Of a stretch of 64,000 nucleotides of DNA, positions 1-64,000 are shown in pieces. The stretch spans positions 2,728,001-2,792,000 of the forward strand of contig NZ_LT629786.1 in NCBI RefSeq assembly GCF_900105675.1, in the 5' to 3' direction. The notes beneath the pieces are model-generated. The model did no database searches and was not told the DNA's origin. It was given only the letters and a program-made list of their open reading frames with translations. The DNA is from Pseudomonas synxantha (GTDB taxonomy: Bacteria > Pseudomonadota > Gammaproteobacteria > Pseudomonadales > Pseudomonadaceae). Each line of letters opens with the position of its first letter. The first letter of the stretch is position 1. Position numbers and translations under genes: made by a program.

Positions 1-363
1 CAGCGCGCCGATCACCGGCAACGGTTGCTGCAACCATTGTTGCCGACGCTCACTCACCTGTTGGGGCGACGCCACGTCGGGCCACTGGGTAAAGCTCACC
101 GCCTCAGCCGCCGCTACTCGCTGGCGCAGCCCGTGGTAGCCGCTGACCGGGGTAAATTGCGCCGCCAAGGCCTCATGGCGCGACACCAGGCTGTCCAGCG
201 CGCGTTGCAGGCGCAGCGGGTCCAGTTCGCCACGAATGTCCAGTTTCAGGCAGTGAGCCAGTTCGCCCCAGCTCGCCCCTTGCTCCCGGGCGTCCAGGTA
301 CTGTTGCTGCTCGGTCAGCAACGCCAATCCTGGGTCCATCATTCCCTGTTGTGCAGTACTCAT
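1..363 (-). CDS. Non-ribosomal peptide synthetase, N-terminal part (cut by window start)
   Basis: The first 121 codons of a second NRPS, running off the window. Its ATG overlaps the TGA of the upstream synthetase (ATGA), so the two are translationally coupled and presumably act in order on one peptide. The visible part is the N-terminal lobe of a condensation domain: a helix-rich start, a spacing like DPLRLQRALDSLV, then the RHEAL motif shared by C domains. The usual SYAQQRMWFL-type C1 motif of the neighbouring synthetase is replaced by a divergent LTEQQQYLDAREQG stretch, so this is not a standard LCL copy. The preceding protein ends in an amino-acid hydroxylase, so this protein probably carries the hydroxylated residue (inferred Asp). 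The HHxxxDG motif and later domains lie outside the window. Confidence 0.85.
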   Translation of the reverse strand, partial: MSTAQQGMMDPGLALLTEQQQYLDAREQGASWGELAHCLKLDIRGELDPLRLQRALDSLVSRHEALAAQFTPVSGYHGLRQRVAAAEAVSFTQWPDVASPQQVSERRQQWLQQPLPVIGAL

Positions 364-3300
364 GCTCCGGCCTCTTCCTTTGCGGTCTCGCTGTGCGCGG
401 CTTGCAGCGCGCTTCGTTCAATCATTTCACCCATCGCCACGACAATCTTGCGCGGCCCTTCGAAGGGGTCGCGAGCGTGGGCAGCCAACATGTTGTCGAG
501 CAGGATCACGTCGCCCTTTTGCCAGTCGAACCGCACCGCGCAGGCCTCGTACAACTCGCCCACCAGCGCCATGACTTCGTCTTCAATCGGCGAACCATCG
601 CCGTAGTACACGTGACGCGGCATGCGCTGCTCACCGAACAATGCGAGCAAGTCCTCGCGGACATCCGGGTCCAGGCAGAAGATGTGATGCAGTTGAACCT
701 GGTTGAAGAAGGTTTTTTCCCCCGTCACCGGGTGCCGGATGATCGCCGGGCACGGTGTGCGGATTTGCAGTTCATCGTTGTCCAGCCAGGTCCATTCAAT
801 GCCCGCAGCCCGGCAACGCGCCTCGACATCGGCACGTACATCGGTCTTGAAGAAGTGCTGCCAGGAAACGTCCAGCTTGTCGGCAAAGGTGCGTACGTAC
901 AGCAAGCCCTTGTCTTCGAAGCGCTCGCGAATCGCCACCGGCAGCTTGAGGTACATCTGCCGGCAATCCACCACCGGAGTGGCGCCGCCCACAGGCGAGG
1001 GTTGCTCGCAGAAGAACAGCTGCTTGCGCGGCCAGCGGTCCTGATGGGAGCTTTCGTTATGGAACAGGATCATTTTCTTTTCAGGGTACGGCGTTGAACG
1101 GTAGGTGTTCTTGCCGCCCTCCTTTTTCGGCAAGTCGCCGTATTGGCCGTACAACCCCGGTTGTACGGCTTCGGCAAACGCTTCGAAGTCATGAATGTCG
1201 CGCAGGGCAAAGCCGCGAAACAGAATCCCCGCATGACGAGCCAGTTTGGCTTCCACCAACGCCCGGTTTTCCTTGATCCAGGCCACCAGGTCCAGGCCCG
1301 GATCGGTAGGTTCCATCAGCAAGGGGAAGTCCTGCTCCGGGACCAGCAGCGTTTCACGCACCAGTGCGCCGGCAGGCTTGTCGGTGCGGCTTTGCGACTT
1401 TTTCAGGAACTTGCCCAGCTTGTCGGCCTTGATGGCTGGCGGTACGGGCGTGATGGGTTGCTCCAGGGTATTGGTAGGCATGGTGATGTCCCCTAATCGA
1501 ATGTTCGGATCACACACAATCTGCTCAAGAATTCCTGTCCAGGCGTTGACGAATGACTCAATGCGTTGTTGTTCAAACAGGTCACTGGCGTACTGCCAGG
1601 TCCCGTGCAGATGGCCGGCATCTTCATCGATGAACAGGGCCATATCGAACTTGGAATAACCGCCACGGGTCGGCAGCACCTGCACGTCTATACCGTCGAT
1701 CTGGCCGCCCTGCACGGGCAGGTTGTTCATGACGAACAGCACCTGTACCAGTGGGTTGAAACCCCGCTGGCGCGGACGCGACGAGGCTTCGACGATCATG
1801 TCGAACGGCAGGTCTTGATGTTCGAAGGCATCCAGCGCAGTGCCCTGGGTGTTGGCCAGGAAAGTGTTGAACGGTTGTTGCGCCGCAAAGCTGGAACGCA
1901 ACGGCAGAATGTTCACGAAGAAACCGATCAGGCCTTCCAGCTCGGGCTGCTGGCGCCCGGCAACGTCGGCACCGACCAGCACGTCGTCGCAACCGCTGAG
2001 CCGGTGCAGCATGACCTGGAACGCTGCCAGCATGGTGCTGTAGAGGGTGACGCCGGCTTTGGCCGAGAGTGCCTTCAAACCGTCATGCAGGGCGGTGGGC
2101 AGCGTAAAGGCCAGGTCCCGGCCTTCGTAGGTGGGTGCCTGGGGTCGAACTTTATCGGTGGGCAGTTGCAAAACACCGCTGTGACCGGCCAGCGCCTGCT
2201 CCCAGTAGCGCGCCTGGGCGGCCAGTACGCCGGTTTCTTGCAGCTGCTGTTGCCACAGGGCGTAATCGGAATACTGGATCGGCAAGGGCGGCAGCGGCTC
2301 AAGCACACCGGCCTTGGCGCGCGCATAAATGCCCACCAGTTCATTGACCAGCACGGCCATCGACCAGCCATCGGAGATGATGTGGTGCGTCGAATACAGC
2401 AATACGTGTTCAGTGGGGCCCAGCTTGAGCACTTGCCCGCGCAACAACGGCGCCTGCAACAGGCTGATGGGCTGGCGGGTATTGGCTTCAACGGCAACCG
2501 CGATCCGGCGCTCTTGTTCGGCCGGATCCAGGGACGACAGGTCCACCATCGGCAAGTCGACATCCGCGTGCGCGGCGATGATTGCCAGCGGGTCACCCTC
2601 CTCGTCGCTGACGTAGGCCGTGCGCAGGGTTTCGTGACGGGCAACCACTTGCGCCAGGCTGTCAATCAGCAGCGGCAATGACAGTTCGCCGCGCAAGCGC
2701 ACGGCCAGCGGCATGCCATAGGCGCCACTCGCATCCGAAAGCTGCTCGACCACCCATAGACGGCGTTGCGCCAGGGACAGGATCACACTGGATTTATCAC
2801 CCTGGGCCACCAGCGGGATCTGCACCTGCGACTCATCCCGCCCGCTCCGGGCAGCCACTATGGCCACAAAGTCGGCCAGGCGCGGTGCGCCGAACAGATC
2901 GCGCAGGCTCAGGCTGCAGGACAGCAACGCCTTCAAGCGTGCAACCACTTGGGTGGCCAGCAGCGAGTGCCCACCCAACTCGAAAAAGTGATCGTCCAGC
3001 CCGACCTGTTCCAGCTCCAGCACGCTTTGCCAGACACCCGCGACCTGGATTTCCAACGCCGTGCGCGGTGCCACGTAGTGGTTTTGCTGTTGGCTGGCAT
3101 CCGGTTTTGGCAGGGCCTTGCGGTCCAGCTTGCCATTGGGGCTCAAGGGCAGCACATCGAGGAACATCAGCAAGCCCGGCACCATATAGTCCGGCAGCAC
3201 CGCCGCCAAGGCCGCCTTGATCGACTGGCGCAACTCCGCTTGCGATAGTGCCGTGGCGTGAGGCACCACGTAAGCCACCAGCTGCAAGCCAACGGCCGCC

Positions 3301-6300
3301 GGCTGCGCGAGAACGATGGCGTCTCGCACCTGCTCCTGCTCCAGCAACCGGGCCTCGATTTCCCCCAGTTCGATACGGAAACCGCGGATTTTCACCTGAT
3401 GGTCGATCCGCCCGACATATTCGATCACACCCGAGGCGTTGTAACGCGCCAGGTCGCCAGTACGGTACAAACGCCCGCCATTCTGGCTGAACGGATCGGG
3501 CATGAAGCGTTCGGCGGTCAGGTCCGGGCGGTTGAAATAACCACGGGCCAACAACTCGCCGCCGATCACCAGTTCACCCACCACGCCGATCGGTGCCGGG
3601 GCACCGCTGTCATCCAGCAGGTAGATGCTGCGACCGGCCAGGACCTTGCCGATGGGCATGGTCAAGGGTGTGGGGCGGGCGCCGGTCACGTAGTCGGTGC
3701 AGTTGAGGGCGGTGACCGTCACCGTGGCTTCGGTGGGGCCATAGGTATTGAGCAGCTTGACGTGCCCAAGGCCGGCCTCGGCCCACGCGGCAAGGCCTTC
3801 GGGCGGCATGGCTTCACCGCCGGCGTGGACTTGCTTGAGGCGCCCATAATCGCGCGGACCGGCCGTGGCGAAATCCTTGGCCAGCAGGTTCCAATAGGCG
3901 GTGGTGAGGTCGACCACACTGATCTGGTGCTTGATCAGTTCGCGGTAGAAGGTCTCGGTGTCCCAGATCTCGGTGCCGCGCAGCACCACCGAGGCGCCGC
4001 AGATCAGCGCCGGGTACAACTGCTCGACGAAGCCGTCGAAGTTGAAGGTGGAAAACTGCAGGATGCGGTCATCGCCCTTGAGGTTGAAAAAATCCAGCGC
4101 CACATAGGCATGGCGAGTCAGCGACAGCTGGTTGATGCCCACGCCTTTGGGCCGGCCGGTGGAGCCCGAAGTGAACATCACATACGCCAGGTTCTGGGCA
4201 TGGGCGCGGTTGCTCAGGTTGCTGGCGTCCAGGTCGACCCAGGCCTGGTCCTGGTCCAGGCACAAGTGGTCGACATAGGCGGGAATCGCCAGGCGTTCAC
4301 GTAAGTTACTCTGGGTCAGCATCAGCCGGGTGCCGCTGTCTTCGATCATGCACAGCAGGCGGTCCTGGGGGTATTCCGGGTCCAGGGGCACGTAGGCGCC
4401 GCCGGCCTTGAGCACCGCCAGCAGGCCGATGATCATGTCCAGGCCGCGCTCCACGGCGATCCCCACCAGCACGTCGGGGCCGACGCCCAGGCGCACCAGA
4501 TGCCGGGCCAGGCGGTTGGCCCGGGCGTTGAGTTCGGCGTAGCTCAACTGACGGTCTTCGAAGAGCAAGGCCGGTGCTGAAGGTTGCTGCGCCACCTGGG
4601 CTTCGAACAGTTGATGAACCCGCTGCTCACTGGGGTAGTCGAGAGTGGCGCTGCTCCAGTCATGCACCAGCGACTGGTGCTCCTGGGCGTCCAGCAGGCT
4701 GAGTTCCGCCAACGGTAGCTCGGCTGCATCGAGCATATGCTGGAGCAGGTTGCTCAAGTGCGTACCAAGACGCTGCACCGCCGCCGTTGAAAAGTGCCCA
4801 TGGGCATAGCTGTAATGCAAGGTCAGGGTGTCGCCCAGATTGACCGTCAGGGTCAGCGGATAACTGGTCTGCTCATGGGTGTGCAAGGCCTCGAAGTGCA
4901 GGCCGTCGGGGGCGCCGCGTTGCAGCACTTCAGAGACCGGATAGTTTTCGAAGACCAGGATAGTGTCGAACAGTGCCTCGCCACCGCGACCGGCCCAACG
5001 CTGGATCTCGTAAAGCGGTGCGTGTTCGTGTTCGCGCAGGCTCAGGTTCAACGCCTGTACGCTTTGCAGCCAACTGCCGAGGCTTTGCTCGGCCTGCGGG
5101 GTCGCCACCACCGGCAGGGTGTTGATGAACAGGCCAATCTGTTGCTCGACCCCGGGCAAATGCGCCGGGCGCCCCGCTACCGTGGCACCAAACGCCACCG
5201 TGGCCTGAGCGCTGTAGCGTTGCAGCAGCAACAGCCAGGCGGCTTGTACCAAAGTGTTGAGCGTGACTTTCTGCTGACGGGCAAATTCATGCAGCCGCCG
5301 GGTCTGCGTGGCGTCCACCACGCAATAGTGTTCGCCATAGGCCGGCCCCGACAGGGCCGGTACCTGCGCCTGGGCCAGGCGGGTCGGCTGTTCCAGGGGC
5401 AATAGCTGGGCCTTCCAGAATGCTTCGCTGGCGGCACTGTCCTGCTCTTGCAGCCAGGCAATGTAATCGCGATAGCGGCCCACTGCGGCCGGCGGGTTCT
5501 GGCCGCTGTAGCGCTGCAACACTTCGCCGAGCAACTGTGAGTTGCTCCACCCGTCCATCAGGATGTGGTGATGGGTGTAAATCAGATGCCAGTCGCTGTC
5601 CGTCAGTTGCACCAGAACCAGGCGCAACAGCGGTGGCCGGGCCAGGTCGAAAGGTTGCTGCGATTGCGCCTGGGCCAGGGCATCAAGGGTCGCCGGCACC
5701 GCCTCATGGTAGCGCCAGTCGAGCACGCTGAACGGCAACTGCACCTGGCGATGTACCATTTGCTGGGCCTGCGGCCAGTCGCCAGGCCAGATGAAGCCGG
5801 TACGCAGGATGTCCTGGGCGTCGACCGTGGCCTGCCAGGCGGCACGAAAACGTGCGACGTCCAGCCCCTGCACATTGACGCGCATCTGGTTGATGTAATC
5901 GCCGGCGTCCTGCTCGTAAAGGCTGTGAAACAGCATGCCCTGCTGCATCGGCGACAAGGGGTACAGGTCTTCGGCCTCGGCGCCTATCTGCGCCAGCGCA
6001 TCCAGCTGGGACTGGCTGATGCCGGCCAAGGGGAAATCCGACGGCGTCGCCTGCCCGGCTTCAAGCCCGCAGCAATGGGCAATCACCGCCTTGAGTTCGC
6101 CAGCATAGTCGTCAGCCAGTTGCTGGATCGTCGCGCACGAAAACATCTCACGGCTGAACCCCCATTGCAGGGACAGTTCGCCGCCGTAAACCTGCCCCTC
6201 GACCGTCAGCCAGTTGGCCAGCGGCGCAAGCGGGTCCTGGGCCCGACCGTTGCCTTCGGTGGAAGGCACGAACAGCGCGCCTTCGTCGAACTGGCGGTCG

Positions 6301-9300
6301 AACTGCCCAAGGTAGTTGAACGTGATGCGCGGCTGGGGCAGCGCCGCCAGGGTCGCGACCACGGATGGCGGGGCCAGGTAGCGCAACACGCCGTAGCCAA
6401 CGCCTTTGTCCGGCACCGCATGCAGTTGTTCCTTGAGCGTCTTGATCGAGTCTGACAGCGCGTGTGCCGGAGTGAGGTTGACGGGAAACAGACTGGTGAA
6501 CCAGCCGACGGTGCGGGTCAGGTCCACGCCGTCAAACAGGTCTTCACGCCCATGGCCTTCCAACTGAATCAACGTGCTGGCCTGCCCGCTCCAGCGGCAC
6601 ACCACACGCGCCAGTGCGGTAAGCAGCAGGTCGTTGACCTGGGTGCGATAGGCGGCCGGCGCGAGGGTCAAGAGTTGGCGAGTGGTCTCGGCATCCAGGG
6701 TGCAACTGACCTTTTCCTCCAAGTATTGATGCAAGGCACCCTGGGGGTTATCGCAGGGCAAATCCGCGGTCGACGCCTGCCCAAGCTGCGCTTGCCAGCC
6801 TTCCAGCTGAGGCAGGAAGCGTGGAACGGCGTCTTGCAGCCGGGCCGTCCAGGCTTGATAGGCGGTGGTCTTGCCCGCCAGTGCTGGCGCTGCCCCCTCG
6901 CGCAAGCCGGCGTACAACTGTTGCAAATCGTCCAGCAGGATGCGCCAGGACACCCCGTCCACCACCAGGTGATGGATCACCAACAGCAAGCGCTGGCTGT
7001 GATCGGGCATCTGCACCAACAGTGCGCGCAACAACGGGCCGTCTTGCAGGTTGAGGCTGCGCTGGGCCTCATCACACAGCTCAGCCAGGGCTTCGTGACT
7101 GTCTACCTGGCGCTGCCACAGCACGGATTCACCCACAGGCTCGCTGTAGTGCTGTTGCCACCCCTCAGCGTTCGCCTGGTAACGTAGGCGCAAGCCGTCA
7201 TGGTGGTTGACCAGTTGCTGCAACGCGGCGTCCAGGAACGCCGCCACGATTGGCTCGCGTGGTATCAGCAACAACGACTGGTTCCAGTGCTGGCGCTGGG
7301 GGATGTCCTGGGCGAAGAACCAGTGCTGCACCGGGCTGAGGATCGCCCGGCCCTGGGCAGCACCCTGGTCGATCGTGGTATGCAGGCGCAGGCTTGCGAC
7401 TTGCGCCAGGCTACGCAGGGTCTGGTGCTGGAACACATCCTTGGGGCTGAGGTTGATGTCGGCCTGGCGTGCCCGGCTGACCACCTGCATGGACACGATG
7501 GAGTCGCCGCCCAGTTCGAAGAAGTTATCGTCCAGCCCCACCCGCTCGACCCCGAGCACCGTTTGCCAGATGGCCGCGAGGGCTTTCTCCGTGTCGCTTT
7601 GCGGTCCGACGTGCAGCCGGGCCGATGGTGAGCTGTCGATGGCTGGCAGGGCCTTGCGGTCGAGCTTGCCATTGGGGGTCAGTGGCAAGCGCTCCAGGAA
7701 CAGCAAATGGTTGGGTACCATGTAAGCCGGCAGCACCTGCTTGAGGGCAGCCTTGAGGGTTTCGCGCAAGGCATCCTGAGCCTTGGCATCCCCCTGCAAA
7801 CTCGCCTCGGCAGGCACCAGGTACGCCACCAGCTGCTGGCCGACCGGGCTGTCCTGGGCCAGTACTGCCAATTCGCGTATCCCAGGCTGACGCAACAGCT
7901 GAGCCTCGATTTCGCCCAGTTCAATACGAAAACCGCGCACCTTGACCTGATGATCGATACGGCCTTGGTACTCAAGCACGCCGCCGTCCTGGTAGCGCAC
8001 CAGATCGCCGGTGCGGTACAGACGTTCGCCCTGCGTGGAGAACGGGTTGGGCACATAGCGCTCGGCGGTCAGGGCGGCGCGCCCGAGGTAACCACGGGTA
8101 ATCCCCGCCCCTGCCAGGTAGAGTTCGGCGCAGACACCTTGGGGCACGGCCTGTAGCCGGGCATCGAGCAGGTAGCTCGCGGTATGGCTGACTGGCCGGC
8201 CAATGTTCGGGCGACCACCGGCGGTACGCCGGGTATAAGTGGAATAGGTGGTGTCTTCAGAGGGCCCGTAAAGGTCGTAGACATGCTCGACACCAGGCTG
8301 TTGATAGAGAGCCTCCACCAACGTCTGTTTCAGCGGTTCGCCGGCCAGGTTGATGATGCACACGCTGGGAGGAATCTGCCCCGTGCGCTCAAGCGCAGCA
8401 ATCGCCGATGGCACGGTATTGATCAAGCGCACCCGATCCCGGGCCGGCAGATCCGGCAATTGCAGGGCATTACGGGCAATGATCAGCGAGCCACCGGCGG
8501 CCAGGGTCACAAACAGTTCCCACACCGAGAGATCGAAACACACCGACGTCGAGGCCAGCACGCCCTGCACATCTTCACGGCTGTAGACCCGTTGCGACCA
8601 GTCGATCAGCGCAATTACGTTACGATGGGCAATCGCCACACCCTTTGGTTTGCCGGTGGAGCCAGAGGTGTAGATCACGTAGGCCAGGTTATCCGCAGTC
8701 ACCACCGTGACCGGCTCGATCGCAGGCCAGGGCGCCAGCAGCGTTGCCAGGTCATCGAGCAACATCACTTGTGTACCGGGGACCGTCGGCAGGGTTTGCG
8801 CCACGGCCTGCTCGGTCAGCAGCAACAAGGCACGGCTGTCTTCGAGCATGTAGGCCACACGCTCGGCCGGGTAGTCCGGGTCGAGCGGTACATACGCACC
8901 ACCGGCCTTGAGCACCGCCAGCAACGCCACCAGCAATGCCTCGGAACGGGCCATCGCTACGCCGACGCGTACTTCCGGCCCCACGCCATGCTTGACCAGA
9001 AGATGCGCCAGTTGATTGGCCTGCCGATCCAGTTGCGCATAGGTCAACTCACACACGCCGAAGGTCACCGCCAGCGCCTGCGGGGTTTGCCGCGCCTGCT
9101 CGGCAATGCGCTGGTGGATGCACTGCGCCTGGGGGAAGCTGTCGTGGCGGGGGTTCCAGTCATGCACGATGCGCTGGTATTCGTCCTCGTCCAGCAACGG
9201 CAAATCGCCAATGGCCTGTCGGGAGTCGGCCACCATGCCCTGTAACAGCCGCAACCAGTGGCGCGCCATACGCTCGATGGTGGCAGGCTCGAACAGGTCA

Positions 9301-10655
9301 TCGGCGTAGGTCAGCGCGGCATGCAGGGTGCCGGACTGCTCATAGGTATCCAGTGTCAGGTCAAATTGCGTGGTGCGGCCTTGACGCTGCACCAGGCTCA
9401 GTTCCAGGCCCGATGCGGTGCTGACCGTGGAAATATCCGCCACCTGAGGCTGGTGGTTGTACATCACCTGGAACAGCGGGGTGTGGCTCAAGCTGCGCTC
9501 GATATTCAGCGCTTCAACCAGCCGTTCGAAGGGCAGATCCTGATGCGCCTGGGCACCGAGGGCCGCTTCCTTGATGGTGGCGAGCAGTTGGTCGACAGGG
9601 GTTTGCCCGTTCAATTCAGTGCGCAGTACCTGGGTGTTGACGAAGAAACCAATCAAACCCTCGACTTCACTGCGGTTACGGTTGGCAATCGGCACGCCGA
9701 CGCGGATATCGCCCTGGCCGGTGTAACGATGCAGCAGCACATTAAAGGCACCCAGCAGCAGCATGAACAGGGTGACGTTGTGTTTTTGCGCGCAACTGCG
9801 CAGTTGCGCAGCCAGCGCCGGATCAATCGCGAAGTTATGCCGCGTGCCCTGGTAGCTGGGCATCGCCGGGCGCGGATGATCGGTGGGCAGCTCCAGTACC
9901 GGATGCTCATTGCCCAGGCGCGCCTGCCAGTATTCCAACTGGCGCGCCTGCTCGCCCGCTTCCAGCCAGCGTCGCTGCCACAGCGCGTAGTCGCTGTACT
10001 GGATCGGCAGCTCGGGCAGTTGCGGCGTTTCGTTGCGCTCATGGGCGTCATAGCAACGAATGAACTCGTCGATCAGCACATTCATCGACCAACCGTCGGA
10101 GACGATGTGGTGCAGCGTCAGCAGCAGCACGTGTTCCTGATCGTCGAGTTTGAGTAATTGCACGCGCAGCAGCGGGCCGTGTTCCAAGTCAAATGGCAAC
10201 AAGGATTGGCGGTTAGCGGCATCGTTGACGGCCTGCTCGCGCTCGGCGGCGGGCAAGGCGCTGACGTCCAGTTGCTCGACCGCAAGCGACGGCTCTATCG
10301 CCACCTGCACCAGACGCTCATCGGCCTGGCGCTGGAACACGGTGCGCAGGGTTTCGTGACGCGCCACCAGGCTGGCGAACGCTTGTTCCATCGCTGTCAG
10401 GTTCAGCGCGCCGATCAAGCGCACCGCGCCGGGCAGATTGTAGGCGCCGCTGGCCGGGTCCAATTGCCACAGAAACCACATGCGCTGCTGTGCGTAGGAC
10501 AGCGCCTGGCGGTCCTGCACCTCTACCCCTGCCGGAATCGGAAACCGGGAAAACTCCACGCCTTCTTTCTGCAAGGCTTGCAGGAACAGCTGGCGTTTTT
10601 CCAGAGGCAGCCCGATAAACCGGCGAGCAAGTTTCAAGGAGTCTTCAGCATTCAT
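360..10655 (-). CDS. Two-module siderophore NRPS with C-terminal interface domain and Fe(II)/2-oxoglutarate hydroxylase (PvdI-like)
   Basis: A giant synthetase of about 3430 residues. Visible order: C1 (HHIVSDGW near residue 190), A1 (YTSGSTGKPKG near 670), T1 (LGGDSI near 1055), epimerase (HHLVVDGVSW near 1240), C2 (HHHILMDGW near 1705), A2 (FTSGSTGRPKG near 2165), T2 (LGGHSL near 2565), a third C-like domain (HHIISDGW near 2765), then a TauD/SyrP-type dioxygenase from about 3085 (HNE, distal HARDPF). A1 pocket residues read about DLWNNALTY(K), close to Ala codes. A2 reads about DGEDHGTVT(K), acidic, suggesting Lys or Orn. A C-like domain directly before a fused hydroxylase is the interface/I-beta-H-Asp layout known from siderophore NRPSs, including pyoverdine GB-1. 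Inferred product segment: D-Ala, then Lys/Orn, then beta-OH-Asp on the next enzyme. MNAEDSLKLARRFIGLP is the usual start of Pseudomonas pyoverdine NRPSs and was preferred over an ATG 11 codons upstream. Substrates are predictions by eye. Confidence 0.93.
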   Translation of the reverse strand: MNAEDSLKLARRFIGLPLEKRQLFLQALQKEGVEFSRFPIPAGVEVQDRQALSYAQQRMWFLWQLDPASGAYNLPGAVRLIGALNLTAMEQAFASLVARHETLRTVFQRQADERLVQVAIEPSLAVEQLDVSALPAAEREQAVNDAANRQSLLPFDLEHGPLLRVQLLKLDDQEHVLLLTLHHIVSDGWSMNVLIDEFIRCYDAHERNETPQLPELPIQYSDYALWQRRWLEAGEQARQLEYWQARLGNEHPVLELPTDHPRPAMPSYQGTRHNFAIDPALAAQLRSCAQKHNVTLFMLLLGAFNVLLHRYTGQGDIRVGVPIANRNRSEVEGLIGFFVNTQVLRTELNGQTPVDQLLATIKEAALGAQAHQDLPFERLVEALNIERSLSHTPLFQVMYNHQPQVADISTVSTASGLELSLVQRQGRTTQFDLTLDTYEQSGTLHAALTYADDLFEPATIERMARHWLRLLQGMVADSRQAIGDLPLLDEDEYQRIVHDWNPRHDSFPQAQCIHQRIAEQARQTPQALAVTFGVCELTYAQLDRQANQLAHLLVKHGVGPEVRVGVAMARSEALLVALLAVLKAGGAYVPLDPDYPAERVAYMLEDSRALLLLTEQAVAQTLPTVPGTQVMLLDDLATLLAPWPAIEPVTVVTADNLAYVIYTSGSTGKPKGVAIAHRNVIALIDWSQRVYSREDVQGVLASTSVCFDLSVWELFVTLAAGGSLIIARNALQLPDLPARDRVRLINTVPSAIAALERTGQIPPSVCIINLAGEPLKQTLVEALYQQPGVEHVYDLYGPSEDTTYSTYTRRTAGGRPNIGRPVSHTASYLLDARLQAVPQGVCAELYLAGAGITRGYLGRAALTAERYVPNPFSTQGERLYRTGDLVRYQDGGVLEYQGRIDHQVKVRGFRIELGEIEAQLLRQPGIRELAVLAQDSPVGQQLVAYLVPAEASLQGDAKAQDALRETLKAALKQVLPAYMVPNHLLFLERLPLTPNGKLDRKALPAIDSSPSARLHVGPQSDTEKALAAIWQTVLGVERVGLDDNFFELGGDSIVSMQVVSRARQADINLSPKDVFQHQTLRSLAQVASLRLHTTIDQGAAQGRAILSPVQHWFFAQDIPQRQHWNQSLLLIPREPIVAAFLDAALQQLVNHHDGLRLRYQANAEGWQQHYSEPVGESVLWQRQVDSHEALAELCDEAQRSLNLQDGPLLRALLVQMPDHSQRLLLVIHHLVVDGVSWRILLDDLQQLYAGLREGAAPALAGKTTAYQAWTARLQDAVPRFLPQLEGWQAQLGQASTADLPCDNPQGALHQYLEEKVSCTLDAETTRQLLTLAPAAYRTQVNDLLLTALARVVCRWSGQASTLIQLEGHGREDLFDGVDLTRTVGWFTSLFPVNLTPAHALSDSIKTLKEQLHAVPDKGVGYGVLRYLAPPSVVATLAALPQPRITFNYLGQFDRQFDEGALFVPSTEGNGRAQDPLAPLANWLTVEGQVYGGELSLQWGFSREMFSCATIQQLADDYAGELKAVIAHCCGLEAGQATPSDFPLAGISQSQLDALAQIGAEAEDLYPLSPMQQGMLFHSLYEQDAGDYINQMRVNVQGLDVARFRAAWQATVDAQDILRTGFIWPGDWPQAQQMVHRQVQLPFSVLDWRYHEAVPATLDALAQAQSQQPFDLARPPLLRLVLVQLTDSDWHLIYTHHHILMDGWSNSQLLGEVLQRYSGQNPPAAVGRYRDYIAWLQEQDSAASEAFWKAQLLPLEQPTRLAQAQVPALSGPAYGEHYCVVDATQTRRLHEFARQQKVTLNTLVQAAWLLLLQRYSAQATVAFGATVAGRPAHLPGVEQQIGLFINTLPVVATPQAEQSLGSWLQSVQALNLSLREHEHAPLYEIQRWAGRGGEALFDTILVFENYPVSEVLQRGAPDGLHFEALHTHEQTSYPLTLTVNLGDTLTLHYSYAHGHFSTAAVQRLGTHLSNLLQHMLDAAELPLAELSLLDAQEHQSLVHDWSSATLDYPSEQRVHQLFEAQVAQQPSAPALLFEDRQLSYAELNARANRLARHLVRLGVGPDVLVGIAVERGLDMIIGLLAVLKAGGAYVPLDPEYPQDRLLCMIEDSGTRLMLTQSNLRERLAIPAYVDHLCLDQDQAWVDLDASNLSNRAHAQNLAYVMFTSGSTGRPKGVGINQLSLTRHAYVALDFFNLKGDDRILQFSTFNFDGFVEQLYPALICGASVVLRGTEIWDTETFYRELIKHQISVVDLTTAYWNLLAKDFATAGPRDYGRLKQVHAGGEAMPPEGLAAWAEAGLGHVKLLNTYGPTEATVTVTALNCTDYVTGARPTPLTMPIGKVLAGRSIYLLDDSGAPAPIGVVGELVIGGELLARGYFNRPDLTAERFMPDPFSQNGGRLYRTGDLARYNASGVIEYVGRIDHQVKIRGFRIELGEIEARLLEQEQVRDAIVLAQPAAVGLQLVAYVVPHATALSQAELRQSIKAALAAVLPDYMVPGLLMFLDVLPLSPNGKLDRKALPKPDASQQQNHYVAPRTALEIQVAGVWQSVLELEQVGLDDHFFELGGHSLLATQVVARLKALLSCSLSLRDLFGAPRLADFVAIVAARSGRDESQVQIPLVAQGDKSSVILSLAQRRLWVVEQLSDASGAYGMPLAVRLRGELSLPLLIDSLAQVVARHETLRTAYVSDEEGDPLAIIAAHADVDLPMVDLSSLDPAEQERRIAVAVEANTRQPISLLQAPLLRGQVLKLGPTEHVLLYSTHHIISDGWSMAVLVNELVGIYARAKAGVLEPLPPLPIQYSDYALWQQQLQETGVLAAQARYWEQALAGHSGVLQLPTDKVRPQAPTYEGRDLAFTLPTALHDGLKALSAKAGVTLYSTMLAAFQVMLHRLSGCDDVLVGADVAGRQQPELEGLIGFFVNILPLRSSFAAQQPFNTFLANTQGTALDAFEHQDLPFDMIVEASSRPRQRGFNPLVQVLFVMNNLPVQGGQIDGIDVQVLPTRGGYSKFDMALFIDEDAGHLHGTWQYASDLFEQQRIESFVNAWTGILEQIVCDPNIRLGDITMPTNTLEQPITPVPPAIKADKLGKFLKKSQSRTDKPAGALVRETLLVPEQDFPLLMEPTDPGLDLVAWIKENRALVEAKLARHAGILFRGFALRDIHDFEAFAEAVQPGLYGQYGDLPKKEGGKNTYRSTPYPEKKMILFHNESSHQDRWPRKQLFFCEQPSPVGGATPVVDCRQMYLKLPVAIRERFEDKGLLYVRTFADKLDVSWQHFFKTDVRADVEARCRAAGIEWTWLDNDELQIRTPCPAIIRHPVTGEKTFFNQVQLHHIFCLDPDVREDLLALFGEQRMPRHVYYGDGSPIEDEVMALVGELYEACAVRFDWQKGDVILLDNMLAAHARDPFEGPRKIVVAMGEMIERSALQAAHSETAKEEAGA

Positions 10656-10710
10656 TTCTTCGAATCCGGGGCAATAGGCGGGAAGCACAAAGGCACGTCG
10701 TCCCTATAAA

Positions 10711-10735
10711 ACGAACCGGAAGGGGAAAAATTAGC
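10711..10735 (-). promoter_or_regulatory. Candidate PvdS (iron-starvation sigma) promoter
   Basis: On the minus strand TAAT(T) at 10733-10729 is followed, after 16 bases counted from TAAT, by CGT at 10713-10711. The known PvdS/IS box is TAAAT, 16-17 bases, CGT. One A is missing from the -35-like element, so the match is imperfect. It lies about 55 bases before the preferred NRPS start, a reasonable leader length, and supports the shorter start codon. Confidence 0.45.
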
Positions 10736-10814
10736 GCGGGGATGGGTGGCGTCGAGCGAGCTGTCAACAAGGGTTACATCAATTCCAGGCAAGGCACGCG
10801 AAGCCAAGCTAGCA

Positions 10815-10844
10815 TTGACGAACACCACTTTTTGCAACTACATT
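10815..10844 (+). promoter_or_regulatory. Candidate sigma-70 promoter of hicAB
   Basis: TTGACG at 10815-10820 and TACATT at 10839-10844 with an 18-base spacer, followed 14 bases later by an AGGGAG ribosome-binding site in front of the hicA GTG start. The match is by eye. Confidence 0.4.
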
Positions 10845-10865
10845 TAGTTACACGCAGGGAGCGCC

Positions 10866-11117
10866 GTGTCCAAAAATGAAAAGCTGCTCGCCAAACTGCT
10901 CAATGAGCACATGGCATTTACCTGGCCCGAGCTCGTCACACTGTTACGACGGCTCGGATACACACAGATTGAAGGGGCCGGAAGCCGGGTCAAATTCGAC
11001 ATCGGCGACCCCAGTGCAATGATCACGTTGCACAGGCCTCACCCCGGCAACGAACTGAAGCACTACATTCGTCGCCAGATCATCGAACAATTGAAATCAG
11101 GAGAACTGATTCAGTGA
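10866..11117 (+). CDS. hicA: HicA-family mRNA interferase toxin
   Basis: An 83-residue protein with the small HicA dsRNA-binding-like fold: LLRRLGYTQIEGAGSRVKF, then ITLHRPHPGNELKHYIRRQIIEQL. HicA toxins are ribosome-independent RNases neutralised by HicB. The His often found after GS in HicA is Arg here (GSR), as in the common GSRVKF subgroup, so activity is not certain. It starts at GTG, preceded by AGGGAG. Its stop overlaps the GTG of the antitoxin gene (GTGA), giving coupled translation in the toxin-first order usual for hicAB. It sits in the gap upstream of the NRPS, divergent from it, and is probably an independent accessory module. Confidence 0.85.
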   Translation: MSKNEKLLAKLLNEHMAFTWPELVTLLRRLGYTQIEGAGSRVKFDIGDPSAMITLHRPHPGNELKHYIRRQIIEQLKSGELIQ

Positions 11118-11479
11118 ACAACCAACTGAAACACAATGGCTATATCGGCTCTATCGAAGCCAGCCTTGAAGACAACTGCCTGTTTGGCAAGGTCCTGTTC
11201 ATCAAGGCATTAGTGAGCTACGAAGGTAAAACCGTCGCAGAACTGGAAGCCGCCTTCCGTGAAGCGGTGGACGATTACCTCGCGACCTGCCATGCCCTCG
11301 GGCAAACGCCGGAGAAACCTTGCAAAGGTTCATTCAACGTGCGCGTCGGGCATGACCTGCACTTGGCAGCAGCCCTGGCAGCAACCCGTAAGAAAGTGAC
11401 GTTGAATGATCTGACGCGCCAAGCGTTGAGCGAGTTTCTACAACATCACTATCCAGAGCCATGCCCGGCGATAGGCTGA
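11114..11479 (+). CDS. hicB: HicB-family antitoxin with ribbon-helix-helix C-terminus
   Basis: A 121-residue antitoxin. The N-terminal half is the degraded RNase-H-like HicB fold (YIGSIEASLEDNCLFGKVL, then VAELEAAFREAVDDYLATC). The C-terminal 45 residues (GSFNVRVGHDLHLAAALAA, then LNDLTRQALSEFL) form a ribbon-helix-helix DNA-binding domain, so it should bind both HicA and the hicAB promoter. It uses a GTG start inside the end of hicA. Its stop lies directly before the converging MFS gene, with no spacer. Confidence 0.85.
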   Translation: MNNQLKHNGYIGSIEASLEDNCLFGKVLFIKALVSYEGKTVAELEAAFREAVDDYLATCHALGQTPEKPCKGSFNVRVGHDLHLAAALAATRKKVTLNDLTRQALSEFLQHHYPEPCPAIG

Positions 11480-12652
11480 CTAGCCCAACCGTCGGTAACC
11501 CAACACCGCCGAGCCCAACACCACTGCCCCCGCCGCCAACGCCACCCAGAATCCGCTGGCGGCTCCAAAATGATCGATCATCCAACCGGAGCTGGCGGCA
11601 CCGATGGCCACGCCGATGCTCAGGCCGGTGATCAGCCAGGTCATGCCTTCGGTGAGGCGGCTGGGCGGGACGATCTGCTCGACCATGGCCATGGACACGA
11701 TCAAGGTGGGCGCGAAGAACAGGCCGGAGATAAAAATCGCGGCGGCCAGGCCCGGAATATTGCTCACCAGCAACAAGGGCAAGGTGGTCAGCGCCGTGGC
11801 CACGCCGCAGTACAGGAACTGCCGGGGCAACGGTGCCTTGAGTTTGAGGGCGCCAAAGGCCAGCCCGGCCAGGCACGAACCGATGGCGTACACCGACAGC
11901 ACGATACTCGCCGCCGCCGGCTGGCCTTGATGCTGGGCGAACGCCACGCTGACCACATCCACCACGCCGACGATCACGCCCATGGCCAGAAGCAGGATCA
12001 TCAGGATCAGCACCGAGGGCGAAGCGATCAGCCAGCGACCGTGCGCATCGTGGTGTGCGTGGACCGGTGGCTCGGTTTGCCGCTGCAATACAAAGGTGGT
12101 CACACCTATGGCCAGCAATACTGCCGCCACCAAGGGGCCGGCTTCAGGAAACAGCACTACGCTCAGGCCAACGGAAATGGGCGGGCCAATGATGAAGCAC
12201 ACCTCATCGAGCACCGACTCCAGGGCAAATGCGGTCTGCAGCCTGGGCTTGCCGCGGTACAGCTCGGTCCAGCGTGCCCGCACCATGGCGGACATGTTCG
12301 GCATGCAACCGGCCAGCGCGGCAAACAGGAACAGCGTCCAATTCGGCGCCTGCAAGCGCGTACACAGCAGCACCATCAACAACGCCCCGCCGCCGATCAA
12401 AGCGGCAATCGGCAATACCTTGCCCTGGCCGTAGCGGTCCACCCAACGTGAAACTTGCGGCGCGCAGAACGCCGTAGCCAGGGCAAAGACCGCCGCCACC
12501 GAACCGGCCAGGCCATAGCCGCCATGTACCTGGGACAACATGGTGATCAGGCCGATGCCGGTCATCGATATCGGCATGCGCGCCAGCATGCCGGCGAGCA
12601 CAAAGGCTCGGGCACCGGGGACCTGGAATAATTCGGCGTAAGGGTTTGCCAT
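11480..12652 (-). CDS. MFS transporter, 12-TM drug-efflux type
   Basis: About 390 residues, almost entirely hydrophobic membrane helices, with the MFS loop 2-3 signature VSRWVDRYGQGKVLP. Proton-driven export of small molecules is the family expectation, and no substrate can be read from the sequence. The start MANPYAELFQVPGARAF was preferred over upstream in-frame codons because an AGGTCAAGCAGG ribosome-binding region precedes it and because the longer version would cover the operators. It is divergent from a TetR repressor and separated from it by two matching dyads, so it is very probably the repressor target. Confidence 0.85.
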   Translation of the reverse strand: MANPYAELFQVPGARAFVLAGMLARMPISMTGIGLITMLSQVHGGYGLAGSVAAVFALATAFCAPQVSRWVDRYGQGKVLPIAALIGGGALLMVLLCTRLQAPNWTLFLFAALAGCMPNMSAMVRARWTELYRGKPRLQTAFALESVLDEVCFIIGPPISVGLSVVLFPEAGPLVAAVLLAIGVTTFVLQRQTEPPVHAHHDAHGRWLIASPSVLILMILLLAMGVIVGVVDVVSVAFAQHQGQPAAASIVLSVYAIGSCLAGLAFGALKLKAPLPRQFLYCGVATALTTLPLLLVSNIPGLAAAIFISGLFFAPTLIVSMAMVEQIVPPSRLTEGMTWLITGLSIGVAIGAASSGWMIDHFGAASGFWVALAAGAVVLGSAVLGYRRLG

Positions 12653-12711
12653 CCTGCTTGACCTCTTGCTTGAAGCCCCGGGCTTGCTATCTGAAGCGAT
12701 CAGGGCAAAAT

Positions 12712-12759
12712 ACATACGGTGCGTATGTGGCAGATCATGCTTTGCATACGCAGCGTATG
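12712..12759. promoter_or_regulatory. Two palindromic TetR operators between MFS and tetR
   Basis: ACATACGGTGCGTATGT at 12712-12728 is a perfect dyad with 7-bp arms around a 3-bp centre. CATACGCAGCGTATG at 12745-12759 repeats the same half-site CATACG/CGTATG with the same spacing. The centres are 32 bp apart, about three helical turns, so two repressor dimers could sit on the same face. Both lie between the divergent start codons at 12652 and 12784. Confidence 0.8.
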
Positions 12760-12783
12760 TCAATCACCCAGCGAGAGACTTCC

Positions 12784-13371
12784 ATGAGCCGAGCCCGTGC
12801 CGAAATGATCGAAGCCACCCGCGCCCGCCTTATAGCCAGCGCGCGCCGAGCCTTCGCCACCCAAGGCTATGCCAATACTTCGATGGATGGCTTCACCGCC
12901 CAAGCCGGGCTGACACGCGGTGCGTTGTACCATCACTTTGGTGACAAAAAAGGCTTGCTGGCGGCCGTAGTCGCCCAGCTCGACAGCGAGATGGACGAGC
13001 GCTTGCAGCGCATCTCGGAGCAGGCCGCAGAACCCTGGAGCGGTTTTTGCGAACGCTGCCGAGCCTATCTGCGCATGGCCCAGGACCCTGAAATCCAGCG
13101 CATCGTGTTGCAGGATGCGCCGGCGGTGCTGGGCAATACCGGCCCCCAACAACATTGCGTTGAATCATTGCGCCAATTGCTGGAGGCATTGATGCAGGCC
13201 GGGTTGATTCCTAAGGCCCCCAGCCAGGCACTGGCGCAGATGATCAACGGCAGCCTGGTCAATACCGCGTTGTGGATTGCCCGGGATGACCACCCGGGCA
13301 TGCGGCTGGAAGAAGCCTTGCAGAGCCTGGAGCTACTCTTGCGCGGGCTGAGCCTCAAACCAAGCGCTTGA
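12784..13371 (+). CDS. TetR/AcrR-family transcriptional repressor
   Basis: A 195-residue regulator. The N-terminal HTH reads ARRAFATQGYANTSMDGFTA followed by GLTRGALYHHFGDKKGL, the standard TetR core. The C-terminal ligand domain (from about residue 60) has a long helix near PAVLGNTGPQQHCVESLRQL. The start ATG at 12784 follows GAGAGACTTCC and places the operators upstream rather than inside the gene. It probably represses itself and the divergent MFS pump, responding to the pump substrate. Its 3' end overlaps the end of the converging MATE gene by 17 bp. Confidence 0.9.
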   Translation: MSRARAEMIEATRARLIASARRAFATQGYANTSMDGFTAQAGLTRGALYHHFGDKKGLLAAVVAQLDSEMDERLQRISEQAAEPWSGFCERCRAYLRMAQDPEIQRIVLQDAPAVLGNTGPQQHCVESLRQLLEALMQAGLIPKAPSQALAQMINGSLVNTALWIARDDHPGMRLEEALQSLELLLRGLSLKPSA

Positions 13372-14710
13372 TCTGCTTATGCCGCCACACCAGCCGGTAG
13401 TACAGAGTCTGCAGCACCAGCATCGCCAGGTAGGTCACCGGGAAGGCCATCCACACCCCTTCCAGCCCGAAGTGGGCGTTGAACAGGTAAGCCATCGGCA
13501 GTTCCACGCAGAGCACGCAAAATATCGAGATCGCCACCGGCATCAGCACCACGCCACTGGCGCGCATGATGCCGCCGATCACCGCCTGGAACCCGAACAC
13601 CAGGATGCTCCAGAGCATGATGTGCAGCAGGTGTTCGGCCCTGACCCGCGCGCTGTCGTCGGTGATGAACAGCCCCAGCAGCCAGTGCGACAAAGCGTAG
13701 CCGAGCACGATCAGGGCACCGGTCAGGCACAGGTTGATCACCAACCCGGTGCGCAGGATCGGCCCGATGCGCTCCAGGCGCCCGGCGCCAATCGCCTGGG
13801 CACCGAGGATCGACGCAGTGATCGCGATCGACAGCGCCGGGAACTGCACATAGTTGACGATCTGCGTCACCGCGCCATAGGCCGCCGTGGCCTGGGAGCC
13901 GTGGCCGTTGACCAGGGCCAGGATGACCAATTCCGACAACGACAACACCACCATCTGCAAGCCCGTCGGCAGGCCGATGCGCAGGACCTTGCCGAGGATC
14001 ACGCGGTCCAGGCGCAAGGCCGCGAGCAATTCACGATCCGGCGCCATCACATGGTTTTTATGCCGCAGGCGCAGGACCAGGAACAGCATCGCCAAGGCAT
14101 TACCCACCAACCCTGCGTACACCGCACTCTGGATGCCCATGGGCGGCAGGCCGATCCAGCCACGAATCAGCGCCGGGGTCAGCACCAAGCCCACCAAGGT
14201 CGAGACCATCAACGCCAGCAGCGGCGAAATCGTGTCGCTCACCCCGCGCAGCAATTGGGTATAGAGGATGAAGACCAGCAACAATGGCATGATCAACATC
14301 ATCATCTGGGCGTAACCCACCGCATCGTCGAGCACATCCAGCGGCGTACCCAATGCCTGCAAGGCCGGACGCGCAAACAGGCTGCCCAGTACCGCAGCGA
14401 TCAGGCCCACCAGCGCGCCCAACGTGAGGGTGGCGCCGGTAATCACTTTGACCAGTCCCGTCTCCTGGGCGCCCCACGCCTGGCCGATCAATACCGAAGC
14501 GCCCGCCCCCAGGCCGATCACCAGGGCGATAAAGAAAAACACGATGGGGAACATGCCCGATACCGCCGCCAGCGCCTGGGTGCCGAGCATTTGCCCGACA
14601 TAGATGCCGTTGAGGGTGCCGGAAAAGCTCTGCAGAAAATTGGACAGCACCATGGGTGCCAGAAAGATCAGGTAGATCTGCCACAACGGCCGTTGCTGGG
14701 TAACTTCCAT
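13355..14710 (-). CDS. MATE-family cation-coupled multidrug efflux protein
   Basis: About 451 residues with 12 hydrophobic segments in two homologous halves, the pattern of MATE antiporters. The first half has SNFLQSFSGTLNGIYVGQ and GLGAGASVLIGQAWGAQ. The second half has GLPTGLQMVVLSLSELVIL and ILGAQAIGAGRLERIG. MATE pumps export organic cations and drugs using Na+ or H+. The start MEVTQQRPLWQIYLIF was chosen because membrane helix 1 follows directly, while upstream codons encode Arg-rich, non-conserved sequence overlapping the next gene region. It may be read together with the DUF2239 gene 22 bp upstream. Confidence 0.88.
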   Translation of the reverse strand: MEVTQQRPLWQIYLIFLAPMVLSNFLQSFSGTLNGIYVGQMLGTQALAAVSGMFPIVFFFIALVIGLGAGASVLIGQAWGAQETGLVKVITGATLTLGALVGLIAAVLGSLFARPALQALGTPLDVLDDAVGYAQMMMLIMPLLLVFILYTQLLRGVSDTISPLLALMVSTLVGLVLTPALIRGWIGLPPMGIQSAVYAGLVGNALAMLFLVLRLRHKNHVMAPDRELLAALRLDRVILGKVLRIGLPTGLQMVVLSLSELVILALVNGHGSQATAAYGAVTQIVNYVQFPALSIAITASILGAQAIGAGRLERIGPILRTGLVINLCLTGALIVLGYALSHWLLGLFITDDSARVRAEHLLHIMLWSILVFGFQAVIGGIMRASGVVLMPVAISIFCVLCVELPMAYLFNAHFGLEGVWMAFPVTYLAMLVLQTLYYRLVWRHKQIKRLV

Positions 14711-14732
14711 GCTGGTTCGAGTCCCGGAGTGA

Positions 14733-15305
14733 TTAGGCTGGGAAGGCATTGCGCGACAGCCAGCCCAGGTACGTCTGCACGTCCACCGGCCAGCGCGCGA
14801 TGCTGTGCGAGAAGCCGGCCCTGTCCTGGGCAAACAGCGCGCGCGAGGCGTCTTCAAAGCCCGGCAGGTTGCCGCCAATGGCGCTCATGAAGCGATAGCT
14901 GGCCTCCTTGGCCTGGCGCAGTTGATCAACACTGGCGTGGGCCGTGCGCGCTTCATCCACCAACCGACGCAGCGCAGCCGACGCACCGCCGCGCTGCTGG
15001 CCGAGCCACTCCCAATGACGTGGCAGCAAGGTGACTTCGCGGGCGATCACACCTAATTTCGGTCGGCCCACCGAGGGCATGGCAGGTGGCTCGTCTTCGC
15101 TTTCGACCGGGGCCGGAGGCTGCGGCGCGTAGCCTGCTGGCCACGGATAATCGACCTGCGTGCCCGTGGTGTCATCGAAGACCAGGAAGCTACCAGCGGG
15201 CAACGCCTGAGTGGACAGGGCCTCGGCCACATCGGCATAGGTGCCGGCGGCGATGCGTTGATGCCCTGCGAAAGCGGTGCATAGGGAAAGGTTTTGCGTA
15301 GGCAT
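14733..15305 (-). CDS. DUF2239 family protein
   Basis: A 190-residue cytoplasmic protein of the DUF2239 family: an N-terminal beta-rich part (TAFAGHQRIAAGTYADVAEAL, FLVFDDTTGTQVDYPWP), a Pro-rich linker near residues 65-78, the conserved RPKLGVIAREVTLLPRHWEWL block, and a helical tail. The function is unknown. The family typically has the block about a protein cleaving or handling its own helical tail unassigned, so no activity is claimed. Two ACCCGGGT palindromes lie just before the start, implying a dedicated regulator not encoded in this window. The MATE gene follows 22 bp downstream on the same strand. Confidence 0.75.
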   Translation of the reverse strand: MPTQNLSLCTAFAGHQRIAAGTYADVAEALSTQALPAGSFLVFDDTTGTQVDYPWPAGYAPQPPAPVESEDEPPAMPSVGRPKLGVIAREVTLLPRHWEWLGQQRGGASAALRRLVDEARTAHASVDQLRQAKEASYRFMSAIGGNLPGFEDASRALFAQDRAGFSHSIARWPVDVQTYLGWLSRNAFPA

Positions 15306-15313
15306 GAATTATT

Positions 15314-15341
15314 ACCCGGGTGTTATTTGTTTTACCCGGGT
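15314..15341. promoter_or_regulatory. Two ACCCGGGT palindromes upstream of the DUF2239 gene
   Basis: TTACCCGGGT occurs at 15312-15321 and again at 15332-15341. The 8-bp palindromes start exactly 20 bp apart, about two helical turns, in an AT-rich stretch immediately 5' of the start codon at 15305. This looks like a tandem operator overlapping the promoter. The cognate regulator is not recognisable here. Confidence 0.55.
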
Positions 15342-15363
15342 TATATTAGACTGAATTGGCCGA

Positions 15364-15430
15364 CTTGCAAGAATCTTTTGCAAGCGCTACCTCTTGACTG
15401 ACCGGCTTCAGGGCAAGCCCCCTCCTGCAG
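15364..15430. repeat. Short hairpin and degenerate single REP between DUF2239 and nadE
   Basis: CTTGCAA at 15364-15370 pairs with TTGCAAG at 15378-15384. Beyond it, 15405-15430 carries a REP-like core (GGGCAAGCCCCCTCCTGCAG) related to the other REPs in the window. It is downstream of nadE on the minus strand and may serve as its transcript end, although no T-run is present. Confidence 0.4.
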
Positions 15431-15455
15431 ATCCAGGCTGCGTAGACATCTTTGC

Positions 15456-16265
15456 CTAAAGGGGCACGATGGGCAGCGCGCGCTTGTGCGCGGTCTTGCT
15501 GTAGGCGCTCTCTACAATCGTTCTTACGTGCTCACTCACAGGCTCGCCCATCAGATACGCGTCGATGTCGTCATAGGTACAGCCGTAGGCGACTTCGTCC
15601 AGCTTGCCCGGCGCCAGTTCTTCGAGGTCGGCGGTCGGGGCTTTTTTGACCAGGTTGTCGGGGGCGCCCAGTGCGGTGCCGAGCAGGCGTACCTGGGTTT
15701 TGGTCAGGCCGGAGAGCGGTGCCAGGTCGCAGGCGCCGTCGCCAAATTTGGTGAAGAAGCCCATCAGCGCTTCAGCGCCTTGGTCGGTACCGACCACCAG
15801 GCCGTTTTGCAGATTGGCGACGGCATATTGCGCAATCATCCGCGTGCGCGCCTTGACGTTGCCTTTGATGAAGTCCACGCGTTCGGCATCGACCTCGCCG
15901 GCAGGCAGGCTGCTCATCAAGCCATCGACACTGGCGGCGATGTTTAGGGTATCGATCTGGTCCGGGCGTATAAAGTCCAGGGACGCGGTAGCATCGTGCT
16001 CGTCAGCCTGGCTCTTGTACGGCAGGCGCATGGCGATAAACCGCGCGGCGTAATCCTGCGAGCGCAGCTGCTCGACCGCCAGCTGGCACAGGCGGCCGGC
16101 GACCAGCGAGTCGACGCCGCCACTGATGCCCAGCACCAGGGCTTTGCAGCCCGAACTGCGCAAGGTGCGCTTGATGAAGTCGATGCGACGTTGGATTTCC
16201 TTGGCTTCGCCCCCCTTCACCAACTGCCGATTGATATTCAGTTCCTGTGCGATACGGTCCTGCAT
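15456..16265 (-). CDS. nadE: NH3-dependent NAD+ synthetase
   Basis: A 269-residue enzyme of the final NAD step: deamido-NAD + ATP + NH3 to NAD + AMP + PPi. The N-type ATP-pyrophosphatase P-loop LGISGGVDS is present, as are [19 protein letters not shown] and [10 protein letters not shown] of bacterial NadE. There is no N-terminal glutaminase domain, so it uses ammonia. The start [16 protein letters not shown] lies 1 bp after the pncB stop. It is the last gene of pncA-pncB-nadE, which together recycle nicotinamide to NAD by the Preiss-Handler route and are probably repressed by the divergent nrtR product. Confidence 0.96.
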
Positions 16266-16266
16266 G

Positions 16267-17484
16267 TCACACCTCCACATTGCCGACATTGAATACCTGC
16301 GCCGCGTACTGCAAAAACGAGGCGTCTTCGCAAACGTTCTTGACCGGGTCATCGGAGAACTTCACCACCGGTTCGCCGTGGACCCGCACCAGTTTCATCA
16401 CGATGCTCAGCGGCTCCACACCTTGCACATCACACGCCAGGCTGGTGCCCATGCCAAAGCCGAACCTGGCCTTGCCACGGATGTGGCGCAGGATCGGCAG
16501 GCATTTTTCGAAGTTCAAGCCATCGGAGAACATAAGGTCTTTGGTCATGGGGTCGATGCCAAGTTCCTTGTATCTGGCCAGCACCTTGTCGGCCCAGGCG
16601 ATGGGGTCACCGGAATCCTGGCGCAGGCCGTCGTAGAGCTTGGCGAAGTACAGGTCGAAGTCCTTGAGGAAAAAATCCGTGCTGATGCAGTCGGTCAGGG
16701 CAATGCCCAGGCGGCCACGGTACTCGCGCACCCAGTTTTCCAGCGCGGCATTCTGGCTTTCACGCAGGCGCCCCAGCTGCTGGTGCACCATCAGCCATTG
16801 GTGGGCCATGGTACCGATCAGCGGCAGGTCGAACTCGTAGGCCAGGTGCGCGTTGCTGGTGCCGACAAACTGGCCGGGAAAGTCGCGACGCATGATGTCT
16901 ACGACTTCGCGCTGGGCCTTGAACGACAAGCGCCGGCGGGTAGAGAAGTCAGACACGCGCAGGTCGGCCAATTCATCGCGGCTGAGGTTTTTTTCCAGCC
17001 AGTCGAATTTCTGGTAGAGCTTGCGGGTGACGTCCTCCAGAGTGACGTCGGGGTATTTGTCACGGTTGCGCAATTCGCTGACCAGGGCCAGGACCGGTTG
17101 TTCGAACATGATGCAGTGCAGCATTGGGCCGATTACGCGGATGTTGAGCTGGCCGTCGACCTCACTGACGTGGATATAGCGCAGGTTGAAGCGGAACAGG
17201 CCGAGGAAGCGCTCGTAGTCCGGGGTGAGGTATTCGCGAAAACGCGGGTTGAACAAAAAGCGCAGCTCACCTTCGCGCATGTGCAGGCCGGCGAGTTTTT
17301 CCAGCTCGTCGCGCAGCTGCGGGATCAGGTGCCCGAGTTTTTCCCTGGAGCGCACGATGAAGTTGTATTCCACATCGACATTGGGGTGCTGGTGCAACAC
17401 CGCCTGCATCATGGTGAAGGTGTAGTAGTCGGTATCGAGCAGGCCCTGGATCACTGGGGATTGCTTGTCGTATGCACTTTCCAT
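16267..17484 (-). CDS. pncB: Nicotinate phosphoribosyltransferase
   Basis: A 405-residue type II phosphoribosyltransferase making nicotinate mononucleotide from nicotinate and PRPP with ATP hydrolysis. Landmarks are [17 protein letters not shown] near the N-terminus, [22 protein letters not shown] containing the His that is phosphorylated in the family, [16 protein letters not shown], and [11 protein letters not shown] for phosphate binding. The length is that of E. coli PncB. It is the middle gene of the NAD salvage operon, 11 bp after pncA and 1 bp before nadE. An AAGGAGACCC ribosome-binding site precedes the ATG. Confidence 0.96.
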
Positions 17485-17495
17485 GGTGGGTCTCC

Positions 17496-18143
17496 TTAAC
17501 GCGCGGCCATCGCGGCCAGTTCTTCGCGGGTACTGCTGATGACAGCACCGGCCTTGAGCAACTCATTCACGGCCTGTACACCGCCCTCCTCACTGATGCT
17601 GCGGCAGGCCGGCAGGTGCAAGACGACTTGCAGGCCAGCCTTGAGCAGTTGCAGTGCGGTGGTCTTGACGCAGTAGTCCAGGGCCAGCCCGCCGACGATC
17701 ACGCGGGCGACGCCCTGGGCCTTGAGGTACTCGATCACCCCGGTGGACAGCTTGTCGTGCAGGTCGTGGAAACAGGCGCCGTAGGGGTGCAGGTCGGGTT
17801 CGACGCCTTTCCAGATGAAGTAGTCGTAGTCATAGGGGCTGGGCAACTCGTCGAGCAAGGTGAAGCCCTCGGTGCCCGGCACGCAGTGGCTGACCCAGGT
17901 GACATCGGCGTGGGCCAGGCCGGTGGGTTGCAGCATCTCGCTGTGCTGCGCTACCACCCAGGGCGCGTGGGGCGTGTGGGCGTCCTTGCTGCCGATGCGA
18001 TGGCCGGCGAGGCTGGCCATGTAGTTGAGCTCGGCACCGATGCGGTCGCCACCGGCCACCGGCAACTCATTGGGGCACAGCGGCGTGAAGCTTTTCTGGG
18101 CGTCGACGTCGAATGAAGCGACAGCGGTTTTAGCAAGGGTCAT
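17496..18143 (-). CDS. pncA: Nicotinamidase-type cysteine hydrolase
   Basis: A 215-residue isochorismatase-fold protein converting nicotinamide to nicotinate and ammonia. The expected triad is visible: Asp in FDVDAQKSF, Lys in FIWKGVEPD, Cys in GGLALDYCVKTTAL. DAHTPHAPWV and SHCVPGTEGF fit the metal-site region of nicotinamidases. The start MTLAKTAVASFDVDAQ was preferred because the longer frame would enter the NrtR operator. First gene of the salvage operon. Confidence 0.92.
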   Translation of the reverse strand: MTLAKTAVASFDVDAQKSFTPLCPNELPVAGGDRIGAELNYMASLAGHRIGSKDAHTPHAPWVVAQHSEMLQPTGLAHADVTWVSHCVPGTEGFTLLDELPSPYDYDYFIWKGVEPDLHPYGACFHDLHDKLSTGVIEYLKAQGVARVIVGGLALDYCVKTTALQLLKAGLQVVLHLPACRSISEEGGVQAVNELLKAGAVISSTREELAAMAAR

Positions 18144-18169
18144 GGCGATTCTCCGGTGGCCTGGAAACA

Positions 18170-18190
18170 AAAGTACACGTCATGTACTTT
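18170..18190. promoter_or_regulatory. NrtR operator
   Basis: AAAGTACA (18170-18177), five bases, TGTACTTT (18183-18190): a perfect 8-bp-arm dyad between pncA and nrtR. Its place between an NrtR-family gene and the NAD salvage operon, and its GTACA/TGTAC core, fit an NrtR site. It lies 27 bp before pncA, so bound repressor would block that promoter region. Confidence 0.8.
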
Positions 18191-18288
18191 CATGGCAAGA
18201 AACATTTGTTTATTTAGGCGCAGGTCAGTTCATGACATATCTGTTCGATCCGTTAGACTATGCCGGCCACTGTTGATAAGGACCTGTC

Positions 18289-18981
18289 ATGCCACTTAGC
18301 GCCTACCTGCACACCGTCGATCTCTGCGTACTGTGCTACTGCCGTGCCGCTGCAGAATTGAAGCTGCTGCTGAATGAACGCGAAGCCGAGCCGTTCGCCG
18401 GGCATTGGGCACTGCCGGGTGTGGTGGTGAACGGCGACGTGCAAGACCTGAGCCTCAAGGATGCGGTGGAACGCTTGCGCGCCAGTGACAAGGTCGGCCT
18501 GGACCTGGCCTGGAGCGAACAGGTGGGCACGGTGGGCGACGCGTTTCGCGACCCGCGCTGCTGGTCGTCGTCGACTTACTACCTGGCAATCGTGGCGGAT
18601 GAAATGGAGCTGGGCGAGAACCAGGGCTGGTTTTCATTGAATGCGGTGGCCGATGGCAGTATCAAGCTGCCATTCGATCACAACAGCATAGTGGCAGCCG
18701 TGCATGAGCGGCTGTTGTCGAAGTCGCTGTACAGCAGCTTGCCGCTGATGTTCCTGGGCCATGAATTCAGCGCGCCGGAAGCGACTACGATCTTCTCCCT
18801 GGTGCTGGCGCGGCCGGTATTGAAGACCAGTATTCGCCAGCGTCTGTTGAAACTCGTGGAGGCGGGGTATCTGCGCGAGACGGGGCGCAAGAAGAACGGC
18901 GAAGGCGGCCGCCCCCAGGCGACGGTGGAAAACTTGAAGCCTGGGGCGGTTTACTTCTTTGATCGAAGCTTTGCTGACTGA
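18289..18981 (+). CDS. nrtR: NrtR, Nudix-related transcriptional repressor of NAD metabolism
   Basis: A 230-residue protein with an N-terminal Nudix-like domain (residues about 1-145) and a C-terminal winged HTH (EATTIFSLVLARPVLKTSIR, then RLLKLVEAGYLRETGRKK). In NrtR proteins the Nudix domain senses ADP-ribose and releases DNA. The Nudix box is degenerate: the catalytic REXXEE is replaced by a sequence around DAVERLRASDK, so hydrolase activity is probably lost and only sensing kept. It is divergent from pncA-pncB-nadE with a clear dyad between. Confidence 0.9.
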   Translation: MPLSAYLHTVDLCVLCYCRAAAELKLLLNEREAEPFAGHWALPGVVVNGDVQDLSLKDAVERLRASDKVGLDLAWSEQVGTVGDAFRDPRCWSSSTYYLAIVADEMELGENQGWFSLNAVADGSIKLPFDHNSIVAAVHERLLSKSLYSSLPLMFLGHEFSAPEATTIFSLVLARPVLKTSIRQRLLKLVEAGYLRETGRKKNGEGGRPQATVENLKPGAVYFFDRSFAD

Positions 18982-19020
18982 CGTTCTTGCAAGAACAGCG
19001 ATGGGTAAATCCGCGGGGCT

Positions 19021-19794
19021 TTAGTTCATCCAGTTACCGCCATCGACGTTGTAGGTCTGGGCCACCACATAGTCGGCTTCCTTCGATGCCAGGAAGATCG
19101 CCATGCCGGTCAGGTCTTCAGCAGTCCCCATCCGCCCAAACGGCACCTCATCCCCTACCCGCTTTTTCTTCTCGCCAGGCGCCAGCCCTTCATGCCTGGC
19201 GAACAGCGCATCCACCCCATCCCAGTGCTCGCCGTCCACCACGCCCGGGGCGATGGCATTGACGTTGATGCCCTGCTTGATCAGGTTCAGCCCCGCCGAT
19301 TGCGTCAGGCTGATCACCGCTGCCTTGGTCGCGCAATAGATCGCCACCAACGGCTCGCCACGCCGCCCCGCCTGGCTGGCCATGTTGATGATCTTGCCGC
19401 CATGCCCCTGGCGGATCATCTGCCGGGCGGCGGCCTGCAAGGTGAACAGGGTGCCGGCAACGTTGATCGAGAACAGCCGCTCAAAGCTGTCGCGGGTGAT
19501 GTCGACGATGGGCGCCAGGTCGAACAGTGCTGCATTGTTGATCAGGATATCCAGCTTGCCGGCATGGGCCACCACCGTGGCGATGGCAGTGTCGATGGAT
19601 GCCTGGTCGGTGACGTCCATCGCCACCGCATAGGCTTGAGGCCCAAGTTCGGCTGCTGTAGCCCGGGCCCGTTGCAGGTTGATATCGGCAATGGCAACCG
19701 TGGCGCCTTCGGCGATGTAGGCCTGGGCAAACGCACGGCCAATGCCCCGCGCCGATCCGGTGATCAGCGCACTTTTACCTTCGAGTCGTTTCAT
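19021..19794 (-). CDS. Short-chain polyol (sorbitol/galactitol-type) dehydrogenase
   Basis: A 257-residue classical SDR: the cofactor motif TGSARGIGRA near residue 13, NNAA near residue 88, and catalytic Ser with YCATK (Y-x3-K) near residue 155. The loop APGVVDGEHWDGVDALF and the ending ADYVVAQTYNVDGGNWMN are typical of L-iditol/sorbitol 2-dehydrogenases of the SmoS/PolS type, which oxidise sorbitol to fructose with NAD. It lies 18 bp after a MtlE-like binding-protein gene and is probably co-transcribed with it. The exact polyol is inference. Confidence 0.88.
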   Translation of the reverse strand: MKRLEGKSALITGSARGIGRAFAQAYIAEGATVAIADINLQRARATAAELGPQAYAVAMDVTDQASIDTAIATVVAHAGKLDILINNAALFDLAPIVDITRDSFERLFSINVAGTLFTLQAAARQMIRQGHGGKIINMASQAGRRGEPLVAIYCATKAAVISLTQSAGLNLIKQGINVNAIAPGVVDGEHWDGVDALFARHEGLAPGEKKKRVGDEVPFGRMGTAEDLTGMAIFLASKEADYVVAQTYNVDGGNWMN

Positions 19795-19812
19795 CGGGAT
19801 GTCCTGTCAAAG

Positions 19813-21123
<1,311 letters not shown>

Positions 21124-21207
21124 GGCGGTTTCCACCTGTTGTTTTTGTTGTCGAGCCCCGATTACAGCAGCTTGGCCTGGCCCTCACAAACGCCTGGCGA
21201 ATCAGCG

Positions 21208-21253
21208 ACTGATACTTTTTTAACCTCGGGCCCAGGATCAAAAAAGTATCAGT
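21208..21253. promoter_or_regulatory. Perfect 14-bp inverted repeat, likely activator site of the polyol operon
   Basis: ACTGATACTTTTTT (21208-21221) is the exact reverse complement of AAAAAAGTATCAGT (21240-21253), separated by 18 bp. It lies between the divergent MtlE-like and AraC-type genes, 85 bp from each start codon or nearer, where an AraC activator binds. It could be mistaken for a terminator hairpin, but both neighbours are transcribed away from it. Confidence 0.7.
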
Positions 21254-21334
21254 GCCAAGTGAAACCGGGAGTAGCGCGCTGATTGCCAGTGCGCGTATTT
21301 TTAAGGCCATTGCATACCTACAAGAGGCATCAGC

Positions 21335-22258
21335 ATGCCCGTCAGTCGCGTCCAACTGTTTGAGCACCGCCCTGCCGAACTCGAAGTGATCCTGCCCGAA
21401 CCGCAGCATTGCTTTCGCTGGTTCGAACATGACTATCCCTATGAGCTGGCGCGCTGGAACCATCACCCCGAATTTGAAATCCACCTTATCCGCCAAGGCA
21501 GCGGCAAGCTGGTGGCGGGTGACTATATCGGTGCCTTCAGCGCCGGGCACGTCGCGCTGATCGGCCCTGACCTGCCCCACGACTGGATCGGCGACCTGGC
21601 CCCCGGCGAATACCTGAGTGGCCGCGATGTGGTGCTGCAATTCGACGGCACCGCCCTCCTTGCCCTGCGCAAGGCCCTGCCGGAACTTGGTGATTTACAG
21701 CCGCTGTTTGAACAGGCCCGACGTGGCGTCGAATTCACCGGTGAGGCGGCGGTTAACGCCGCCAGGCTGATGGAAGCCATCGGCAGCGCCCATGGCCTGC
21801 AACGCCTGATCCTGTTCCTGCAACTGCTCGATATCCTCAAACATGCCCCGCCCTCACAGGCCAAGGCCCTGGCCAGCCCATGCTATGCGCCGACCCTGGA
21901 TGCGCGCAGTGCCGAACGCATCAACCAAGCCTTCGATTATCTGATGCGCGAACTGACGGGGGATGTGCGCCTGTCGGACATTGCCCGGCAACTGGAGATG
22001 AGCGAACCGGGCTTCTCACGCTTTTTCAAGCGCAATACCGGCCACGGCTTTATCGACCTGATGCGCAAGTTCCGCGTGCAGCGCGCCTGCCGGTTGTTGT
22101 TGCAAAGCCAGATGTCAGTGGCGGATATCTGCTTTGAGGTGGGCTACGCCAACCTGTCCAATTTCAACCGCCACTTTCGCATCGAAATGCACCAGACGCC
22201 GAGCGAATACCGGCGGCAGACCGCACTGCATCTATTCAATCCAATCGCCAAGGTCTGA
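21335..22258 (+). CDS. AraC-family activator, MtlR-like
   Basis: A 307-residue regulator. The N-terminal cupin sensor domain (FRWFEHDYPYELARWNHHPE, then SAGHVALIGPDLPHDW) is followed by the double HTH AraC domain: LSDIARQLEMSEPGFSRFFK and SVADICFEVGYANLSNFNRH, ending QTPSEYRR. Size and cupin motif fit MtlR, the activator of mannitol/sorbitol/arabitol operons in P. fluorescens. It is divergent from the MtlE-like/dehydrogenase pair with a perfect inverted repeat between. Polyol induction is inferred from the neighbours. Confidence 0.85.
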   Translation: MPVSRVQLFEHRPAELEVILPEPQHCFRWFEHDYPYELARWNHHPEFEIHLIRQGSGKLVAGDYIGAFSAGHVALIGPDLPHDWIGDLAPGEYLSGRDVVLQFDGTALLALRKALPELGDLQPLFEQARRGVEFTGEAAVNAARLMEAIGSAHGLQRLILFLQLLDILKHAPPSQAKALASPCYAPTLDARSAERINQAFDYLMRELTGDVRLSDIARQLEMSEPGFSRFFKRNTGHGFIDLMRKFRVQRACRLLLQSQMSVADICFEVGYANLSNFNRHFRIEMHQTPSEYRRQTALHLFNPIAKV

Positions 22259-22344
22259 GCCTGCTGGTTTTCTGACCAAACCGTCGGCTAATTCGCTTTT
22301 TTTCCAAACAGTTCAAGCCATTGAGGAAAGTTGGTACAGCCTGT

Positions 22345-22356
22345 GCAAACGTTTGC
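22345..22356. promoter_or_regulatory. PurR/LacI-type palindrome upstream of the nucleoside genes
   Basis: GCAAACGTTTGC, a perfect 12-bp palindrome with the CG centre typical of LacI/PurR-family operators (E. coli PurR consensus ACGCAAACGTTTGCGT). It lies 74 bp before the Tsx-like gene of a purine nucleoside uptake pair, which fits purine-responsive control. No LacI-family gene is adjacent. Confidence 0.5.
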
Positions 22357-22429
22357 GGAACGAACTTGCGCACCAAGTTCACCCTACCCGCCAAATCGGG
22401 CTCCAACCGCGTACGAATAAGGATTTTCA

Positions 22430-23380
22430 ATGCACCCCACCTCAAGGCCCCGCGTTTGCTTCGGTGTTTCCTTGCTACTGGCCGCCGTTACGGGAGTACT
22501 CAGTGCACCCATTTTGGCGCAGGAAAAGCCCGTCGATGACTCAGCACAGGGCGAAGCCCTCAGCCCTGAGGCCAACCCGCCGGCGAAAAAAGGCGCTTAT
22601 CTCTCGGAATGGTTCAATCAGGACCTGACCCTGATCGGCAGCAAAGACATCAGCTTCGGCCCCAAGCCCCAGGACGACGTCTACCTGGAATACGAATACT
22701 TCGGGCGCAAAGGGCCCTTTGAGTTGTACGGCTATATCGACGTACCGAAGATCCTCACCATCGGTAACAGCAATGACAAAGGCGTGTGGGACCATGGCTC
22801 GCCGGTGTTCATGGAGCATGAACCGCGGATCTCCATCGACTACCTCGCGGGCCGTAGCCTGGCGATTGGCCCGTTCAAGGAATGGTATGTGGCCTTTGAC
22901 TGGATCTACGACCATGGCAGCAATAAGGAAAACCGCGCCAACACCCTGTACAGCGGTCTGGGCACCGATATCGAGACCCACTCGCGGGTCAACCTGTCGG
23001 CCAACTTCTATGGACGCTACCAGTGGGAAAACTACGGCGCCAGCAATGAATACTCCTGGGACGGCTACCGTGCGCAAATGAAGTACATCGTGCCCATCAG
23101 CAAGTTCGACAATGGTGCTTCACTCACTTATATCGGTTTTACCAACTACGATTTCGGTTCCGACCTGCACAAGGACAACCCGGCGCGCACCGCCAATTCC
23201 CTGGTGGCCACCAACGTGCTGCTGTACTCATTCACTCACCTGCGTTTTACCTTGGTGGGACGTTACTTTCATAACGGCGGTAACTGGGAGGACGGCAGCG
23301 AGTTGAATTTTGGCGAAGGCAACTTCCGCGCTCGCTCCGACGGCTGGGGTTACTACGCCGGCGTGGGCTACCAATTCTGA
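22430..23380 (+). CDS. Tsx-like nucleoside-specific outer-membrane channel
   Basis: 316 residues with a signal peptide (VSLLLAAVTGVLSAPILAQ) and a small beta-barrel of the Tsx/OmpK family: AYLSEWFNQDLTLIGSK, FELYGYIDVPKIL, FMEHEPRISIDYLAG, and a C-terminal strand ending in aromatic Phe (YYAGVGYQF), as needed for barrel assembly. Tsx channels pass nucleosides and deoxynucleosides. The partner gene 14 bp downstream encodes a periplasmic purine nucleoside protein, so the pair forms an import/cleavage unit. A PurR-like palindrome lies upstream. Confidence 0.88.
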   Translation: MHPTSRPRVCFGVSLLLAAVTGVLSAPILAQEKPVDDSAQGEALSPEANPPAKKGAYLSEWFNQDLTLIGSKDISFGPKPQDDVYLEYEYFGRKGPFELYGYIDVPKILTIGNSNDKGVWDHGSPVFMEHEPRISIDYLAGRSLAIGPFKEWYVAFDWIYDHGSNKENRANTLYSGLGTDIETHSRVNLSANFYGRYQWENYGASNEYSWDGYRAQMKYIVPISKFDNGASLTYIGFTNYDFGSDLHKDNPARTANSLVATNVLLYSFTHLRFTLVGRYFHNGGNWEDGSELNFGEGNFRARSDGWGYYAGVGYQF

Positions 23381-23394
23381 TCAAGGAGCTATAG

Positions 23395-24426
23395 ATGAAA
23401 GCACTTACCCGTGTCTCGCTGGCCGTCGGCCTGGCCCTGCTGCCCCACGTGGTGCTGGCGGACAACCCGGCGCCGATCAAGCCCAAGGTGATGTTGATCG
23501 CGATGTTCGCCCCCGAGGCGCAAACCTGGATCGACCGCCTGGAGCTCAAGCAAGAAGTGCGCGTGCCGGGCTTGTCTGCCGACTATCCGGTGATTCGCTG
23601 CAATACCCAGGACGTGTGCCTGCTGGTGACCGGCATGGGCCAGACCAATGCTGCCGCGTCGACCCTGGCCCTGGCCCTGTCACCCAAGTTCGACCTGCGC
23701 CAGAGTTACTTCCTGATCGCCGGGATCGCCGGCATCAGCCCCAAGCACGGCACCATCGGCACTGCAGCCTGGGCTCATTACCTGGTGGAATTTGGCACCC
23801 AGTGGGAGCTTGATTCCCGGGATGCGCCCAAGGATTGGCCGACCGGTTATATCGGTATCAACACCAAGGGGCCCAACGAAAAACCACCACTGGACTACAA
23901 GACCGAAGTGTTCGAGCTCAACCCCAAGCTGCAAGCCAAAGCCTTTGCCTTGTCGCACCAGGTGGAGCTGACGGAAAGCAAGGAATCGGCCGCCTGGCGC
24001 AAACACTATCCTGCCGCCCCGGCCAACCAGCCACCACAAGTCACGCGCTGCGACACCCTGGCGGGCAACACCTGGTTTTCCGGCACACGCTTGAGCGAAC
24101 GCGCCGAAGTCTGGACCAAATTGCTCACCGACAATAAAGGCGAGTACTGCACCACCCAACAGGAAGACAACTCCACCTATGAAGCGCTGCTGCGTGCCAG
24201 CCGCGAAGGCTTGGTGGATATCCAGCGCCTGGCCGTAGTACGCGCGGGCTCCGACTTTGACCGGCCTTACCCGGGTTACAGCGAGGTAGACAACCTGCTC
24301 AAGTATGCGGACCAGGGCGGCTTTGTCCCGGCACTGGAAAACCTGTATCGCACGGGCAATCCATTGGTCCAGGCGATTGTGAAGGATTGGTCGACGTGGG
24401 AAAAAGGCGTGCCCGAGGTCGAGTAA
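23395..24426 (+). CDS. Purine nucleoside permease (NUP family, phosphorylase-like)
   Basis: 343 residues with a signal peptide (VSLAVGLALLPHVVLA) and the NUP family fold related to nucleoside phosphorylases: VMLIAMFAPEAQTWIDRL, LVTGMGQTNAAAS, SYFLIAGIAGISPKHGTIG, then RAGSDFDRPYPG. Family members were described as purine nucleoside permeases in Candida and occur as secreted proteins in bacteria. The periplasmic location next to Tsx suggests nucleoside binding or phosphorolysis there. AAGGAGC precedes the ATG, and the gene ends before a strong symmetric hairpin. Confidence 0.85.
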   Translation: MKALTRVSLAVGLALLPHVVLADNPAPIKPKVMLIAMFAPEAQTWIDRLELKQEVRVPGLSADYPVIRCNTQDVCLLVTGMGQTNAAASTLALALSPKFDLRQSYFLIAGIAGISPKHGTIGTAAWAHYLVEFGTQWELDSRDAPKDWPTGYIGINTKGPNEKPPLDYKTEVFELNPKLQAKAFALSHQVELTESKESAAWRKHYPAAPANQPPQVTRCDTLAGNTWFSGTRLSERAEVWTKLLTDNKGEYCTTQQEDNSTYEALLRASREGLVDIQRLAVVRAGSDFDRPYPGYSEVDNLLKYADQGGFVPALENLYRTGNPLVQAIVKDWSTWEKGVPEVE

Positions 24427-24432
24427 AGATCT

Positions 24433-24466
24433 AAATGTGAGAGGGAGCTTGCTCCCTCCCACATTT
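24433..24466. terminator. Bidirectional terminator-like REP hairpin
   Basis: AAATGTGAGAGGGAGC pairs with GCTCCCTCCCACATTT around a TT centre, with A- and T-rich ends on both sides. It sits between the convergent NUP and oxidoreductase genes and can end both transcripts. Its sequence is that of a REP core. Confidence 0.7.
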
Positions 24467-24474
24467 GATACGGT

Positions 24475-25434
24475 TTACGGCAGGAAGATTATTTTATCCG
24501 GGCTGCCGCTGTTCACTTGCTCATAGCACTCAACTGCGTCTGCCAACGCTACTTCGCGCAAGCCGGTCGGCGCCGGCAACAAGCCTTCATCAAAGAACCG
24601 CCCGAACGCCTCCAGCATCACCGCACATTGCTCACAGCTATAGAGCAACGAATTGACTCCCACCACCGACCCACCCTTGCGGTACAGCGCCAGGGCCGGC
24701 AGTTGCACGTGACCGTCGACCGGTGCGGCAATAATCGCGATACGCCCGAACGGCGCCAACCCCGCCACCGCAGGGGGAAGCCAGAAACCGGTGGTGTCGA
24801 AGATCACCTCAGCGCCGCCCTCGAACACCGCATGCACCTGGGCACCGAGTGCTTCCGGCTTGCCCAGGCCAATCGCGTCAACCCCTTGCGCCCGGAATGC
24901 CTCGACCTGATCAGCCTTGCGCACCGCCGCCACTACCTGGGCGCCGCGAATCCTGGCCAGCGCCAACGCCGCACTACCGACGGCACCATTGGCGCCAATC
25001 ACCAGCAAGCGCGTGCCCTTACCGACACCGCTGCGCTCCAGGGCATCCCAGGCGGTGGTATATGGCACACCCAGGCTGGCGGCTTGGGCAAAGCTCAGGT
25101 GACTGGGTTTATGCGCCACACCTGTGGCTGATACCCGAAGGTATTGGGCATGGGAGCCGTCAGCAAAAAAGCCCAGGTCACGACCGGTGCCCCAGACCTC
25201 CTGGCCGAGCAGCGCTTGCGGGCCTTCCACCACCACGCCGGCAAAGTCACGCCCGGGAATGCGTGGCAACGTGGTGTAGGGAAAACGGCCGAGTACATTC
25301 TTTACGTCGCTGGGGTTCAGGCCCGCGGCTTTTACCTGAACCAGTACTCCATCGGCAGCCGGCACGGGCATGGCCACATCGACCAAATGCAGGTTGGCGA
25401 GGTCGCCAGTGGCGCTAAATTGCAGTGCTTTCAT
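24475..25434 (-). CDS. Zinc-independent MDR-type alcohol dehydrogenase / quinone oxidoreductase
   Basis: About 319 residues of the medium-chain reductase family: GroES-like N-domain (VQVKAAGLNPSDVKNVLGRF, RIPGRDFAGVVVEG) and a Rossmann domain (GTRLLVIGANGAVGSAALALAR). The zinc ligands of classical ADHs are absent, so it is of the quinone-oxidoreductase type and probably reduces enones or quinones with NADPH. The start MKALQFSATGDL was preferred over MPPM three codons upstream. It is the last gene of a probable AraC-XapX-oxidoreductase unit, 28 bp after the XapX stop. Confidence 0.85.
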   Translation of the reverse strand: MKALQFSATGDLANLHLVDVAMPVPAADGVLVQVKAAGLNPSDVKNVLGRFPYTTLPRIPGRDFAGVVVEGPQALLGQEVWGTGRDLGFFADGSHAQYLRVSATGVAHKPSHLSFAQAASLGVPYTTAWDALERSGVGKGTRLLVIGANGAVGSAALALARIRGAQVVAAVRKADQVEAFRAQGVDAIGLGKPEALGAQVHAVFEGGAEVIFDTTGFWLPPAVAGLAPFGRIAIIAAPVDGHVQLPALALYRKGGSVVGVNSLLYSCEQCAVMLEAFGRFFDEGLLPAPTGLREVALADAVECYEQVNSGSPDKIIFLP

Positions 25435-25462
25435 CGGGGGCATCCGTCGAAGGGAAGAGGAA

Positions 25463-25636
25463 TCAGGACGACCAACCGCTGAGCAGCTGCCGCCCCATGG
25501 GCCAGAGCTTTTCGCCGAGCAATATGCCCATCAGGCCCACCAGGGCAATGGCTGGCGGCGCGGGCGAGCGGAAATCCAGCGCGCCGTAGATCACGCCGAC
25601 AAACAGGCCGATGGCCAGGGAAATCAGATAGTTCAT
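25463..25636 (-). CDS. XapX-domain (DUF1427) small membrane protein
   Basis: A 57-residue protein starting MNYLISLAIGLFVGVIYGA and ending QLLSGWSS, with two hydrophobic segments around the PAPPAIALVGLMGILLGE block that defines XapX/DUF1427 proteins. The family function is unknown. The name comes from a gene beside the xanthosine operon xapAB. It lies between an AraC regulator (69 bp upstream) and an oxidoreductase (28 bp downstream), all on one strand. It is short, but the family match and reading frame are clear. Confidence 0.85.
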   Translation of the reverse strand: MNYLISLAIGLFVGVIYGALDFRSPAPPAIALVGLMGILLGEKLWPMGRQLLSGWSS

Positions 25637-25705
25637 GGAGGCTAGACCCAGTTGATTGATGGGCTCAGCTTAAAGCGCGCCTGCGGTCGGCATCGGCCAA
25701 GTGCT

Positions 25706-26482
25706 TCAGGATTTCGGCCAACCCGCGTACTGCGAAGGCGATACCCCCAGTTCCCTGCGGAACATGTCGCTGAAACTGCTCGGCGAATAACCCAGGCCGC
25801 GGGCAATGCCGCTCACCGACTGGCCCTGGACCAGCTCCGCGGCTGCCGTCGCCAACTGTACCTGGCGCCGCCACTCGGCAAAGCCCATGCCCAGGTGATT
25901 CTGGAACAGCCGTGCAAGGGTGCGCACGCTGGCGCCTGCTGCCTCGGCGTGCTGCTCGAATGGGATCTCCAGGGAGGGCGCAGCCATGACCGCCTGGCAT
26001 ACGCTGATCAGCCGACGATCCGCCGCTACCGGCATGGCGATGCGAATTGGCGAGCGGCGTGCGCGTTGCAGCTCCAGCAGAGCCAGGCCGACGACCGCTT
26101 CGTAGTAGCCGGCATCGCCGTGATCGCCTTGTTCGACCAACGTCACGATCAATTCACGCAACAACCGGCCTACTTCGATGACCTGCACCTGGCTGTCCAG
26201 CGTCGCCGCCAATGACGGACGCAGGTAGATATTGCGCATTTGCAAATCAGAGGCCACACGGATCCCGTGCTCCATCCCCGGCGGCAACCACACGGCGCGC
26301 TGGGGCGGCACCACCAGGGCTTCGCGGGGCGTCTCGACCCACATTACACCGCTCATGGCATAGAGCAACTGGCCCCAATCGTGGCTATGGGGCTCCACGT
26401 ATAACCCACGCGGATAGGTGCGCGCCAACGGCTGCACAGGGACGGCGTGATTACTGAGGTCGGGCGGCGCGGCCAGGGCCAT
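25706..26482 (-). CDS. AraC-family transcriptional regulator with cupin sensor
   Basis: 258 residues. The N-terminal cupin part reads HSHDWGQLLYAMSGVMWVET, then VVPPQRAVWLPPGMEH. The C-terminal AraC HTH pair reads GASVRTLARLFQNHLGMGF and SGIARGLGYSPSSFSDMFRRELG, then SPSQYAG. This architecture (HSHDWGQ, WLPPGMEH) is common in small regulators of adjacent oxidoreductase genes. It probably controls the XapX/oxidoreductase pair downstream on the same strand. The inducer is unknown. Confidence 0.88.
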   Translation of the reverse strand: MALAAPPDLSNHAVPVQPLARTYPRGLYVEPHSHDWGQLLYAMSGVMWVETPREALVVPPQRAVWLPPGMEHGIRVASDLQMRNIYLRPSLAATLDSQVQVIEVGRLLRELIVTLVEQGDHGDAGYYEAVVGLALLELQRARRSPIRIAMPVAADRRLISVCQAVMAAPSLEIPFEQHAEAAGASVRTLARLFQNHLGMGFAEWRRQVQLATAAAELVQGQSVSGIARGLGYSPSSFSDMFRRELGVSPSQYAGWPKS

Positions 26483-26557
26483 GGCGGGTACACATTAATC
26501 GAAGACAGGTGAGCATGGTAAAGACTCACCGCCGACAAGCGAACTGTTTTAACTCAC

Positions 26558-26589
26558 CCTGCAGGCACCGGGTTGACCGGGCCTGCAGG
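26558..26589 (-). terminator. Hairpin downstream of the metallothionein gene
   Basis: CCTGCAGGC (26558-26566) pairs with GCCTGCAGG (26581-26589), with an inner CCGG/CCGG stem around a GTTGA loop. It starts 9 bp past the metallothionein stop and is followed on the minus strand by a weak TTAAAAC stretch, so it is a probable but not classical terminator. Confidence 0.55.
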
Positions 26590-26598
26590 TCGAACACC

Positions 26599-26769
26599 TC
26601 AGGTGTGAGCCGACTTGGCACACTCGCAGCCCGTCGCGGCGGCGCAAGGCTCACCATGGGCATGGTGCTCGGCACAGCCCTGGCAGCAATAACCTTTACC
26701 GTCCTTCATGATCGCATCGCTGCCCAGTACGCATTTGCAGTGTGGGCAAGCACAGGTTTGATCTGGCAT
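26599..26769 (-). CDS. Bacterial metallothionein (Pseudomonas type)
   Basis: A 56-residue Cys-rich protein starting MPDQTCACPHCKCVLG and ending CECAKSAHT. It has ten Cys in the order C-x-C-x2-C-x-C, then CC-x2-C, then C and C-x-C, plus several His (including EHHAHGE) that can share metal. KDGKGYCCQGCAEHH is the conserved core of the SmtA/BmtA/PmtA family, which buffers Zn and Cd in the cytoplasm. GGAGTCTGACC precedes the ATG. The gene stands alone between an AraC gene and a DMT transporter pair. No metal-responsive regulator is adjacent. Confidence 0.93.
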   Translation of the reverse strand: MPDQTCACPHCKCVLGSDAIMKDGKGYCCQGCAEHHAHGEPCAAATGCECAKSAHT

Positions 26770-26858
26770 GGTCAGACTCCTTTTTCATGGTCGTCGCGAT
26801 GCGGCGAACACCGCACCTTAAGCAGTGACTACGCACACGACGCCAAGGTTCAGCGCCA

Positions 26859-27314
26859 TCAGTCGGCCGCGCGGGTATTGCTGCGATACATGAACACCAG
26901 TGCCAGGGCCAGGCAGAGCATCGCCACGATGCGGCTTCCTGATAATTCGATGGCTGGGTTGCCCAGCCAGCCGAAGTTGTCGATCAACATGCCCATGCCC
27001 AACTGCCCGACAATCACCGCCACCGTGGCGACAGCCGTGCCAACCACCGGCACCGCGCCGACCATCACCAGCATGTACACCACATCGAACAAGGCGCCGG
27101 TCAATTGCCATTTCGGCACGTCCAGCAGGCTGACGGCCTGGGCCGGCTCGAAGAAAAATATCAACAACGCCGTGATGAGCGCGCCAACGGCAAAGGTCAG
27201 CAGGCTGCTGCGCAACACCCCAACCGTCTGGCCCAGGCGCCCATTGATCGCGGCCTGCACACTCAACACCGCCCCTGCCGCAATCACCACCACCAATAAC
27301 AGAATCAGATTCAT
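26859..27314 (-). CDS. DMT-superfamily half-size transporter (DUF606/YdcZ), second subunit
   Basis: 151 residues with five predicted membrane helices (NLILLLVVVIAAGAVLSVQA; ALFDVVYMLVMVGAVPVVGTA) and the family motifs INGRLG and GQLGMGMLIDNFGWLG. DUF606 proteins are half-length relatives of EamA exporters and occur as tandem pairs, probably forming a heterodimer. The start MNLILLL lies 4 bp after the stop of the paired gene. The substrate is unknown. The LysR gene diverging from the pair is a likely regulator. Confidence 0.82.
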   Translation of the reverse strand: MNLILLLVVVIAAGAVLSVQAAINGRLGQTVGVLRSSLLTFAVGALITALLIFFFEPAQAVSLLDVPKWQLTGALFDVVYMLVMVGAVPVVGTAVATVAVIVGQLGMGMLIDNFGWLGNPAIELSGSRIVAMLCLALALVFMYRSNTRAAD

Positions 27315-27318
27315 CGTC

Positions 27319-27807
27319 TTACCCTCGTGCAATCAGGACCAATGCCGCCACAATCAACGCCAGCGCAATCCAGCGTTCGCCATTGACGCGCTTGCGTGCC
27401 GTGCCGAACCAGCCGAAGTGGTCGATCAACACACTCTTGCCCACCTGGCCGGACAGGATCGCAATCATGGTCATGGCGATACCGATGTGAGGCGTGGCGA
27501 GTGTGAGCACTACCACATACATCGGCCCCAAAAATCCGCCGATCAATTGCCAGCGCGGCAGCTGGGTAAAGGCCGGGCCCTGCTGCGGGCCGCTGAACAG
27601 CAGCAGCAGAAGCAGGATCGCCGTGCCGACGCCGAAGATGCTCAAGGTCGCCCACAAATGCCCGACCTGCGCGCCCAACGGCCCAAGCAATCCGGCCTCC
27701 ACCGACAGCCCCATGCCCGCCAGGATCACCAACGGCAACAACAGCAGCCGTAGGAGGTTTTTATTCGGCCTGGCCTGCGCCATGCCCTCGATAGTGCGTG
27801 CCTGCAT
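27319..27807 (-). CDS. DMT-superfamily half-size transporter (DUF606/YdcZ), first subunit
   Basis: 162 residues homologous to the following gene, with a cytosolic Lys/Arg-rich start (ARPNKNLLRL) and helices such as LLLPLVILAGMGLSVEAGLL and FLGPMYVVVLTLATPHIG. It repeats the GQVGKSVLIDHFGWFG motif seen in the partner. Together they provide the ten helices of a full EamA transporter. An alternative ATG lies eight codons downstream. The gene starts opposite a LysR regulator whose start is at 27921. Confidence 0.82.
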   Translation of the reverse strand: MQARTIEGMAQARPNKNLLRLLLLPLVILAGMGLSVEAGLLGPLGAQVGHLWATLSIFGVGTAILLLLLLFSGPQQGPAFTQLPRWQLIGGFLGPMYVVVLTLATPHIGIAMTMIAILSGQVGKSVLIDHFGWFGTARKRVNGERWIALALIVAALVLIARG

Positions 27808-27920
27808 ACATCACCTGCGTATCAAGAAAAGAACATGGCGCGCATTATCCGGTGGCCGCCCTGTGCGATAAATGGGAGTATACGGACAACACCTTTGCGC
27901 AATACGCACAGCCTGGAGGC

Positions 27921-28856
27921 ATGATGCAGGGCTTGAATGAACTGAGCTTCAAGGCGCTGCGCCTGTTCGTGGCCGTGCTGGACCAGGGCAGCTTTTCCGA
28001 AGTGGCCCGCCGCGAGGGCCTGGCGCCCTCCTCCATTTCACGGCAGATCCAACTGATGGAACAGGCCCTCGGCCAGCAATTACTGTATCGCCATACCCGC
28101 GCCGTGAGCCCCACCGAAGCCGGACGCCTGCTCGGGCGGCACGCGCGTCTGGTATTGGAACAGTTGGAAATGGCGAACCAGGCCCTGCAGGAACAGGACA
28201 ACGAGCCCAGCGGGCTGGTGCGGATCAACGCGCCGATGGTATTCGGCCAGCGCCACCTGTCTCCCTGGCTGGGCGCGTTGTGCCGGCGCTACCCAAAGCT
28301 GCAACTGGATATCCAGCAAACCGACACCTTCGTCGACCCGCTGCAAGATGGCACCGACCTGTTGTTCCGCATTGGCGTGCTCAATGACTCCGGCATGCAG
28401 GCACGCATCTTTGCGCCCCAGCGCTTTCGCATCGCCGCCAGCCCCGCCTACCTGGCGCAACACGGCACGCCGCGCCACCCCGACGAACTGGCCCACCACC
28501 AATGCCTGGCCTACAAAGGCATCACCGGCCAGCAGCGCTGGTTCTTCCGCCACGGCCAGGGCGACTGGACACCCTACAGCGTCAAGGGCCCGATTACCGG
28601 CAACCACGCTGACACCCTGACCCACGCCGCCGAACAGGGCCTGGGGCTGGTGGTGTTTCCTTCCTGGTTGATTGGCGAAAGCCTGCGCGCCGGCACCTTG
28701 CAGGCCGTACTGACCGACTATGAAGTCGCAACGACCCTGGAGCCTCAGCAGATTGCTGCGTTGTGGCCAGGCAGCCGCAGGCTGTCGTTGAAGGTGCGTA
28801 CGGTGATTGATTATTTCGTGGAGTGTTTTGGGGCGGTGCCGTATTGGGATCGGTGA
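27921..28856 (+). CDS. LysR-family transcriptional regulator
   Basis: About 311 residues. The N-terminal winged HTH is LSFKALRLFVAVLDQGSFSE followed by LAPSSISRQIQLMEQALGQQ. The substrate-binding fold follows from about residue 90 (GLVRINAPMVFGQRHLSPWL). The start follows GGAGGC. A second ATG comes directly after, at 27924, and could be the real start. It belongs to the subgroup resembling AaeR/DhcR-type regulators and probably controls the divergent DUF606 pair. TTTCCT-CGT-AGGAAA at 28895-28909 forms a small hairpin after the gene. Confidence 0.88.
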   Translation: MMQGLNELSFKALRLFVAVLDQGSFSEVARREGLAPSSISRQIQLMEQALGQQLLYRHTRAVSPTEAGRLLGRHARLVLEQLEMANQALQEQDNEPSGLVRINAPMVFGQRHLSPWLGALCRRYPKLQLDIQQTDTFVDPLQDGTDLLFRIGVLNDSGMQARIFAPQRFRIAASPAYLAQHGTPRHPDELAHHQCLAYKGITGQQRWFFRHGQGDWTPYSVKGPITGNHADTLTHAAEQGLGLVVFPSWLIGESLRAGTLQAVLTDYEVATTLEPQQIAALWPGSRRLSLKVRTVIDYFVECFGAVPYWDR

Positions 28857-29079
28857 CCCCTGGTACGCTCCAGACACGCCACTGGTGAGGGAAATTTCCT
28901 CGTAGGAAAAGTAGGCACGTTCTGATTTTACGGGCCAGTATTTTTGGGCACGGTGCGTTGGGGCACACTTTGGCGAATTCTTTTTTGGAGAGACGCCATG
29001 GATGTCGTGTATTACAAGCCATCACGTGCCGAACGAGCGGCCTTGACCAGTGGTCGAGCCGTCTTTGATAGCGCCCGCA

Positions 29080-29103
29080 GTTTTGGCTATATTTGGCCAA
29101 AAC
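29080..29103. promoter_or_regulatory. Operator dyad upstream of the Phd-type antitoxin gene
   Basis: GTTTTGGC (29080-29087) and GCCAAAAC (29096-29103) form a perfect inverted repeat with an 8-bp AT-rich centre, 14 bp before the antitoxin ATG. Phd/YefM antitoxins autoregulate by binding such dyads at their promoter. Confidence 0.6.
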
Positions 29104-29117
29104 ACGGGGAAGACCAC

Positions 29118-29357
29118 ATGATTACCGTTGCGTTGGGTGAGGCAAAAAACAATCTGTCCAAGCTGGTCGATGAAGCCGCCGCCGGCAAAGTCATCACCAT
29201 TGCCAAGCATGGCCGTGCAATGGCACAGCTTGTGCCCATCGGTAAATCCAAGGGCCGGCGAATTGGCGCAATGAAGGGGAAGCTGGTCATCCCTGACGAC
29301 TTCGACGCACCGCTGCCCAGCGATTTGTTGGATGCGTTTGAGGGCAGTCCTTCATGA
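29118..29357 (+). CDS. Phd/YefM-family antitoxin
   Basis: 79 residues beginning MITVALGEAKNNLSKLVDEA, the Phd/YefM DNA-binding fold, followed by ITIAKHGRAMAQLVPI and a charged C-terminal tail (IPDDFDAPLPSDLLDAFEG) expected to wrap the toxin. The stop overlaps the toxin start (ATGA). An in-frame ATG at 28998 with a much stronger GGAGAG site would add 40 residues, but these would span the operator dyad and do not resemble the family. I keep the short form while noting the unusual strong upstream start. Confidence 0.8.
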   Translation: MITVALGEAKNNLSKLVDEAAAGKVITIAKHGRAMAQLVPIGKSKGRRIGAMKGKLVIPDDFDAPLPSDLLDAFEGSPS

Positions 29358-29731
29358 GACTGCTGCTGGATACCCATATCCTGCTGTGGGCACTCAACGA
29401 TGACCCCAGACTATCTGGCAAAACCCGCAAGCTGATTGAAAATGCCGCAGACGTCTACGTCAGTGCGGCAACATTCTGGGAAATGGCAATCAAAGTTGGC
29501 GTTGGAAAGCTTTCCGTAGACCTGGATGAAATCCGTGAGTATTGCCTGGAAAGCGGTTTCGTCGAACTCCCCATCACCTCGGAGCACGCCATTGCAGTCA
29601 AGGATCTCGAACATCATCACAAGGACCCTTTCGATCGGCTGATTATTGCAACCGCGATGAGTGAACCAATGAAGCTACTAACAGCCGATCCGCAGGTTGC
29701 CCAGTACACATCCTTAGCAATGTTGGTTTAG
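29354..29731 (+). CDS. PIN-domain toxin (VapC-type RNase)
   Basis: 125 residues of the PIN ribonuclease fold with the acidic metal-binding residues in place: D in LLLDTHILLWAL, E in AATFWEMAIKVG, and D residues in HHKDPFDRLIIATA. The FWE/HHxDPFDR pattern marks the VapC subgroup paired with Phd-type antitoxins. The likely target is tRNA or rRNA, by family. It is coupled to the antitoxin gene by a 4-bp overlap and ends 27 bp before the converging mntH gene. Confidence 0.88.
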   Translation: MRLLLDTHILLWALNDDPRLSGKTRKLIENAADVYVSAATFWEMAIKVGVGKLSVDLDEIREYCLESGFVELPITSEHAIAVKDLEHHHKDPFDRLIIATAMSEPMKLLTADPQVAQYTSLAMLV

Positions 29732-29758
29732 GTCATACCCCAGTAGCGCTATGTCCAA

Positions 29759-31078
29759 TCAAAACAACCATTGCCCAATCAACCATGCATTCGCCCCACT
29801 GATCACCGCGAACAGAAACCATGCCAACAGCCGTGTGGGCAGCCGGTTGACGAACGGCCCCATCAATTGCTTGTCGCCGGTCATGCGGATCAGCGGGTAC
29901 AGCGCAAAGGGCAATTGCAGGCTCAAAACCACCTGGCTGAGGATCAACAGCTTTCCGATAGCATCGTCACCCATCAGCCACACGCCGAGGAACGCCGGGA
30001 TCAGCGCCAGCCCGCGAGTAATCAGGCGTCGTTGCCAGCAGGGTATGCGCAGGTTCAGGTAGCCCTCCATGATCACCTGCCCGGCAATCGTCCCGGTAAA
30101 GGTCGAGCTCTGCCCCGAGGCCAGCAAGGCGATACCGAACAGGATGCTGGCAAAGGCGCCGCCTACGAGCGGGTCGAGCAGGTGGTAGGCGTCCTGGATT
30201 TCCACCACATCGGTATGGCCGGTCTTGTAGAACGCGGCAGCGGCCAACACCAGGATCGCCGCGTTGACCAGCAAGGCCAGGGCCAGGGAGCCGATGGTGT
30301 CGATACGCGCCAGCTTGACCGCATCCTGCTTGCTGGCCAGGTCTTTGCCGACCAGGCGGGTTTGCACGATGGAGGTGTGCAGGTAGAGGTTATGGGGCAT
30401 GACCGTAGCACCGAGGATACCGATGGCCAGGTACAGCGGAGCAGCGTCGCTGATGGCCGACAATGACGGGGTGAAACCGCTGAGTACATCAGGCCAATAG
30501 GGCTTGATCAGCACCAGCTCGATAAAGAAACACACGCCGATGGTCGCCACCAGCGCCAGCATGATCGCTTCCAGGCGGCGAAAACCGCGGTTTTGCAGGG
30601 CCAGGATCAACAGCGTATCAAAAGCGGTGATGACGATACCGGTGGTCAGCGACACGCCAAGCAACAGGTGAAACGCCAAGGCGCAACCGAGCACTTCGGC
30701 AAGGTCGGTGGCGATAATGGAAATTTCCGCCAACAGCCACTGGGTACGTGATGAGCGCTTGCTGTAGCGCTCACGGCACAGTTGCGCCAGGTCTTTGCCG
30801 GTGGCGATACCCAGGCGCGAGCACAGGCATTGCACCGCCATGCCCGCCAGGCTGGCCAGCAGCACCACAAACAACAGGCTGTAGCCGTAGCGAGACCCGG
30901 CTTCGATGGCGGTCGCCCAGTTGCCAGGGTCCATGTAGCCGATGGAGATCAACAGGCCGGGGCCGGCGAACATCAGCATCCGTTTGAAAAACGATGCCTT
31001 GGGGTCGACGATGACGGAGCCGGCCACTTCCGGCGGGCAGAACGGGGCGGTAGCGATTTTCGGCAGGCTGAATTTCAC
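29759..31078 (-). CDS. mntH: Nramp-family Mn2+/Fe2+:H+ symporter MntH
   Basis: About 439 residues with 11 hydrophobic segments. The Nramp metal site is seen in helix 1 (GYMDPGNWATAIEAG) and helix 6 (GATVMPHNLYLHTSIVQTR). It imports Mn2+ (also Fe2+) with protons across the inner membrane. The start is not certain: a GTG at 31078 with GGAA seven bases upstream is the best choice. A TTG eight codons upstream is possible, and the first ATG would cut the conserved N-terminus. The hydrolase-YaaW gene ends 42 bp upstream on the same strand, so the two may be co-transcribed. Confidence 0.9.
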   Translation of the reverse strand: MKFSLPKIATAPFCPPEVAGSVIVDPKASFFKRMLMFAGPGLLISIGYMDPGNWATAIEAGSRYGYSLLFVVLLASLAGMAVQCLCSRLGIATGKDLAQLCRERYSKRSSRTQWLLAEISIIATDLAEVLGCALAFHLLLGVSLTTGIVITAFDTLLILALQNRGFRRLEAIMLALVATIGVCFFIELVLIKPYWPDVLSGFTPSLSAISDAAPLYLAIGILGATVMPHNLYLHTSIVQTRLVGKDLASKQDAVKLARIDTIGSLALALLVNAAILVLAAAAFYKTGHTDVVEIQDAYHLLDPLVGGAFASILFGIALLASGQSSTFTGTIAGQVIMEGYLNLRIPCWQRRLITRGLALIPAFLGVWLMGDDAIGKLLILSQVVLSLQLPFALYPLIRMTGDKQLMGPFVNRLPTRLLAWFLFAVISGANAWLIGQWLF

Positions 31079-31120
31079 GCGGTATTCCAGGCAAATACAC
31101 AAGACTTGGGCAGCAGCTTA

Positions 31121-32674
31121 TCAGTCGGACGCGACCGTGCGCATCACCGTATCCCGCGGCAAGTCGAACGCCTCCACCACTTGCACCACCAGGTCCAGCT
31201 CCTGGTTCAGCGCTTCGCGTTCCATGCGCTGGCGAATCACGCCGATCACCAACACCGCCAAGGTGGTGATCGAATACGCCGGGCCGGAAAACGCCCGGAC
31301 ACCGCTGACCAGCAGCATCGCCGCGGCCAGCGCCTGGCCCACCAGCGGAATCGCGGTGGCCGCACCTCGGCGCAGGATAAACCCGGTCAGCCCGGCCAGC
31401 GCGGTGCCGCTCAAGGCGGTGGTGGCCGAGCGGCCCACATCGAAGCGGGTGAACAGGCCCTGCTCTTTTTGCGCCGCAGCCTTGAGCTCGGCATCGAACG
31501 CCTGGCGATCGGCGCGGCTGAGCTTGTCCTTGTACTGCTCGATGAGCTTTTCTGCGACCTGCCCTTCGATATCCGCCAGCGCCACGCTTTCAAGCGCTGC
31601 GTCGAACTTGATGCCCAAGCGTTGCGCCACATCTTCAGCAATCTGGCGATAGCCCACGCCATGGCCACGGGCCAGGTTCATAAAGCTGTCGCCACCCATG
31701 CGCTGCAACTCGATGGCCAGCTTCAGCGGTTCGCGCACGCTGGCATCAATGGAGGCACTGCGTTTTTGCGCCATCAGCTCGGCAAGAAACTTCAACTCTT
31801 CCGACCGCGCCTGCACCAGTGCCGGGTACAGGTCCCCATCCTCCTCGGCAAAACGCACTTCACTGCTGCGCAGGTCGGCGCGGATCAAACCGCGCCGCTC
31901 CTGCAGCAGGTCGGTGTATTGCACCACCGTCTTCAATTGCGGCCAGTAGGCTGCATGATCGAAGCTGGCCAGGTGCACATTGGTGACCTTGGTCTTCAAT
32001 GCCGGCGTTACGTCAATGGCATAACGGCCGATACACCGTTCGGTATCCGGCTTCATCGCCAACGCCCAGTCCTTGCTCGAATGACAGTTGATCAGCCGGC
32101 CCTTGAGCGGCGCCGACACGTCATCCCAAGGGCTCGACGTACAGATCGCCCCGCCCATCAGCAACAGGTTATTCAACGGCAGTTCACGGGCAATCTCGGG
32201 GCTGGCCAGCAGACTCTTGACCAGGATACGTGCACCCAGGGAATGGCCGATCAGATTGATGCGCCGCACCGGCAGAGACTCGGCGTGCAGGTAGCCGGCC
32301 AGCTCGGGCAACAAGGTCTTGGCCACCTCATCGACCCGCGCTTCGACACTTTTGTAATGGTCAAGAAAATACGCAATCGCCTTGCCCACCCCTACCGTGG
32401 CCGCACCCAGGCCGCCACCGCCGAGCATCGAGGTGATCACATCCTTGAACGGTGCAAACAGGTTTTCCAGGAAATGCCCAGCCGGCCAGAACAGCATCAG
32501 GTTGGTCGAGCCTTCGATACCTGCCAGTTGTGCCTTGAAATTGCCCAGTTGCTGGCGGTTGAAGAAGGCCGAGTAACCGTGAACATAGAGATTGAGCACA
32601 TCCCCCTGGGGCTCGCCACACAGCACGAACGTGGGCTTGCGGGTGCGGTGCATTTCATCCCACTGGTGTTGCAT
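31121..32674 (-). CDS. Alpha/beta-hydrolase (DUF726-like) fused to a YaaW/UPF0174-like domain
   Basis: 517 residues in two parts. Residues about 1-250 are an alpha/beta hydrolase: VLNLYVHGYSAFFN (oxyanion region), nucleophile elbow LIGHSLGARILVKSL and NNLLLMGGAICTS, resembling DUF726/TMCO4 hydrolases. From about residue 270 to the end the protein matches the E. coli YaaW pattern: a DLYPALVQARSEELKFLAEL start, the LQRMGGDSFMNLARGHGVGY block, a charged helix, two hydrophobic helices and the VSGVRAFSGPAYSITTLAVL motif. YaaW alone has no known function. The fusion suggests that the membrane-linked YaaW part partners a serine hydrolase. An AGGAG ribosome-binding site supports the start. Substrate unknown. 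Confidence 0.75.
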   Translation of the reverse strand: MQHQWDEMHRTRKPTFVLCGEPQGDVLNLYVHGYSAFFNRQQLGNFKAQLAGIEGSTNLMLFWPAGHFLENLFAPFKDVITSMLGGGGLGAATVGVGKAIAYFLDHYKSVEARVDEVAKTLLPELAGYLHAESLPVRRINLIGHSLGARILVKSLLASPEIARELPLNNLLLMGGAICTSSPWDDVSAPLKGRLINCHSSKDWALAMKPDTERCIGRYAIDVTPALKTKVTNVHLASFDHAAYWPQLKTVVQYTDLLQERRGLIRADLRSSEVRFAEEDGDLYPALVQARSEELKFLAELMAQKRSASIDASVREPLKLAIELQRMGGDSFMNLARGHGVGYRQIAEDVAQRLGIKFDAALESVALADIEGQVAEKLIEQYKDKLSRADRQAFDAELKAAAQKEQGLFTRFDVGRSATTALSGTALAGLTGFILRRGAATAIPLVGQALAAAMLLVSGVRAFSGPAYSITTLAVLVIGVIRQRMEREALNQELDLVVQVVEAFDLPRDTVMRTVASD

Positions 32675-32930
32675 GGGCCGGTGACTCCTGGTGGCAAGGG
32701 ATGGCGATAGTAACAAACCGGGCCGAAAAGGAAGGTGAATCCTGACCAGCGTTCGGCCACATCAGAACAAGAGTGCCGCCTTGGACCTGCCCAGGCAGCG
32801 CGTTGGGAGTATCCCAGATTACGGTGGAAAGCCGCGGTAAATGCGCTGCAAGAGTGATCGTGCATGACGATAGATAGTCATGTCCGGAATCTTGGACGTT
32901 GACTGTCCCACTATAAAGAAAGCAGGTAGC

Positions 32931-32952
32931 AAAAAGCCCGGTTTGGCCGGGC
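32931..32952 (-). terminator. Rho-independent terminator of the XRE antitoxin locus
   Basis: On the minus strand GCCCGG, loop CCAAA, CCGGGC is followed by TTTTT, 20 bp past the antitoxin stop: a classical terminator. The rest of the 32675-32930 interval shows no gene. Confidence 0.85.
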
Positions 32953-32972
32953 ATACGGGGGTTTCAGCAGTA

Positions 32973-33278
32973 TCAGCAAGCGAAGTTGTCAATCTTGACC
33001 TGGCCATCTGGAAAGGTCGCAATAATTTCCAACTCACCGCCCATCGCACGGATATAGTCACGCAACGTACTGATGTACATGTCAGTGCGCCGTTCCATCT
33101 TCGATACCGCCGCCTGATTGATGTTTAACGCCTTCGCCAGGCTTGCCTGACTCAAATGCTGGGCCTTGCGCAACTCATGCAGTGGCATTTCTTTCAAATG
33201 TTGCTGAAGTATCTGCTCGGCATCGGCTAGCGACTCGGGCGTCATGCGAGCTTTCAGTTCCGCGAATTTCTTAGCCAT
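32973..33278 (-). CDS. XRE-family antitoxin / HTH regulator
   Basis: 101 residues: an N-terminal helix (MAKKFAELKARMTPESLADA), then a Cro/C1 HTH (MPLHELRKAQHLSQASLAKAL, then INQAAVSKMERRTDMYISTL), then AMGGELEIIATFPDGQVKI. This is the standard antitoxin following Gp49/RelE-like toxins, and TDMYISTLRDYIRAMGGELE is diagnostic of the group. The frame stays open upstream through toxin- and autotransporter-like remnants, so a longer 208-residue chimera is formally possible. The normal antitoxin start is preferred. Its toxin is decayed, so it now probably acts only as a DNA-binding protein. Confidence 0.85.
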   Translation of the reverse strand: MAKKFAELKARMTPESLADAEQILQQHLKEMPLHELRKAQHLSQASLAKALNINQAAVSKMERRTDMYISTLRDYIRAMGGELEIIATFPDGQVKIDNFAC

Positions 33279-33392
33279 GGTCACGGCCCTCTTTACGTAA
33301 TCCAAGCCACCCCACCAGTCCCCGAACTCATCCGTGTATTCAATGCCAGACCATGCAAATATGCCATCCAAGGAATATAAACTCAAGGGCAT
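33279..33392 (-). pseudogene. Remnant of a RelE/Gp49-like toxin, internally deleted
   Basis: In frame with the antitoxin, this stretch encodes SGIEYTDEFGDWWGGL, the characteristic N-terminus of Gp49-like/HigB-type toxins that precede XRE antitoxins of this kind, then jumps directly to DYVKRAVT before the antitoxin ATG. About 80 expected residues are missing with no stop codon, consistent with a large in-frame deletion. No functional RNase can remain. Confidence 0.55.
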
Positions 33393-33623
33393 AACCTTAG
33401 GACGAGGCTGGTTAGCCAGCCAACCGTTCCGGAAGAAATTGTGTGTGCATTCTTCAGCCTGGCGGGTGAGCCGTGGCAACCGGCGGTAACGCGAATCCTC
33501 GAGCATTGCTTTGGCGGTGCTGGCACGGATCTCGCCGGACAAGCTGTCGAAAGCTGCACGCGCCCCTGCCACATCGGCATTGAGCAACGCGTTCTGCACC
33601 GCCGCACCACCGACTGCCGCCCG
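33393..33623 (-). pseudogene. Fragment of an autotransporter at the passenger/barrel junction
   Basis: The frame upstream of the toxin remnant encodes ADVAGARAAFDSLSGEIRAS followed by KAMLEDSRY. This is the conserved sequence just before the beta-barrel of type V autotransporters (pattern ARAAFDxLSGEIHAS and LEDSRYVRD). The match stops at LEDSRY, and a stop codon lies upstream at 33624-33626. The barrel and passenger are absent, so this is a relic, apparently joined to the toxin remnant by deletion or insertion. The residues between 33393 and about 33490 are not recognisable. Confidence 0.5.
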
Positions 33624-33771
33624 CTACCCAGGTGCCACTGCCACCGTCAACCATTGACCGTCGCGACAAAAATACAAGTTTCAAAATGTGAAAAAGCGCT
33701 TTAATAACGCCCTGTTTCCGCCCCCCATAGGAGCGGTCAGCTGTTGATCCAAGTAAACAATGGAGTTCGCA

Positions 33772-35580
33772 ATGCCCCATGAAGGCAACCTGTTACAAGC
33801 GGCCGTGGTGTTCCTGTTCGCCGCCGTATTGACCGTGCCGCTGGCCAAGCGCCTGCAATTGGGCGCGGTGCTGGGCTATCTGTTCGCCGGGGTGATCATC
33901 GGCCCTTCGGTGCTGGGCCTGATCGGCAACCCGCAAAGCGTGGCGCAGTTTTCGGAACTGGGCGTAGTGTTGCTGCTGTTCATCATCGGCCTGGAGCTGT
34001 CGCCCAAGCGCCTGTGGGTAATGCGCAAGGCGGTGTTCGGCGTCGGCCTGGCGCAGGTGCTGCTCACCGGGATGGTCATGGGCGCAGTGGCGTTGTGGCT
34101 GTTTGGCCAGTCATTGAACAGCGCCATTGTGCTGGGCCTGGGCCTGGCGCTGTCGTCCACCGCCTTTGGCCTGCAAAGCCTGGCTGAGCGCAAGGAACTC
34201 AACCAACCCCACGGGCGCCTGGCCTTTGCCATCCTGCTGTTCCAGGACATTGCCGCCATCCCGCTGATCGCCCTGGTGCCGTTGCTGGCCGGCAGCGATC
34301 ATCCGACCACCGAGGCCCAGGGCCTGCAACATGTGTTGCAAGTGCTGGGCAGCATCGCCGTGGTGATCATCGGCGGACGCTACCTGCTGCGCCCGGTGTT
34401 TCGCATCGTCGCCAAGACCGGCCTGCGCGAAGTGTCCACCGCCACCGCGCTGCTGGTGGTGATCGGTACCGCGTGGCTGATGGAGTTGGTCGGCGTATCC
34501 ATGGCCCTGGGCGCCTTCCTCGCCGGCCTGCTGCTGGCCGACTCGGAATACCGCCACGAACTGGAATCCCAGATCGAGCCATTCAAGGGCCTGCTGCTGG
34601 GGCTGTTTTTTATCAGCGTGGGCATGGGCGCCAACCTCAGCCTGCTGTTCAGCACGCCGCTGGTGGTGATCGGCCTGACCTTGCTGTTGATCAGTTTGAA
34701 ACTGCCCCTGTTGTATGCCGTGGGGCGAATGGTGGGCGACCTCAATCGCGAAAGCGCCTTGCGCCTCGGCGTGGTACTGGCGGCGGGCGGTGAGTTTGCT
34801 TTCGTAGTGTTCAAGATCGGCCGCGACCAGGGTTTGTTCGAACCGCACCTCTACGACGTGCTGGTGCTGACCATCACCCTGTCCATGGCGGTAACCCCGC
34901 TGTTGCTGCTGGTGTGCCCGAAGCTGTTCAAGCCCAAGGTCAAGCCGGTGGAAGTGCCGGAGGAATACCGCGCCATCGAGAGCGACGCCCCCCGTGTGGT
35001 CATCGCCGGCATGGGTCGGATGGGCCAGATCGTGGCGCGGATCCTGCGCGCCCAGAACATTTCGTTTATAGCCCTCGACACCTCAGTGGAAACCATCGAG
35101 CTGACCCGCAGTTTCGGCGGCATGCCAGTATTCTACGGCGACCCCCAGCGCCCGGAAATCCTGCATGCGGCCAAGGTAGACCAGGCGGAGTTTTTCGTCA
35201 TTGCCATGGACGACCCGGAGATCAACATCAAGACCGCCGAACTGGTGCGCAACCTCTACCCGCACATGAAGATCATCGCCCGTGCCCGTAACCGCCAGCA
35301 CGTACACCGGCTGGTAGACCTGGACGCCTCACCGGTGCGCGAAACTTTCTATTCCAGCCTGGAAATGAGCCGCCGCACCCTGGTGGGCCTGGGTTTGACC
35401 CAGGCTCAGGCTGACGCACGCATCAACCGCTTCAAGAATCACGACCAGCAAGTGCTCGCCGCCCAACACGCGGTGTACGACGATGCGGCCAAAGTCATGC
35501 AAACCGCCCAGGAAGCCAGGGCAGAGCTGGCGCGACTGTTCGAGATGGACAGGCTTGAGGAAGAGTCTGGCAAGGTCTGA
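33772..35580 (+). CDS. CPA2 monovalent cation:proton antiporter with RCK/TrkA-N domain (KefB/KefC family)
   Basis: About 602 residues. Residues 1-385 hold about 12 membrane helices of the Na+/H+ exchanger fold (VPLAKRLQLGAVLGYLFAGV, LGLALSSTAFGLQSLAERKE, ILLFQDIAAIPLIALVPLL). Residues about 400-540 form the RCK/TrkA-N nucleotide-binding domain (PRVVIAGMGRMGQIVARILR) ending with helical sequence. KefB/KefC proteins are K+ efflux systems gated by glutathione adducts, protecting against electrophiles. No KefF/KefG ancillary gene is adjacent. The start at 33772 follows GGAG. An in-frame ATG four codons upstream lacks such a site. Confidence 0.88.
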   Translation: MPHEGNLLQAAVVFLFAAVLTVPLAKRLQLGAVLGYLFAGVIIGPSVLGLIGNPQSVAQFSELGVVLLLFIIGLELSPKRLWVMRKAVFGVGLAQVLLTGMVMGAVALWLFGQSLNSAIVLGLGLALSSTAFGLQSLAERKELNQPHGRLAFAILLFQDIAAIPLIALVPLLAGSDHPTTEAQGLQHVLQVLGSIAVVIIGGRYLLRPVFRIVAKTGLREVSTATALLVVIGTAWLMELVGVSMALGAFLAGLLLADSEYRHELESQIEPFKGLLLGLFFISVGMGANLSLLFSTPLVVIGLTLLLISLKLPLLYAVGRMVGDLNRESALRLGVVLAAGGEFAFVVFKIGRDQGLFEPHLYDVLVLTITLSMAVTPLLLLVCPKLFKPKVKPVEVPEEYRAIESDAPRVVIAGMGRMGQIVARILRAQNISFIALDTSVETIELTRSFGGMPVFYGDPQRPEILHAAKVDQAEFFVIAMDDPEINIKTAELVRNLYPHMKIIARARNRQHVHRLVDLDASPVRETFYSSLEMSRRTLVGLGLTQAQADARINRFKNHDQQVLAAQHAVYDDAAKVMQTAQEARAELARLFEMDRLEEESGKV

Positions 35581-35587
35581 GGCTGGA

Positions 35588-35639
35588 GATGAACGAAGTT
35601 GCGAATTTTCTGACAGAATAGATCGCAATTTCGTTCATC
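35588..35639. repeat. Large intergenic stem-loop
   Basis: GATGAACGAAGTTGCGA (35588-35604) pairs with TCGCAATTTCGTTCATC (35623-35639). All 17 positions pair if one G-T wobble is allowed, around an 18-base loop. It starts 8 bp after the antiporter stop and ends 13 bp before the next ATG. It could be a terminator without a T-run, a processing site or a leader element of the downstream gene. Confidence 0.65.
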
Positions 35640-35652
35640 CCTGGAGTGCTTC

Positions 35653-36207
35653 ATGGCCACTTTCACCAAGACCGCACTGCTGCTGAGCCTGGCGCTGAGC
35701 GCCGGCAGCGTATTCGCGGCCCCCAAGCCAGACACGCAGACGATCTCCACCCTGGGTGGCAAGTTCACTTTCGACCTGCCCAAGGCCTACAGTGCCGATG
35801 CCCTGCCCTCCGGCAAGGCCGATGACGGCACCGCCGATACCCAAGGCACCCTGTACGCCAACCCGACCACGAAAAGCGTGGTGATCGTTGCCGAAACCGT
35901 GCGTAAAGACGGTGCGACCATCAAGGATAACGACCCACAGTTCCTCGATGGCGCCGTGGCCGATTTCGTCAAGGACCAAAGTGCTGCCCTGCCTGACTTC
36001 AAGAAACTGGGCGAGAAAAAACTCACCTACAAGGGCCTCGGCCTGCGCCAAGTGGACAGCACTGCTACCCAGGGCGGCGGCAAGACCTTGAACTCCACTA
36101 TCCTCGGCGGTTCCGGCAACCAATTGTTGGTGATCCAGGCGATTTCCCGGGCCGATGATGTGAAGGGGCATGCGCAGTTGGTGAAGCAGATTACTGGCGG
36201 TAAGTAA
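35653..36207 (+). CDS. Periplasmic protein of unknown function (Pseudomonas-conserved)
   Basis: 184 residues with a Sec signal peptide (ALLLSLALSAGSVFA, cleavage before APKPDT). The mature part is a small mixed alpha/beta protein: TLGGKFTFDLPKAYSADAL, YANPTTKSVVIVAETVRKDG, FLDGAVADFVKDQSAALPDF and LLVIQAISRADDVKGHAQLV. This pattern recalls DUF1795/PsbP-like proteins, but the family is not certain. GGAG precedes the ATG. No operon partner is obvious, and a large hairpin separates it from the antiporter gene upstream. Confidence 0.8.
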   Translation: MATFTKTALLLSLALSAGSVFAAPKPDTQTISTLGGKFTFDLPKAYSADALPSGKADDGTADTQGTLYANPTTKSVVIVAETVRKDGATIKDNDPQFLDGAVADFVKDQSAALPDFKKLGEKKLTYKGLGLRQVDSTATQGGGKTLNSTILGGSGNQLLVIQAISRADDVKGHAQLVKQITGGK

Positions 36208-36233
36208 TCCAATTTTCCCAGACAACACAAATC

Positions 36234-36343
36234 AAATGTGGGAGGGGCGGTGCGACGATTCGACTTGCTCCCGATGAGGGAGTGTCAGTTGATACATCTA
36301 TAACTGACCCACCGCCATCGGGGGCAAGCCCCCTCCCACATTT
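36234..36343. repeat. REPIN (two inverted REPs with hairpin spacer)
   Basis: Outer REPs: GTGGGAGGGG...GCTCCCGATG on the left and CATCGGGGGCAAGCCCCCTC on the right, in inverse orientation. The spacer contains GTCAGTT/AACTGAC (36284-36290 and 36302-36308). The left REP carries an extra CGGTGCGACGATTCGA block. It lies between convergent genes. This is the intact form of the REPIN that is interrupted at 43.4-43.9 kb. Confidence 0.8.
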
Positions 36344-36354
36344 TTAACCGCATT

Positions 36355-37071
36355 TCACTTCAAGTTTTTCTCTAGCCAGGCTTTCAGATCCTGCACTTCC
36401 GCCTCGCTGATCGTGTGATTCATCTGCGGATAACCATGAAACTCCGGCTTCAAGCCCAGCCCCATCAGCACCTCATTAGCCCGCGTGCCAGATGCGTACG
36501 GCAGCGCCTGGTCCAACGTGCCATGGCCGATAAAAATCGCCAGCTTGCCCAATGATTCCCTGGGCTTGAGCTCAGCCTTGAGGACCGGCAATACACTGCC
36601 GCTCAACGCCGCAATCCCACGTATCAGTTCAGGCTGACGCAAACCCACCTCGTAAGACATGATCGCGCCCTGGCTGAACCCCACCAGGAACACACGGTCG
36701 CTTTGGGTGTGGTACTTGGCGGTGGCTTTGCCGACAAAGTCCTCGATCAGCGTGGCGCTGCTGTGCAGGTCCGCAGTCTCGCCGTTGTAATCGGGCTCAT
36801 CGGTCTTGGTAAACCAGCGGTAACCCTGGGGTTCCACTGGCATCGGCGCGCGCACCGACAGGTAGGTCCAGGTGGACGGCAACGCGTCCTTGATGCCAAA
36901 CAAATCTTCCTCGTTACTGCCAAAGCCGTGCAGGAAAATCACCAGCGGCTGGTTGCGCGCATCGCCCTGGGTCTGTTCCAGGTACGCCAGCGGCAAGTCG
37001 GTGTGCAAGGTGGAATCGGCGTGAGCGGCACTTGCGACCAGGGTCAGCGCCAGGGCAAACAGTTTGAGCAT
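36355..37071 (-). CDS. Secreted phospholipase/carboxylesterase-type serine hydrolase
   Basis: 238 residues with a signal peptide (LFALALTLVASAAHA, cleavage before DSTLHTDL), followed by the alpha/beta-hydrolase fold of the carboxylesterase/lysophospholipase family: LVIFLHGFGSNEEDLFGI, catalytic Ser in LVGFSQGAIMSYEVGL, Asp near IFIGHGTLDQALPYA and His in GYPQMNHTISEAEV. Close relatives hydrolyse short-chain esters or lysophospholipids. The export signal places it in the periplasm, unlike most cytosolic members. It ends 12 bp before the cobF gene region and shares its strand. Confidence 0.85.
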   Translation of the reverse strand: MLKLFALALTLVASAAHADSTLHTDLPLAYLEQTQGDARNQPLVIFLHGFGSNEEDLFGIKDALPSTWTYLSVRAPMPVEPQGYRWFTKTDEPDYNGETADLHSSATLIEDFVGKATAKYHTQSDRVFLVGFSQGAIMSYEVGLRQPELIRGIAALSGSVLPVLKAELKPRESLGKLAIFIGHGTLDQALPYASGTRANEVLMGLGLKPEFHGYPQMNHTISEAEVQDLKAWLEKNLK

Positions 37072-37083
37072 GGGGAAGCGTCC

Positions 37084-37839
37084 TCAGGGTTTGCGCAACA
37101 GATAAGTGTCCATGATCCAGCCATTGGCCAGGCGCGCAGCCTTGCGTACCCGTTCGATCTCTTGCGCCACTTCAGCGACTTTGCCGCTGATCAGGATCTC
37201 GTCCGGCGTGCCCAGGTAGGCGCCCCAATAGATATCCAGGTCCTGGTCGACGACGCTGCGGTAGGAGTCTTCGGCGTCGAGCATCACCACCAGGGTATCG
37301 GCATCACTCGCCTGCCCCGCTGCCAGGCGACGCCCGGTGGTGATCTCGATGGACTTGCCGATGCGGTTCAGCGGCACCTTATGCTGGGCTGCCAGGGCCT
37401 GCACGCTGGTGATGCCCGGGATCACTTCGAATTCGAACACGCAACGGCCACTGGCAAGGATCGCCTTCAGAATGCGGATGGTGCTGTCGTAGAGTGCAGG
37501 ATCGCCCCAGACCAGGAATGCGCCCACTTCACCGTCGGCCATTTCCTCGTTGATCATGCGTTCGAAAGTCTGCTGCTTATCGCGGTTCAGGTCCTGCACG
37601 GCAGTGGTGTAGTCGATCTCACCACGCACGCGCTCAGGGCAGTCGGCCTCGACAAAACGGTAGCCGGGCTCGGTGATGTAGGTCTCGCAGATTTCACGGC
37701 GCAGGTCGATCAGCTTGTCCTTGCTCTGGCCCTTGTCCATCAGGAAGAACACGTCGGTACGGTTCAGCGCCTTCACGGCCTGCATCGTGATGTAGTCGGG
37801 GTTGCCGGCGCCAATGCCGATGATCAGGATGCGTTTCAT
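37084..37839 (-). CDS. cobF: Precorrin-6A synthase (deacetylating), CobF
   Basis: A 251-residue SAM-dependent methyltransferase of aerobic cobalamin synthesis. It methylates C-1 of precorrin-5 with loss of the acetyl group to give precorrin-6A. CobF signatures are ILIIGIGAGNPDYITMQAVK at the N-terminus, LVWGDPALYDSTIRIL, and FEVIPGITSVQALAAQH. DIYWGAYLGTPDEILISG near the end matches CobF. Other cob genes are not in the window, though a CobC-like phosphatase gene precedes it on the same strand. No cobalamin riboswitch is visible upstream. Confidence 0.93.
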   Translation of the reverse strand: MKRILIIGIGAGNPDYITMQAVKALNRTDVFFLMDKGQSKDKLIDLRREICETYITEPGYRFVEADCPERVRGEIDYTTAVQDLNRDKQQTFERMINEEMADGEVGAFLVWGDPALYDSTIRILKAILASGRCVFEFEVIPGITSVQALAAQHKVPLNRIGKSIEITTGRRLAAGQASDADTLVVMLDAEDSYRSVVDQDLDIYWGAYLGTPDEILISGKVAEVAQEIERVRKAARLANGWIMDTYLLRKP

Positions 37840-37884
37840 GGAGTGCTCTCAGTGCGGGGCGTGGATGTTGCCATGATCCCGCAG

Positions 37885-38439
37885 TCAGGCGTGAGTTTCC
37901 AGGCGCAGGCGCCATACACCGTTGAAGCGCAGCTCTGTGGCGGACAGCGGCTCGACGTCGATCCGGTAGAACATCGAGGCCGGCAGCTGCATGACATTCA
38001 GCATCGCGGCGCGAATCACGAACGGGTGGGTCACGGCGACTACATGGCCGGGGTGGCTTTCGAGGGATTTGAGCCATTGGCCGACCCGCATGCAAAGCTG
38101 CTCCACCGACTCGCCGCCGTGGGGTGCGCTGGTGCTGTCTGTGCTCCAGGCTGTCAAGGCTTCGCTATCGAGTTGGCTGATGTCCTGGCTTTTCCATGAG
38201 CCGAAATCAGCATCGCGCAACGCCATTTCAATCTCAGCGTTATCGCCGAACAAGCCGGCTGTCTGACGAGCCCTGGCCTCGGGGCCACACAGCAGGCGTG
38301 GCTGTTTTTTATAGCGCCCGGCCAGGGATAACGCCGCGCCCTGCCAGTCCATGACCACGGATTCGTCGTCGGGAAAACGCCCCTGTTTTTGCAGGGGGGT
38401 GACGGCGTGGCAGATCAAGGTCAGACGGGTAGCCAGCAT
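37885..38439 (-). CDS. Histidine phosphatase-family protein (CobC-like, degenerate active site)
   Basis: 184 residues with the phosphoglycerate-mutase/histidine-phosphatase fold. The usual N-terminal RHGET catalytic motif reads ICHAVTP: the His is kept but the preceding Arg and following Gly-Glu are not. LLCGPEARARQTAGLFG and HVVAVTHPFVIRAAMLN keep the second Arg and second His. Position upstream of cobF suggests a CobC-type role in nucleotide-loop assembly (alpha-ribazole phosphatase), but the altered motif makes activity doubtful. Confidence 0.75.
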   Translation of the reverse strand: MLATRLTLICHAVTPLQKQGRFPDDESVVMDWQGAALSLAGRYKKQPRLLCGPEARARQTAGLFGDNAEIEMALRDADFGSWKSQDISQLDSEALTAWSTDSTSAPHGGESVEQLCMRVGQWLKSLESHPGHVVAVTHPFVIRAAMLNVMQLPASMFYRIDVEPLSATELRFNGVWRLRLETHA

Positions 38440-38527
38440 CGCAACTCGCTCGGTTTTCGGTAGGTTACAGCACGCCCACTATTAACGATTAAGCAGACGT
38501 ATGCAGCTCAAAATATGGGAGGAGCCA

Positions 38528-39847
38528 TCAGGCCAATGCCGCATCCGCCGGCACTGCAACCGGCTGACCGCTGGCGACGAAGTCCTCCTTGCGCAACACC
38601 ACCAGCGCCACCAACGACACCACCCCGGTCGCCACGTAGAAATACCATGGCGAGGTAATGTCCCCCGTTACCTTGATCAACCAGGTGGAAATCAACGGCG
38701 CACTGCCGCCAAACACCGCCACCGGCACGTTATACGCCACCGCAATTCCGGTGGAGCGAATCCGCGTCGGCAGCAACTCGCTCATCAACGCATAGGTCGA
38801 CGATGCATACAGCCCGAACAAAATCGCCACCGCCATCAGCGGCGCAAAGAACGACGCAGGGGTGGCGGTGGGGGCCGACTTGAACAGCCAGAACATTGCC
38901 AGGGTTGCCAACGTACCGACCACCATCAGGAACGGTTTGCGCCCGTATTTATCGGTGAATGCCCCGCCAAACGGCATCACGAAGGCCGCCGAAAAACTGG
39001 CGACGAATACGTAGAGCAACGTCGTACCGCTGTCGAACTTGAGGATCTTGGCCATGTAGGTCGAGGCGAAGGTCAGCACCAGGTAAAAAATCGAGCTGTG
39101 CAGGGTGATGATAAAGAACACCAGGGCAATCGCACGCTTGTACTGCCACACGTCCCGCAGTGGCGCCCGCGAGGTTTGCCCGGCGCGTTGCAGGGCTAAA
39201 AACTCGGGGCTGTCTTCGAGCTTGAGGCGGATGTACATGGAAATAAAGCCCAGGGGGGCGGCGATCAGGAACGGGATGCGCCAGGCCCAGTCCTGCATGT
39301 CCTCTGCGCCCAGCACCCAGGTCATGCCGTTGGCCACGGCGCCGCCCAGCAACAGGCCAAGCACGGCGGTGACCATCAACCAGCAGGTAGCGAAGCCGCG
39401 ACGACCGGGGCCGGCGTATTCGGAGATAAAGCTGGTGACGGTGCCGATCTCACCCCCGGCCGAGAAGCCCTGTACGCAGCGCACCAGGATCAGCAGGATC
39501 GGCGCGGCAATACCCAGGCTGGCGTAAGTCGGCAACAGGCCGAGCATCACCGTGGAGCCGGTCATCATCACCAGCGCCATGATCAGGGTTTTGCGCCGGC
39601 CGATCTTGTCCGCCAGCGGGCCGAAGAACAGTCCGCCCAGGGGACGGATAAAAAAGCTCAAGGCAAACGCAGCGAAGCTGGCCAACAGGCTGGTAGTGGG
39701 GTCATCGGAGACGAAGAACGCCTGGCCGATATAGACGGCGAGAAAACCGTAGACGCCATAGTCGTACCACTCGATCAAGTGGCCGGAGGTGGCACCGAGA
39801 AACGCACGGCGGCGCTTGCGGACAGTGTCTTGTGCGGGATTGCCCAT
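38528..39847 (-). CDS. MFS transporter of the metabolite:H+ symporter (ProP/ShiA-like) family
   Basis: 439 residues with 12 membrane helices and MHS-family motifs: FLGATSGHLIEWYDYGVYGF, FGPLADKIGRRKTLIMALVMM, GFSAGGEIGTVTSFISEYAG and AFTDKYGRKPFLMVVGTLA. This family imports organic acids, betaines and similar solutes. It is the third gene of a ligase-thiolase-transporter set (thiolase and acyl-CoA ligase upstream on the same strand, 33 bp gap), so it probably brings in the acid that the ligase activates. Substrate not determinable. Confidence 0.88.
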   Translation of the reverse strand: MGNPAQDTVRKRRRAFLGATSGHLIEWYDYGVYGFLAVYIGQAFFVSDDPTTSLLASFAAFALSFFIRPLGGLFFGPLADKIGRRKTLIMALVMMTGSTVMLGLLPTYASLGIAAPILLILVRCVQGFSAGGEIGTVTSFISEYAGPGRRGFATCWLMVTAVLGLLLGGAVANGMTWVLGAEDMQDWAWRIPFLIAAPLGFISMYIRLKLEDSPEFLALQRAGQTSRAPLRDVWQYKRAIALVFFIITLHSSIFYLVLTFASTYMAKILKFDSGTTLLYVFVASFSAAFVMPFGGAFTDKYGRKPFLMVVGTLATLAMFWLFKSAPTATPASFFAPLMAVAILFGLYASSTYALMSELLPTRIRSTGIAVAYNVPVAVFGGSAPLISTWLIKVTGDITSPWYFYVATGVVSLVALVVLRKEDFVASGQPVAVPADAALA

Positions 39848-39880
39848 CGAGGGGACTCCTTGTCTGATTGTCGATCCATG

Positions 39881-41410
39881 TCAAAGCGCGGCGATACTCG
39901 CTGCTTTCAACCACTGCCGCAAGTCGGTCTTGAGAATCTTGCCGTAGCTGTTCTTCGGCAGCTCGCTGCGCCACACATACTTTTTCGGCTTTTTGAACGA
40001 GGCCATGCGCGCCAGGAACCAGGCGGCGAGTTCGCTTTCGTCGAGGGGCTGGCCGTTGCGGGTGACTATGAATGCCACTACCGACTCGCCCCATTGCGCG
40101 TCCGGTTCGCCCACTACGCACACTTCAAATACGTCGGGATGCTGGGCCAGCACCTCCTCGACTTCGCGGGGGTATACATTGCTGCCGCCGCTGATGATCA
40201 CGTCCTTGGAGCGATCCGTCAGGGTCAGGTAGCCGGCCGCGTCGAGGTAGCCGATATCGCCGGTCAGCAGCCAGCCGTCCACCAGGGTCTGGCGCGTGGC
40301 TTGCGGGTTACGCCAGTAGCCTTGCATCACCGTGGCGCCACGTACGGCGATTTCGCCGCGCTCACCCGTGGGCAGTGGCTGGTGCTCGGTATCGAGGATG
40401 CGGATTTCCACACAGGCTTGCGCATGGCCCACCGAGGCGGCGAGGCTGTCCCAGTCAGGGCGCTGGCGTTCGGCGATCACTGCACGGGGCAACACGCTGA
40501 TGGTCATCGGGCTCTCGCCCTGGCCGTAGATCTGCACCAGGCGCGGGCCGAAGGTGTCGACGGCTTCACGCAGGTCCGCCAGGTACATCGGCCCACCGCC
40601 ATACACAATGGTCTTGATGCCGGCGCCGTGATAATCCTGGCGTCGGGCCTGCTCGACCATGCGTTTGACCATGGTCGGTGCGGCAAACAGCGACACCCGG
40701 CCTACCTGCTCTGCCAGCCCGAACAGCTCGGCGGCGTCGAAGCCGTGGGAGGCCGGCACCACATGCCGTGCGCCGCAGCGCACATGGATAAAGTTGTACA
40801 GCCCGGCACCGTGGGACATCGGCGCGGCATACACCGCCGCATCGTCAGCGCTGACCGCATCGACATCGGTGGCATAACACAGCGACATGGCGACCAGGTT
40901 GCCATGGGACAGCATCACCCCTTTAGAGCGCCCGGTGGTGCCGGACGTATAGAACAGCCAGGCAAGGTCCTGATCCTGGCGCGGCATCGGGTGCTCCAGG
41001 GTCGGCCAGCCACGGTCTGGCGGCCGCAGGTGGCCGTCCAGTTCTTTGCAGCGCGAGGGCAAATCCCGCGATGAAAACACCCCGCCGCCATCGGTAAAGA
41101 TCAACCGCGCCTCGGCGTTGTCCGCGATCCACGCCGCTTCGCTGGGGTGCAGCTTGGCGTTGATCGGCACCGCCACGGCGCCCATCCACCAGATGGCGTA
41201 GAGCAATTCCAGGTAGTCGCAACTGTTTTTCATCAGCAGCGCCACCGCATCTCCCGGCACCAGGCCGTGCTGGTCCACCAGGCAGGCGGCGCGTTGGCGC
41301 ACATGGGCGGCGAAGGTGGCGTAGTCGGCCACTTGCACGGGGCCGTCGAACAGCGCCGGGCGTTGGGGGGTACGACGCTGGGTGTCGTGCAGCCAGTTGG
41401 CAATGTTCAT
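39881..41410 (-). CDS. AMP-forming acyl-CoA synthetase
   Basis: 509 residues of the ANL superfamily: P-loop FYTSGTTGRSKGVMLSHGN near residue 170, IYGQGESPM (motif A5), GWLLTGDIGYLDAAGYL (A7), and the hinge plus catalytic Lys in KDVIISGGSNVYPREVEEVL and LPKNSYGKILKTDLRQ. It activates a carboxylic acid to its CoA ester via an acyl-AMP. It lies 3 bp after the thiolase gene and 33 bp before an MHS transporter, together suggesting uptake, activation and thiolytic breakdown of one acid. The acid is unknown. Confidence 0.88.
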   Translation of the reverse strand: MNIANWLHDTQRRTPQRPALFDGPVQVADYATFAAHVRQRAACLVDQHGLVPGDAVALLMKNSCDYLELLYAIWWMGAVAVPINAKLHPSEAAWIADNAEARLIFTDGGGVFSSRDLPSRCKELDGHLRPPDRGWPTLEHPMPRQDQDLAWLFYTSGTTGRSKGVMLSHGNLVAMSLCYATDVDAVSADDAAVYAAPMSHGAGLYNFIHVRCGARHVVPASHGFDAAELFGLAEQVGRVSLFAAPTMVKRMVEQARRQDYHGAGIKTIVYGGGPMYLADLREAVDTFGPRLVQIYGQGESPMTISVLPRAVIAERQRPDWDSLAASVGHAQACVEIRILDTEHQPLPTGERGEIAVRGATVMQGYWRNPQATRQTLVDGWLLTGDIGYLDAAGYLTLTDRSKDVIISGGSNVYPREVEEVLAQHPDVFEVCVVGEPDAQWGESVVAFIVTRNGQPLDESELAAWFLARMASFKKPKKYVWRSELPKNSYGKILKTDLRQWLKAASIAAL

Positions 41411-41413
41411 GGC

Positions 41414-42592
41414 TCAGCTCCTGCGCGCCTGCAGGACCGAGGCATAGTTGGCCACCGCCATGCCGCCCATGTTGAACACCAGACCAAATTCCGGGTTGGG
41501 CGCCGCCAGGCCAATCGGTTCGCCGGTCAATTGCCGGAACGCCAAGGCATGCATGGAGACACCGGTGGCGCCGACGGGGTGCCCCTTGGCCTTGAGCCCA
41601 CCGGAAAGATTCACCGGCAAGCGCCCGCCGGCGCGCACTACCCCGCTGTCGAGTACGCGGTGTCCCTCGCCCTTGGGCGCCAGGCCCATGGCTTCGTAGA
41701 TCAGCAACTCGGCGATGGTGAAGCAGTCATGAACCTCAGCGAAGCTCAGGTCGGCCAGGGTCACATTCGCCCCGCGCAGGGCTGAATGGATCGCCCGCTG
41801 CGGGCCCTCAAACGCCAGGATATCGCGCTGGGCGATGGGCAAGGTGTCGTTGACCTGGGTCATCGCCCGGATCTGCACATCGCGACGAAATGCCCGCGCA
41901 CGCTTGGGCGACGCCAGGATGATCGCGGCGGCGCCGTCGCTGATCAGCGAGCAGTCGGTCAGGCGCAGGGAATCGGCCACGAACGGGTTGCTCTGGGACA
42001 CGTTGTTGCAGTGCTCGAAATTCATTTCCCGATGCATCTGTGCCAGCGGGTTGGCCATGGCGTTGGAGTGGTTCTTGGTGGCGATGGCCGCCATCGAGCC
42101 CAGCGGGCAGTGATAGCGCTCGGCGTATTGCTGCGCAGCGCGGCCAAACAGTTGCGGGAAACTCAGGCCGGCTTCGGCCGGATCATTCTGGTAGCCGGCA
42201 CCGGCGAGGGCCTGGGTGACGGCGGCGGTGCTGGTGTGGGTCATCTTCTCGGCGCCCACCACCAGCACCAGTTCGGCGCTGCCGGAGAGAATCGCATTGA
42301 CCCCCGCCTGGATCGCCGCCGAGCCGGACGCGCAGGCGTTTTCGCAGCGGGTGGCGGGTTTGAAGCGCAGCCCGGGGTCGGCCTGCAGCAGCAACGAGGC
42401 GGCAAACCCATCGGGCACCAGCCCCGAATTGAAATGGCCGAGGAACAGCGCGTCGATTTGCGACGCGTCAATCGCGGCGTCGTTCAGGGCTTCACGGGTG
42501 ACCTGGACGATCAAGTCTTCCAGCGTGGTGCCTTCCAGGCGACCGAAACGGGAATGACCAGCGGCAACAATGGAGACGCAATCAGCAGGCAT
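41414..42592 (-). CDS. Thiolase-family acetyl-CoA acyltransferase (SCP-x type)
   Basis: About 392 residues of the thiolase fold. The nucleophilic Cys is in ATRCENACASGSAAIQAGVN, the second-half His in FAEVHDCFTIAELLIYEAMG, and the C-terminal loop is SGGLKAKGHPVGATGVSM, the GHPxGATG motif. The SCP-x subgroup usually handles branched or bulky acyl chains. The ATG at 42592 is preferred over an upstream in-frame TTG. First gene of the thiolase-ligase-transporter unit, opposite a PAS-LuxR regulator. Confidence 0.88.
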   Translation of the reverse strand: MPADCVSIVAAGHSRFGRLEGTTLEDLIVQVTREALNDAAIDASQIDALFLGHFNSGLVPDGFAASLLLQADPGLRFKPATRCENACASGSAAIQAGVNAILSGSAELVLVVGAEKMTHTSTAAVTQALAGAGYQNDPAEAGLSFPQLFGRAAQQYAERYHCPLGSMAAIATKNHSNAMANPLAQMHREMNFEHCNNVSQSNPFVADSLRLTDCSLISDGAAAIILASPKRARAFRRDVQIRAMTQVNDTLPIAQRDILAFEGPQRAIHSALRGANVTLADLSFAEVHDCFTIAELLIYEAMGLAPKGEGHRVLDSGVVRAGGRLPVNLSGGLKAKGHPVGATGVSMHALAFRQLTGEPIGLAAPNPEFGLVFNMGGMAVANYASVLQARRS

Positions 42593-42666
42593 AATCAATT
42601 TCTTCTGTTCTTGATCCGGACTTTACCTACAATGACCCACCCCCGGTCGCGCGCCAATTCGTGTAA

Positions 42667-42686
42667 CTACTTACATAGGTAAGTAG
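42667..42686. promoter_or_regulatory. 20-bp palindrome between thiolase and LuxR genes
   Basis: CTACTTAC (42667-42674), ATAG, GTAAGTAG (42679-42686): perfect 8-bp arms, 35 bp before the LuxR-type start and 75 bp before the thiolase start. A dyad of this length and position fits the site of the LuxR-type regulator controlling the operon and perhaps itself. Confidence 0.65.
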
Positions 42687-42721
42687 CGCGCCAGGGTATT
42701 GAACAACGAGGCAGGACGCCC

Positions 42722-43294
42722 ATGAACGCGCTAGCACAACAATTCCAAGACCTCGAACGCCTGGCGTTCAAGCTGTCTCCTGCCCCGCAGATCGTCACCA
42801 GCAATCGTGTGATACTCGACTGCAACGACGCCTTCCTGAAACTGTTCGGCTATACACGCGACGCGCTGGTCAATCAGTTGACCCTGCTGATCTACCCGTC
42901 CCAGGCCGACTACCACGCCATCGGCAAGCGCAGCCATGACTGGCTGCTCGACAGCGACAACGGCTTTTACTCCGATGAGCGCTTCATGCAGCATCATAAC
43001 GGCGAAGTATTCTGGGCCAAGTCCCACGGCTACACCCTCACCCCCAAAGACCCGTTCAAGCTGATGATCTGGCACTTCGAACGCCTGGACCGCCTGCACC
43101 AGGGCACAGGCGACCTCACACCCCGGGAGCGCGAGATCGCCATGCACATCGTCAATGGCTTCAAGTCCAAGGAAATCGCCCTGCGCCTGGCGATTTCCCA
43201 CCGCACGGTGGAGGTGCATCGGGCGCGGTTGATGAAGAAGCTGCAGGCCAAGACCGTGGTGGAGTTGGTGTCGAAGATCATTATGGTGGTGTGA
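42722..43294 (+). CDS. PAS-LuxR transcriptional regulator
   Basis: 190 residues. Residues about 15-115 form a PAS domain (APQIVTSNRVILDCNDAFLK, LFGYTRDALVNQLTLLIYPS, the WAKSHGYTL region). Residues about 125-185 are a LuxR/FixJ HTH: LTPREREIAMHIVNGFKSKE followed by IALRLAISHRTVEVHRARLM. There is no phosphoacceptor domain, so it senses through PAS, possibly binding a small aromatic or acyl ligand. It is divergent from the thiolase/ligase/MHS-transporter operon with a perfect dyad between, so it is the likely operon activator. Confidence 0.87.
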   Translation: MNALAQQFQDLERLAFKLSPAPQIVTSNRVILDCNDAFLKLFGYTRDALVNQLTLLIYPSQADYHAIGKRSHDWLLDSDNGFYSDERFMQHHNGEVFWAKSHGYTLTPKDPFKLMIWHFERLDRLHQGTGDLTPREREIAMHIVNGFKSKEIALRLAISHRTVEVHRARLMKKLQAKTVVELVSKIIMVV

Positions 43295-43327
43295 TACCCA
43301 ACTGCGAGCTGTTTAGCCTACTCGGTC

Positions 43328-43402
43328 AAAATGTGGGAGGGGGCTTGCTCCCGATGACGCTGGGACAGCCTCAGATATGTTCATCTGACACTCCCTCATC
43401 GG
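43328..43402. repeat. Left part of an interrupted REPIN
   Basis: GTGGGAGGGGGCTTGCTCCC at its start, then a spacer ending GACACTCCCTCATCGG, which is the inner side of the second REP as seen in the intact REPIN at 36.3 kb. The REP breaks off at CATCGG (43397-43402), where the 457-bp element begins. The other end resumes at 43860. Confidence 0.7.
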
Positions 43403-43859
43403 CTCATGAATATCTACACAACTCACGCAGCCACCATCAGTAACCACGATGCGAAGCGAGCCGCGCTTGATCTTGATCTGCTTTTGATCTCAGGCGCCCC
43501 GTTAAACCACGCTGGCCGGAATTCGACAGGGATTTGGGGGGTAAACCGGCAGGGATGCCGGTTTAGCCGCCCCGCGCCATGGATGGCGCGTGGCGGCGGC
43601 CCCCCAAATCCATGGCGGATTACGGGCACACCGAGCCTGGGCGAGGTGCCGAGTGGTGGGGCAAGAGCCTTTTGGTTACTTTTGGGCTCTTTTCAAAAGT
43701 GACCCGCTGTAAAAGCGGAACCAATAGTGGCCGTAACCCAAATAACGGATATGTACTCGATCAACTCCAACATCCTGGTGGGCTGTCAGGCCGCCATCGG
43801 GAGCAAGCCCCCTCCCACAGGTCCAGCGGCGTAACCAAAGTTGTGTAGATACCCATGGC
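43403..43859 (+). mobile_element. 457-bp non-autonomous structured element with terminal inverted repeats, copy 1
   Basis: Left end CTCATGAATATCTACACAAC (43403-43422), right end GTTGTGTAGATACCCATGGC (43840-43859). Twelve bases, TATCTACACAAC/GTTGTGTAGATA, match perfectly and the next CATG also matches. CATCGG flanks both sides (43397-43402 and 43860-43865) as a possible target duplication within a REPIN. Inside is a nested fold: outer stem GGATTTGGGGGG/CCCCCCAAATCC (43530-43541, 43600-43611) enclosing AAACCGGC/GCCGGTTT and CGCGCCAT/ATGGCGCG hairpins, then CCGCT/AGCGG further on, and an internal REP at 43791-43820. A 98-codon frame (43406-43702) is open here and in copy 2 but resembles no protein. 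No transposase is encoded. Confidence 0.65.
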
Positions 43860-43907
43860 CATCGGGGTCAAGTCGAATCGTCACACCGCCCCTCCCACAT
43901 TAGATCT
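43860..43907. repeat. Right part of the interrupted REPIN
   Basis: CATCGGGGTCAAGTCGAATC continues the broken REP, followed by GTCACACCGCCCCTCCCACA. The same AAGTCGAATCGTC block is present in inverse orientation in the intact REPIN at 36.25 kb. It ends 9 bp before the dehydrogenase stop codon and probably shapes its 3' end. Confidence 0.65.
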
Positions 43908-43915
43908 GCTGCGTC

Positions 43916-44983
43916 TCAGGCTGCATGGCTTTCGCGCTTCAAGCTGTCCATATCGATCACAAAACGATACTTCACATCACCCTTGAGCATGCGCTCATAG
44001 GCTTCGTTGATGCCCTGGATATCGATCATTTCCACATCCGAGACAATCCCGTGCTTGGCGCAGAAATCCAGCATCTCCTGGGTTTCCTGGATGCCGCCGA
44101 TCAGCGAGCCGGCCAGGCTGCGGCGCTTGAAGATCAGGTTGAATACCGTGGGCGACGGGTGCGGGCTGTCGGGGGCGCCGACCAGGGTCATGGTGCCGTC
44201 GCGCTTGAGCAGGTTGAGGAAGGCATCCAGGTCATGGGGTGCGGCGACGGTGTTGAGGATGAAGTCCAGGCTGTTGGCGACCTTGGCCATTTCATCCGAG
44301 TTTTTGGAAACTACCACCTGGTCGGCACCCAGGCGCAGACCGTCTTCGCGCTTGTTCGGTGAGGTGGTGAACAGCGTCACGTGGGCGCCCATGGCGTGGG
44401 CAATCTTGACGGCCATATGCCCAAGCCCGCCAAGGCCGACCACACCGACTTTCTGGCCGGGGCCGACCTTCCAGTGGTGCAGCGGCGAGTAAGTGGTGAT
44501 GCCCGCGCACAACAACGGCGCCACGGCCGCCAGGTTCGAGGCGTCGTGGGAGATGTGCAGTACGAACTGCTCCTTGACCACGATATTGTCCGAGTAGCCG
44601 CCGAAGGTGTTTTCGCCGCCGAACACCGGGCCGTTATAGGTGCCGGTAAAGCCGTTCTCGCAGTACTGCTCCTCGCCCTGCGCGCAGGATGCGCACTGCT
44701 GACAGCTGTCGACCATGCAGCCGACGCCGGCCAGGTCGCCGACCTTGAATTTTTTCACATTGGCGCCCACCGCCGTCACCCGGCCAACAATTTCATGCCC
44801 GGGCACCGAAGGGTAAAGGGTGTTGTGCCACTCGTTGCGCACGGTGTGCAGGTCGGAGTGGCATACCCCGCAATAGAGAATGTCGATCTGTACATCGTCA
44901 GCCCCCGGCGCACGGCGCTCGAAGGTGTAGGGCTTGAGGGTGTCCTTGGCGTTCTGGGCGGCGTAGCTGTAAGTCTTGGCCAT
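43916..44983 (-). CDS. Zinc-dependent NADP alcohol dehydrogenase (YahK/CAD type)
   Basis: About 355 residues. It has the catalytic zinc site CGVCHSDLHTVRNEW, GHEIVGRVTAVG, and the structural zinc site CMVDSCQQCASCAQGEEQYC. The Rossmann motif is VGVVGLGGLGHMAVKIAHA. It resembles E. coli YahK and cinnamyl-alcohol-type dehydrogenases that reduce broad-range aldehydes with NADPH. The start MAKTYSYAAQNAKD follows AGGTGA, preferred over MNEM three codons earlier. A probable single-gene unit between a REPIN/element block and the VOC protein gene. Confidence 0.92.
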   Translation of the reverse strand: MAKTYSYAAQNAKDTLKPYTFERRAPGADDVQIDILYCGVCHSDLHTVRNEWHNTLYPSVPGHEIVGRVTAVGANVKKFKVGDLAGVGCMVDSCQQCASCAQGEEQYCENGFTGTYNGPVFGGENTFGGYSDNIVVKEQFVLHISHDASNLAAVAPLLCAGITTYSPLHHWKVGPGQKVGVVGLGGLGHMAVKIAHAMGAHVTLFTTSPNKREDGLRLGADQVVVSKNSDEMAKVANSLDFILNTVAAPHDLDAFLNLLKRDGTMTLVGAPDSPHPSPTVFNLIFKRRSLAGSLIGGIQETQEMLDFCAKHGIVSDVEMIDIQGINEAYERMLKGDVKYRFVIDMDSLKRESHAA

Positions 44984-45125
44984 TTCGTTCACCTGTTTGA
45001 TCTGACGTAGAGAATCAGTTGACCCGCATAGACGCTGAACCGTTCAACCAAGCACGCCCATACAATCGGCACCACTGCCTGAGCCCCTAAGCTTTTGACT
45101 TTCTTGACAGCGCAGGAGACTAGGC

Positions 45126-46013
45126 ATGAGTAGGCAAGTGAGAGCGGCATCCCTGGCAGTGACGTTGCTGGCTGGGGCCATGATGGGCAGCGCCTGGGCG
45201 GCTACGCCGATGGTCGCCGTAGCGCCGCAATATGACACCAGCCATGTGTATGTGGCACCGGCGGAGGTGGAGCGTTTTGCCCAGAGCTTCCTGGCCACGT
45301 TCGGCGGCAAGAGTACGCCCCAGGTAGTGGTCAATGTACTGCCAGTGCCAAGCAGCACCACCTCGCAACTGTTGCAGACCCCGGCCGGTACGGTGTCGCT
45401 GTTCGGTTTCACCACGCCCATCCCCCATCCGTTTGGCCAGGAACGCAATGGCTACCTGGTCAAGGACATGGACGTAGCGCTCAAGGCCGCACGTGAAAAC
45501 GGTGCCGCGGTGATCGTCAGCGACTTTCCCGACCCCATCGGTCGTGATGCCGTGGTGCAGTGGCCAGGCGGCGTGAACATGCAACTCTACTGGCACACCA
45601 AGACTCCGGATTACGCCGCCTTCCAGACGGTGCCGGAAAACCGCGTATACCTCAGCGCAGACCGCTTTATCAAGGCCTTCGTCGGTTTCTCCCATGGCAA
45701 AGTCATTGCCGATGACAAGCAGGCGCCCGGGGTCGACGTCGGCCAGGCCGGCGGTATGTACCGACGCGTCGACATCGAGTCGCCATTTGGGCGCATGGCG
45801 GTGCTGGTCACCAACGGCCAACTGCCCTACCCCTTCGGCCATGAAACCACCGGTTACCAGGTGGCCGACTTGACCGCCACGCTGGCCAAGGCCACCGGCT
45901 CAGGGGCCAAAGTGCTGGTGCCGAGCTTCGACAGCAAACGCCGTCGCAGCGCGTTGGTGGAATTCCCCGGCGGCTACGTCGCGGAAATCCACCAGCTCAC
46001 TGCGGCAAAATGA
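45126..46013 (+). CDS. Exported tandem VOC/glyoxalase-fold protein
   Basis: 295 residues with a signal peptide (ASLAVTLLAGAMMGSAWA, cleavage before ATPMVAV). Two homologous halves follow. Each has a P-[YH]-PFG block, a GY-x-V segment and a PGG motif (for example IPHPFGQERNGYLVKDMDVA and LPYPFGHETTGYQVADLTAT), so it is an internally duplicated vicinal-oxygen-chelate protein. The metal ligands of glyoxalase I are not obvious, so no enzyme activity is claimed. Its stop overlaps the start of an outer-membrane porin gene (ATGA), linking a periplasmic binding or lyase protein with a channel. Confidence 0.82.
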   Translation: MSRQVRAASLAVTLLAGAMMGSAWAATPMVAVAPQYDTSHVYVAPAEVERFAQSFLATFGGKSTPQVVVNVLPVPSSTTSQLLQTPAGTVSLFGFTTPIPHPFGQERNGYLVKDMDVALKAARENGAAVIVSDFPDPIGRDAVVQWPGGVNMQLYWHTKTPDYAAFQTVPENRVYLSADRFIKAFVGFSHGKVIADDKQAPGVDVGQAGGMYRRVDIESPFGRMAVLVTNGQLPYPFGHETTGYQVADLTATLAKATGSGAKVLVPSFDSKRRRSALVEFPGGYVAEIHQLTAAK

Positions 46014-47401
46014 TTCGCCGTACAGGCTGGGGCCTGGCCGTGCTGTGGCCGCTGCTTGCCGGCAGCGCCCACGCCGACGCGCAACCGACCCGTCCGGCGA
46101 TCAAGGCCAATCGTTGGCAGGAGGACTGGTCCGTGCTCAAGGATCCGGCACTGCGCACGCAACCATTGGACAAACTCAAGTACATCCCGCTGTCCGCCGC
46201 CAACCCGTTCACCTATCTGTCTTTGGGTGCGACGTTGCGCGAACGCTTCGAGATGAACGACGCCAGCGGGTTCGGCGTGCGCGATGTGCAGCGTGACCGC
46301 TACCTGATCCAGCGTTTCCAGGTGCATGCCGACTTGCACCTGGACGAGCATTGGCGGCTGTTCACCCAGCTGGAGGATGTGCGGGCTTATGACAAGACCA
46401 CGATCGGCGGTGCCGACCAGAACCGTGTCGACCTGCGCCTGGCCTTTGCCGAGTACGTAAACACTTTCAGCGCCGGCACGTTCAAGGCACGGGCTGGCCG
46501 CCAGGATTTTGCCTTCGACTTGCAGCGCTTTATCTCGTCACGGGACGGCCCGAATGTGCGGCAGTCCTTCGATGCGTTGTGGGCCGATTGGGAAACGCCG
46601 CAATGGCGTTTTATCGGGATTGCCAGCCAACCGGTGCAGTACCAGGATGGCCGGCATTTCGATGACAAATCCAACCGTGATGCGCGCTTTCACCTGCTGC
46701 GGGTCGAGCGGCTGGTGGGCGGCAGCAATGAGCTGTCAGCCTATTACGGCGTCTACGAACGCAGGGCCGCGCACTACCTGGACGCCGACGGCGACGAGAC
46801 CCGCCAGCTGCTCGACACACGCCTGGGCGGCGCGGCCCAAGGCTTCGACTGGGATATCGAAGCCATGCTGCAAAGGGGCTCGGTGGGCAGCAAGACCATC
46901 CGCGCCTGGGCGGGCGGCAGCCGCACTGGCTACACCTTCGACACACTGGCATGGAAACCGCGGATCGGCCTGCAACTGGATATCGCCTCCGGTGACCGCA
47001 AGGGCGGTGACGGTCGCGTCGGCACCTTCAACCCGCTGTTCCCCAATGGCTACTATTTTTCCCTGGCCGGTTATACGGGCTACAGCAACCTGATCCACGT
47101 CAAGCCGTCGATCACCGTCAAGCCCATCGCCAAGCTCAGCGTGCAAACCGCCATCGGCCTGCTCTGGCGGCAGACCACCGCGGACGCGGTCTACACCCAG
47201 CCCAACCTGGCCGTCGCCGGCACCGCTGGCCAGGGTGAACGCTGGACTGGCGCCTACGGTCAACTACGCACCGACTACGCTTTTACGTCCAACCTCAGTG
47301 GCGCAGTCGAAGCTGTGCACTATGCCGTCGGCCAGACCCTGCGCGATGCCGGCGGGCACGACAGCAACTACCTGGGCATGGAGCTCAAGTTCAGTTGGTA
47401 A
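46010..47401 (+). CDS. Alginate-export-family (AlgE-like) outer-membrane channel
   Basis: 463 residues with a signal peptide (GLAVLWPLLAGSAHA, cleavage before DAQPTRP) and a large beta-barrel ending in FSW. FTYLSLGATLRERFEMNDAS, RYLIQRFQVHADLHLDEHWR and VNTFSAGTFKARAGRQDFAF are typical of the PF13372 alginate_exp family, which includes many Pseudomonas uptake porins besides AlgE. No alginate genes are nearby, so a substrate-specific porin role is more likely. Translationally coupled to the VOC-fold gene. Confidence 0.85.
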   Translation: MIRRTGWGLAVLWPLLAGSAHADAQPTRPAIKANRWQEDWSVLKDPALRTQPLDKLKYIPLSAANPFTYLSLGATLRERFEMNDASGFGVRDVQRDRYLIQRFQVHADLHLDEHWRLFTQLEDVRAYDKTTIGGADQNRVDLRLAFAEYVNTFSAGTFKARAGRQDFAFDLQRFISSRDGPNVRQSFDALWADWETPQWRFIGIASQPVQYQDGRHFDDKSNRDARFHLLRVERLVGGSNELSAYYGVYERRAAHYLDADGDETRQLLDTRLGGAAQGFDWDIEAMLQRGSVGSKTIRAWAGGSRTGYTFDTLAWKPRIGLQLDIASGDRKGGDGRVGTFNPLFPNGYYFSLAGYTGYSNLIHVKPSITVKPIAKLSVQTAIGLLWRQTTADAVYTQPNLAVAGTAGQGERWTGAYGQLRTDYAFTSNLSGAVEAVHYAVGQTLRDAGGHDSNYLGMELKFSW

Positions 47402-47498
47402 GCCCAGGCAAGCACACCCGTACAAGCCTGTGGTTGGGTTTACGGCAATAGTAACGCGGATTTTTCACTGCTCTTATCACTCAAGCAAGGAGATTCAG

Positions 47499-48317
47499 AT
47501 GAGCACATTCGTTGCCAAAGACGGTACCCAGATCTACTTCAAGGACTGGGGCAGCGGCAAGCCCGTGCTGTTCAGCCACGGCTGGCCGCTGGATGCCGAC
47601 ATGTGGGAATACCAGATGGAATACCTGAGCAGCCGCGGCTTTCGCACCATTGCGTTCGACCGCCGTGGTTTCGGCCGCTCGGACCAGCCCTGGACCGGTA
47701 ATGACTACGACACCTTCGCCGACGATATCGCCCAGTTGATCGAACACCTGGACCTGCAGGACGTGACCCTGGTGGGCTTTTCCATGGGTGGCGGTGACGT
47801 GGCGCGTTATATCGCCCGCCATGGCAGCGCCCGTGTCGCCGGCCTGGTGCTGTTGGGGGCGGTGACGCCGATCTTTGGTCAGAAACCTGATTATCCCCAG
47901 GGCGTCCCCGCTGACGTATTCGATGGCATCCAGGCGGGCCTGTTGAAAGATCGCGCGCAATTCATCAGCGATTTCAACACCCCGTTCTTCGGCCTCAACA
48001 AAGGCCAGGAAGTCTCGGAGGGCGTGCTCACCCAAACCCTGCAGATCGCCCTGCAAGCCTCGCTGAAATCCACCGTGGACTGCGTCACCGCATTCTCACA
48101 AACCGACTTCCGTCCCGACATGGCCAAGATCAACGTGCCGACCCTGGTGATCCACGGCGATGGCGACCAGATCGTACCGTTCGAGACCACCGGCAAGGTC
48201 GCGGCCGAGATGATCCAGGGCGCGCAATTGAAGGTCTACAAGGATGCACCCCACGGGTTTGCCGCAACCCACACCCAACAGCTCAATGAAGACCTGCTGG
48301 CGTTCCTGAACCGCTGA
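47499..48317 (+). CDS. Non-haem chloroperoxidase / arylesterase-type alpha/beta hydrolase
   Basis: 272 residues, almost collinear with cofactor-free haloperoxidases: FKDWGSGKPVLFSHGWPLDA, IAFDRRGFGRSDQPWTG, nucleophile Ser in LVGFSMGGGDVARYIARHG, Asp in VIHGDGDQIVPFETTG and His in YKDAPHGFAATH. The family hydrolyses esters and can form peracids. AAGGAGATTCAG precedes the ATG, so the longer in-frame upstream codons are not used. Single gene, closed by a strong terminator. Confidence 0.93.
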   Translation: MSTFVAKDGTQIYFKDWGSGKPVLFSHGWPLDADMWEYQMEYLSSRGFRTIAFDRRGFGRSDQPWTGNDYDTFADDIAQLIEHLDLQDVTLVGFSMGGGDVARYIARHGSARVAGLVLLGAVTPIFGQKPDYPQGVPADVFDGIQAGLLKDRAQFISDFNTPFFGLNKGQEVSEGVLTQTLQIALQASLKSTVDCVTAFSQTDFRPDMAKINVPTLVIHGDGDQIVPFETTGKVAAEMIQGAQLKVYKDAPHGFAATHTQQLNEDLLAFLNR

Positions 48318-48344
48318 ACCGCTTGAAACCTCCTCTCCTTGTTT

Positions 48345-48369
48345 GGCCGGGCTCGCCCGGCCTTTTTTT
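48345..48369 (+). terminator. Rho-independent terminator of the hydrolase gene
   Basis: GGCCGGGC, CTCG-type short loop, GCCCGGCC followed by seven T, 27 bp past the stop codon. The reverse strand lacks a comparable T-run, so it mainly serves the plus-strand gene. Confidence 0.9.
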
Positions 48370-48371
48370 GC

Positions 48372-48758
48372 TCAGGCAAAACGCTGAGCCACTACCAGCC
48401 GGCCCGGCCCGGCAATGAGGATGCTGGTAAAGATGATCAACAGCAGCCAGCCGAACTGTCCCTCGAACAGCGTCCACTCCGGGTGCACCACCAGCAAGGC
48501 GATGACCAGCACCGCCAGGATCGGCAGGCAGGCCAGGCGCACCAGCACACCCGCGATGATCAGTAGCGGGCACAGCACCTCGGCGAAAATCGCCAGCAAC
48601 AAGGTGACCTGGGCCCCAAGATGAAACGGGTCTTCGATCAGCTTCAACTGTTCGCCGTAGTTGAGCAATTTGGGCAACCCATGTACCCACAGCAGGAACA
48701 GCGCCCCGCTGGCCCGCAGGAACAACAGCCCGATATCCTGATTTCTTGTTTCGTTCAT
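48372..48758 (-). CDS. DoxX-family inner-membrane protein
   Basis: 128 residues with four hydrophobic helices: IGLLFLRASGALFLLWVHGL, LLAIFAEVLCPLLIIAGVL, LPILAVLVIALLVVHPEW and WLLLIIFTSILIAGPGRLVV. FAEVxxPLLIIxGxxxR is the DoxX/SURF4-like signature. Members are linked to redox or thiol homeostasis in some bacteria, but the role here is unknown. The start MNETRNQDIGLLFLR was chosen because the upstream codons are non-hydrophobic and unlike the family. It lies next to, but is not clearly co-transcribed with, the LysR gene upstream. Confidence 0.85.
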   Translation of the reverse strand: MNETRNQDIGLLFLRASGALFLLWVHGLPKLLNYGEQLKLIEDPFHLGAQVTLLLAIFAEVLCPLLIIAGVLVRLACLPILAVLVIALLVVHPEWTLFEGQFGWLLLIIFTSILIAGPGRLVVAQRFA

Positions 48759-48838
48759 AGACCACCTGTGTCCGTCGACAATGACTGACCGCAGTGTCCC
48801 CACAGTCGCACCCATGCGCTTGCAGGCTTGTGCTGACC

Positions 48839-49714
48839 TCAGACCATCGCAGCCGCGAATCCCGCGACGATTTCATCGATCACCACTCGCACCCGCGCGG
48901 TATGGCGCAGGTCGGCGTGGGTGACCAGCCACACGTCATAGGGCAACGGCCGCGTGCGTTGCGGCCACAGGCGTACCAGGCCGTCCCGTAGGCCGGTGCA
49001 AACCGGAATCTCGCCGAGGCCGATCCCGGCGGCGATGGAGCGGCGCACCAACAGGCTCGAACTCAAGGAAGCGACGATGCGCCCGCGGCCCAGGGGCTCG
49101 GACACCAGAGCCATGTCTTTCTGGCTTTGCAGGTAGGGTTGATACACCACCAGGTCGTGGCCTTCGAACAGGCTGCCGGGTGCCGGCATGCCGTGACGGT
49201 CGATATAGGACTGTGCAGCAAACAACCCCACCGGCCAGCGGGCAATACGGCGGGCGATCAGATCGGGATTGTCCGGGCGGATGTTGCGCACGGCGATGTC
49301 GGTTTCACGCTTGGCCAGGCTGAGGAACTGGGTCGACGCATCCAGTTGCACGCGCACATCCGGGTGTTGCTGGTGTAGCCGGGCGATGGCCGGAATCAGG
49401 AAATCGACGGCCAGGGAGTCGGTGGTGCTGACGCGCACAGTGCCGGTGAGGCGATCATCCAGGCCTTGGATCTGGCGCTGGAGATCCAGGGCCGAGTGCT
49501 CCATTTTTTCTACCGAAAGCAAGGCGGCCTCGCCTACCGCAGTCAAGGCGTAGCCTTCGGGAGTACGCAGGAACAGCGTCGCGCCCAGGGATTTTTCCAG
49601 GGCATTGATCCGCCGCCCGACGGTGGCCTGGTCAACCCCCAGCACCCGCGCCGCGCCCCTTGAGGTGCTTTCGCGGCAAACCGCCAGGAACACCCGCGCA
49701 TCATCCCAGTTCAT
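48839..49714 (-). CDS. LysR-family regulator
   Basis: About 291 residues. HTH: MNWDDARVFLAVCRESTSRG followed by LGVDQATVGRRINALEKSLG. Effector domain from about residue 90 (GTVRVSTTDSLAVDFLIPAI). It is divergent from an MFS/quinone-oxidoreductase operon. A 16-bp palindrome lies 12 bp before its own start, so autorepression and control of the divergent operon are likely. The ATG at 49714 is preferred over the GTG one codon upstream. Confidence 0.9.
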   Translation of the reverse strand: MNWDDARVFLAVCRESTSRGAARVLGVDQATVGRRINALEKSLGATLFLRTPEGYALTAVGEAALLSVEKMEHSALDLQRQIQGLDDRLTGTVRVSTTDSLAVDFLIPAIARLHQQHPDVRVQLDASTQFLSLAKRETDIAVRNIRPDNPDLIARRIARWPVGLFAAQSYIDRHGMPAPGSLFEGHDLVVYQPYLQSQKDMALVSEPLGRGRIVASLSSSLLVRRSIAAGIGLGEIPVCTGLRDGLVRLWPQRTRPLPYDVWLVTHADLRHTARVRVVIDEIVAGFAAAMV

Positions 49715-49726
49715 CACTTCCCCTTA

Positions 49727-49775
49727 GATGCATATATGCATCGGTGCGACTTAAATTCGCTGCATTATTGCATCG
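49727..49775. promoter_or_regulatory. LysR-type operator region with two related TGCA sites
   Basis: GATGCATATATGCATC (49727-49742) is a perfect 16-bp palindrome. TGCATTATTGCATCG (49761-49775) repeats the GCAT...TGCATCG pattern 34 bp further on. Both lie between the divergent LysR (49714) and MFS (49826) starts, the usual recognition/activation site arrangement of LysR regulators. Confidence 0.6.
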
Positions 49776-49825
49776 ACGATCACCGATATGCTGGGCACCG
49801 CAGAAAAACTTTCAGGAACGCCCTT

Positions 49826-51058
49826 ATGCTCCCAATATCTGTGTCATCTCGCCATGCGGCCTGGCTGTCGATTTTCGCCGGGCTGTGCGCCAGCCTGGTC
49901 AGCATCGGCCTGGCACGATTCGCCTATACGCCGTTGATTCCAGCCTTGATCGAAGCCCACTGGTTTAGCGCCAATGACGTGGTGTATCTGGGTGCCGCCA
50001 ACTTGGTGGGTTACCTGGTCGGCGCATTGATCGGGCGGCCCATCGCCCACCGGACCAGCAACAAGACCGCTCTGCGCATGATGATGGTGACAGTGACGCT
50101 GGCGTTTTTTGCCTGCGGCTTTCCATTGTCAGTCACTTGGTTCTTCGGCTGGCGCCTGCTGTCGGGCATCGCCGGGGGGGCAATCATGGTTCTGGTGGCG
50201 GCGACCGTGCTGCCTCATGTTCCGGCCTCGCGCCGTGGCCTGGCCAGCGGCGCGATTTTCCTCGGCATCGGCCTGGGCATTGCCGGCTCTGGCACGCTTG
50301 TGCCGCCGTTGCTCAGCCTGGGTTTGCAGCAGACCTGGTTCGGTCTGGGCCTGCTGGCCCTGGTGCTCACCGCCGTGAGCTGGTTCGGCTGGCCGTCGGG
50401 CACCGTGCATGCAGAGGCGCCGCAACCGGGCCGGGCGCCGGTGACGCCGCCGGCAGTGTACGTGCTGTTTGCGCAATACGCGTTCATGGCCGCCGGGCTG
50501 GTCCCGGCCATGGTATTCCTGGTGGATTACGTGGCACGCGGCCTGGGGGCCGGGTCGCATGTCGGCGCGATGATTTGGGTGATGTACGGCGTGGGCGCGA
50601 TTATCGGGCCGGTCACCTACGGTTTCCTCGCCGACAAGCTCGGCGCCCGCATGAGTATCCGCCTGGTGCTGGTGATACAGGCAATTACCCTCGGCCTGCT
50701 GACCGTCTCCAGTTCCTTTACCGGCCTCGCATTGCTGGCGCTGGTCCTCGGCTCCTTCCCGCCGGGGATCGTGCCGCTGGCGCTGGCACGGGTCCATGAA
50801 CTGGTACCTCAGCATCATTTGCAACAGATCGCCTGGAGCCGGGCAACAGTGTCCTTCGCCACCTTCCAGGCACTCGCGGGTTTTGCTTATTCGGCACTGT
50901 TCAACAGCAATGGCGGCCAACATGTGATGTTATTCATGATCGCGGCCGGGGCCATTGTGGTTGCACTGCTGCTGGAAGTGGGCATGATCCTGCTGAACCG
51001 CCGACCGTTCGCCACGGTCCCAACTCATACGCTCATCGCTACAGGAACTCTTCCATGA
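49826..51058 (+). CDS. MFS transporter, YbfB/YjiJ family
   Basis: About 410 residues, 12 helices, with the YbfB/YjiJ pattern SLVSIGLARFAYTPLIPALI at the N-terminus, YLVGALIGRPIAHRTSNKTA and GAIIGPVTYGFLADKLGARM. Members are uncharacterised exporters. The start at 49826 follows AGGAACG, and upstream in-frame codons are polar and overlap the operator region. The last codons overlap the start of the quinone oxidoreductase gene (ATGA), so the two are coupled and probably serve one compound, exported or reduced. Confidence 0.85.
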   Translation: MLPISVSSRHAAWLSIFAGLCASLVSIGLARFAYTPLIPALIEAHWFSANDVVYLGAANLVGYLVGALIGRPIAHRTSNKTALRMMMVTVTLAFFACGFPLSVTWFFGWRLLSGIAGGAIMVLVAATVLPHVPASRRGLASGAIFLGIGLGIAGSGTLVPPLLSLGLQQTWFGLGLLALVLTAVSWFGWPSGTVHAEAPQPGRAPVTPPAVYVLFAQYAFMAAGLVPAMVFLVDYVARGLGAGSHVGAMIWVMYGVGAIIGPVTYGFLADKLGARMSIRLVLVIQAITLGLLTVSSSFTGLALLALVLGSFPPGIVPLALARVHELVPQHHLQQIAWSRATVSFATFQALAGFAYSALFNSNGGQHVMLFMIAAGAIVVALLLEVGMILLNRRPFATVPTHTLIATGTLP

Positions 51059-52053
51059 CGCTCCCCCAAGAAATGACCCTGATCGAAATCACCACCCCGG
51101 GTGGCCCCGAAGTCTTGCAGCCACGTCGAGCAGATGTGCCGGTGGCCGGACCTGGCGAGATACTGATTCGCGTGCACGCCGCCGGGGTCAACCGCCCCGA
51201 TGCCTTGCAACGCGCCGGCAAATACCCGATGAAACCGGGCATGAATCCGATTCCAGGGCTGGAAGTGGCCGGTGAGGTGGTGGCACTGGGTACTGGTGTG
51301 ACCGAATACCGCCTGGGCGACAAAGTCTGCGCCCTGACCAATGGCGGCGGCTATGCACAGTTTTGCGCGGTGCCGGCCAGCCAGGCGCTGCCGATCCCGG
51401 CGGGCATGGACTGGATCCAGGCCGCTGCCGTGCCGGAAACCTTTTTCACGGTCTGGGCCAATCTGTTTGGCCTGGGCGGTGCGCACAAAGGCCAGCGCGC
51501 CTTGATCCACGGCGGCACCAGCGGCATCGGCACCACCGCGCTGATGCTTTGCCAGGAGTTCGGTATCCAGGCGTTTGCCACCGCCGGCAGCGCTGACAAA
51601 TGCGCAGCGATTGCCAAGCTGGGCGCCGAGCCGATCAACTACCGCGAACAGGCGTTTGCCGAGGTCATCGCCCAACAGACCGATGGCAAAGGCGTGAATG
51701 TTATCCTCGACATCATGGGTGCCTCATACCTGAACGACAACCTCAAGTCCCTGGGCATGGACGGCCACCTGGTGATGCTCGGCTTCCTCGGCGGCGGCAA
51801 GGCCCATGATGTCGACCTGCTGACCATCATGGCCAAACGCGCAGTGATCACCGGCTCGCTGCTGCGTGCCCGCACCCGCGACGAAAAGGCCGCGATTGCC
51901 GAGCAACTGCGCGAATATGTATGGCCGGTATTGAGCGCTGGACGCTGCCTGCCGATCATCGACAAGGTCTACGAATACACCGACGCCGCCCAGGCCCATG
52001 CACGGATGGAAGGTGGGGATCATATTGGCAAGATTGTGTTGCGGGTTGAGTGA
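51055..52053 (+). CDS. NAD(P)H quinone oxidoreductase (zeta-crystallin/PIG3 type)
   Basis: 332 residues of the zinc-free MDR family: ILIRVHAAGVNRPDALQRAG, MNPIPGLEVAGEVVALG, ALIHGGTSGIGTTALMLCQE as NADPH motif and LDIMGASYLNDNLKSLGMDG. The ALQRAGKYP/PG-IP-GLEVAGEV pattern is that of human TP53I3-like quinone oxidoreductases, which reduce ortho-quinones. It is coupled to the MFS gene, and a divergent LysR regulator probably controls both. It ends 4 bp before the converging toxin gene. Confidence 0.9.
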   Translation: MTLPQEMTLIEITTPGGPEVLQPRRADVPVAGPGEILIRVHAAGVNRPDALQRAGKYPMKPGMNPIPGLEVAGEVVALGTGVTEYRLGDKVCALTNGGGYAQFCAVPASQALPIPAGMDWIQAAAVPETFFTVWANLFGLGGAHKGQRALIHGGTSGIGTTALMLCQEFGIQAFATAGSADKCAAIAKLGAEPINYREQAFAEVIAQQTDGKGVNVILDIMGASYLNDNLKSLGMDGHLVMLGFLGGGKAHDVDLLTIMAKRAVITGSLLRARTRDEKAAIAEQLREYVWPVLSAGRCLPIIDKVYEYTDAAQAHARMEGGDHIGKIVLRVE

Positions 52054-52057
52054 GACC

Positions 52058-52351
52058 TTAGTAGCCCGCTTCTCGCTGATGCCGGAAGGCCAATACCAAT
52101 ACCGCCGATTCTGAAGGGATGACGCGGTATAACGCCACATAACCGGCATCCCCGAAAGCGATTACCAGCTCTCGCAACTCGGGCAACTCGTCATAGGGTC
52201 GGCCTATATTGGGATCGGATTCCAGACGGAGCAGCTGGCTATTGATTGTCTGGGCGGCCCTGCGTGCGACCTGCGGATCTTTTTCCGTCAAGAGCTGCCG
52301 GCAGCGTTCTAAGCCTGCCAGCGCCGTTGCAGTAATGATCAATCGTGGCAC
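52058..52351 (-). CDS. ParE/RelE-family toxin
   Basis: 97 residues of the RelE/ParE fold: MPRLIITATALAGLERCRQ at the N-terminus, then INSQLLRLESDPNIGRPYDE, LRELVIAFGDAGYVALYRV and VLVLAFRHQREAGY. The RPYDELPELREL-x-I-x-F-GxxGY-x-x-LYR pattern marks the ParE-like subgroup, whose members inhibit gyrase or cleave mRNA. The gene overlaps the end of its antitoxin gene by 13 bp, antitoxin first. Confidence 0.9.
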   Translation of the reverse strand: MPRLIITATALAGLERCRQLLTEKDPQVARRAAQTINSQLLRLESDPNIGRPYDELPELRELVIAFGDAGYVALYRVIPSESAVLVLAFRHQREAGY

Positions 52352-52611
52352 TTGGGTGGCTCCGACGCTTGCTCAGTCCCCCAAGTGTCAAGCCAGGCTC
52401 GAGCCTCGGAGCCGGTCACATGCAAGCCCGTTTCCAGGTAGTTCTTCCAAGACGACAACGCTTCCTGCTTGAAGCTCTCGCGTGCCTCTTCTCGCTCCAC
52501 ATACTGTGAGAGAGCCTCACGCATAATCCAATGAGCGGTACGCTGCCGCGCACCGGCTAGCAACTGAATGCGATGCTTCAAGTCATCATCGATTTTGATA
52601 GACGTTGCCAT
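52339..52611 (-). CDS. CopG/ParD-type ribbon-helix-helix antitoxin
   Basis: 90 residues starting MATSIKIDDDLKHRIQLLA, a ribbon-helix-helix motif (strand, then RIQLLAGARQRTAHWIMREA), followed by a toxin-binding C-terminal helix region (EEARESFKQEALSSWKNYLE). It neutralises the overlapping ParE-type toxin and represses the pair. A 29-bp dyad lies just upstream of its start. Confidence 0.9.
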   Translation of the reverse strand: MATSIKIDDDLKHRIQLLAGARQRTAHWIMREALSQYVEREEARESFKQEALSSWKNYLETGLHVTGSEARAWLDTWGTEQASEPPKCHD

Positions 52612-52624
52612 AGTGCAAACCCTC

Positions 52625-52653
52625 CGTATTCCAAGGTATTACCTTTCAATACG
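52625..52653. promoter_or_regulatory. 29-bp operator dyad of the CopG/ParE locus
   Basis: Inner palindrome AAGGTATTACCTT (52633-52645) and outer arms CGTATT (52625-52630) / AATACG (52648-52653) share one centre at 52639. Located 14 bp before the antitoxin ATG. RHH antitoxins bind such symmetric sites. Confidence 0.7.
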
Positions 52654-52714
52654 TTAGCAAGCGCGACTTTCAGTGTCTATTTTGGCGGCCGGCACCTGAC
52701 GAAATGCATAGGCC

Positions 52715-53842
52715 TTATGACTGAATGAAAAATGGATAATCCACATACCCCGCCTGCGTCCCGCCATACAAACCCTCTGCCTTCAACGCATTCAACGGCC
52801 AGCCATTGAAGATCCGCTGGGGCAAGTCTGGGTTGGCAATGAACGGCCGCCCGAACGCGATCAGGTCCGCCAGCCCGGCCTCGACCAATCGAGCACCGCG
52901 CTCGGCGGTGTAGCGGCCGGCGTAGATGATCCTGCCGCTGAAGGTACTACGCACCGCCTGGCGAAAGGTTTCGGGCAGGTCGGGGGCGTTTTCCCAATCG
53001 GCTTCGGCGATGGACACATAGGCGATGCCTGACGCTTCCAGCACCTTGATCGCTTCGATATAGGTGTGGTGCGGGTCTTCCTCTACCAGGCCGATGTAGA
53101 CACGGTCCTGGTCGGTGCCGCTGAACAACGGTGAAAAGCGCACGCCCAGGCGCTCAGGCCCGACCACCTTGCACACGGCCTCAACAATCTCGCGCAACAA
53201 ACGCAGGCGATTGTCCAGCGAACCGCCGTATTCATCTTCACGAATGTTGGAATGGGCCGAGATGAACTGGTTGACCAGGTAGCCGTTGGCCGCGTGGATT
53301 TCCACGCCATCGAACCCGGCATCCAGGGCATTGCGTGCGGCCTGGGCGTAGTGCCCAACCAACTCTTCGATCTCCAGCGTCGTGAGCGCCCGGGGCACAG
53401 GCGGTTGCACCAGCTCTCCGACACCCGGGCCGGTTTCGATAAAGGCCTTGGCTTGCAACGCCGACAACGCAGAGGGCGCTACCGGGGCCGCACCATCGGG
53501 CTGCAAGGCGTTATGGGACACCCGCCCTACATGCCACAACTGCGCAAAGATCACCCCGCCCTCGGCGTGCACCGCCGTCGTGACCTTGCGCCAGCCATCG
53601 ATCTGCGCCGGGCTGTAGATGCCCGGCGTCCAGGCGTAACCCTGGCCACGGGGCTCGATCTGCGTGCCCTCGCTGACCATGAAGCCGGCACTGGCGCGCT
53701 GGCGGTAATACTCGGCCATCAGGTCGGTGGCGATATCCCCCGGTTGGGCGCTGCGCTGGCGTGTCAGGGGCGGCAGCACGATGCGATTGTTCAAGCGGTG
53801 ATGCCCCAGTTTTATCGGGGTGTTCAAGATGCAGTCAGGCAT
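52715..53842 (-). CDS. Old Yellow Enzyme-family alkene/xenobiotic reductase (NemA-like)
   Basis: 375 residues, FMN-dependent TIM barrel: NNRIVLPPLTRQRSAQPGDI at the N-terminus, GVIFAQLWHVGRVSH, active-site His/Asn in FDGVEIHAANGYLVNQF, Tyr in AHSNIREDEYGGSLDNRLRL and FMN phosphate loop DLIAFGRPFIANPDLP. It reduces activated C=C bonds and nitro-compounds with NADPH. The genes upstream (TetR, DJ-1/Hsp31) match the arrangement of E. coli nemR-nemA, pointing to electrophile detoxification. Confidence 0.93.
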   Translation of the reverse strand: MPDCILNTPIKLGHHRLNNRIVLPPLTRQRSAQPGDIATDLMAEYYRQRASAGFMVSEGTQIEPRGQGYAWTPGIYSPAQIDGWRKVTTAVHAEGGVIFAQLWHVGRVSHNALQPDGAAPVAPSALSALQAKAFIETGPGVGELVQPPVPRALTTLEIEELVGHYAQAARNALDAGFDGVEIHAANGYLVNQFISAHSNIREDEYGGSLDNRLRLLREIVEAVCKVVGPERLGVRFSPLFSGTDQDRVYIGLVEEDPHHTYIEAIKVLEASGIAYVSIAEADWENAPDLPETFRQAVRSTFSGRIIYAGRYTAERGARLVEAGLADLIAFGRPFIANPDLPQRIFNGWPLNALKAEGLYGGTQAGYVDYPFFIQS

Positions 53843-53920
53843 GGGTTATTCCAAATTCAGGGCGAACGAAAACAGTGGCGACTCCTGGGAGTCGCCAAAT
53901 GCACATAGCGGTTGGTTGAC

Positions 53921-54598
53921 TTAAGCGATGAGGGTCAGCAGGGCCTTGGCCACCTCGCTGGAGCTACCAGGGTTCTGCCCGGTCACCAGCAAGCCATCGA
54001 CGATCACGAAGGATTGCCAGTCGGTACCCTTCTCATACTTGCCGCCCAACTTCTTGAATTCATCTTCAATCAGGAACGGCACCACATCGGTCAACTCCAC
54101 CGCTGCTTCTTCCGAGTTGGAGAACCCGGTTACGCGGCGACCCTTGACCAACGGCTCACCATTGACCGCCTTGACGTGACGCAAGGCACCCGGGGCATGG
54201 CAGACAAAGCCGATGGGCTTGCCGGCCCGTTCGAACGACTCGATCAGCGCGATGGACACCGACGACTCCGCCAAATCCCATAACGGGCCGTGGCCACCTG
54301 GGTAGAACACCGTATCGAAGTCATTGGCGTTGACCGTCTCCAGCTTGACCGTGTTGGCCAGCGCCTGTTGCGCCGCAGAGTCGGCGGCGAAGCGACGGGT
54401 TTGCTCGGTCTGGAAGTCCGGCAGGTCGCTGACCGGGTCCAGAGGCGGCTGGCCGCCGGCCGGGGAAGCCAGCACCACCTCGGCGCCGGCGTCCTTGAAG
54501 GCATAGTAGGGTGCGGCAAATTCTTCGAGCCAGAAGCCGGTCTTGCGCCCGGTATCGCCAAGCTGGTCGTGAGAGGTCAGTACCATTAATACGTTCAT
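53921..54598 (-). CDS. DJ-1/PfpI-family protein, Hsp31-like glyoxalase III type
   Basis: 225 residues: VLMVLTSHDQLGDTGRKTGF at the N-terminus (the YhbO/Hsp31 group has this long first loop), YPGGHGPLWDLAESSVSIAL, nucleophile Cys in IGFVCHAPGALRH followed by EDEFKKLGGKYEKG. Hsp31-type proteins convert methylglyoxal to lactate without cofactor and can act as chaperones. Its start overlaps the TetR gene (ATGA), and an Old Yellow Enzyme gene follows 78 bp later: a detoxification operon. Confidence 0.9.
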   Translation of the reverse strand: MNVLMVLTSHDQLGDTGRKTGFWLEEFAAPYYAFKDAGAEVVLASPAGGQPPLDPVSDLPDFQTEQTRRFAADSAAQQALANTVKLETVNANDFDTVFYPGGHGPLWDLAESSVSIALIESFERAGKPIGFVCHAPGALRHVKAVNGEPLVKGRRVTGFSNSEEAAVELTDVVPFLIEDEFKKLGGKYEKGTDWQSFVIVDGLLVTGQNPGSSSEVAKALLTLIA

Positions 54599-55224
54599 TT
54601 TCCAGTGCCTCGATCAAAGTGAATAACAGGGTTTTCAGAGCCACCCAACAACTGTCGGGTCAGCAACAGCGCCTCGGCGAACGGCGCAGTGGTACGGGTA
54701 ATCTTGGCCATGACGCTAGTTCCCAACCACAGCGCATACAGGCGTTGGGCGAGGCTTTCGGGGGCTTGCTCGAACGTGAGCGAGCCGTCTTCCACGCCGC
54801 GTTGCAGGGATACGGCAAGCAATTCGATGGTGCGTGCAGTACCGCGTAGCAGGGCCAACCGCATCGGCTCTGACAGGTCTGATACTTCGGCCCCGAGCTT
54901 GACCGCCAGGCATTTGCCTGCATCCGTGCAGCCCGTGTGGTTGTCGATCCAGCATTGCCAATAGCGCATCAGCTTGGCGTGGTGGGATAACCCCGGCTGA
55001 TCGAACAGAGCCTGCATGCCTTGGACGTAATGGTCGAAATAGGTATCGAGCAACACCACACCGAACGCATCCTTGGAATCGAAGTAGTGATAAAACGAGC
55101 CCTTGGGCACTTCGGCAGCCTGCAGGATTTCGTTCAAGCCCACTGCGGAAAATCCCTTGGCACCGACAATCGATTGCCCACGTTCAAGGATCGCCTGCCG
55201 TGCACTTTTGCTTGGGTGGTTCAT
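54595..55224 (-). CDS. TetR-family repressor, NemR-like
   Basis: About 209 residues. HTH: GAKGFSAVGLNEILQAAEVP and KGSFYHYFDSKDAFGVVLLD. The C-terminal domain contains DNHTGCTDAGKCLAVKLGAE, with Cys residues in the position where NemR-type repressors sense quinones, glyoxals or HOCl. It is the first gene of the DJ-1/OYE operon and probably represses it through the dyad 18 bp upstream. The ATG at 55224 is preferred over one four codons upstream. Confidence 0.88.
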   Translation of the reverse strand: MNHPSKSARQAILERGQSIVGAKGFSAVGLNEILQAAEVPKGSFYHYFDSKDAFGVVLLDTYFDHYVQGMQALFDQPGLSHHAKLMRYWQCWIDNHTGCTDAGKCLAVKLGAEVSDLSEPMRLALLRGTARTIELLAVSLQRGVEDGSLTFEQAPESLAQRLYALWLGTSVMAKITRTTAPFAEALLLTRQLLGGSENPVIHFDRGTGK

Positions 55225-55241
55225 GCTTGACCTCATCCGAT

Positions 55242-55256
55242 TAGACCAGTCGTCTA
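55242..55256. promoter_or_regulatory. NemR-like operator
   Basis: TAGAC, CAGTC, GTCTA (55242-55256): a TAGACC-type dyad like the TAGACC...GGTCTA box recalled for E. coli NemR, 18 bp before the TetR start. One arm has a mismatch beyond 5 bp. Confidence 0.5.
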
Positions 55257-55396
55257 GTTCGTTGGGGCCATGTTAGGCAGCGAGGCAACGGCTCACAATG
55301 TCATATCCGCAAGGATTCCGGACATGGGCCAAAGTCGGTTGCCGTTTACCTGGCACACGCCGACAATGCCTCTCCCCTGCCCCGTGGAGAGATGCA

Positions 55397-56335
55397 ATGC
55401 ACAGCGTTGCGCTGATGGTTTACCCGAATTTCCAATCCTTGAGCCTCAGCCTGGGCTCGGTGTTCGAGTGCGCCAACCTGCTGCGCGGTGAGCCGGCCTA
55501 CGAGTTTCACCTGGTGTCGGAAAGCGGCGGCGCGGTGATGACCTCCCAGGGCTTTTCGGTGAACACCACGGCGATCCGGCCAGAGGGCTACGACACCCTG
55601 ATCGTCAGCGGTTACCTGGAGTTTCGCCTGCCGGAGGCCAACCTGCTGGAGCTGGTCAAGGCGGCGTCGGCTCAATCGCGGCGCGTGGCCTCATTGTGCA
55701 TGGGCATTTTTGTGCTGGCCGAGGCTGGTTTGCTGGAAGGCAAGCGCACTACCACCCACTGGATCCACGCGCCGGCGTTTCGCAAGCGCTACCCGGATAT
55801 CCGCCTGGAAGACGACAAGTTGTTCGTGGTGGACGGCCAGGTGTGGACCGGCGCCGGCATGAGCGCCGGGGTCGACCTGGCGTTGGCCATGGTGGAGAAC
55901 GACCTGGGCAGCGACCTCGCCCGGCGCATCGCACGCAAGCTGGTGATCGCCCAGCGCCGCGGCAGCGAGCAATCGCAACTGTCGGCCTTGCTGGAACTGG
56001 ACCCCAAGTCCGATCGCGTGCAACTGGCCCTGGCCTATGCCCGTGAAAACCTCACCCACGATTTATCGGTAGAAGCCCTGGCCGACGTCGCCCGGCTCAG
56101 CCCGCGCCAGTTCAGCCGGGTGTTTCGCGAAGAAACCGGGCAGACCCCGGCCAAAGCCATCGAGGCCCTGCGGGTGGAAGCGGCGCGGGCGATGATGGAA
56201 ACCAGTCGTCACCCCGTGGAAGTGGTGGCCCGCGAAACCGGCTTTGGTGATCGCGAGCGCATGCGCCAGGCGTTTCTCAGGGCCTTCGGGCAACCGCCCC
56301 AGGCGATGCAGCAGGTGCTGTTCAATCCAGCCTAG
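55397..56335 (+). CDS. GlxA-family AraC-type regulator with DJ-1/PfpI-like N-domain
   Basis: About 312 residues. Residues 1-175 form a DJ-1/PfpI-like domain (SVALMVYPNFQSLSLSLGSV, ASLCMGIFVLAEAGLLEGKR with Cys at the elbow). Residues about 210-310 are the AraC HTH pair: LSVEALADVARLSPRQFSRV and PVEVVARETGFGDRERMRQA. The start ATG at 55397 follows GGAGAG. It is divergent from the NemR-like operon, and its target may be that operon or elsewhere. An intergenic dyad is closer to the TetR gene. Confidence 0.85.
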   Translation: MHSVALMVYPNFQSLSLSLGSVFECANLLRGEPAYEFHLVSESGGAVMTSQGFSVNTTAIRPEGYDTLIVSGYLEFRLPEANLLELVKAASAQSRRVASLCMGIFVLAEAGLLEGKRTTTHWIHAPAFRKRYPDIRLEDDKLFVVDGQVWTGAGMSAGVDLALAMVENDLGSDLARRIARKLVIAQRRGSEQSQLSALLELDPKSDRVQLALAYARENLTHDLSVEALADVARLSPRQFSRVFREETGQTPAKAIEALRVEAARAMMETSRHPVEVVARETGFGDRERMRQAFLRAFGQPPQAMQQVLFNPA

Positions 56336-56339
56336 GCCC

Positions 56340-56784
56340 GTGTGGGAGTGGGCTTGCCCCGATCAGCATAAGTATCTACACAACTTAAGTAACCACGATG
56401 CGAAGCGAGCCGCTCTTGATCTTGATCTGCTTTTGATCTCAGGCGCCCCGTCAAACCACGCTGGCCGGAATTCGACAGGGATTTGGGGGGTAAACCGGCA
56501 GGGATGCCGGTTTAGCCGCCCCGCGCCATGGATGGCGCGTGGCGGCGGCCACCCAAATCTCTGTCGAATTACGGGCACACCGAGCCTAAGCGAGGTGCCG
56601 AGTGGTGGGGCGAGGACCTTTTGCTTACTTTTGGCTGGGCCGGCATTCCGGTCCTTCCAAAAGTGAGCCGCTGTAAGAGCGGAACCCTAAGTGGCCGTTA
56701 CCTAAATAATGGATATGTACTCGGTCTGATCCAACATCCTGGTCGGCTGTCAGGCCGCCATCGGGGGCAAGCCCCCTCCCACAT
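56340..56784 (+). repeat. Second copy of the structured dispersed element, with flanking REPs
   Basis: The stretch 56373-56784 matches the core of the 43.4-kb element closely in sequence and length, from TATCTACACAAC (56373-56384) to the right-hand internal REP (56757-56784). A left REP (56341-56365) brackets it. The outer stem is longer here: AATTCGACAGGGATTTGGG (56469-56487) pairs with CCCAAATCTCTGTCGAATT (56552-56570) over 19 positions with one G-T wobble. The right terminal repeat is not recognisable. Most of the gap from 56336 to 56874 is taken up by this repeat and by a REP-like remnant near 56830-56862. No gene is supported. Confidence 0.75.
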
Positions 56785-56874
56785 TTGGACCGCAAGCATC
56801 AGTTAGATCGTCGTCAGGTAACCATCTCAGGCAAGTCGAATCGTCGCACCGCCCCACATTCGAATCACGGGGCA

Positions 56875-57381
56875 TCAGTGCAATGACGCCCGAGTAATCA
56901 GGTAGCTCACCAACTGCGGCTCATCCTCCAGTTCAATCATCTGTACCGGGCGCGGCAGGTTATCCAGCACGGTGCGCCAGAACGCCTGGGACACTTCGTC
57001 CTGATCATAGAATCGCACCAGCCAATTGGCCTCTGCGCTGCACAGCACCTGGCTGGCAATGGCGCGGCCGATGCCTTTGCGGCGGTAGCGCTTGAGGATA
57101 AACAGGTCGGCCAGTTCCAAGGCGTCGATGCCCGGCAGTTCGCTGCCTTCGATCAACAGGAAACCGGCGATATAGCCATCGACCAGCAACAGGTTGGCGC
57201 TCCACTGTGGGTCGTGCCAGTAGCGGGCCAGGTGCTCGTCATGGATATAGAAACGGCCATCGGCCTCGACATCTTCCTGTTCCCAGTCCGAAGATTCGTA
57301 GGCGTAGTACTGGTAGAGATTGCGGATCAGCTCGGCGTCTTCGGGGCCGGTCTGGATCAATTCGACGGTGGTTTCAGGCAT
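56875..57381 (-). CDS. GNAT-family N-acetyltransferase
   Basis: 168 residues: an N-terminal strand-helix (TVELIQTGPEDAELIRNLYQ), ANLLLVDGYIAGFLLIEG, ADLFILKRYRRKGIGRAIAS with the acetyl-CoA binding RxxGxG loop, and a C-terminal part with RFYDQDEVSQAFWRTVLDNL. The substrate is not predictable. The start MPETTVELIQTG was preferred over an upstream in-frame ATG, since the extra 44 residues are Arg-rich and not family-like. Confidence 0.85.
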   Translation of the reverse strand: MPETTVELIQTGPEDAELIRNLYQYYAYESSDWEQEDVEADGRFYIHDEHLARYWHDPQWSANLLLVDGYIAGFLLIEGSELPGIDALELADLFILKRYRRKGIGRAIASQVLCSAEANWLVRFYDQDEVSQAFWRTVLDNLPRPVQMIELEDEPQLVSYLITRASLH

Positions 57382-57561
57382 GGGGCTCTCGGTGAAAAAA
57401 CGCAGGGCGCCATTGTTCACAAAAGTGCCGGTCACGCCAATGGATTGTCGAATCCTTTCTATTGGCTGAACCGATTGCAGATAGCGCTTGCCCGGGGCAA
57501 TTTCCTGAAACATTTAGAATAAACTTCGCCGGTTTCCACCTTTCGCTCAAGGACACGTATT

Positions 57562-58434
57562 GTGACCAACGTCTGTACCGCCGGCCTGGATGTGGGCTTT
57601 GCCTCCCTGGATTACCTGCAGATCTTCATCCTGGGGGTAATCCAGGGCATTACCGAATTGCTGCCGGTATCGTCCACGGCGCATATGCGCGTGGTGCCCG
57701 CCCTGCTCGGCTGGCAAGACCCGGGCTCGGCATTTTCCGCAGCCATGCAGTTGGCGGCACTGGCGGCGGTGGTCAGTTACTTCTGGCGGGATGTGCGCCA
57801 GGTCACCACCGGCAGCATCAGTGCGGTACGCCGGGGCGACTACAACGACCCGTGGTTCAAGCTGGCGGTGGCGATCGTGCTGGCGACACTCCCGATCGGC
57901 ATTGCCGGCCTGGCCTTGTCTTCGACTCTGAATACCTGCAACTCGCCATTGCGCGGGCTGATGGTGATCGGCATTGCCTGTGTGGTGATGGCGATATTGC
58001 TGGCCCTGGCCGAAGTGCGTGCCCGCCACACCCGCGACGTCGGCCAGATGCGCCTGCGCGATGCGCTGATCGTGGGGGTGGCGCAGATCGGCGCGCTGAT
58101 TCCCGGGGTGTCGCGTTCGGGCTCCACGCTGACCGCAGCGCTGTTCCTGAATTTCAAACGCGAAGAAGCGGCGCGGTTTTCCTTCCTGCTGGGTCTGCCG
58201 GCCATCGCCCTGGCCGGGTTGAAAGAACTGTGGGTGCTGCTGCACGCCGACATGCCCGCCCACGCCTGGCCGCATTTGATCTTCGGCCTGGTGGTGGCGA
58301 GCATCTCGGCGTTCTTCGCGATCTGGGGCCTGATGAAGTTCCTGGAGCGCTTCTCCACCTGGCCGTTCGTGATCTACCGTGCGCTGCTGGGAGTCTTCCT
58401 GATTGTGGCGGTCAGCACCGGGTTGTTGAGTTAA
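57562..58434 (+). CDS. uppP: Undecaprenyl-diphosphatase UppP (BacA)
   Basis: 290 residues of the BacA family, an inner-membrane enzyme recycling undecaprenyl pyrophosphate to the monophosphate carrier lipid used in peptidoglycan and LPS synthesis; overexpression gives bacitracin resistance. Both family motifs are present: GVIQGITELLPVSSTAHMRV with the catalytic Glu, and ALIPGVSRSGSTLTAALFLN with the catalytic Arg. Several hydrophobic helices surround them. A GTG start follows AAGGACACG. The stop overlaps the end of the convergent peroxidase gene by 4 bp. Confidence 0.93.
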   Translation: MTNVCTAGLDVGFASLDYLQIFILGVIQGITELLPVSSTAHMRVVPALLGWQDPGSAFSAAMQLAALAAVVSYFWRDVRQVTTGSISAVRRGDYNDPWFKLAVAIVLATLPIGIAGLALSSTLNTCNSPLRGLMVIGIACVVMAILLALAEVRARHTRDVGQMRLRDALIVGVAQIGALIPGVSRSGSTLTAALFLNFKREEAARFSFLLGLPAIALAGLKELWVLLHADMPAHAWPHLIFGLVVASISAFFAIWGLMKFLERFSTWPFVIYRALLGVFLIVAVSTGLLS

Positions 58435-59393
58435 GCCGTCGGTTCGCGGTCGGCCAGTTCTTCGAGCAGGTCGGCCGAGGGCACGAAGAACAAGCCACCG
58501 GTCACTGCCGTACTGAAGTCGAGCAAGCGGTCATAGTTGCCGACCGGGCGGCCGACGAACATGTTTTCCAGCATCTGCTCCAGCGGCTGCGGCGAGCGCG
58601 CGTAGCCGATGAAGTAGGTGCCGAACTCGCCGGCGCCAGGACGGCCGAAGGGCATGTTATCGCGCAGGATCTTCACTTCCTCACCGTTCTCGTCCGTGAT
58701 GACGGTCAAGGCGCTGTGGGAGTTGCTCGGCTTGGCTTCTTCGTCCAGTTCGATATCCGCCAGCTTGGTGCGCCCGATCACCTTCTCCTGGGCTTCTACC
58801 GTCAAGCTATTCCAGGCGTTCATGTTGTGCAGGTATTTCTGCACCAGCACGTAGCTGCCACCCTCGAATTGTGGGTCTTCGTCACCGACCAGGGTAAATC
58901 TTTCGGCCTTGCGCCCTACCGGGTTTTCGGTGCCGTCGACAAAACCGATGATGCTGCGCATATCGAAATAACGGAAACCCTGGACCTCATCCACCACCTT
59001 GACGCTCTCGCCCAAGGCCGCCATCAGTTGGGTCGCCAGCTCGAAACACAGGTCCATCTGCTCGGCACGGATATGCAGCAGTATATCGCCGGGCGTCGAC
59101 ACCGCCTTGCGCCCTTCTACACCGAATTCGCGGAACGGATGCAGCGAAGCCGGGCGCGGGGCGCCGAACAGCCGGTCCCACGCATCCGAGCCAAAGCCGC
59201 AGACGCAGGTCAGGTTGCCCGACGGCACGCGCTTGCCCACAGAACGCACAAGACCCGCGATGTCGGCACACCAGCCACGCACGTGTTCAACCGCATCAGG
59301 GGCCAGGGTAGCGACCATGAAAATCGCGCTGCTGGTGATCGGGTGGCACACGGACTGCGGTTCGAGAGGCGGCTGAACAGGGCAGGTTTTCAT
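58431..59393 (-). CDS. Dye-decolourising (DyP-type) haem peroxidase
   Basis: 320 residues: ferredoxin-like fold with the DyP hallmark GFVDGTENPVGRKAERF (catalytic Asp in GxxDG), proximal haem His in AKPSNSHSALTVI and distal Arg in DNMPFGRPGAGEFGTYFIGY. It oxidises phenols, dyes or lignin-like substrates with H2O2. No signal peptide or Tat motif is seen, so it is cytoplasmic (class B-like by length). No encapsulin gene is adjacent. Converges with uppP. Confidence 0.93.
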   Translation of the reverse strand: MKTCPVQPPLEPQSVCHPITSSAIFMVATLAPDAVEHVRGWCADIAGLVRSVGKRVPSGNLTCVCGFGSDAWDRLFGAPRPASLHPFREFGVEGRKAVSTPGDILLHIRAEQMDLCFELATQLMAALGESVKVVDEVQGFRYFDMRSIIGFVDGTENPVGRKAERFTLVGDEDPQFEGGSYVLVQKYLHNMNAWNSLTVEAQEKVIGRTKLADIELDEEAKPSNSHSALTVITDENGEEVKILRDNMPFGRPGAGEFGTYFIGYARSPQPLEQMLENMFVGRPVGNYDRLLDFSTAVTGGLFFVPSADLLEELADREPTA

Positions 59394-59443
59394 CAGGCAG
59401 ATCCATAGGCTAAGGTCGGTTTGAACCGACGCAGGTTAGCAGA

Positions 59444-60262
59444 TCAGCCGTGACAACTGGCCCACACCTGGCGAATCAGCGCTTTCATCTTGAGCGCCTC
59501 GGCCCAGCGATCAGTGAGTTCCCGACCCTTTGCATCGGTGATCGCATAGGGTGGCGGGCCCAGTTCGCAGGTGAAGGCCAGGCTCTGGGGCGTGTCGACG
59601 CGGGTCAGCCAGTCGTCGATCCCATAGCGCCACCAGCTGGTAAAGCGCTCGACCCACGGCCGATGCTGGGGAAAGTCCAGGCCGACCTGCACCTGTTCGC
59701 TGCTGGCAATGCGGCCATGAAAGCCCCAGCTATGGCGCAGGATCGTGCGTATGTGCTCGTCATCTTCCAAGGCACCGGGTTCTGGCAACTCGCGGCCGAC
59801 GACGTAGTGGGACAGGTCCGCGAGCAGTTTCAGGTCGGGCATCTGCGCCAGCAGGTCGAGGGTGAACAACAGGTCGTTGGTCAGTCGATAACGGTGGGTT
59901 TCCAGCAGGATCGGGAAGTCCACCTGTTCGGCCAGGCGTTGCCAGCCTTCGATCAGCCTGGCCGCCTCGGCCTGGGTACGCGGGCGCACGTCGGCTTGCA
60001 GGGTGAGGTGGTGGCAACCATAGCGGCTGATCACCTCCAGTGCAGCGGCCAGGTCGTCCACCGATTGCGGGAACAGCTGGCCTTCGATCTGCAAGCCCCT
60101 GGCCGTGGCGGCAGCGTGCAGGCGCGGGACGGCGGCGGGCGTCCAGTAATGGTCAGTGATGCCGTCGAAACCGGCGGCGGCGATGCGGTCCAGCTGCGTG
60201 TCGAGGCTGCCAGGCTCGGTTTGCATGGCCCACATCGATTGGAATACCAGAAATTGACGCAT
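59444..60262 (-). CDS. Sugar phosphate isomerase/epimerase-family TIM-barrel protein (MocC-like position)
   Basis: 272 residues of the xylose-isomerase-like AP-endonuclease 2 fold: LDTQLDRIAAAGFDGITDHY, YGCHHLTLQADVRPRTQAEA, metal-binding LLETHRYRLTNDLLFTLDLL, LKLLADLSHYVVGRELPEPG and GFHGRIASSEQVQVGLDFPQ. Such proteins isomerise or epimerise sugars and inositols. It lies 1 bp after the flavoprotein gene of the MocDEF-like set, and mocC of the rhizopine cluster encodes the same fold, so it probably acts on the released polyol. The start ATG at 60262 follows a ribosome-binding region GAGGCTG. Confidence 0.85.
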   Translation of the reverse strand: MRQFLVFQSMWAMQTEPGSLDTQLDRIAAAGFDGITDHYWTPAAVPRLHAAATARGLQIEGQLFPQSVDDLAAALEVISRYGCHHLTLQADVRPRTQAEAARLIEGWQRLAEQVDFPILLETHRYRLTNDLLFTLDLLAQMPDLKLLADLSHYVVGRELPEPGALEDDEHIRTILRHSWGFHGRIASSEQVQVGLDFPQHRPWVERFTSWWRYGIDDWLTRVDTPQSLAFTCELGPPPYAITDAKGRELTDRWAEALKMKALIRQVWASCHG

Positions 60263-60263
60263 A

Positions 60264-61463
60264 TCAGCCTCGCAACAGTGGTTTGAGGGACACATCGGCA
60301 TCTGCCAGGCTGCCCGGGTTGAGCACAGTGCCCGCGGCAATCAGGCGTTCGCACAGCTTGATGTCCCTGGCCGCACCGTTGCCCGGTGCCCAGCCGCAGG
60401 CACCTTGCAACCGGGCATCGTCGTCGAGGTAAAACAGCAGCAGGCCAGCGCCAGGCAACGCACGGCTGACCGTGCGTGCAGTCATTACCCCGACAGTCTG
60501 CAAACCCCAGTCGTATTGGTCGGACCAGAAACCGGGGAGCGTCTCGAATGGCAGTGCTCGCCCCAGCAGGTTCAACGCGGCGTGCCGCCCCTGGGCCTCG
60601 GCGTTGCGCCAGGTTTCCTGGCGCTGATAGATGCCAGCGAGGCGAAACTCGCAGACATCCCCCGCTGCATAGATATCCGATGCACTGGTGCGCAATTGCG
60701 CGTCGACACGAACGCCCTGCCCGACTTCCAGCCCTGCCGCCGCCGCCAGCTCGATATTGGGTTGCATGCCAATGCCGGCCACCACCAGGTCACAGGGCAG
60801 CCGTTGCCCATCGACCAGTTGTACGGCGTCGGCGTGGATGCATTCGAGGGCGACGTTCAAACGTACGTCCACACCTTGCTCACGATGCAGCGCCAGCAGC
60901 GCCGCACTGATCGGCGCCGGCAACACCCGGCTCGCCAAGCGTGGCCCGGCTTCAAGCAGCGTGACCTCACACCCCAGCCCCCGTGCGGTCGCCGCCACCT
61001 CCAGGCCAATAAAACCACCGCCGACCACGACCAGGCGGATGCCGGGACGTAACCTTTTACGCAGGGCCACGGCTTCATCGTGGGTACGCAGGTAAAGCAC
61101 AGGGGCCTGCGCCTCGGGCAAGCGTCGCGCCCGGCCACCGGTAGCCAGCAACAAGCCGGTATAGGTCAACCATTGGCCGTCGGCCAGTTGCAGCCGGTGT
61201 TGCTGCGGGTCCAGGCGGCTCACCGGTTTGCCGGCGATATGCTCGATGCCCAGCACTGCCAGTCGTGCGCTGTCGCACAGGCTGCAGCCCGCCAGGTCCG
61301 TCGAGCCTTGCAGCACAGCTTTGGACAGCGGTGGCCGTTCATAGGGCAAGTGCGCTTCATCACCGATCAGGATCAGGCTCCCGGTGTAGCCTTCTTCGCG
61401 CAAGGTCAGTGCCGCACGGCCACCGGCGTGACCGGCGCCAACGATGATCAGGGCTTGGCTCAT
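60264..61463 (-). CDS. FAD-dependent ferredoxin reductase (MocF-like)
   Basis: About 399 residues of the Rieske-oxygenase reductase family: FAD motif IIVGAGHAGGRAALTLREEG, LPYERPPLSKAVLQG, NAD motif RLVVVGGGFIGLEVAATARG, and IYAAGDVCEFRLAGIYQRQE plus the ETWRNAEAQGRHAA block of putidaredoxin-type reductases. It passes electrons from NADH to the Rieske ferredoxin encoded just upstream (ATGA overlap), which feeds the diiron oxygenase. The set is homologous in kind and order to MocF, MocE and MocD of rhizopine catabolism. Confidence 0.9.
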   Translation of the reverse strand: MSQALIIVGAGHAGGRAALTLREEGYTGSLILIGDEAHLPYERPPLSKAVLQGSTDLAGCSLCDSARLAVLGIEHIAGKPVSRLDPQQHRLQLADGQWLTYTGLLLATGGRARRLPEAQAPVLYLRTHDEAVALRKRLRPGIRLVVVGGGFIGLEVAATARGLGCEVTLLEAGPRLASRVLPAPISAALLALHREQGVDVRLNVALECIHADAVQLVDGQRLPCDLVVAGIGMQPNIELAAAAGLEVGQGVRVDAQLRTSASDIYAAGDVCEFRLAGIYQRQETWRNAEAQGRHAALNLLGRALPFETLPGFWSDQYDWGLQTVGVMTARTVSRALPGAGLLLFYLDDDARLQGACGWAPGNGAARDIKLCERLIAAGTVLNPGSLADADVSLKPLLRG

Positions 61464-61786
61464 CTTTCGGCCGTGACGGCGAGCAATACCCGCCCCGCTT
61501 CGACCCGCACCGGGTAGGTCTTGAGGTTGACGCACACCGGCGCGCCCAGGGCTTCGCCGGAACGGTAATCGAAGCGTCCGTTGTGCTTGGGGCATTCAAT
61601 CACGTGGTCCATCACCAAACCGTCCGCCAGGTGGATTTTCTCGTGGGTGCACAGGCCGGCGGTGGCGAAGAACTCATCCTCGGCAGAGCGGAACACCGCG
61701 TAGGTGTGCGCGCCGTGGTCGAAGCGCAATACGTCTTCGGGGTCTATTTCGCCCACGGCGCAGACGTCGATCCATTGATCGTTCAT
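61460..61786 (-). CDS. Rieske [2Fe-2S] ferredoxin (MocE-like)
   Basis: 108 residues with the two Rieske ligand pairs: Cys/His in ATAGLCTHEKIHLADGLV (CTH) and Cys/His in HVIECPKHNGRFDYRSGEAL (CPKH). YAVFRSAEDEFFATAG matches the small Rieske ferredoxins of oxygenase systems. It shuttles electrons from the coupled flavoprotein to the membrane oxygenase encoded upstream. Coupled to the reductase gene by a 4-bp overlap. Similarity to MocE-type ferredoxins is from memory of the family. Confidence 0.93.
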   Translation of the reverse strand: MNDQWIDVCAVGEIDPEDVLRFDHGAHTYAVFRSAEDEFFATAGLCTHEKIHLADGLVMDHVIECPKHNGRFDYRSGEALGAPVCVNLKTYPVRVEAGRVLLAVTAER

Positions 61787-61816
61787 GGCATTGTTCTCTT
61801 GTTCGGGGGATGAGGA

Positions 61817-62908
61817 TCAGCCAGCAGAGACTTCTGCGTGCAGAGCGGCAGTGGCGGATTGCGCTTTTGGGCGAATCGGGCGCTGGACGAAATAGCTCGG
61901 GTCGCTGCGCTGTTTGCGGATCGTCGCGATGATTTCCCTGTAGGCCTCGAATAGATTGGCGTACGGCGGCGGGCAGTCGCTGCGGATCTCTGCATGCAGT
62001 TGTTCGAGTGCGTGGTAAGGCACCATCGGGTACATGTGGTGTTCGAGGTGGTAGTTCATGTTCATGTAGATGAAGCGCAGCACGCGGTTCATGTAGATGG
62101 TGCGGCAGTTGCTGCGGTGGTCGAGCACATCCTCGGCCAGGCCCACATGCTGGCTGAGGCCGAACAGATAGCCGAGCCAGGCGCCATAGAGACTGGGCAA
62201 GCCCACCAGCATCAGCGGTAGCCAGCTGTGCAGGTACAACGCGGTGCCGATGATCAGCGCATAAATCCCAATCCATATACGTGCGGCACGGAACACCTTG
62301 GGCCACTCGGTTTCGGGGATGAAGACCTGCTCCTGGGCACTCATCCGGCCCACCGCATGGCGAGCCACGCCGCTGAAGGTCTTCCAGGCCAGGGGCAGGT
62401 TGAACAGGCTGAGGGCCATCACCCACAGGCTCGGCGGGCGCGGCTCAACGATCTCCGGGTCGCGGCCGACGACAATGGTGTCGGTGTGATGACGGGCATG
62501 GCTCCAGCGCCAGACGTGGGGTTCGAACAGGCACATGAAGCACGCGACCTGGTACAGCCCGTCGTTCATCCAGCGGGTCTTGAACGCGGTGCCGTGGCCG
62601 GTTTCATGCCAGCGCGGGTTGGACGCGGTGCCATAGAGCACACCATAGGCCAGGAAGAACGGTACGCAGGCCCAGGAGCCCCAGAACCAATAACCACCAA
62701 AGCCTGTGACCAACAGCGTCGAGACCCAGATAGCGGTGTCGAGCAAGGCCGGGCCGTCGCGGCGCTGCATCAGTTCTTTCATACGTTTGCGCGAGATAGG
62801 CGACTGGTACCAGCTGGCCGAGACCAGACCCTTTTCGGCGGCGCGGGCCGCTTCAGGGCCAGTGAGGCTGTAGTCGCGCCGGGCGCGGTAAGCGGTGTGT
62901 TCAGGCAT
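61817..62908 (-). CDS. Membrane diiron oxygenase of the fatty-acid-desaturase family (MocD-like)
   Basis: 363 residues with four hydrophobic segments and the three His boxes of membrane diiron enzymes: RWHETGHGTAFK (HxxxH), HARHHTDT (HxxHH) and HLEHHMYP (HxxHH). It is of the alkane hydroxylase/desaturase type rather than a bona fide acyl desaturase. With its Rieske ferredoxin and FAD reductase it forms a three-part monooxygenase. In Rhizobium the equivalent MocD/E/F set removes the O-methyl group of 3-O-methyl-scyllo-inosamine. By analogy it may O-demethylate a methoxy-inositol or related compound. Preferred start MPEHTAYRARRDYS. Confidence 0.87.
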   Translation of the reverse strand: MPEHTAYRARRDYSLTGPEAARAAEKGLVSASWYQSPISRKRMKELMQRRDGPALLDTAIWVSTLLVTGFGGYWFWGSWACVPFFLAYGVLYGTASNPRWHETGHGTAFKTRWMNDGLYQVACFMCLFEPHVWRWSHARHHTDTIVVGRDPEIVEPRPPSLWVMALSLFNLPLAWKTFSGVARHAVGRMSAQEQVFIPETEWPKVFRAARIWIGIYALIIGTALYLHSWLPLMLVGLPSLYGAWLGYLFGLSQHVGLAEDVLDHRSNCRTIYMNRVLRFIYMNMNYHLEHHMYPMVPYHALEQLHAEIRSDCPPPYANLFEAYREIIATIRKQRSDPSYFVQRPIRPKAQSATAALHAEVSAG

Positions 62909-63002
62909 TGTTATTGTTCTCCGCAAGCGTGGGGTTTCAGGTGCTTTGCGGAACCAACCATAGAGCGCAGCCAAATCGCCCTCAAGGCCTTGAATCCATT
63001 CC

Positions 63003-63040
63003 CTATCAAGCTATCATCCAGGCCCAGCGGGGCTTGATAG
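63003..63040. promoter_or_regulatory. Inverted repeat between the moc-like operon and the LacI gene
   Basis: CTATCAAGC (63003-63011) and GCTTGATAG (63032-63040) form a perfect 9-bp inverted repeat with 20 bp between. CTTGA/TCAAG recurs just beyond it (63033-63037 and 63048-63052). It lies between starts at 62908 and 63072, as expected of a LacI operator region. Confidence 0.5.
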
Positions 63041-63071
63041 TTTTCTGTCAAGACGCTCAAGGGGCCTGCCA

Positions 63072-64000
63072 ATGCACAACCATAAACGCCCAACCATCGC
63101 CACCGTCGCCGCCCACGCGGGGCTCAGCGTGGCCACCGTCGACCGGGTATTGAACGCCCGCGCCCCGGTCAACCCGGGCACGGCCGAACAAGTGTTCCAG
63201 GCCGCCGAAGCCGTGGGCTACTTCGCCGCGCGACTGATCGGCCAGCGCATTCGCGAACGCCGGCCCACCTACCGTTTCGGCGTGCTGTTGCTGGGCACCG
63301 CCCAGGCCTTCTATGCCAACCTCGCCCAGTCCATCAGCGATGCCGCGCAGCATCACGCCACCGCCAACCTGAGCTGCCAGTTCGACTACATCAACGACCG
63401 TTCACCGAATGCCATCGTGGCGCAGATCGAGCAGTTGGCGGTGCAGTGCGACGCCCTGGCGGTGGTCAGCTTCGCCCATCCGCTGATCAACGCCTGCCTG
63501 GCGCAGATTCGTGACGCCGGCGTACCAGTGGTTGCGCTGCTGTCGGATATCCATGAACAGGCCGTCGAACCCTATGTGGGCCAGGACAACCACGTGGTCG
63601 GGCGCACCATGGGCTGGCTGCTGGCACACACCTGCGGCGCACGCAAAGGCAGCGTTGGCATTTTGCTCGGCGGCCATCGTTTTCTCGGGCACCAGGCACG
63701 GGTCAAAGGCCTGCACAGCTACCTCGCAGAACACGCGCCGGGCCTCAAGCCGTTGGAGCCGCTGATCAACCTGGACAACTGCGACATCACCGAGGAAGCC
63801 ACCCTCGACCTGCTCGCCCGCCACACCGACCTGCGCGGCCTGTGTGTCGTGGGCGGCGGTGGTGATGGCGTGATCAACGCCCTGGCGCAACTGCCCAAGC
63901 GCCCGGCGCTGTGTTGCATTCTGCAGGAGTCGACCGAGCTGTCGCGCCAGGCGTTGAGCCGCGGCTTGATCGATGTAGTGATGGACTCGCAGCCACGGCA
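63072..64000 (+). CDS. LacI-family transcriptional regulator (3' end beyond window)
   Basis: Visible 309 codons. The N-terminal LacI HTH is RPTIATVAAHAGLSVATVDR followed by VLNARAPVNPGTAEQVFQAA. The hinge/helix region VGYFAARLIGQRI leads to a periplasmic-binding-like effector domain (CDALAVVSFAHPLINACLAQ, GRTMGWLLAHTCGARKGSVG). TVDRVLN replaces the usual TVSRVLN, as in the sugar/inositol-type subgroup. It is divergent from the MocDEF-like operon and probably represses it, responding to an inositol-like ligand. Truncated by the window end. Confidence 0.9.
   Translation, partial: MHNHKRPTIATVAAHAGLSVATVDRVLNARAPVNPGTAEQVFQAAEAVGYFAARLIGQRIRERRPTYRFGVLLLGTAQAFYANLAQSISDAAQHHATANLSCQFDYINDRSPNAIVAQIEQLAVQCDALAVVSFAHPLINACLAQIRDAGVPVVALLSDIHEQAVEPYVGQDNHVVGRTMGWLLAHTCGARKGSVGILLGGHRFLGHQARVKGLHSYLAEHAPGLKPLEPLINLDNCDITEEATLDLLARHTDLRGLCVVGGGGDGVINALAQLPKRPALCCILQESTELSRQALSRGLIDVVMDSQPR

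Follow-up and report, generated by a model that had tools for sequence, protein, structure and literature searches.

Bacterial MITEs such as ERIC and NEMIS are short units with terminal inverted repeats (TIRs) that are present in many copies, lack a transposase gene and are flanked by a target duplication. For the RNA family TwoAYGGAY (RF01731), binding of CsrA has been predicted and validation called for (PMC4333381); the descriptions consulted make no mention of a location in mobile elements or of many copies per genome. With RsmE of strain SBW25, an assay using ssDNA oligonucleotides is reported to have revealed effective interaction, among AnGGA probes, only with ATGGA and AGGGA (PMC9928087). 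Pull-downs with each of the three Rsm proteins of P. putida KT2440 reportedly recovered intergenic RNAs lying beside ISPpu8 or at its putative insertion sites, one of these RNAs being reported as a long region of palindromic sequence (PMC7937890). A link between a MITE-borne TwoAYGGAY RNA and Rsm was found in none of the titles or abstract openings among the matches listed for the open-access literature.

The element described here lies in the window, i.e. the whole stretch of 64,000 nucleotides that was analysed, and occupies nucleotides 43405–43857, that is, 453 bp from CATG to CATG, or 457 bp if the 22-mer ends are counted. Its terminal inverted arms (43405–43423 and 43839–43857; 19 nt, 89% complementary) include a perfect 12-mer, TATCTACACAAC / GTTGTGTAGATA, and the consensus of the 20-bp TIR in the family is CATGGGTATCTACACAACTT. 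The original prediction had described a 457-bp unit with imperfect 20-bp TIRs and a perfect 12-bp part, inserted in a REPIN whose intact form is found at 36234–36343 and devoid of its own transposase. The arms and the 12-mer were recovered, both REP flanks and the intact REPIN are present, and the interval between the TIRs is free of transposase genes. To the right of the element, from about nucleotide 43858, a REP variant begins, and the left REP and this variant are ordered as in the intact REPIN. The left arm of the latter contains an extra stretch, GGTGCGACGATTCGACTT, resembling one in the REP to the right of the element. As a correction, the REP at 43793–43819 is located inside the element and does not form the right-hand part of the REPIN that was interrupted. 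The interior, previously noted as complex and left without an assignment, comprises a TwoAYGGAY RNA and, after it, a REP (Table 1). CATCGG had also been proposed as a possible target duplication. It does occur on both sides, and the family duplicates 10 bp, but in this copy the flanks agree in only 6 of 10 positions, exactly the CATCGG, so that the duplication is either decayed or coincidental.

Table 1. Features of the element and its surroundings; positions are those of the window.
Feature	Position	Strand	Remarks
Left REP of the interrupted REPIN	43332..43357	+	
Putative former 10-bp target duplication, left side, CTCATCGGCT	43395..43404	.	6/10 matching right side
Left terminal inverted repeat	43405..43424	+	
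TwoAYGGAY RNA (RF01731)	43508..43634	+	59.8 bits
Hairpin 1, loop AGGGAT	43542..43565	+	
Hairpin 2, loop ATGGAT	43573..43590	+	
Hairpin GGTTACTTTTG..CAAAAGTGACC	43675..43704	+	Four other copies have an IS481-family IS near 43686–43692
Internal REP of the element	43793..43819 (in arm 43781–43819)	-	End point of 18 of 37 aligned single copies
Right terminal inverted repeat	43838..43857	-	
Putative former duplication, right side, GCCATCGGGG	43858..43867	.	Start of the right REP of the interrupted REPIN
Second copy in the window: left TIR, RNA, then end at its own REP, without right TIR	56367..56783	+	RNA at 56457–56583, 60.9 bits

The cargo of the element is a member of the Rfam family TwoAYGGAY: the cmscan score exceeds the gathering cut-off of 43, and the whole length of the model is matched. 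When 150 of 294 candidates were scored, the host genome revealed at least 69 RF01731 matches, all over the cut-off, comprising 49 single copies and 20 copies in 10 close pairs. Nine of the pairs are divergent, with cores approximately 260 bp apart, and one is tandem. TwoAYGGAY RNAs are also arranged as long palindromes in which two of them diverge, as in the pair 4712189-/4712447+. Six other genomes contain 15 to 104 matches each, the 104 being in G126 (about 5.4 Mb), and in G117, G123 and G126 the RNA region was within an inverted repeat at all six loci checked. C4 antisense RNA (RF01695) was observed within about 1 kb of TwoAYGGAY in four of 35 loci scanned (L154, L155, L157 and L163), with an adjoining short open frame, similar in sequence, in three of them.

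The segment 43508–43736 folds with –124.7 kcal/mol (z –6.3), placing both hairpins atop a long stem. Covariation was assessed using two alignments (A1 and A2) with one row per distinct sequence, restricted to copies with two 6-nt-loop GGA hairpins; the cells changed on both sides of the stem numbered 32 against 8.3 after shuffling for hairpin 1, and 13 against 3.7 for hairpin 2. Across species, 71 matches were reduced to 67 copies by merging identical stretches, and every one of the 119 hairpins counted in these with a GGA loop of 6 nt reads ANGGAT (ATGGAT 92, AGGGAT 22, AAGGAT 5). The script required neither the first A nor the last T, but the covariance model by which the copies were found favours both, as well as paired stems and GGA loops. 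This count is limited to 6-nt loops with at least five pairs, 5-nt loops such as AGGAC being outside the 119. Among the 69 host copies, two such 6-nt-loop hairpins are present in 43, one in 23 and none in 3, and some of the 23 possess a 5-nt loop in place of the other.

A 469-bp query against the host genome (6.84 Mb, one contig) gave at least 93 matches, at least 43 of them of 320 bp or longer; 40 of 644 first-look candidates were scored, and both figures are therefore lower bounds. The pattern GGGTATCTACACAAC, allowing at most one mismatch, is present at 51 places, versus 1 for the reversed pattern. In an alignment of 37 single copies, from which 32 of the 69 RNA copies were excluded (20 paired, 12 B-type or interrupted), homology runs from the left TIR to the internal REP. 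Both TIRs are kept, within 6 mismatches, in 10 of these copies. The left TIR is combined with an end at the internal REP in 18 and with some other end in 5, and 4 are without the left TIR. Beyond the REP, the sequence in the 18 REP-ending copies differs from the element's own spacer. The simple reading is that the right TIR was probably lost through recombination between the internal REP and the target REP, which would leave a copy unable to move. Of the three remaining sites in the host genome, two hold a short TIR pair each and the third a single TIR.

Four copies (L061, L047, L051 and L077; near 74, 6316, 2889 and 1907 kb of the host genome) carry a roughly 1.26-kb IS of the IS481 family, always at one site of the element (the equivalent of window positions 43686–43692, approximately, in the loop of the GTTACTTTTG hairpin) and in both orientations. 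A link between this IS and ISPpu8 of P. putida is unsupported, since the 120 matches listed of 5551 name ISAzvi11 once and ISPpu8 never. A fifth copy (L067) is broken by an IS110-like piece, and at L036 (2967.8–2968.6 kb) the copy is followed by REP-bearing units repeated in tandem about every 71 bp.

The evidence for movement comes from the flanks. A 10-bp duplication stands directly outside CATG...CATG and is exact in 6 of the 14 TIR pairs of the host genome and 33 of the 60 found in public contigs (104 loci with the 20-mer); at least 9 of 10 positions match in 8 and 43 pairs, respectively. Shuffling of partners over 1000 rounds gave a mean of 0.74 exact pairs (maximum 4) for the host and 1.51 (maximum 6) for the public pairs. 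These means are so far under the observed numbers that REP sequence held in common does not explain the duplications. One site has an unusual variant of the duplication, CTCATCGCAG, on both sides. Joining the flanks across the element produced REP-like sequence at all nine sites printed, five of which were sought in 12 relatives, a comparison of empty sites having been called for in the original prediction; all five were uninterrupted in at least one relative. The counterpart of site 3819388 aligns without gaps at 97% over 503 bp, that of 2092538 at 88%, those of 3839284 at 81% and 78%, and those of 812657 and 6756271 at 84% and 79%, the REP of the relative being of another type or degenerate at the last two.

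The duplications, the uninterrupted counterparts and the REP-like joined flanks all support the earlier view that the element is non-autonomous and MITE-like, with REPs as its targets. Comparison of copies and sites establishes the MITE-like nature of the family and shows it to have moved into REPs as a TIR-bounded unit with 10-bp duplications. For the window copy no orthologous empty site was found, its left and right neighbour genes not being adjacent in the loci of relatives that were compared; in one relative (L081) an intact REPIN lies beside the right-hand gene. The ortholog of host site 812657 in another genome (L169; G065:C1 near 1676846) bears a TIR belonging to this family and an interior that differs, which suggests that this intergenic place has been hit or re-used.

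A source of transposase was sought among longer TIR pairs. Among 50 pairs under 4 kb from 80 public loci, 47 do not exceed 581 bp. The three longer pairs revealed no autonomous partner: in L225 an IS splits the element, and those open frames of at least 200 aa that were read in L202 and L251 did not resemble transposases. The 1.26-kb insert of the four copies mentioned above was likewise rejected as an autonomous version, being an IS481-family IS at one site in both orientations. DDE_Tnp_1 genes with these TIRs were absent from the 30 of 38 matches fetched (8 genomes), the best resemblance having 7 mismatches of 20. We infer that a transposase encoded elsewhere acts in trans; because of the inverted repeats and the target duplication it is likely to be of the DDE type.

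The TIRs are a vehicle, and the RNA one of its cargoes, since they also move other contents. In the host genome four TIR pairs are without the second GGA hairpin (L116, L128, L131 and L133), and duplications of at least 9 matching positions flank three of them; among the public pairs such duplications flank 25 of 36 scored as RNA-less and 18 of 24 with RNA. REPINs of different classes are found between these TIRs in other genomes. The 80 named public loci with the 20-mer are mostly from P. grimontii, P. cedrina, P. libanensis, P. paralactis, P. khavaziana and other Pseudomonas, with a few metagenome bins and a Pontibacter; given the named species with these ends, the host is likely a Pseudomonas as well. 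The exact 20-mer was also observed in the non-Pseudomonas bins L209, L227 (Gallionella) and L265 (Proteobacteria), with TIR pairs of 200–490 bp, which may represent bin contamination. RF01731 matches were present in 73 of 119 Pseudomonas genomes (63 of them above the cut-off; no more than 21 candidates were scored per genome), versus the TIR 20-mer, with at most one mismatch, in 39 of 398 genomes; RNA and TIR thus differ in their spread. G404 is an example of a TIR-rich genome, with 79 sites. Plasmid and phage records gave only partial matches to the window element (1 plasmid, 3 phage), and the palindromes of two relatives gave no phage match in the one query made and matched two plasmids over about 60 bp.

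Taken together, we favour, with a probability of roughly 0.5, a MITE-like element with a TwoAYGGAY cargo, the two ANGGAT hairpins of which are predicted to bind RsmA/RsmE, so that transcribed copies would likely be decoys. The host genome possesses three CsrA-family genes. An unlinked transposase, likely DDE, would move the TIR-bounded units in trans into REPs, and recombination between the internal REP and the target REP, with deletion of the right TIR, would then fix a copy. The RNA would be made by readthrough from the neighbouring gene, both hairpins would be clamped by one Rsm dimer, and each transcribed copy would become a decoy site for RsmA/RsmE. This decoy action is the best-supported of the mechanisms and is predicted at about even odds. 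A wider proposal, offered tentatively, is that of a transposon-borne RNA sponge, in which pairs of RsmA/RsmE sites are spread over dozens of REPs, transposition sets the free Rsm titre and the Gac/Rsm network evolves by decoy copy number.

The hairpins might instead have no cellular Rsm role, the element being an ordinary MITE with a structural repeat (a transcript end, a DNA cruciform or a protein site on DNA) whose GGA loops are inherited or serve another use. This reading, which we regard as possible though doubtful, agrees with the opposite strand of 43508–43736 also folding well (z –5.6), with the failure of a scan of the element to reveal a sigma-70-like promoter site, and with the lack of any sign that a strand is chosen. 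Nor, among the 37 host copies, is there an excess of G-U among the departures from pairing (G-U and A-C each with 5 pair types; 7 versus 25 cells), and hairpin singletons are not significantly rarer than elsewhere (p = 0.26). These observations also count against the favoured reading, as do the presence of two 6-nt-loop GGA hairpins in only 43 of the 69 host copies and the failure to find a transposase with these ends among the pairs and DDE_Tnp_1 matches covered. It accords less well with the loops, since the ATGGA and AGGGA for which RsmE is reported to show preference (PMC9928087) are both loops of the window RNA and account for 114 of the 119 counted, and ANGGAT was retained throughout although the stems change on both sides. 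Diversity among the 37 host copies is 0.006–0.016 in the 5' outer stem and hairpins versus 0.14–0.15 in the outer parts, which also argues against it, though the parts following the hairpins have values between these (0.05–0.13).

An Rsm-binding RNA could also act in cis: as a 3'-UTR site it would alter the upstream mRNA, in stability or in ending, instead of serving as a titrating decoy. In favour of this are the lack of a promoter of its own in the scan and the location of the upstream gene on the RNA strand in 37 of 49 single copies, a count that tail-to-tail placement by itself can give. Of the 45 single copies with both neighbours called (4 of the 49 being without a called neighbour), 24 lie between convergent genes and 2 between divergent ones, and among tandem genes the RNA has the direction of the genes in 10 cases and the opposite direction in 9. 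These counts point to tail-to-tail placement, the 10 versus 9 giving no sign that the orientation is chosen, and we consider the cis reading unlikely. Finally, the unit lies between REPs and has a REP inside, as would a giant REPIN moved by a RAYT via its REPs with the TIRs incidental. This was rejected as very improbable because homology among the copies begins at the left TIR, with the left REP missing or at varying distance, and because the 10-bp duplications abut the TIRs; the carriage of other REP classes by the same TIRs also speaks against it.

On the favoured decoy reading, RsmA/RsmE-binding sites would likely be scattered round the genome as copies spread. A MITE with a two-site Rsm hairpin cargo would tie repeat load to Gac/Rsm control, and with it to secondary metabolism, motility and biofilm, and would provide TwoAYGGAY, an RNA family of no demonstrated function, with both a testable role and a vehicle. 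The palindromic RNAs pulled down with Rsm proteins in KT2440 may be TwoAYGGAY palindromes, in which case the element type might explain these intergenic RNAs of P. putida (PMC7937890).

Compared with described systems, the element resembles ERIC and NEMIS in its general build and differs from them in carrying a conserved two-hairpin RNA of regulator type and in inserting into REPs. Insertion into REPs is shared with ISPpu9, ISPpu10 and ISRm22, as reported in PMC1525189; according to the same source these encode transposases, and ISPpu9 and ISPpu10 make repeats of 2 bp versus the 10 bp of the present family. The SBW25 repeat R200 (320 bp, 47 copies; PMC2718517) is similar in length and copy number, as compared by its description alone. 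REPINs, which are reported to be moved by RAYTs (PMC3116915), also have REPs at or in the unit, and differ in TIRs, duplications and copy boundaries: a REPIN is bounded by two inverted REPs, whereas the left homology boundary here is the TIR. With the Csr/Rsm sponge RNAs (RsmX, RsmY, RsmZ and CsrB) the element RNA shares GGA in hairpin loops and two or more sites, but it has only two sites per unit, no promoter that was seen and many dispersed, mobile copies. RsmX/Y/Z have their own regulated promoter with a GacA box; reading of the sequence by eye revealed no such box, and the RNA is for this reason not classed as a Csr/Rsm sponge RNA. It is placed in TwoAYGGAY, the full model of which it matches, and it differs from the described members of that family by its location in a mobile element and its many copies per genome.
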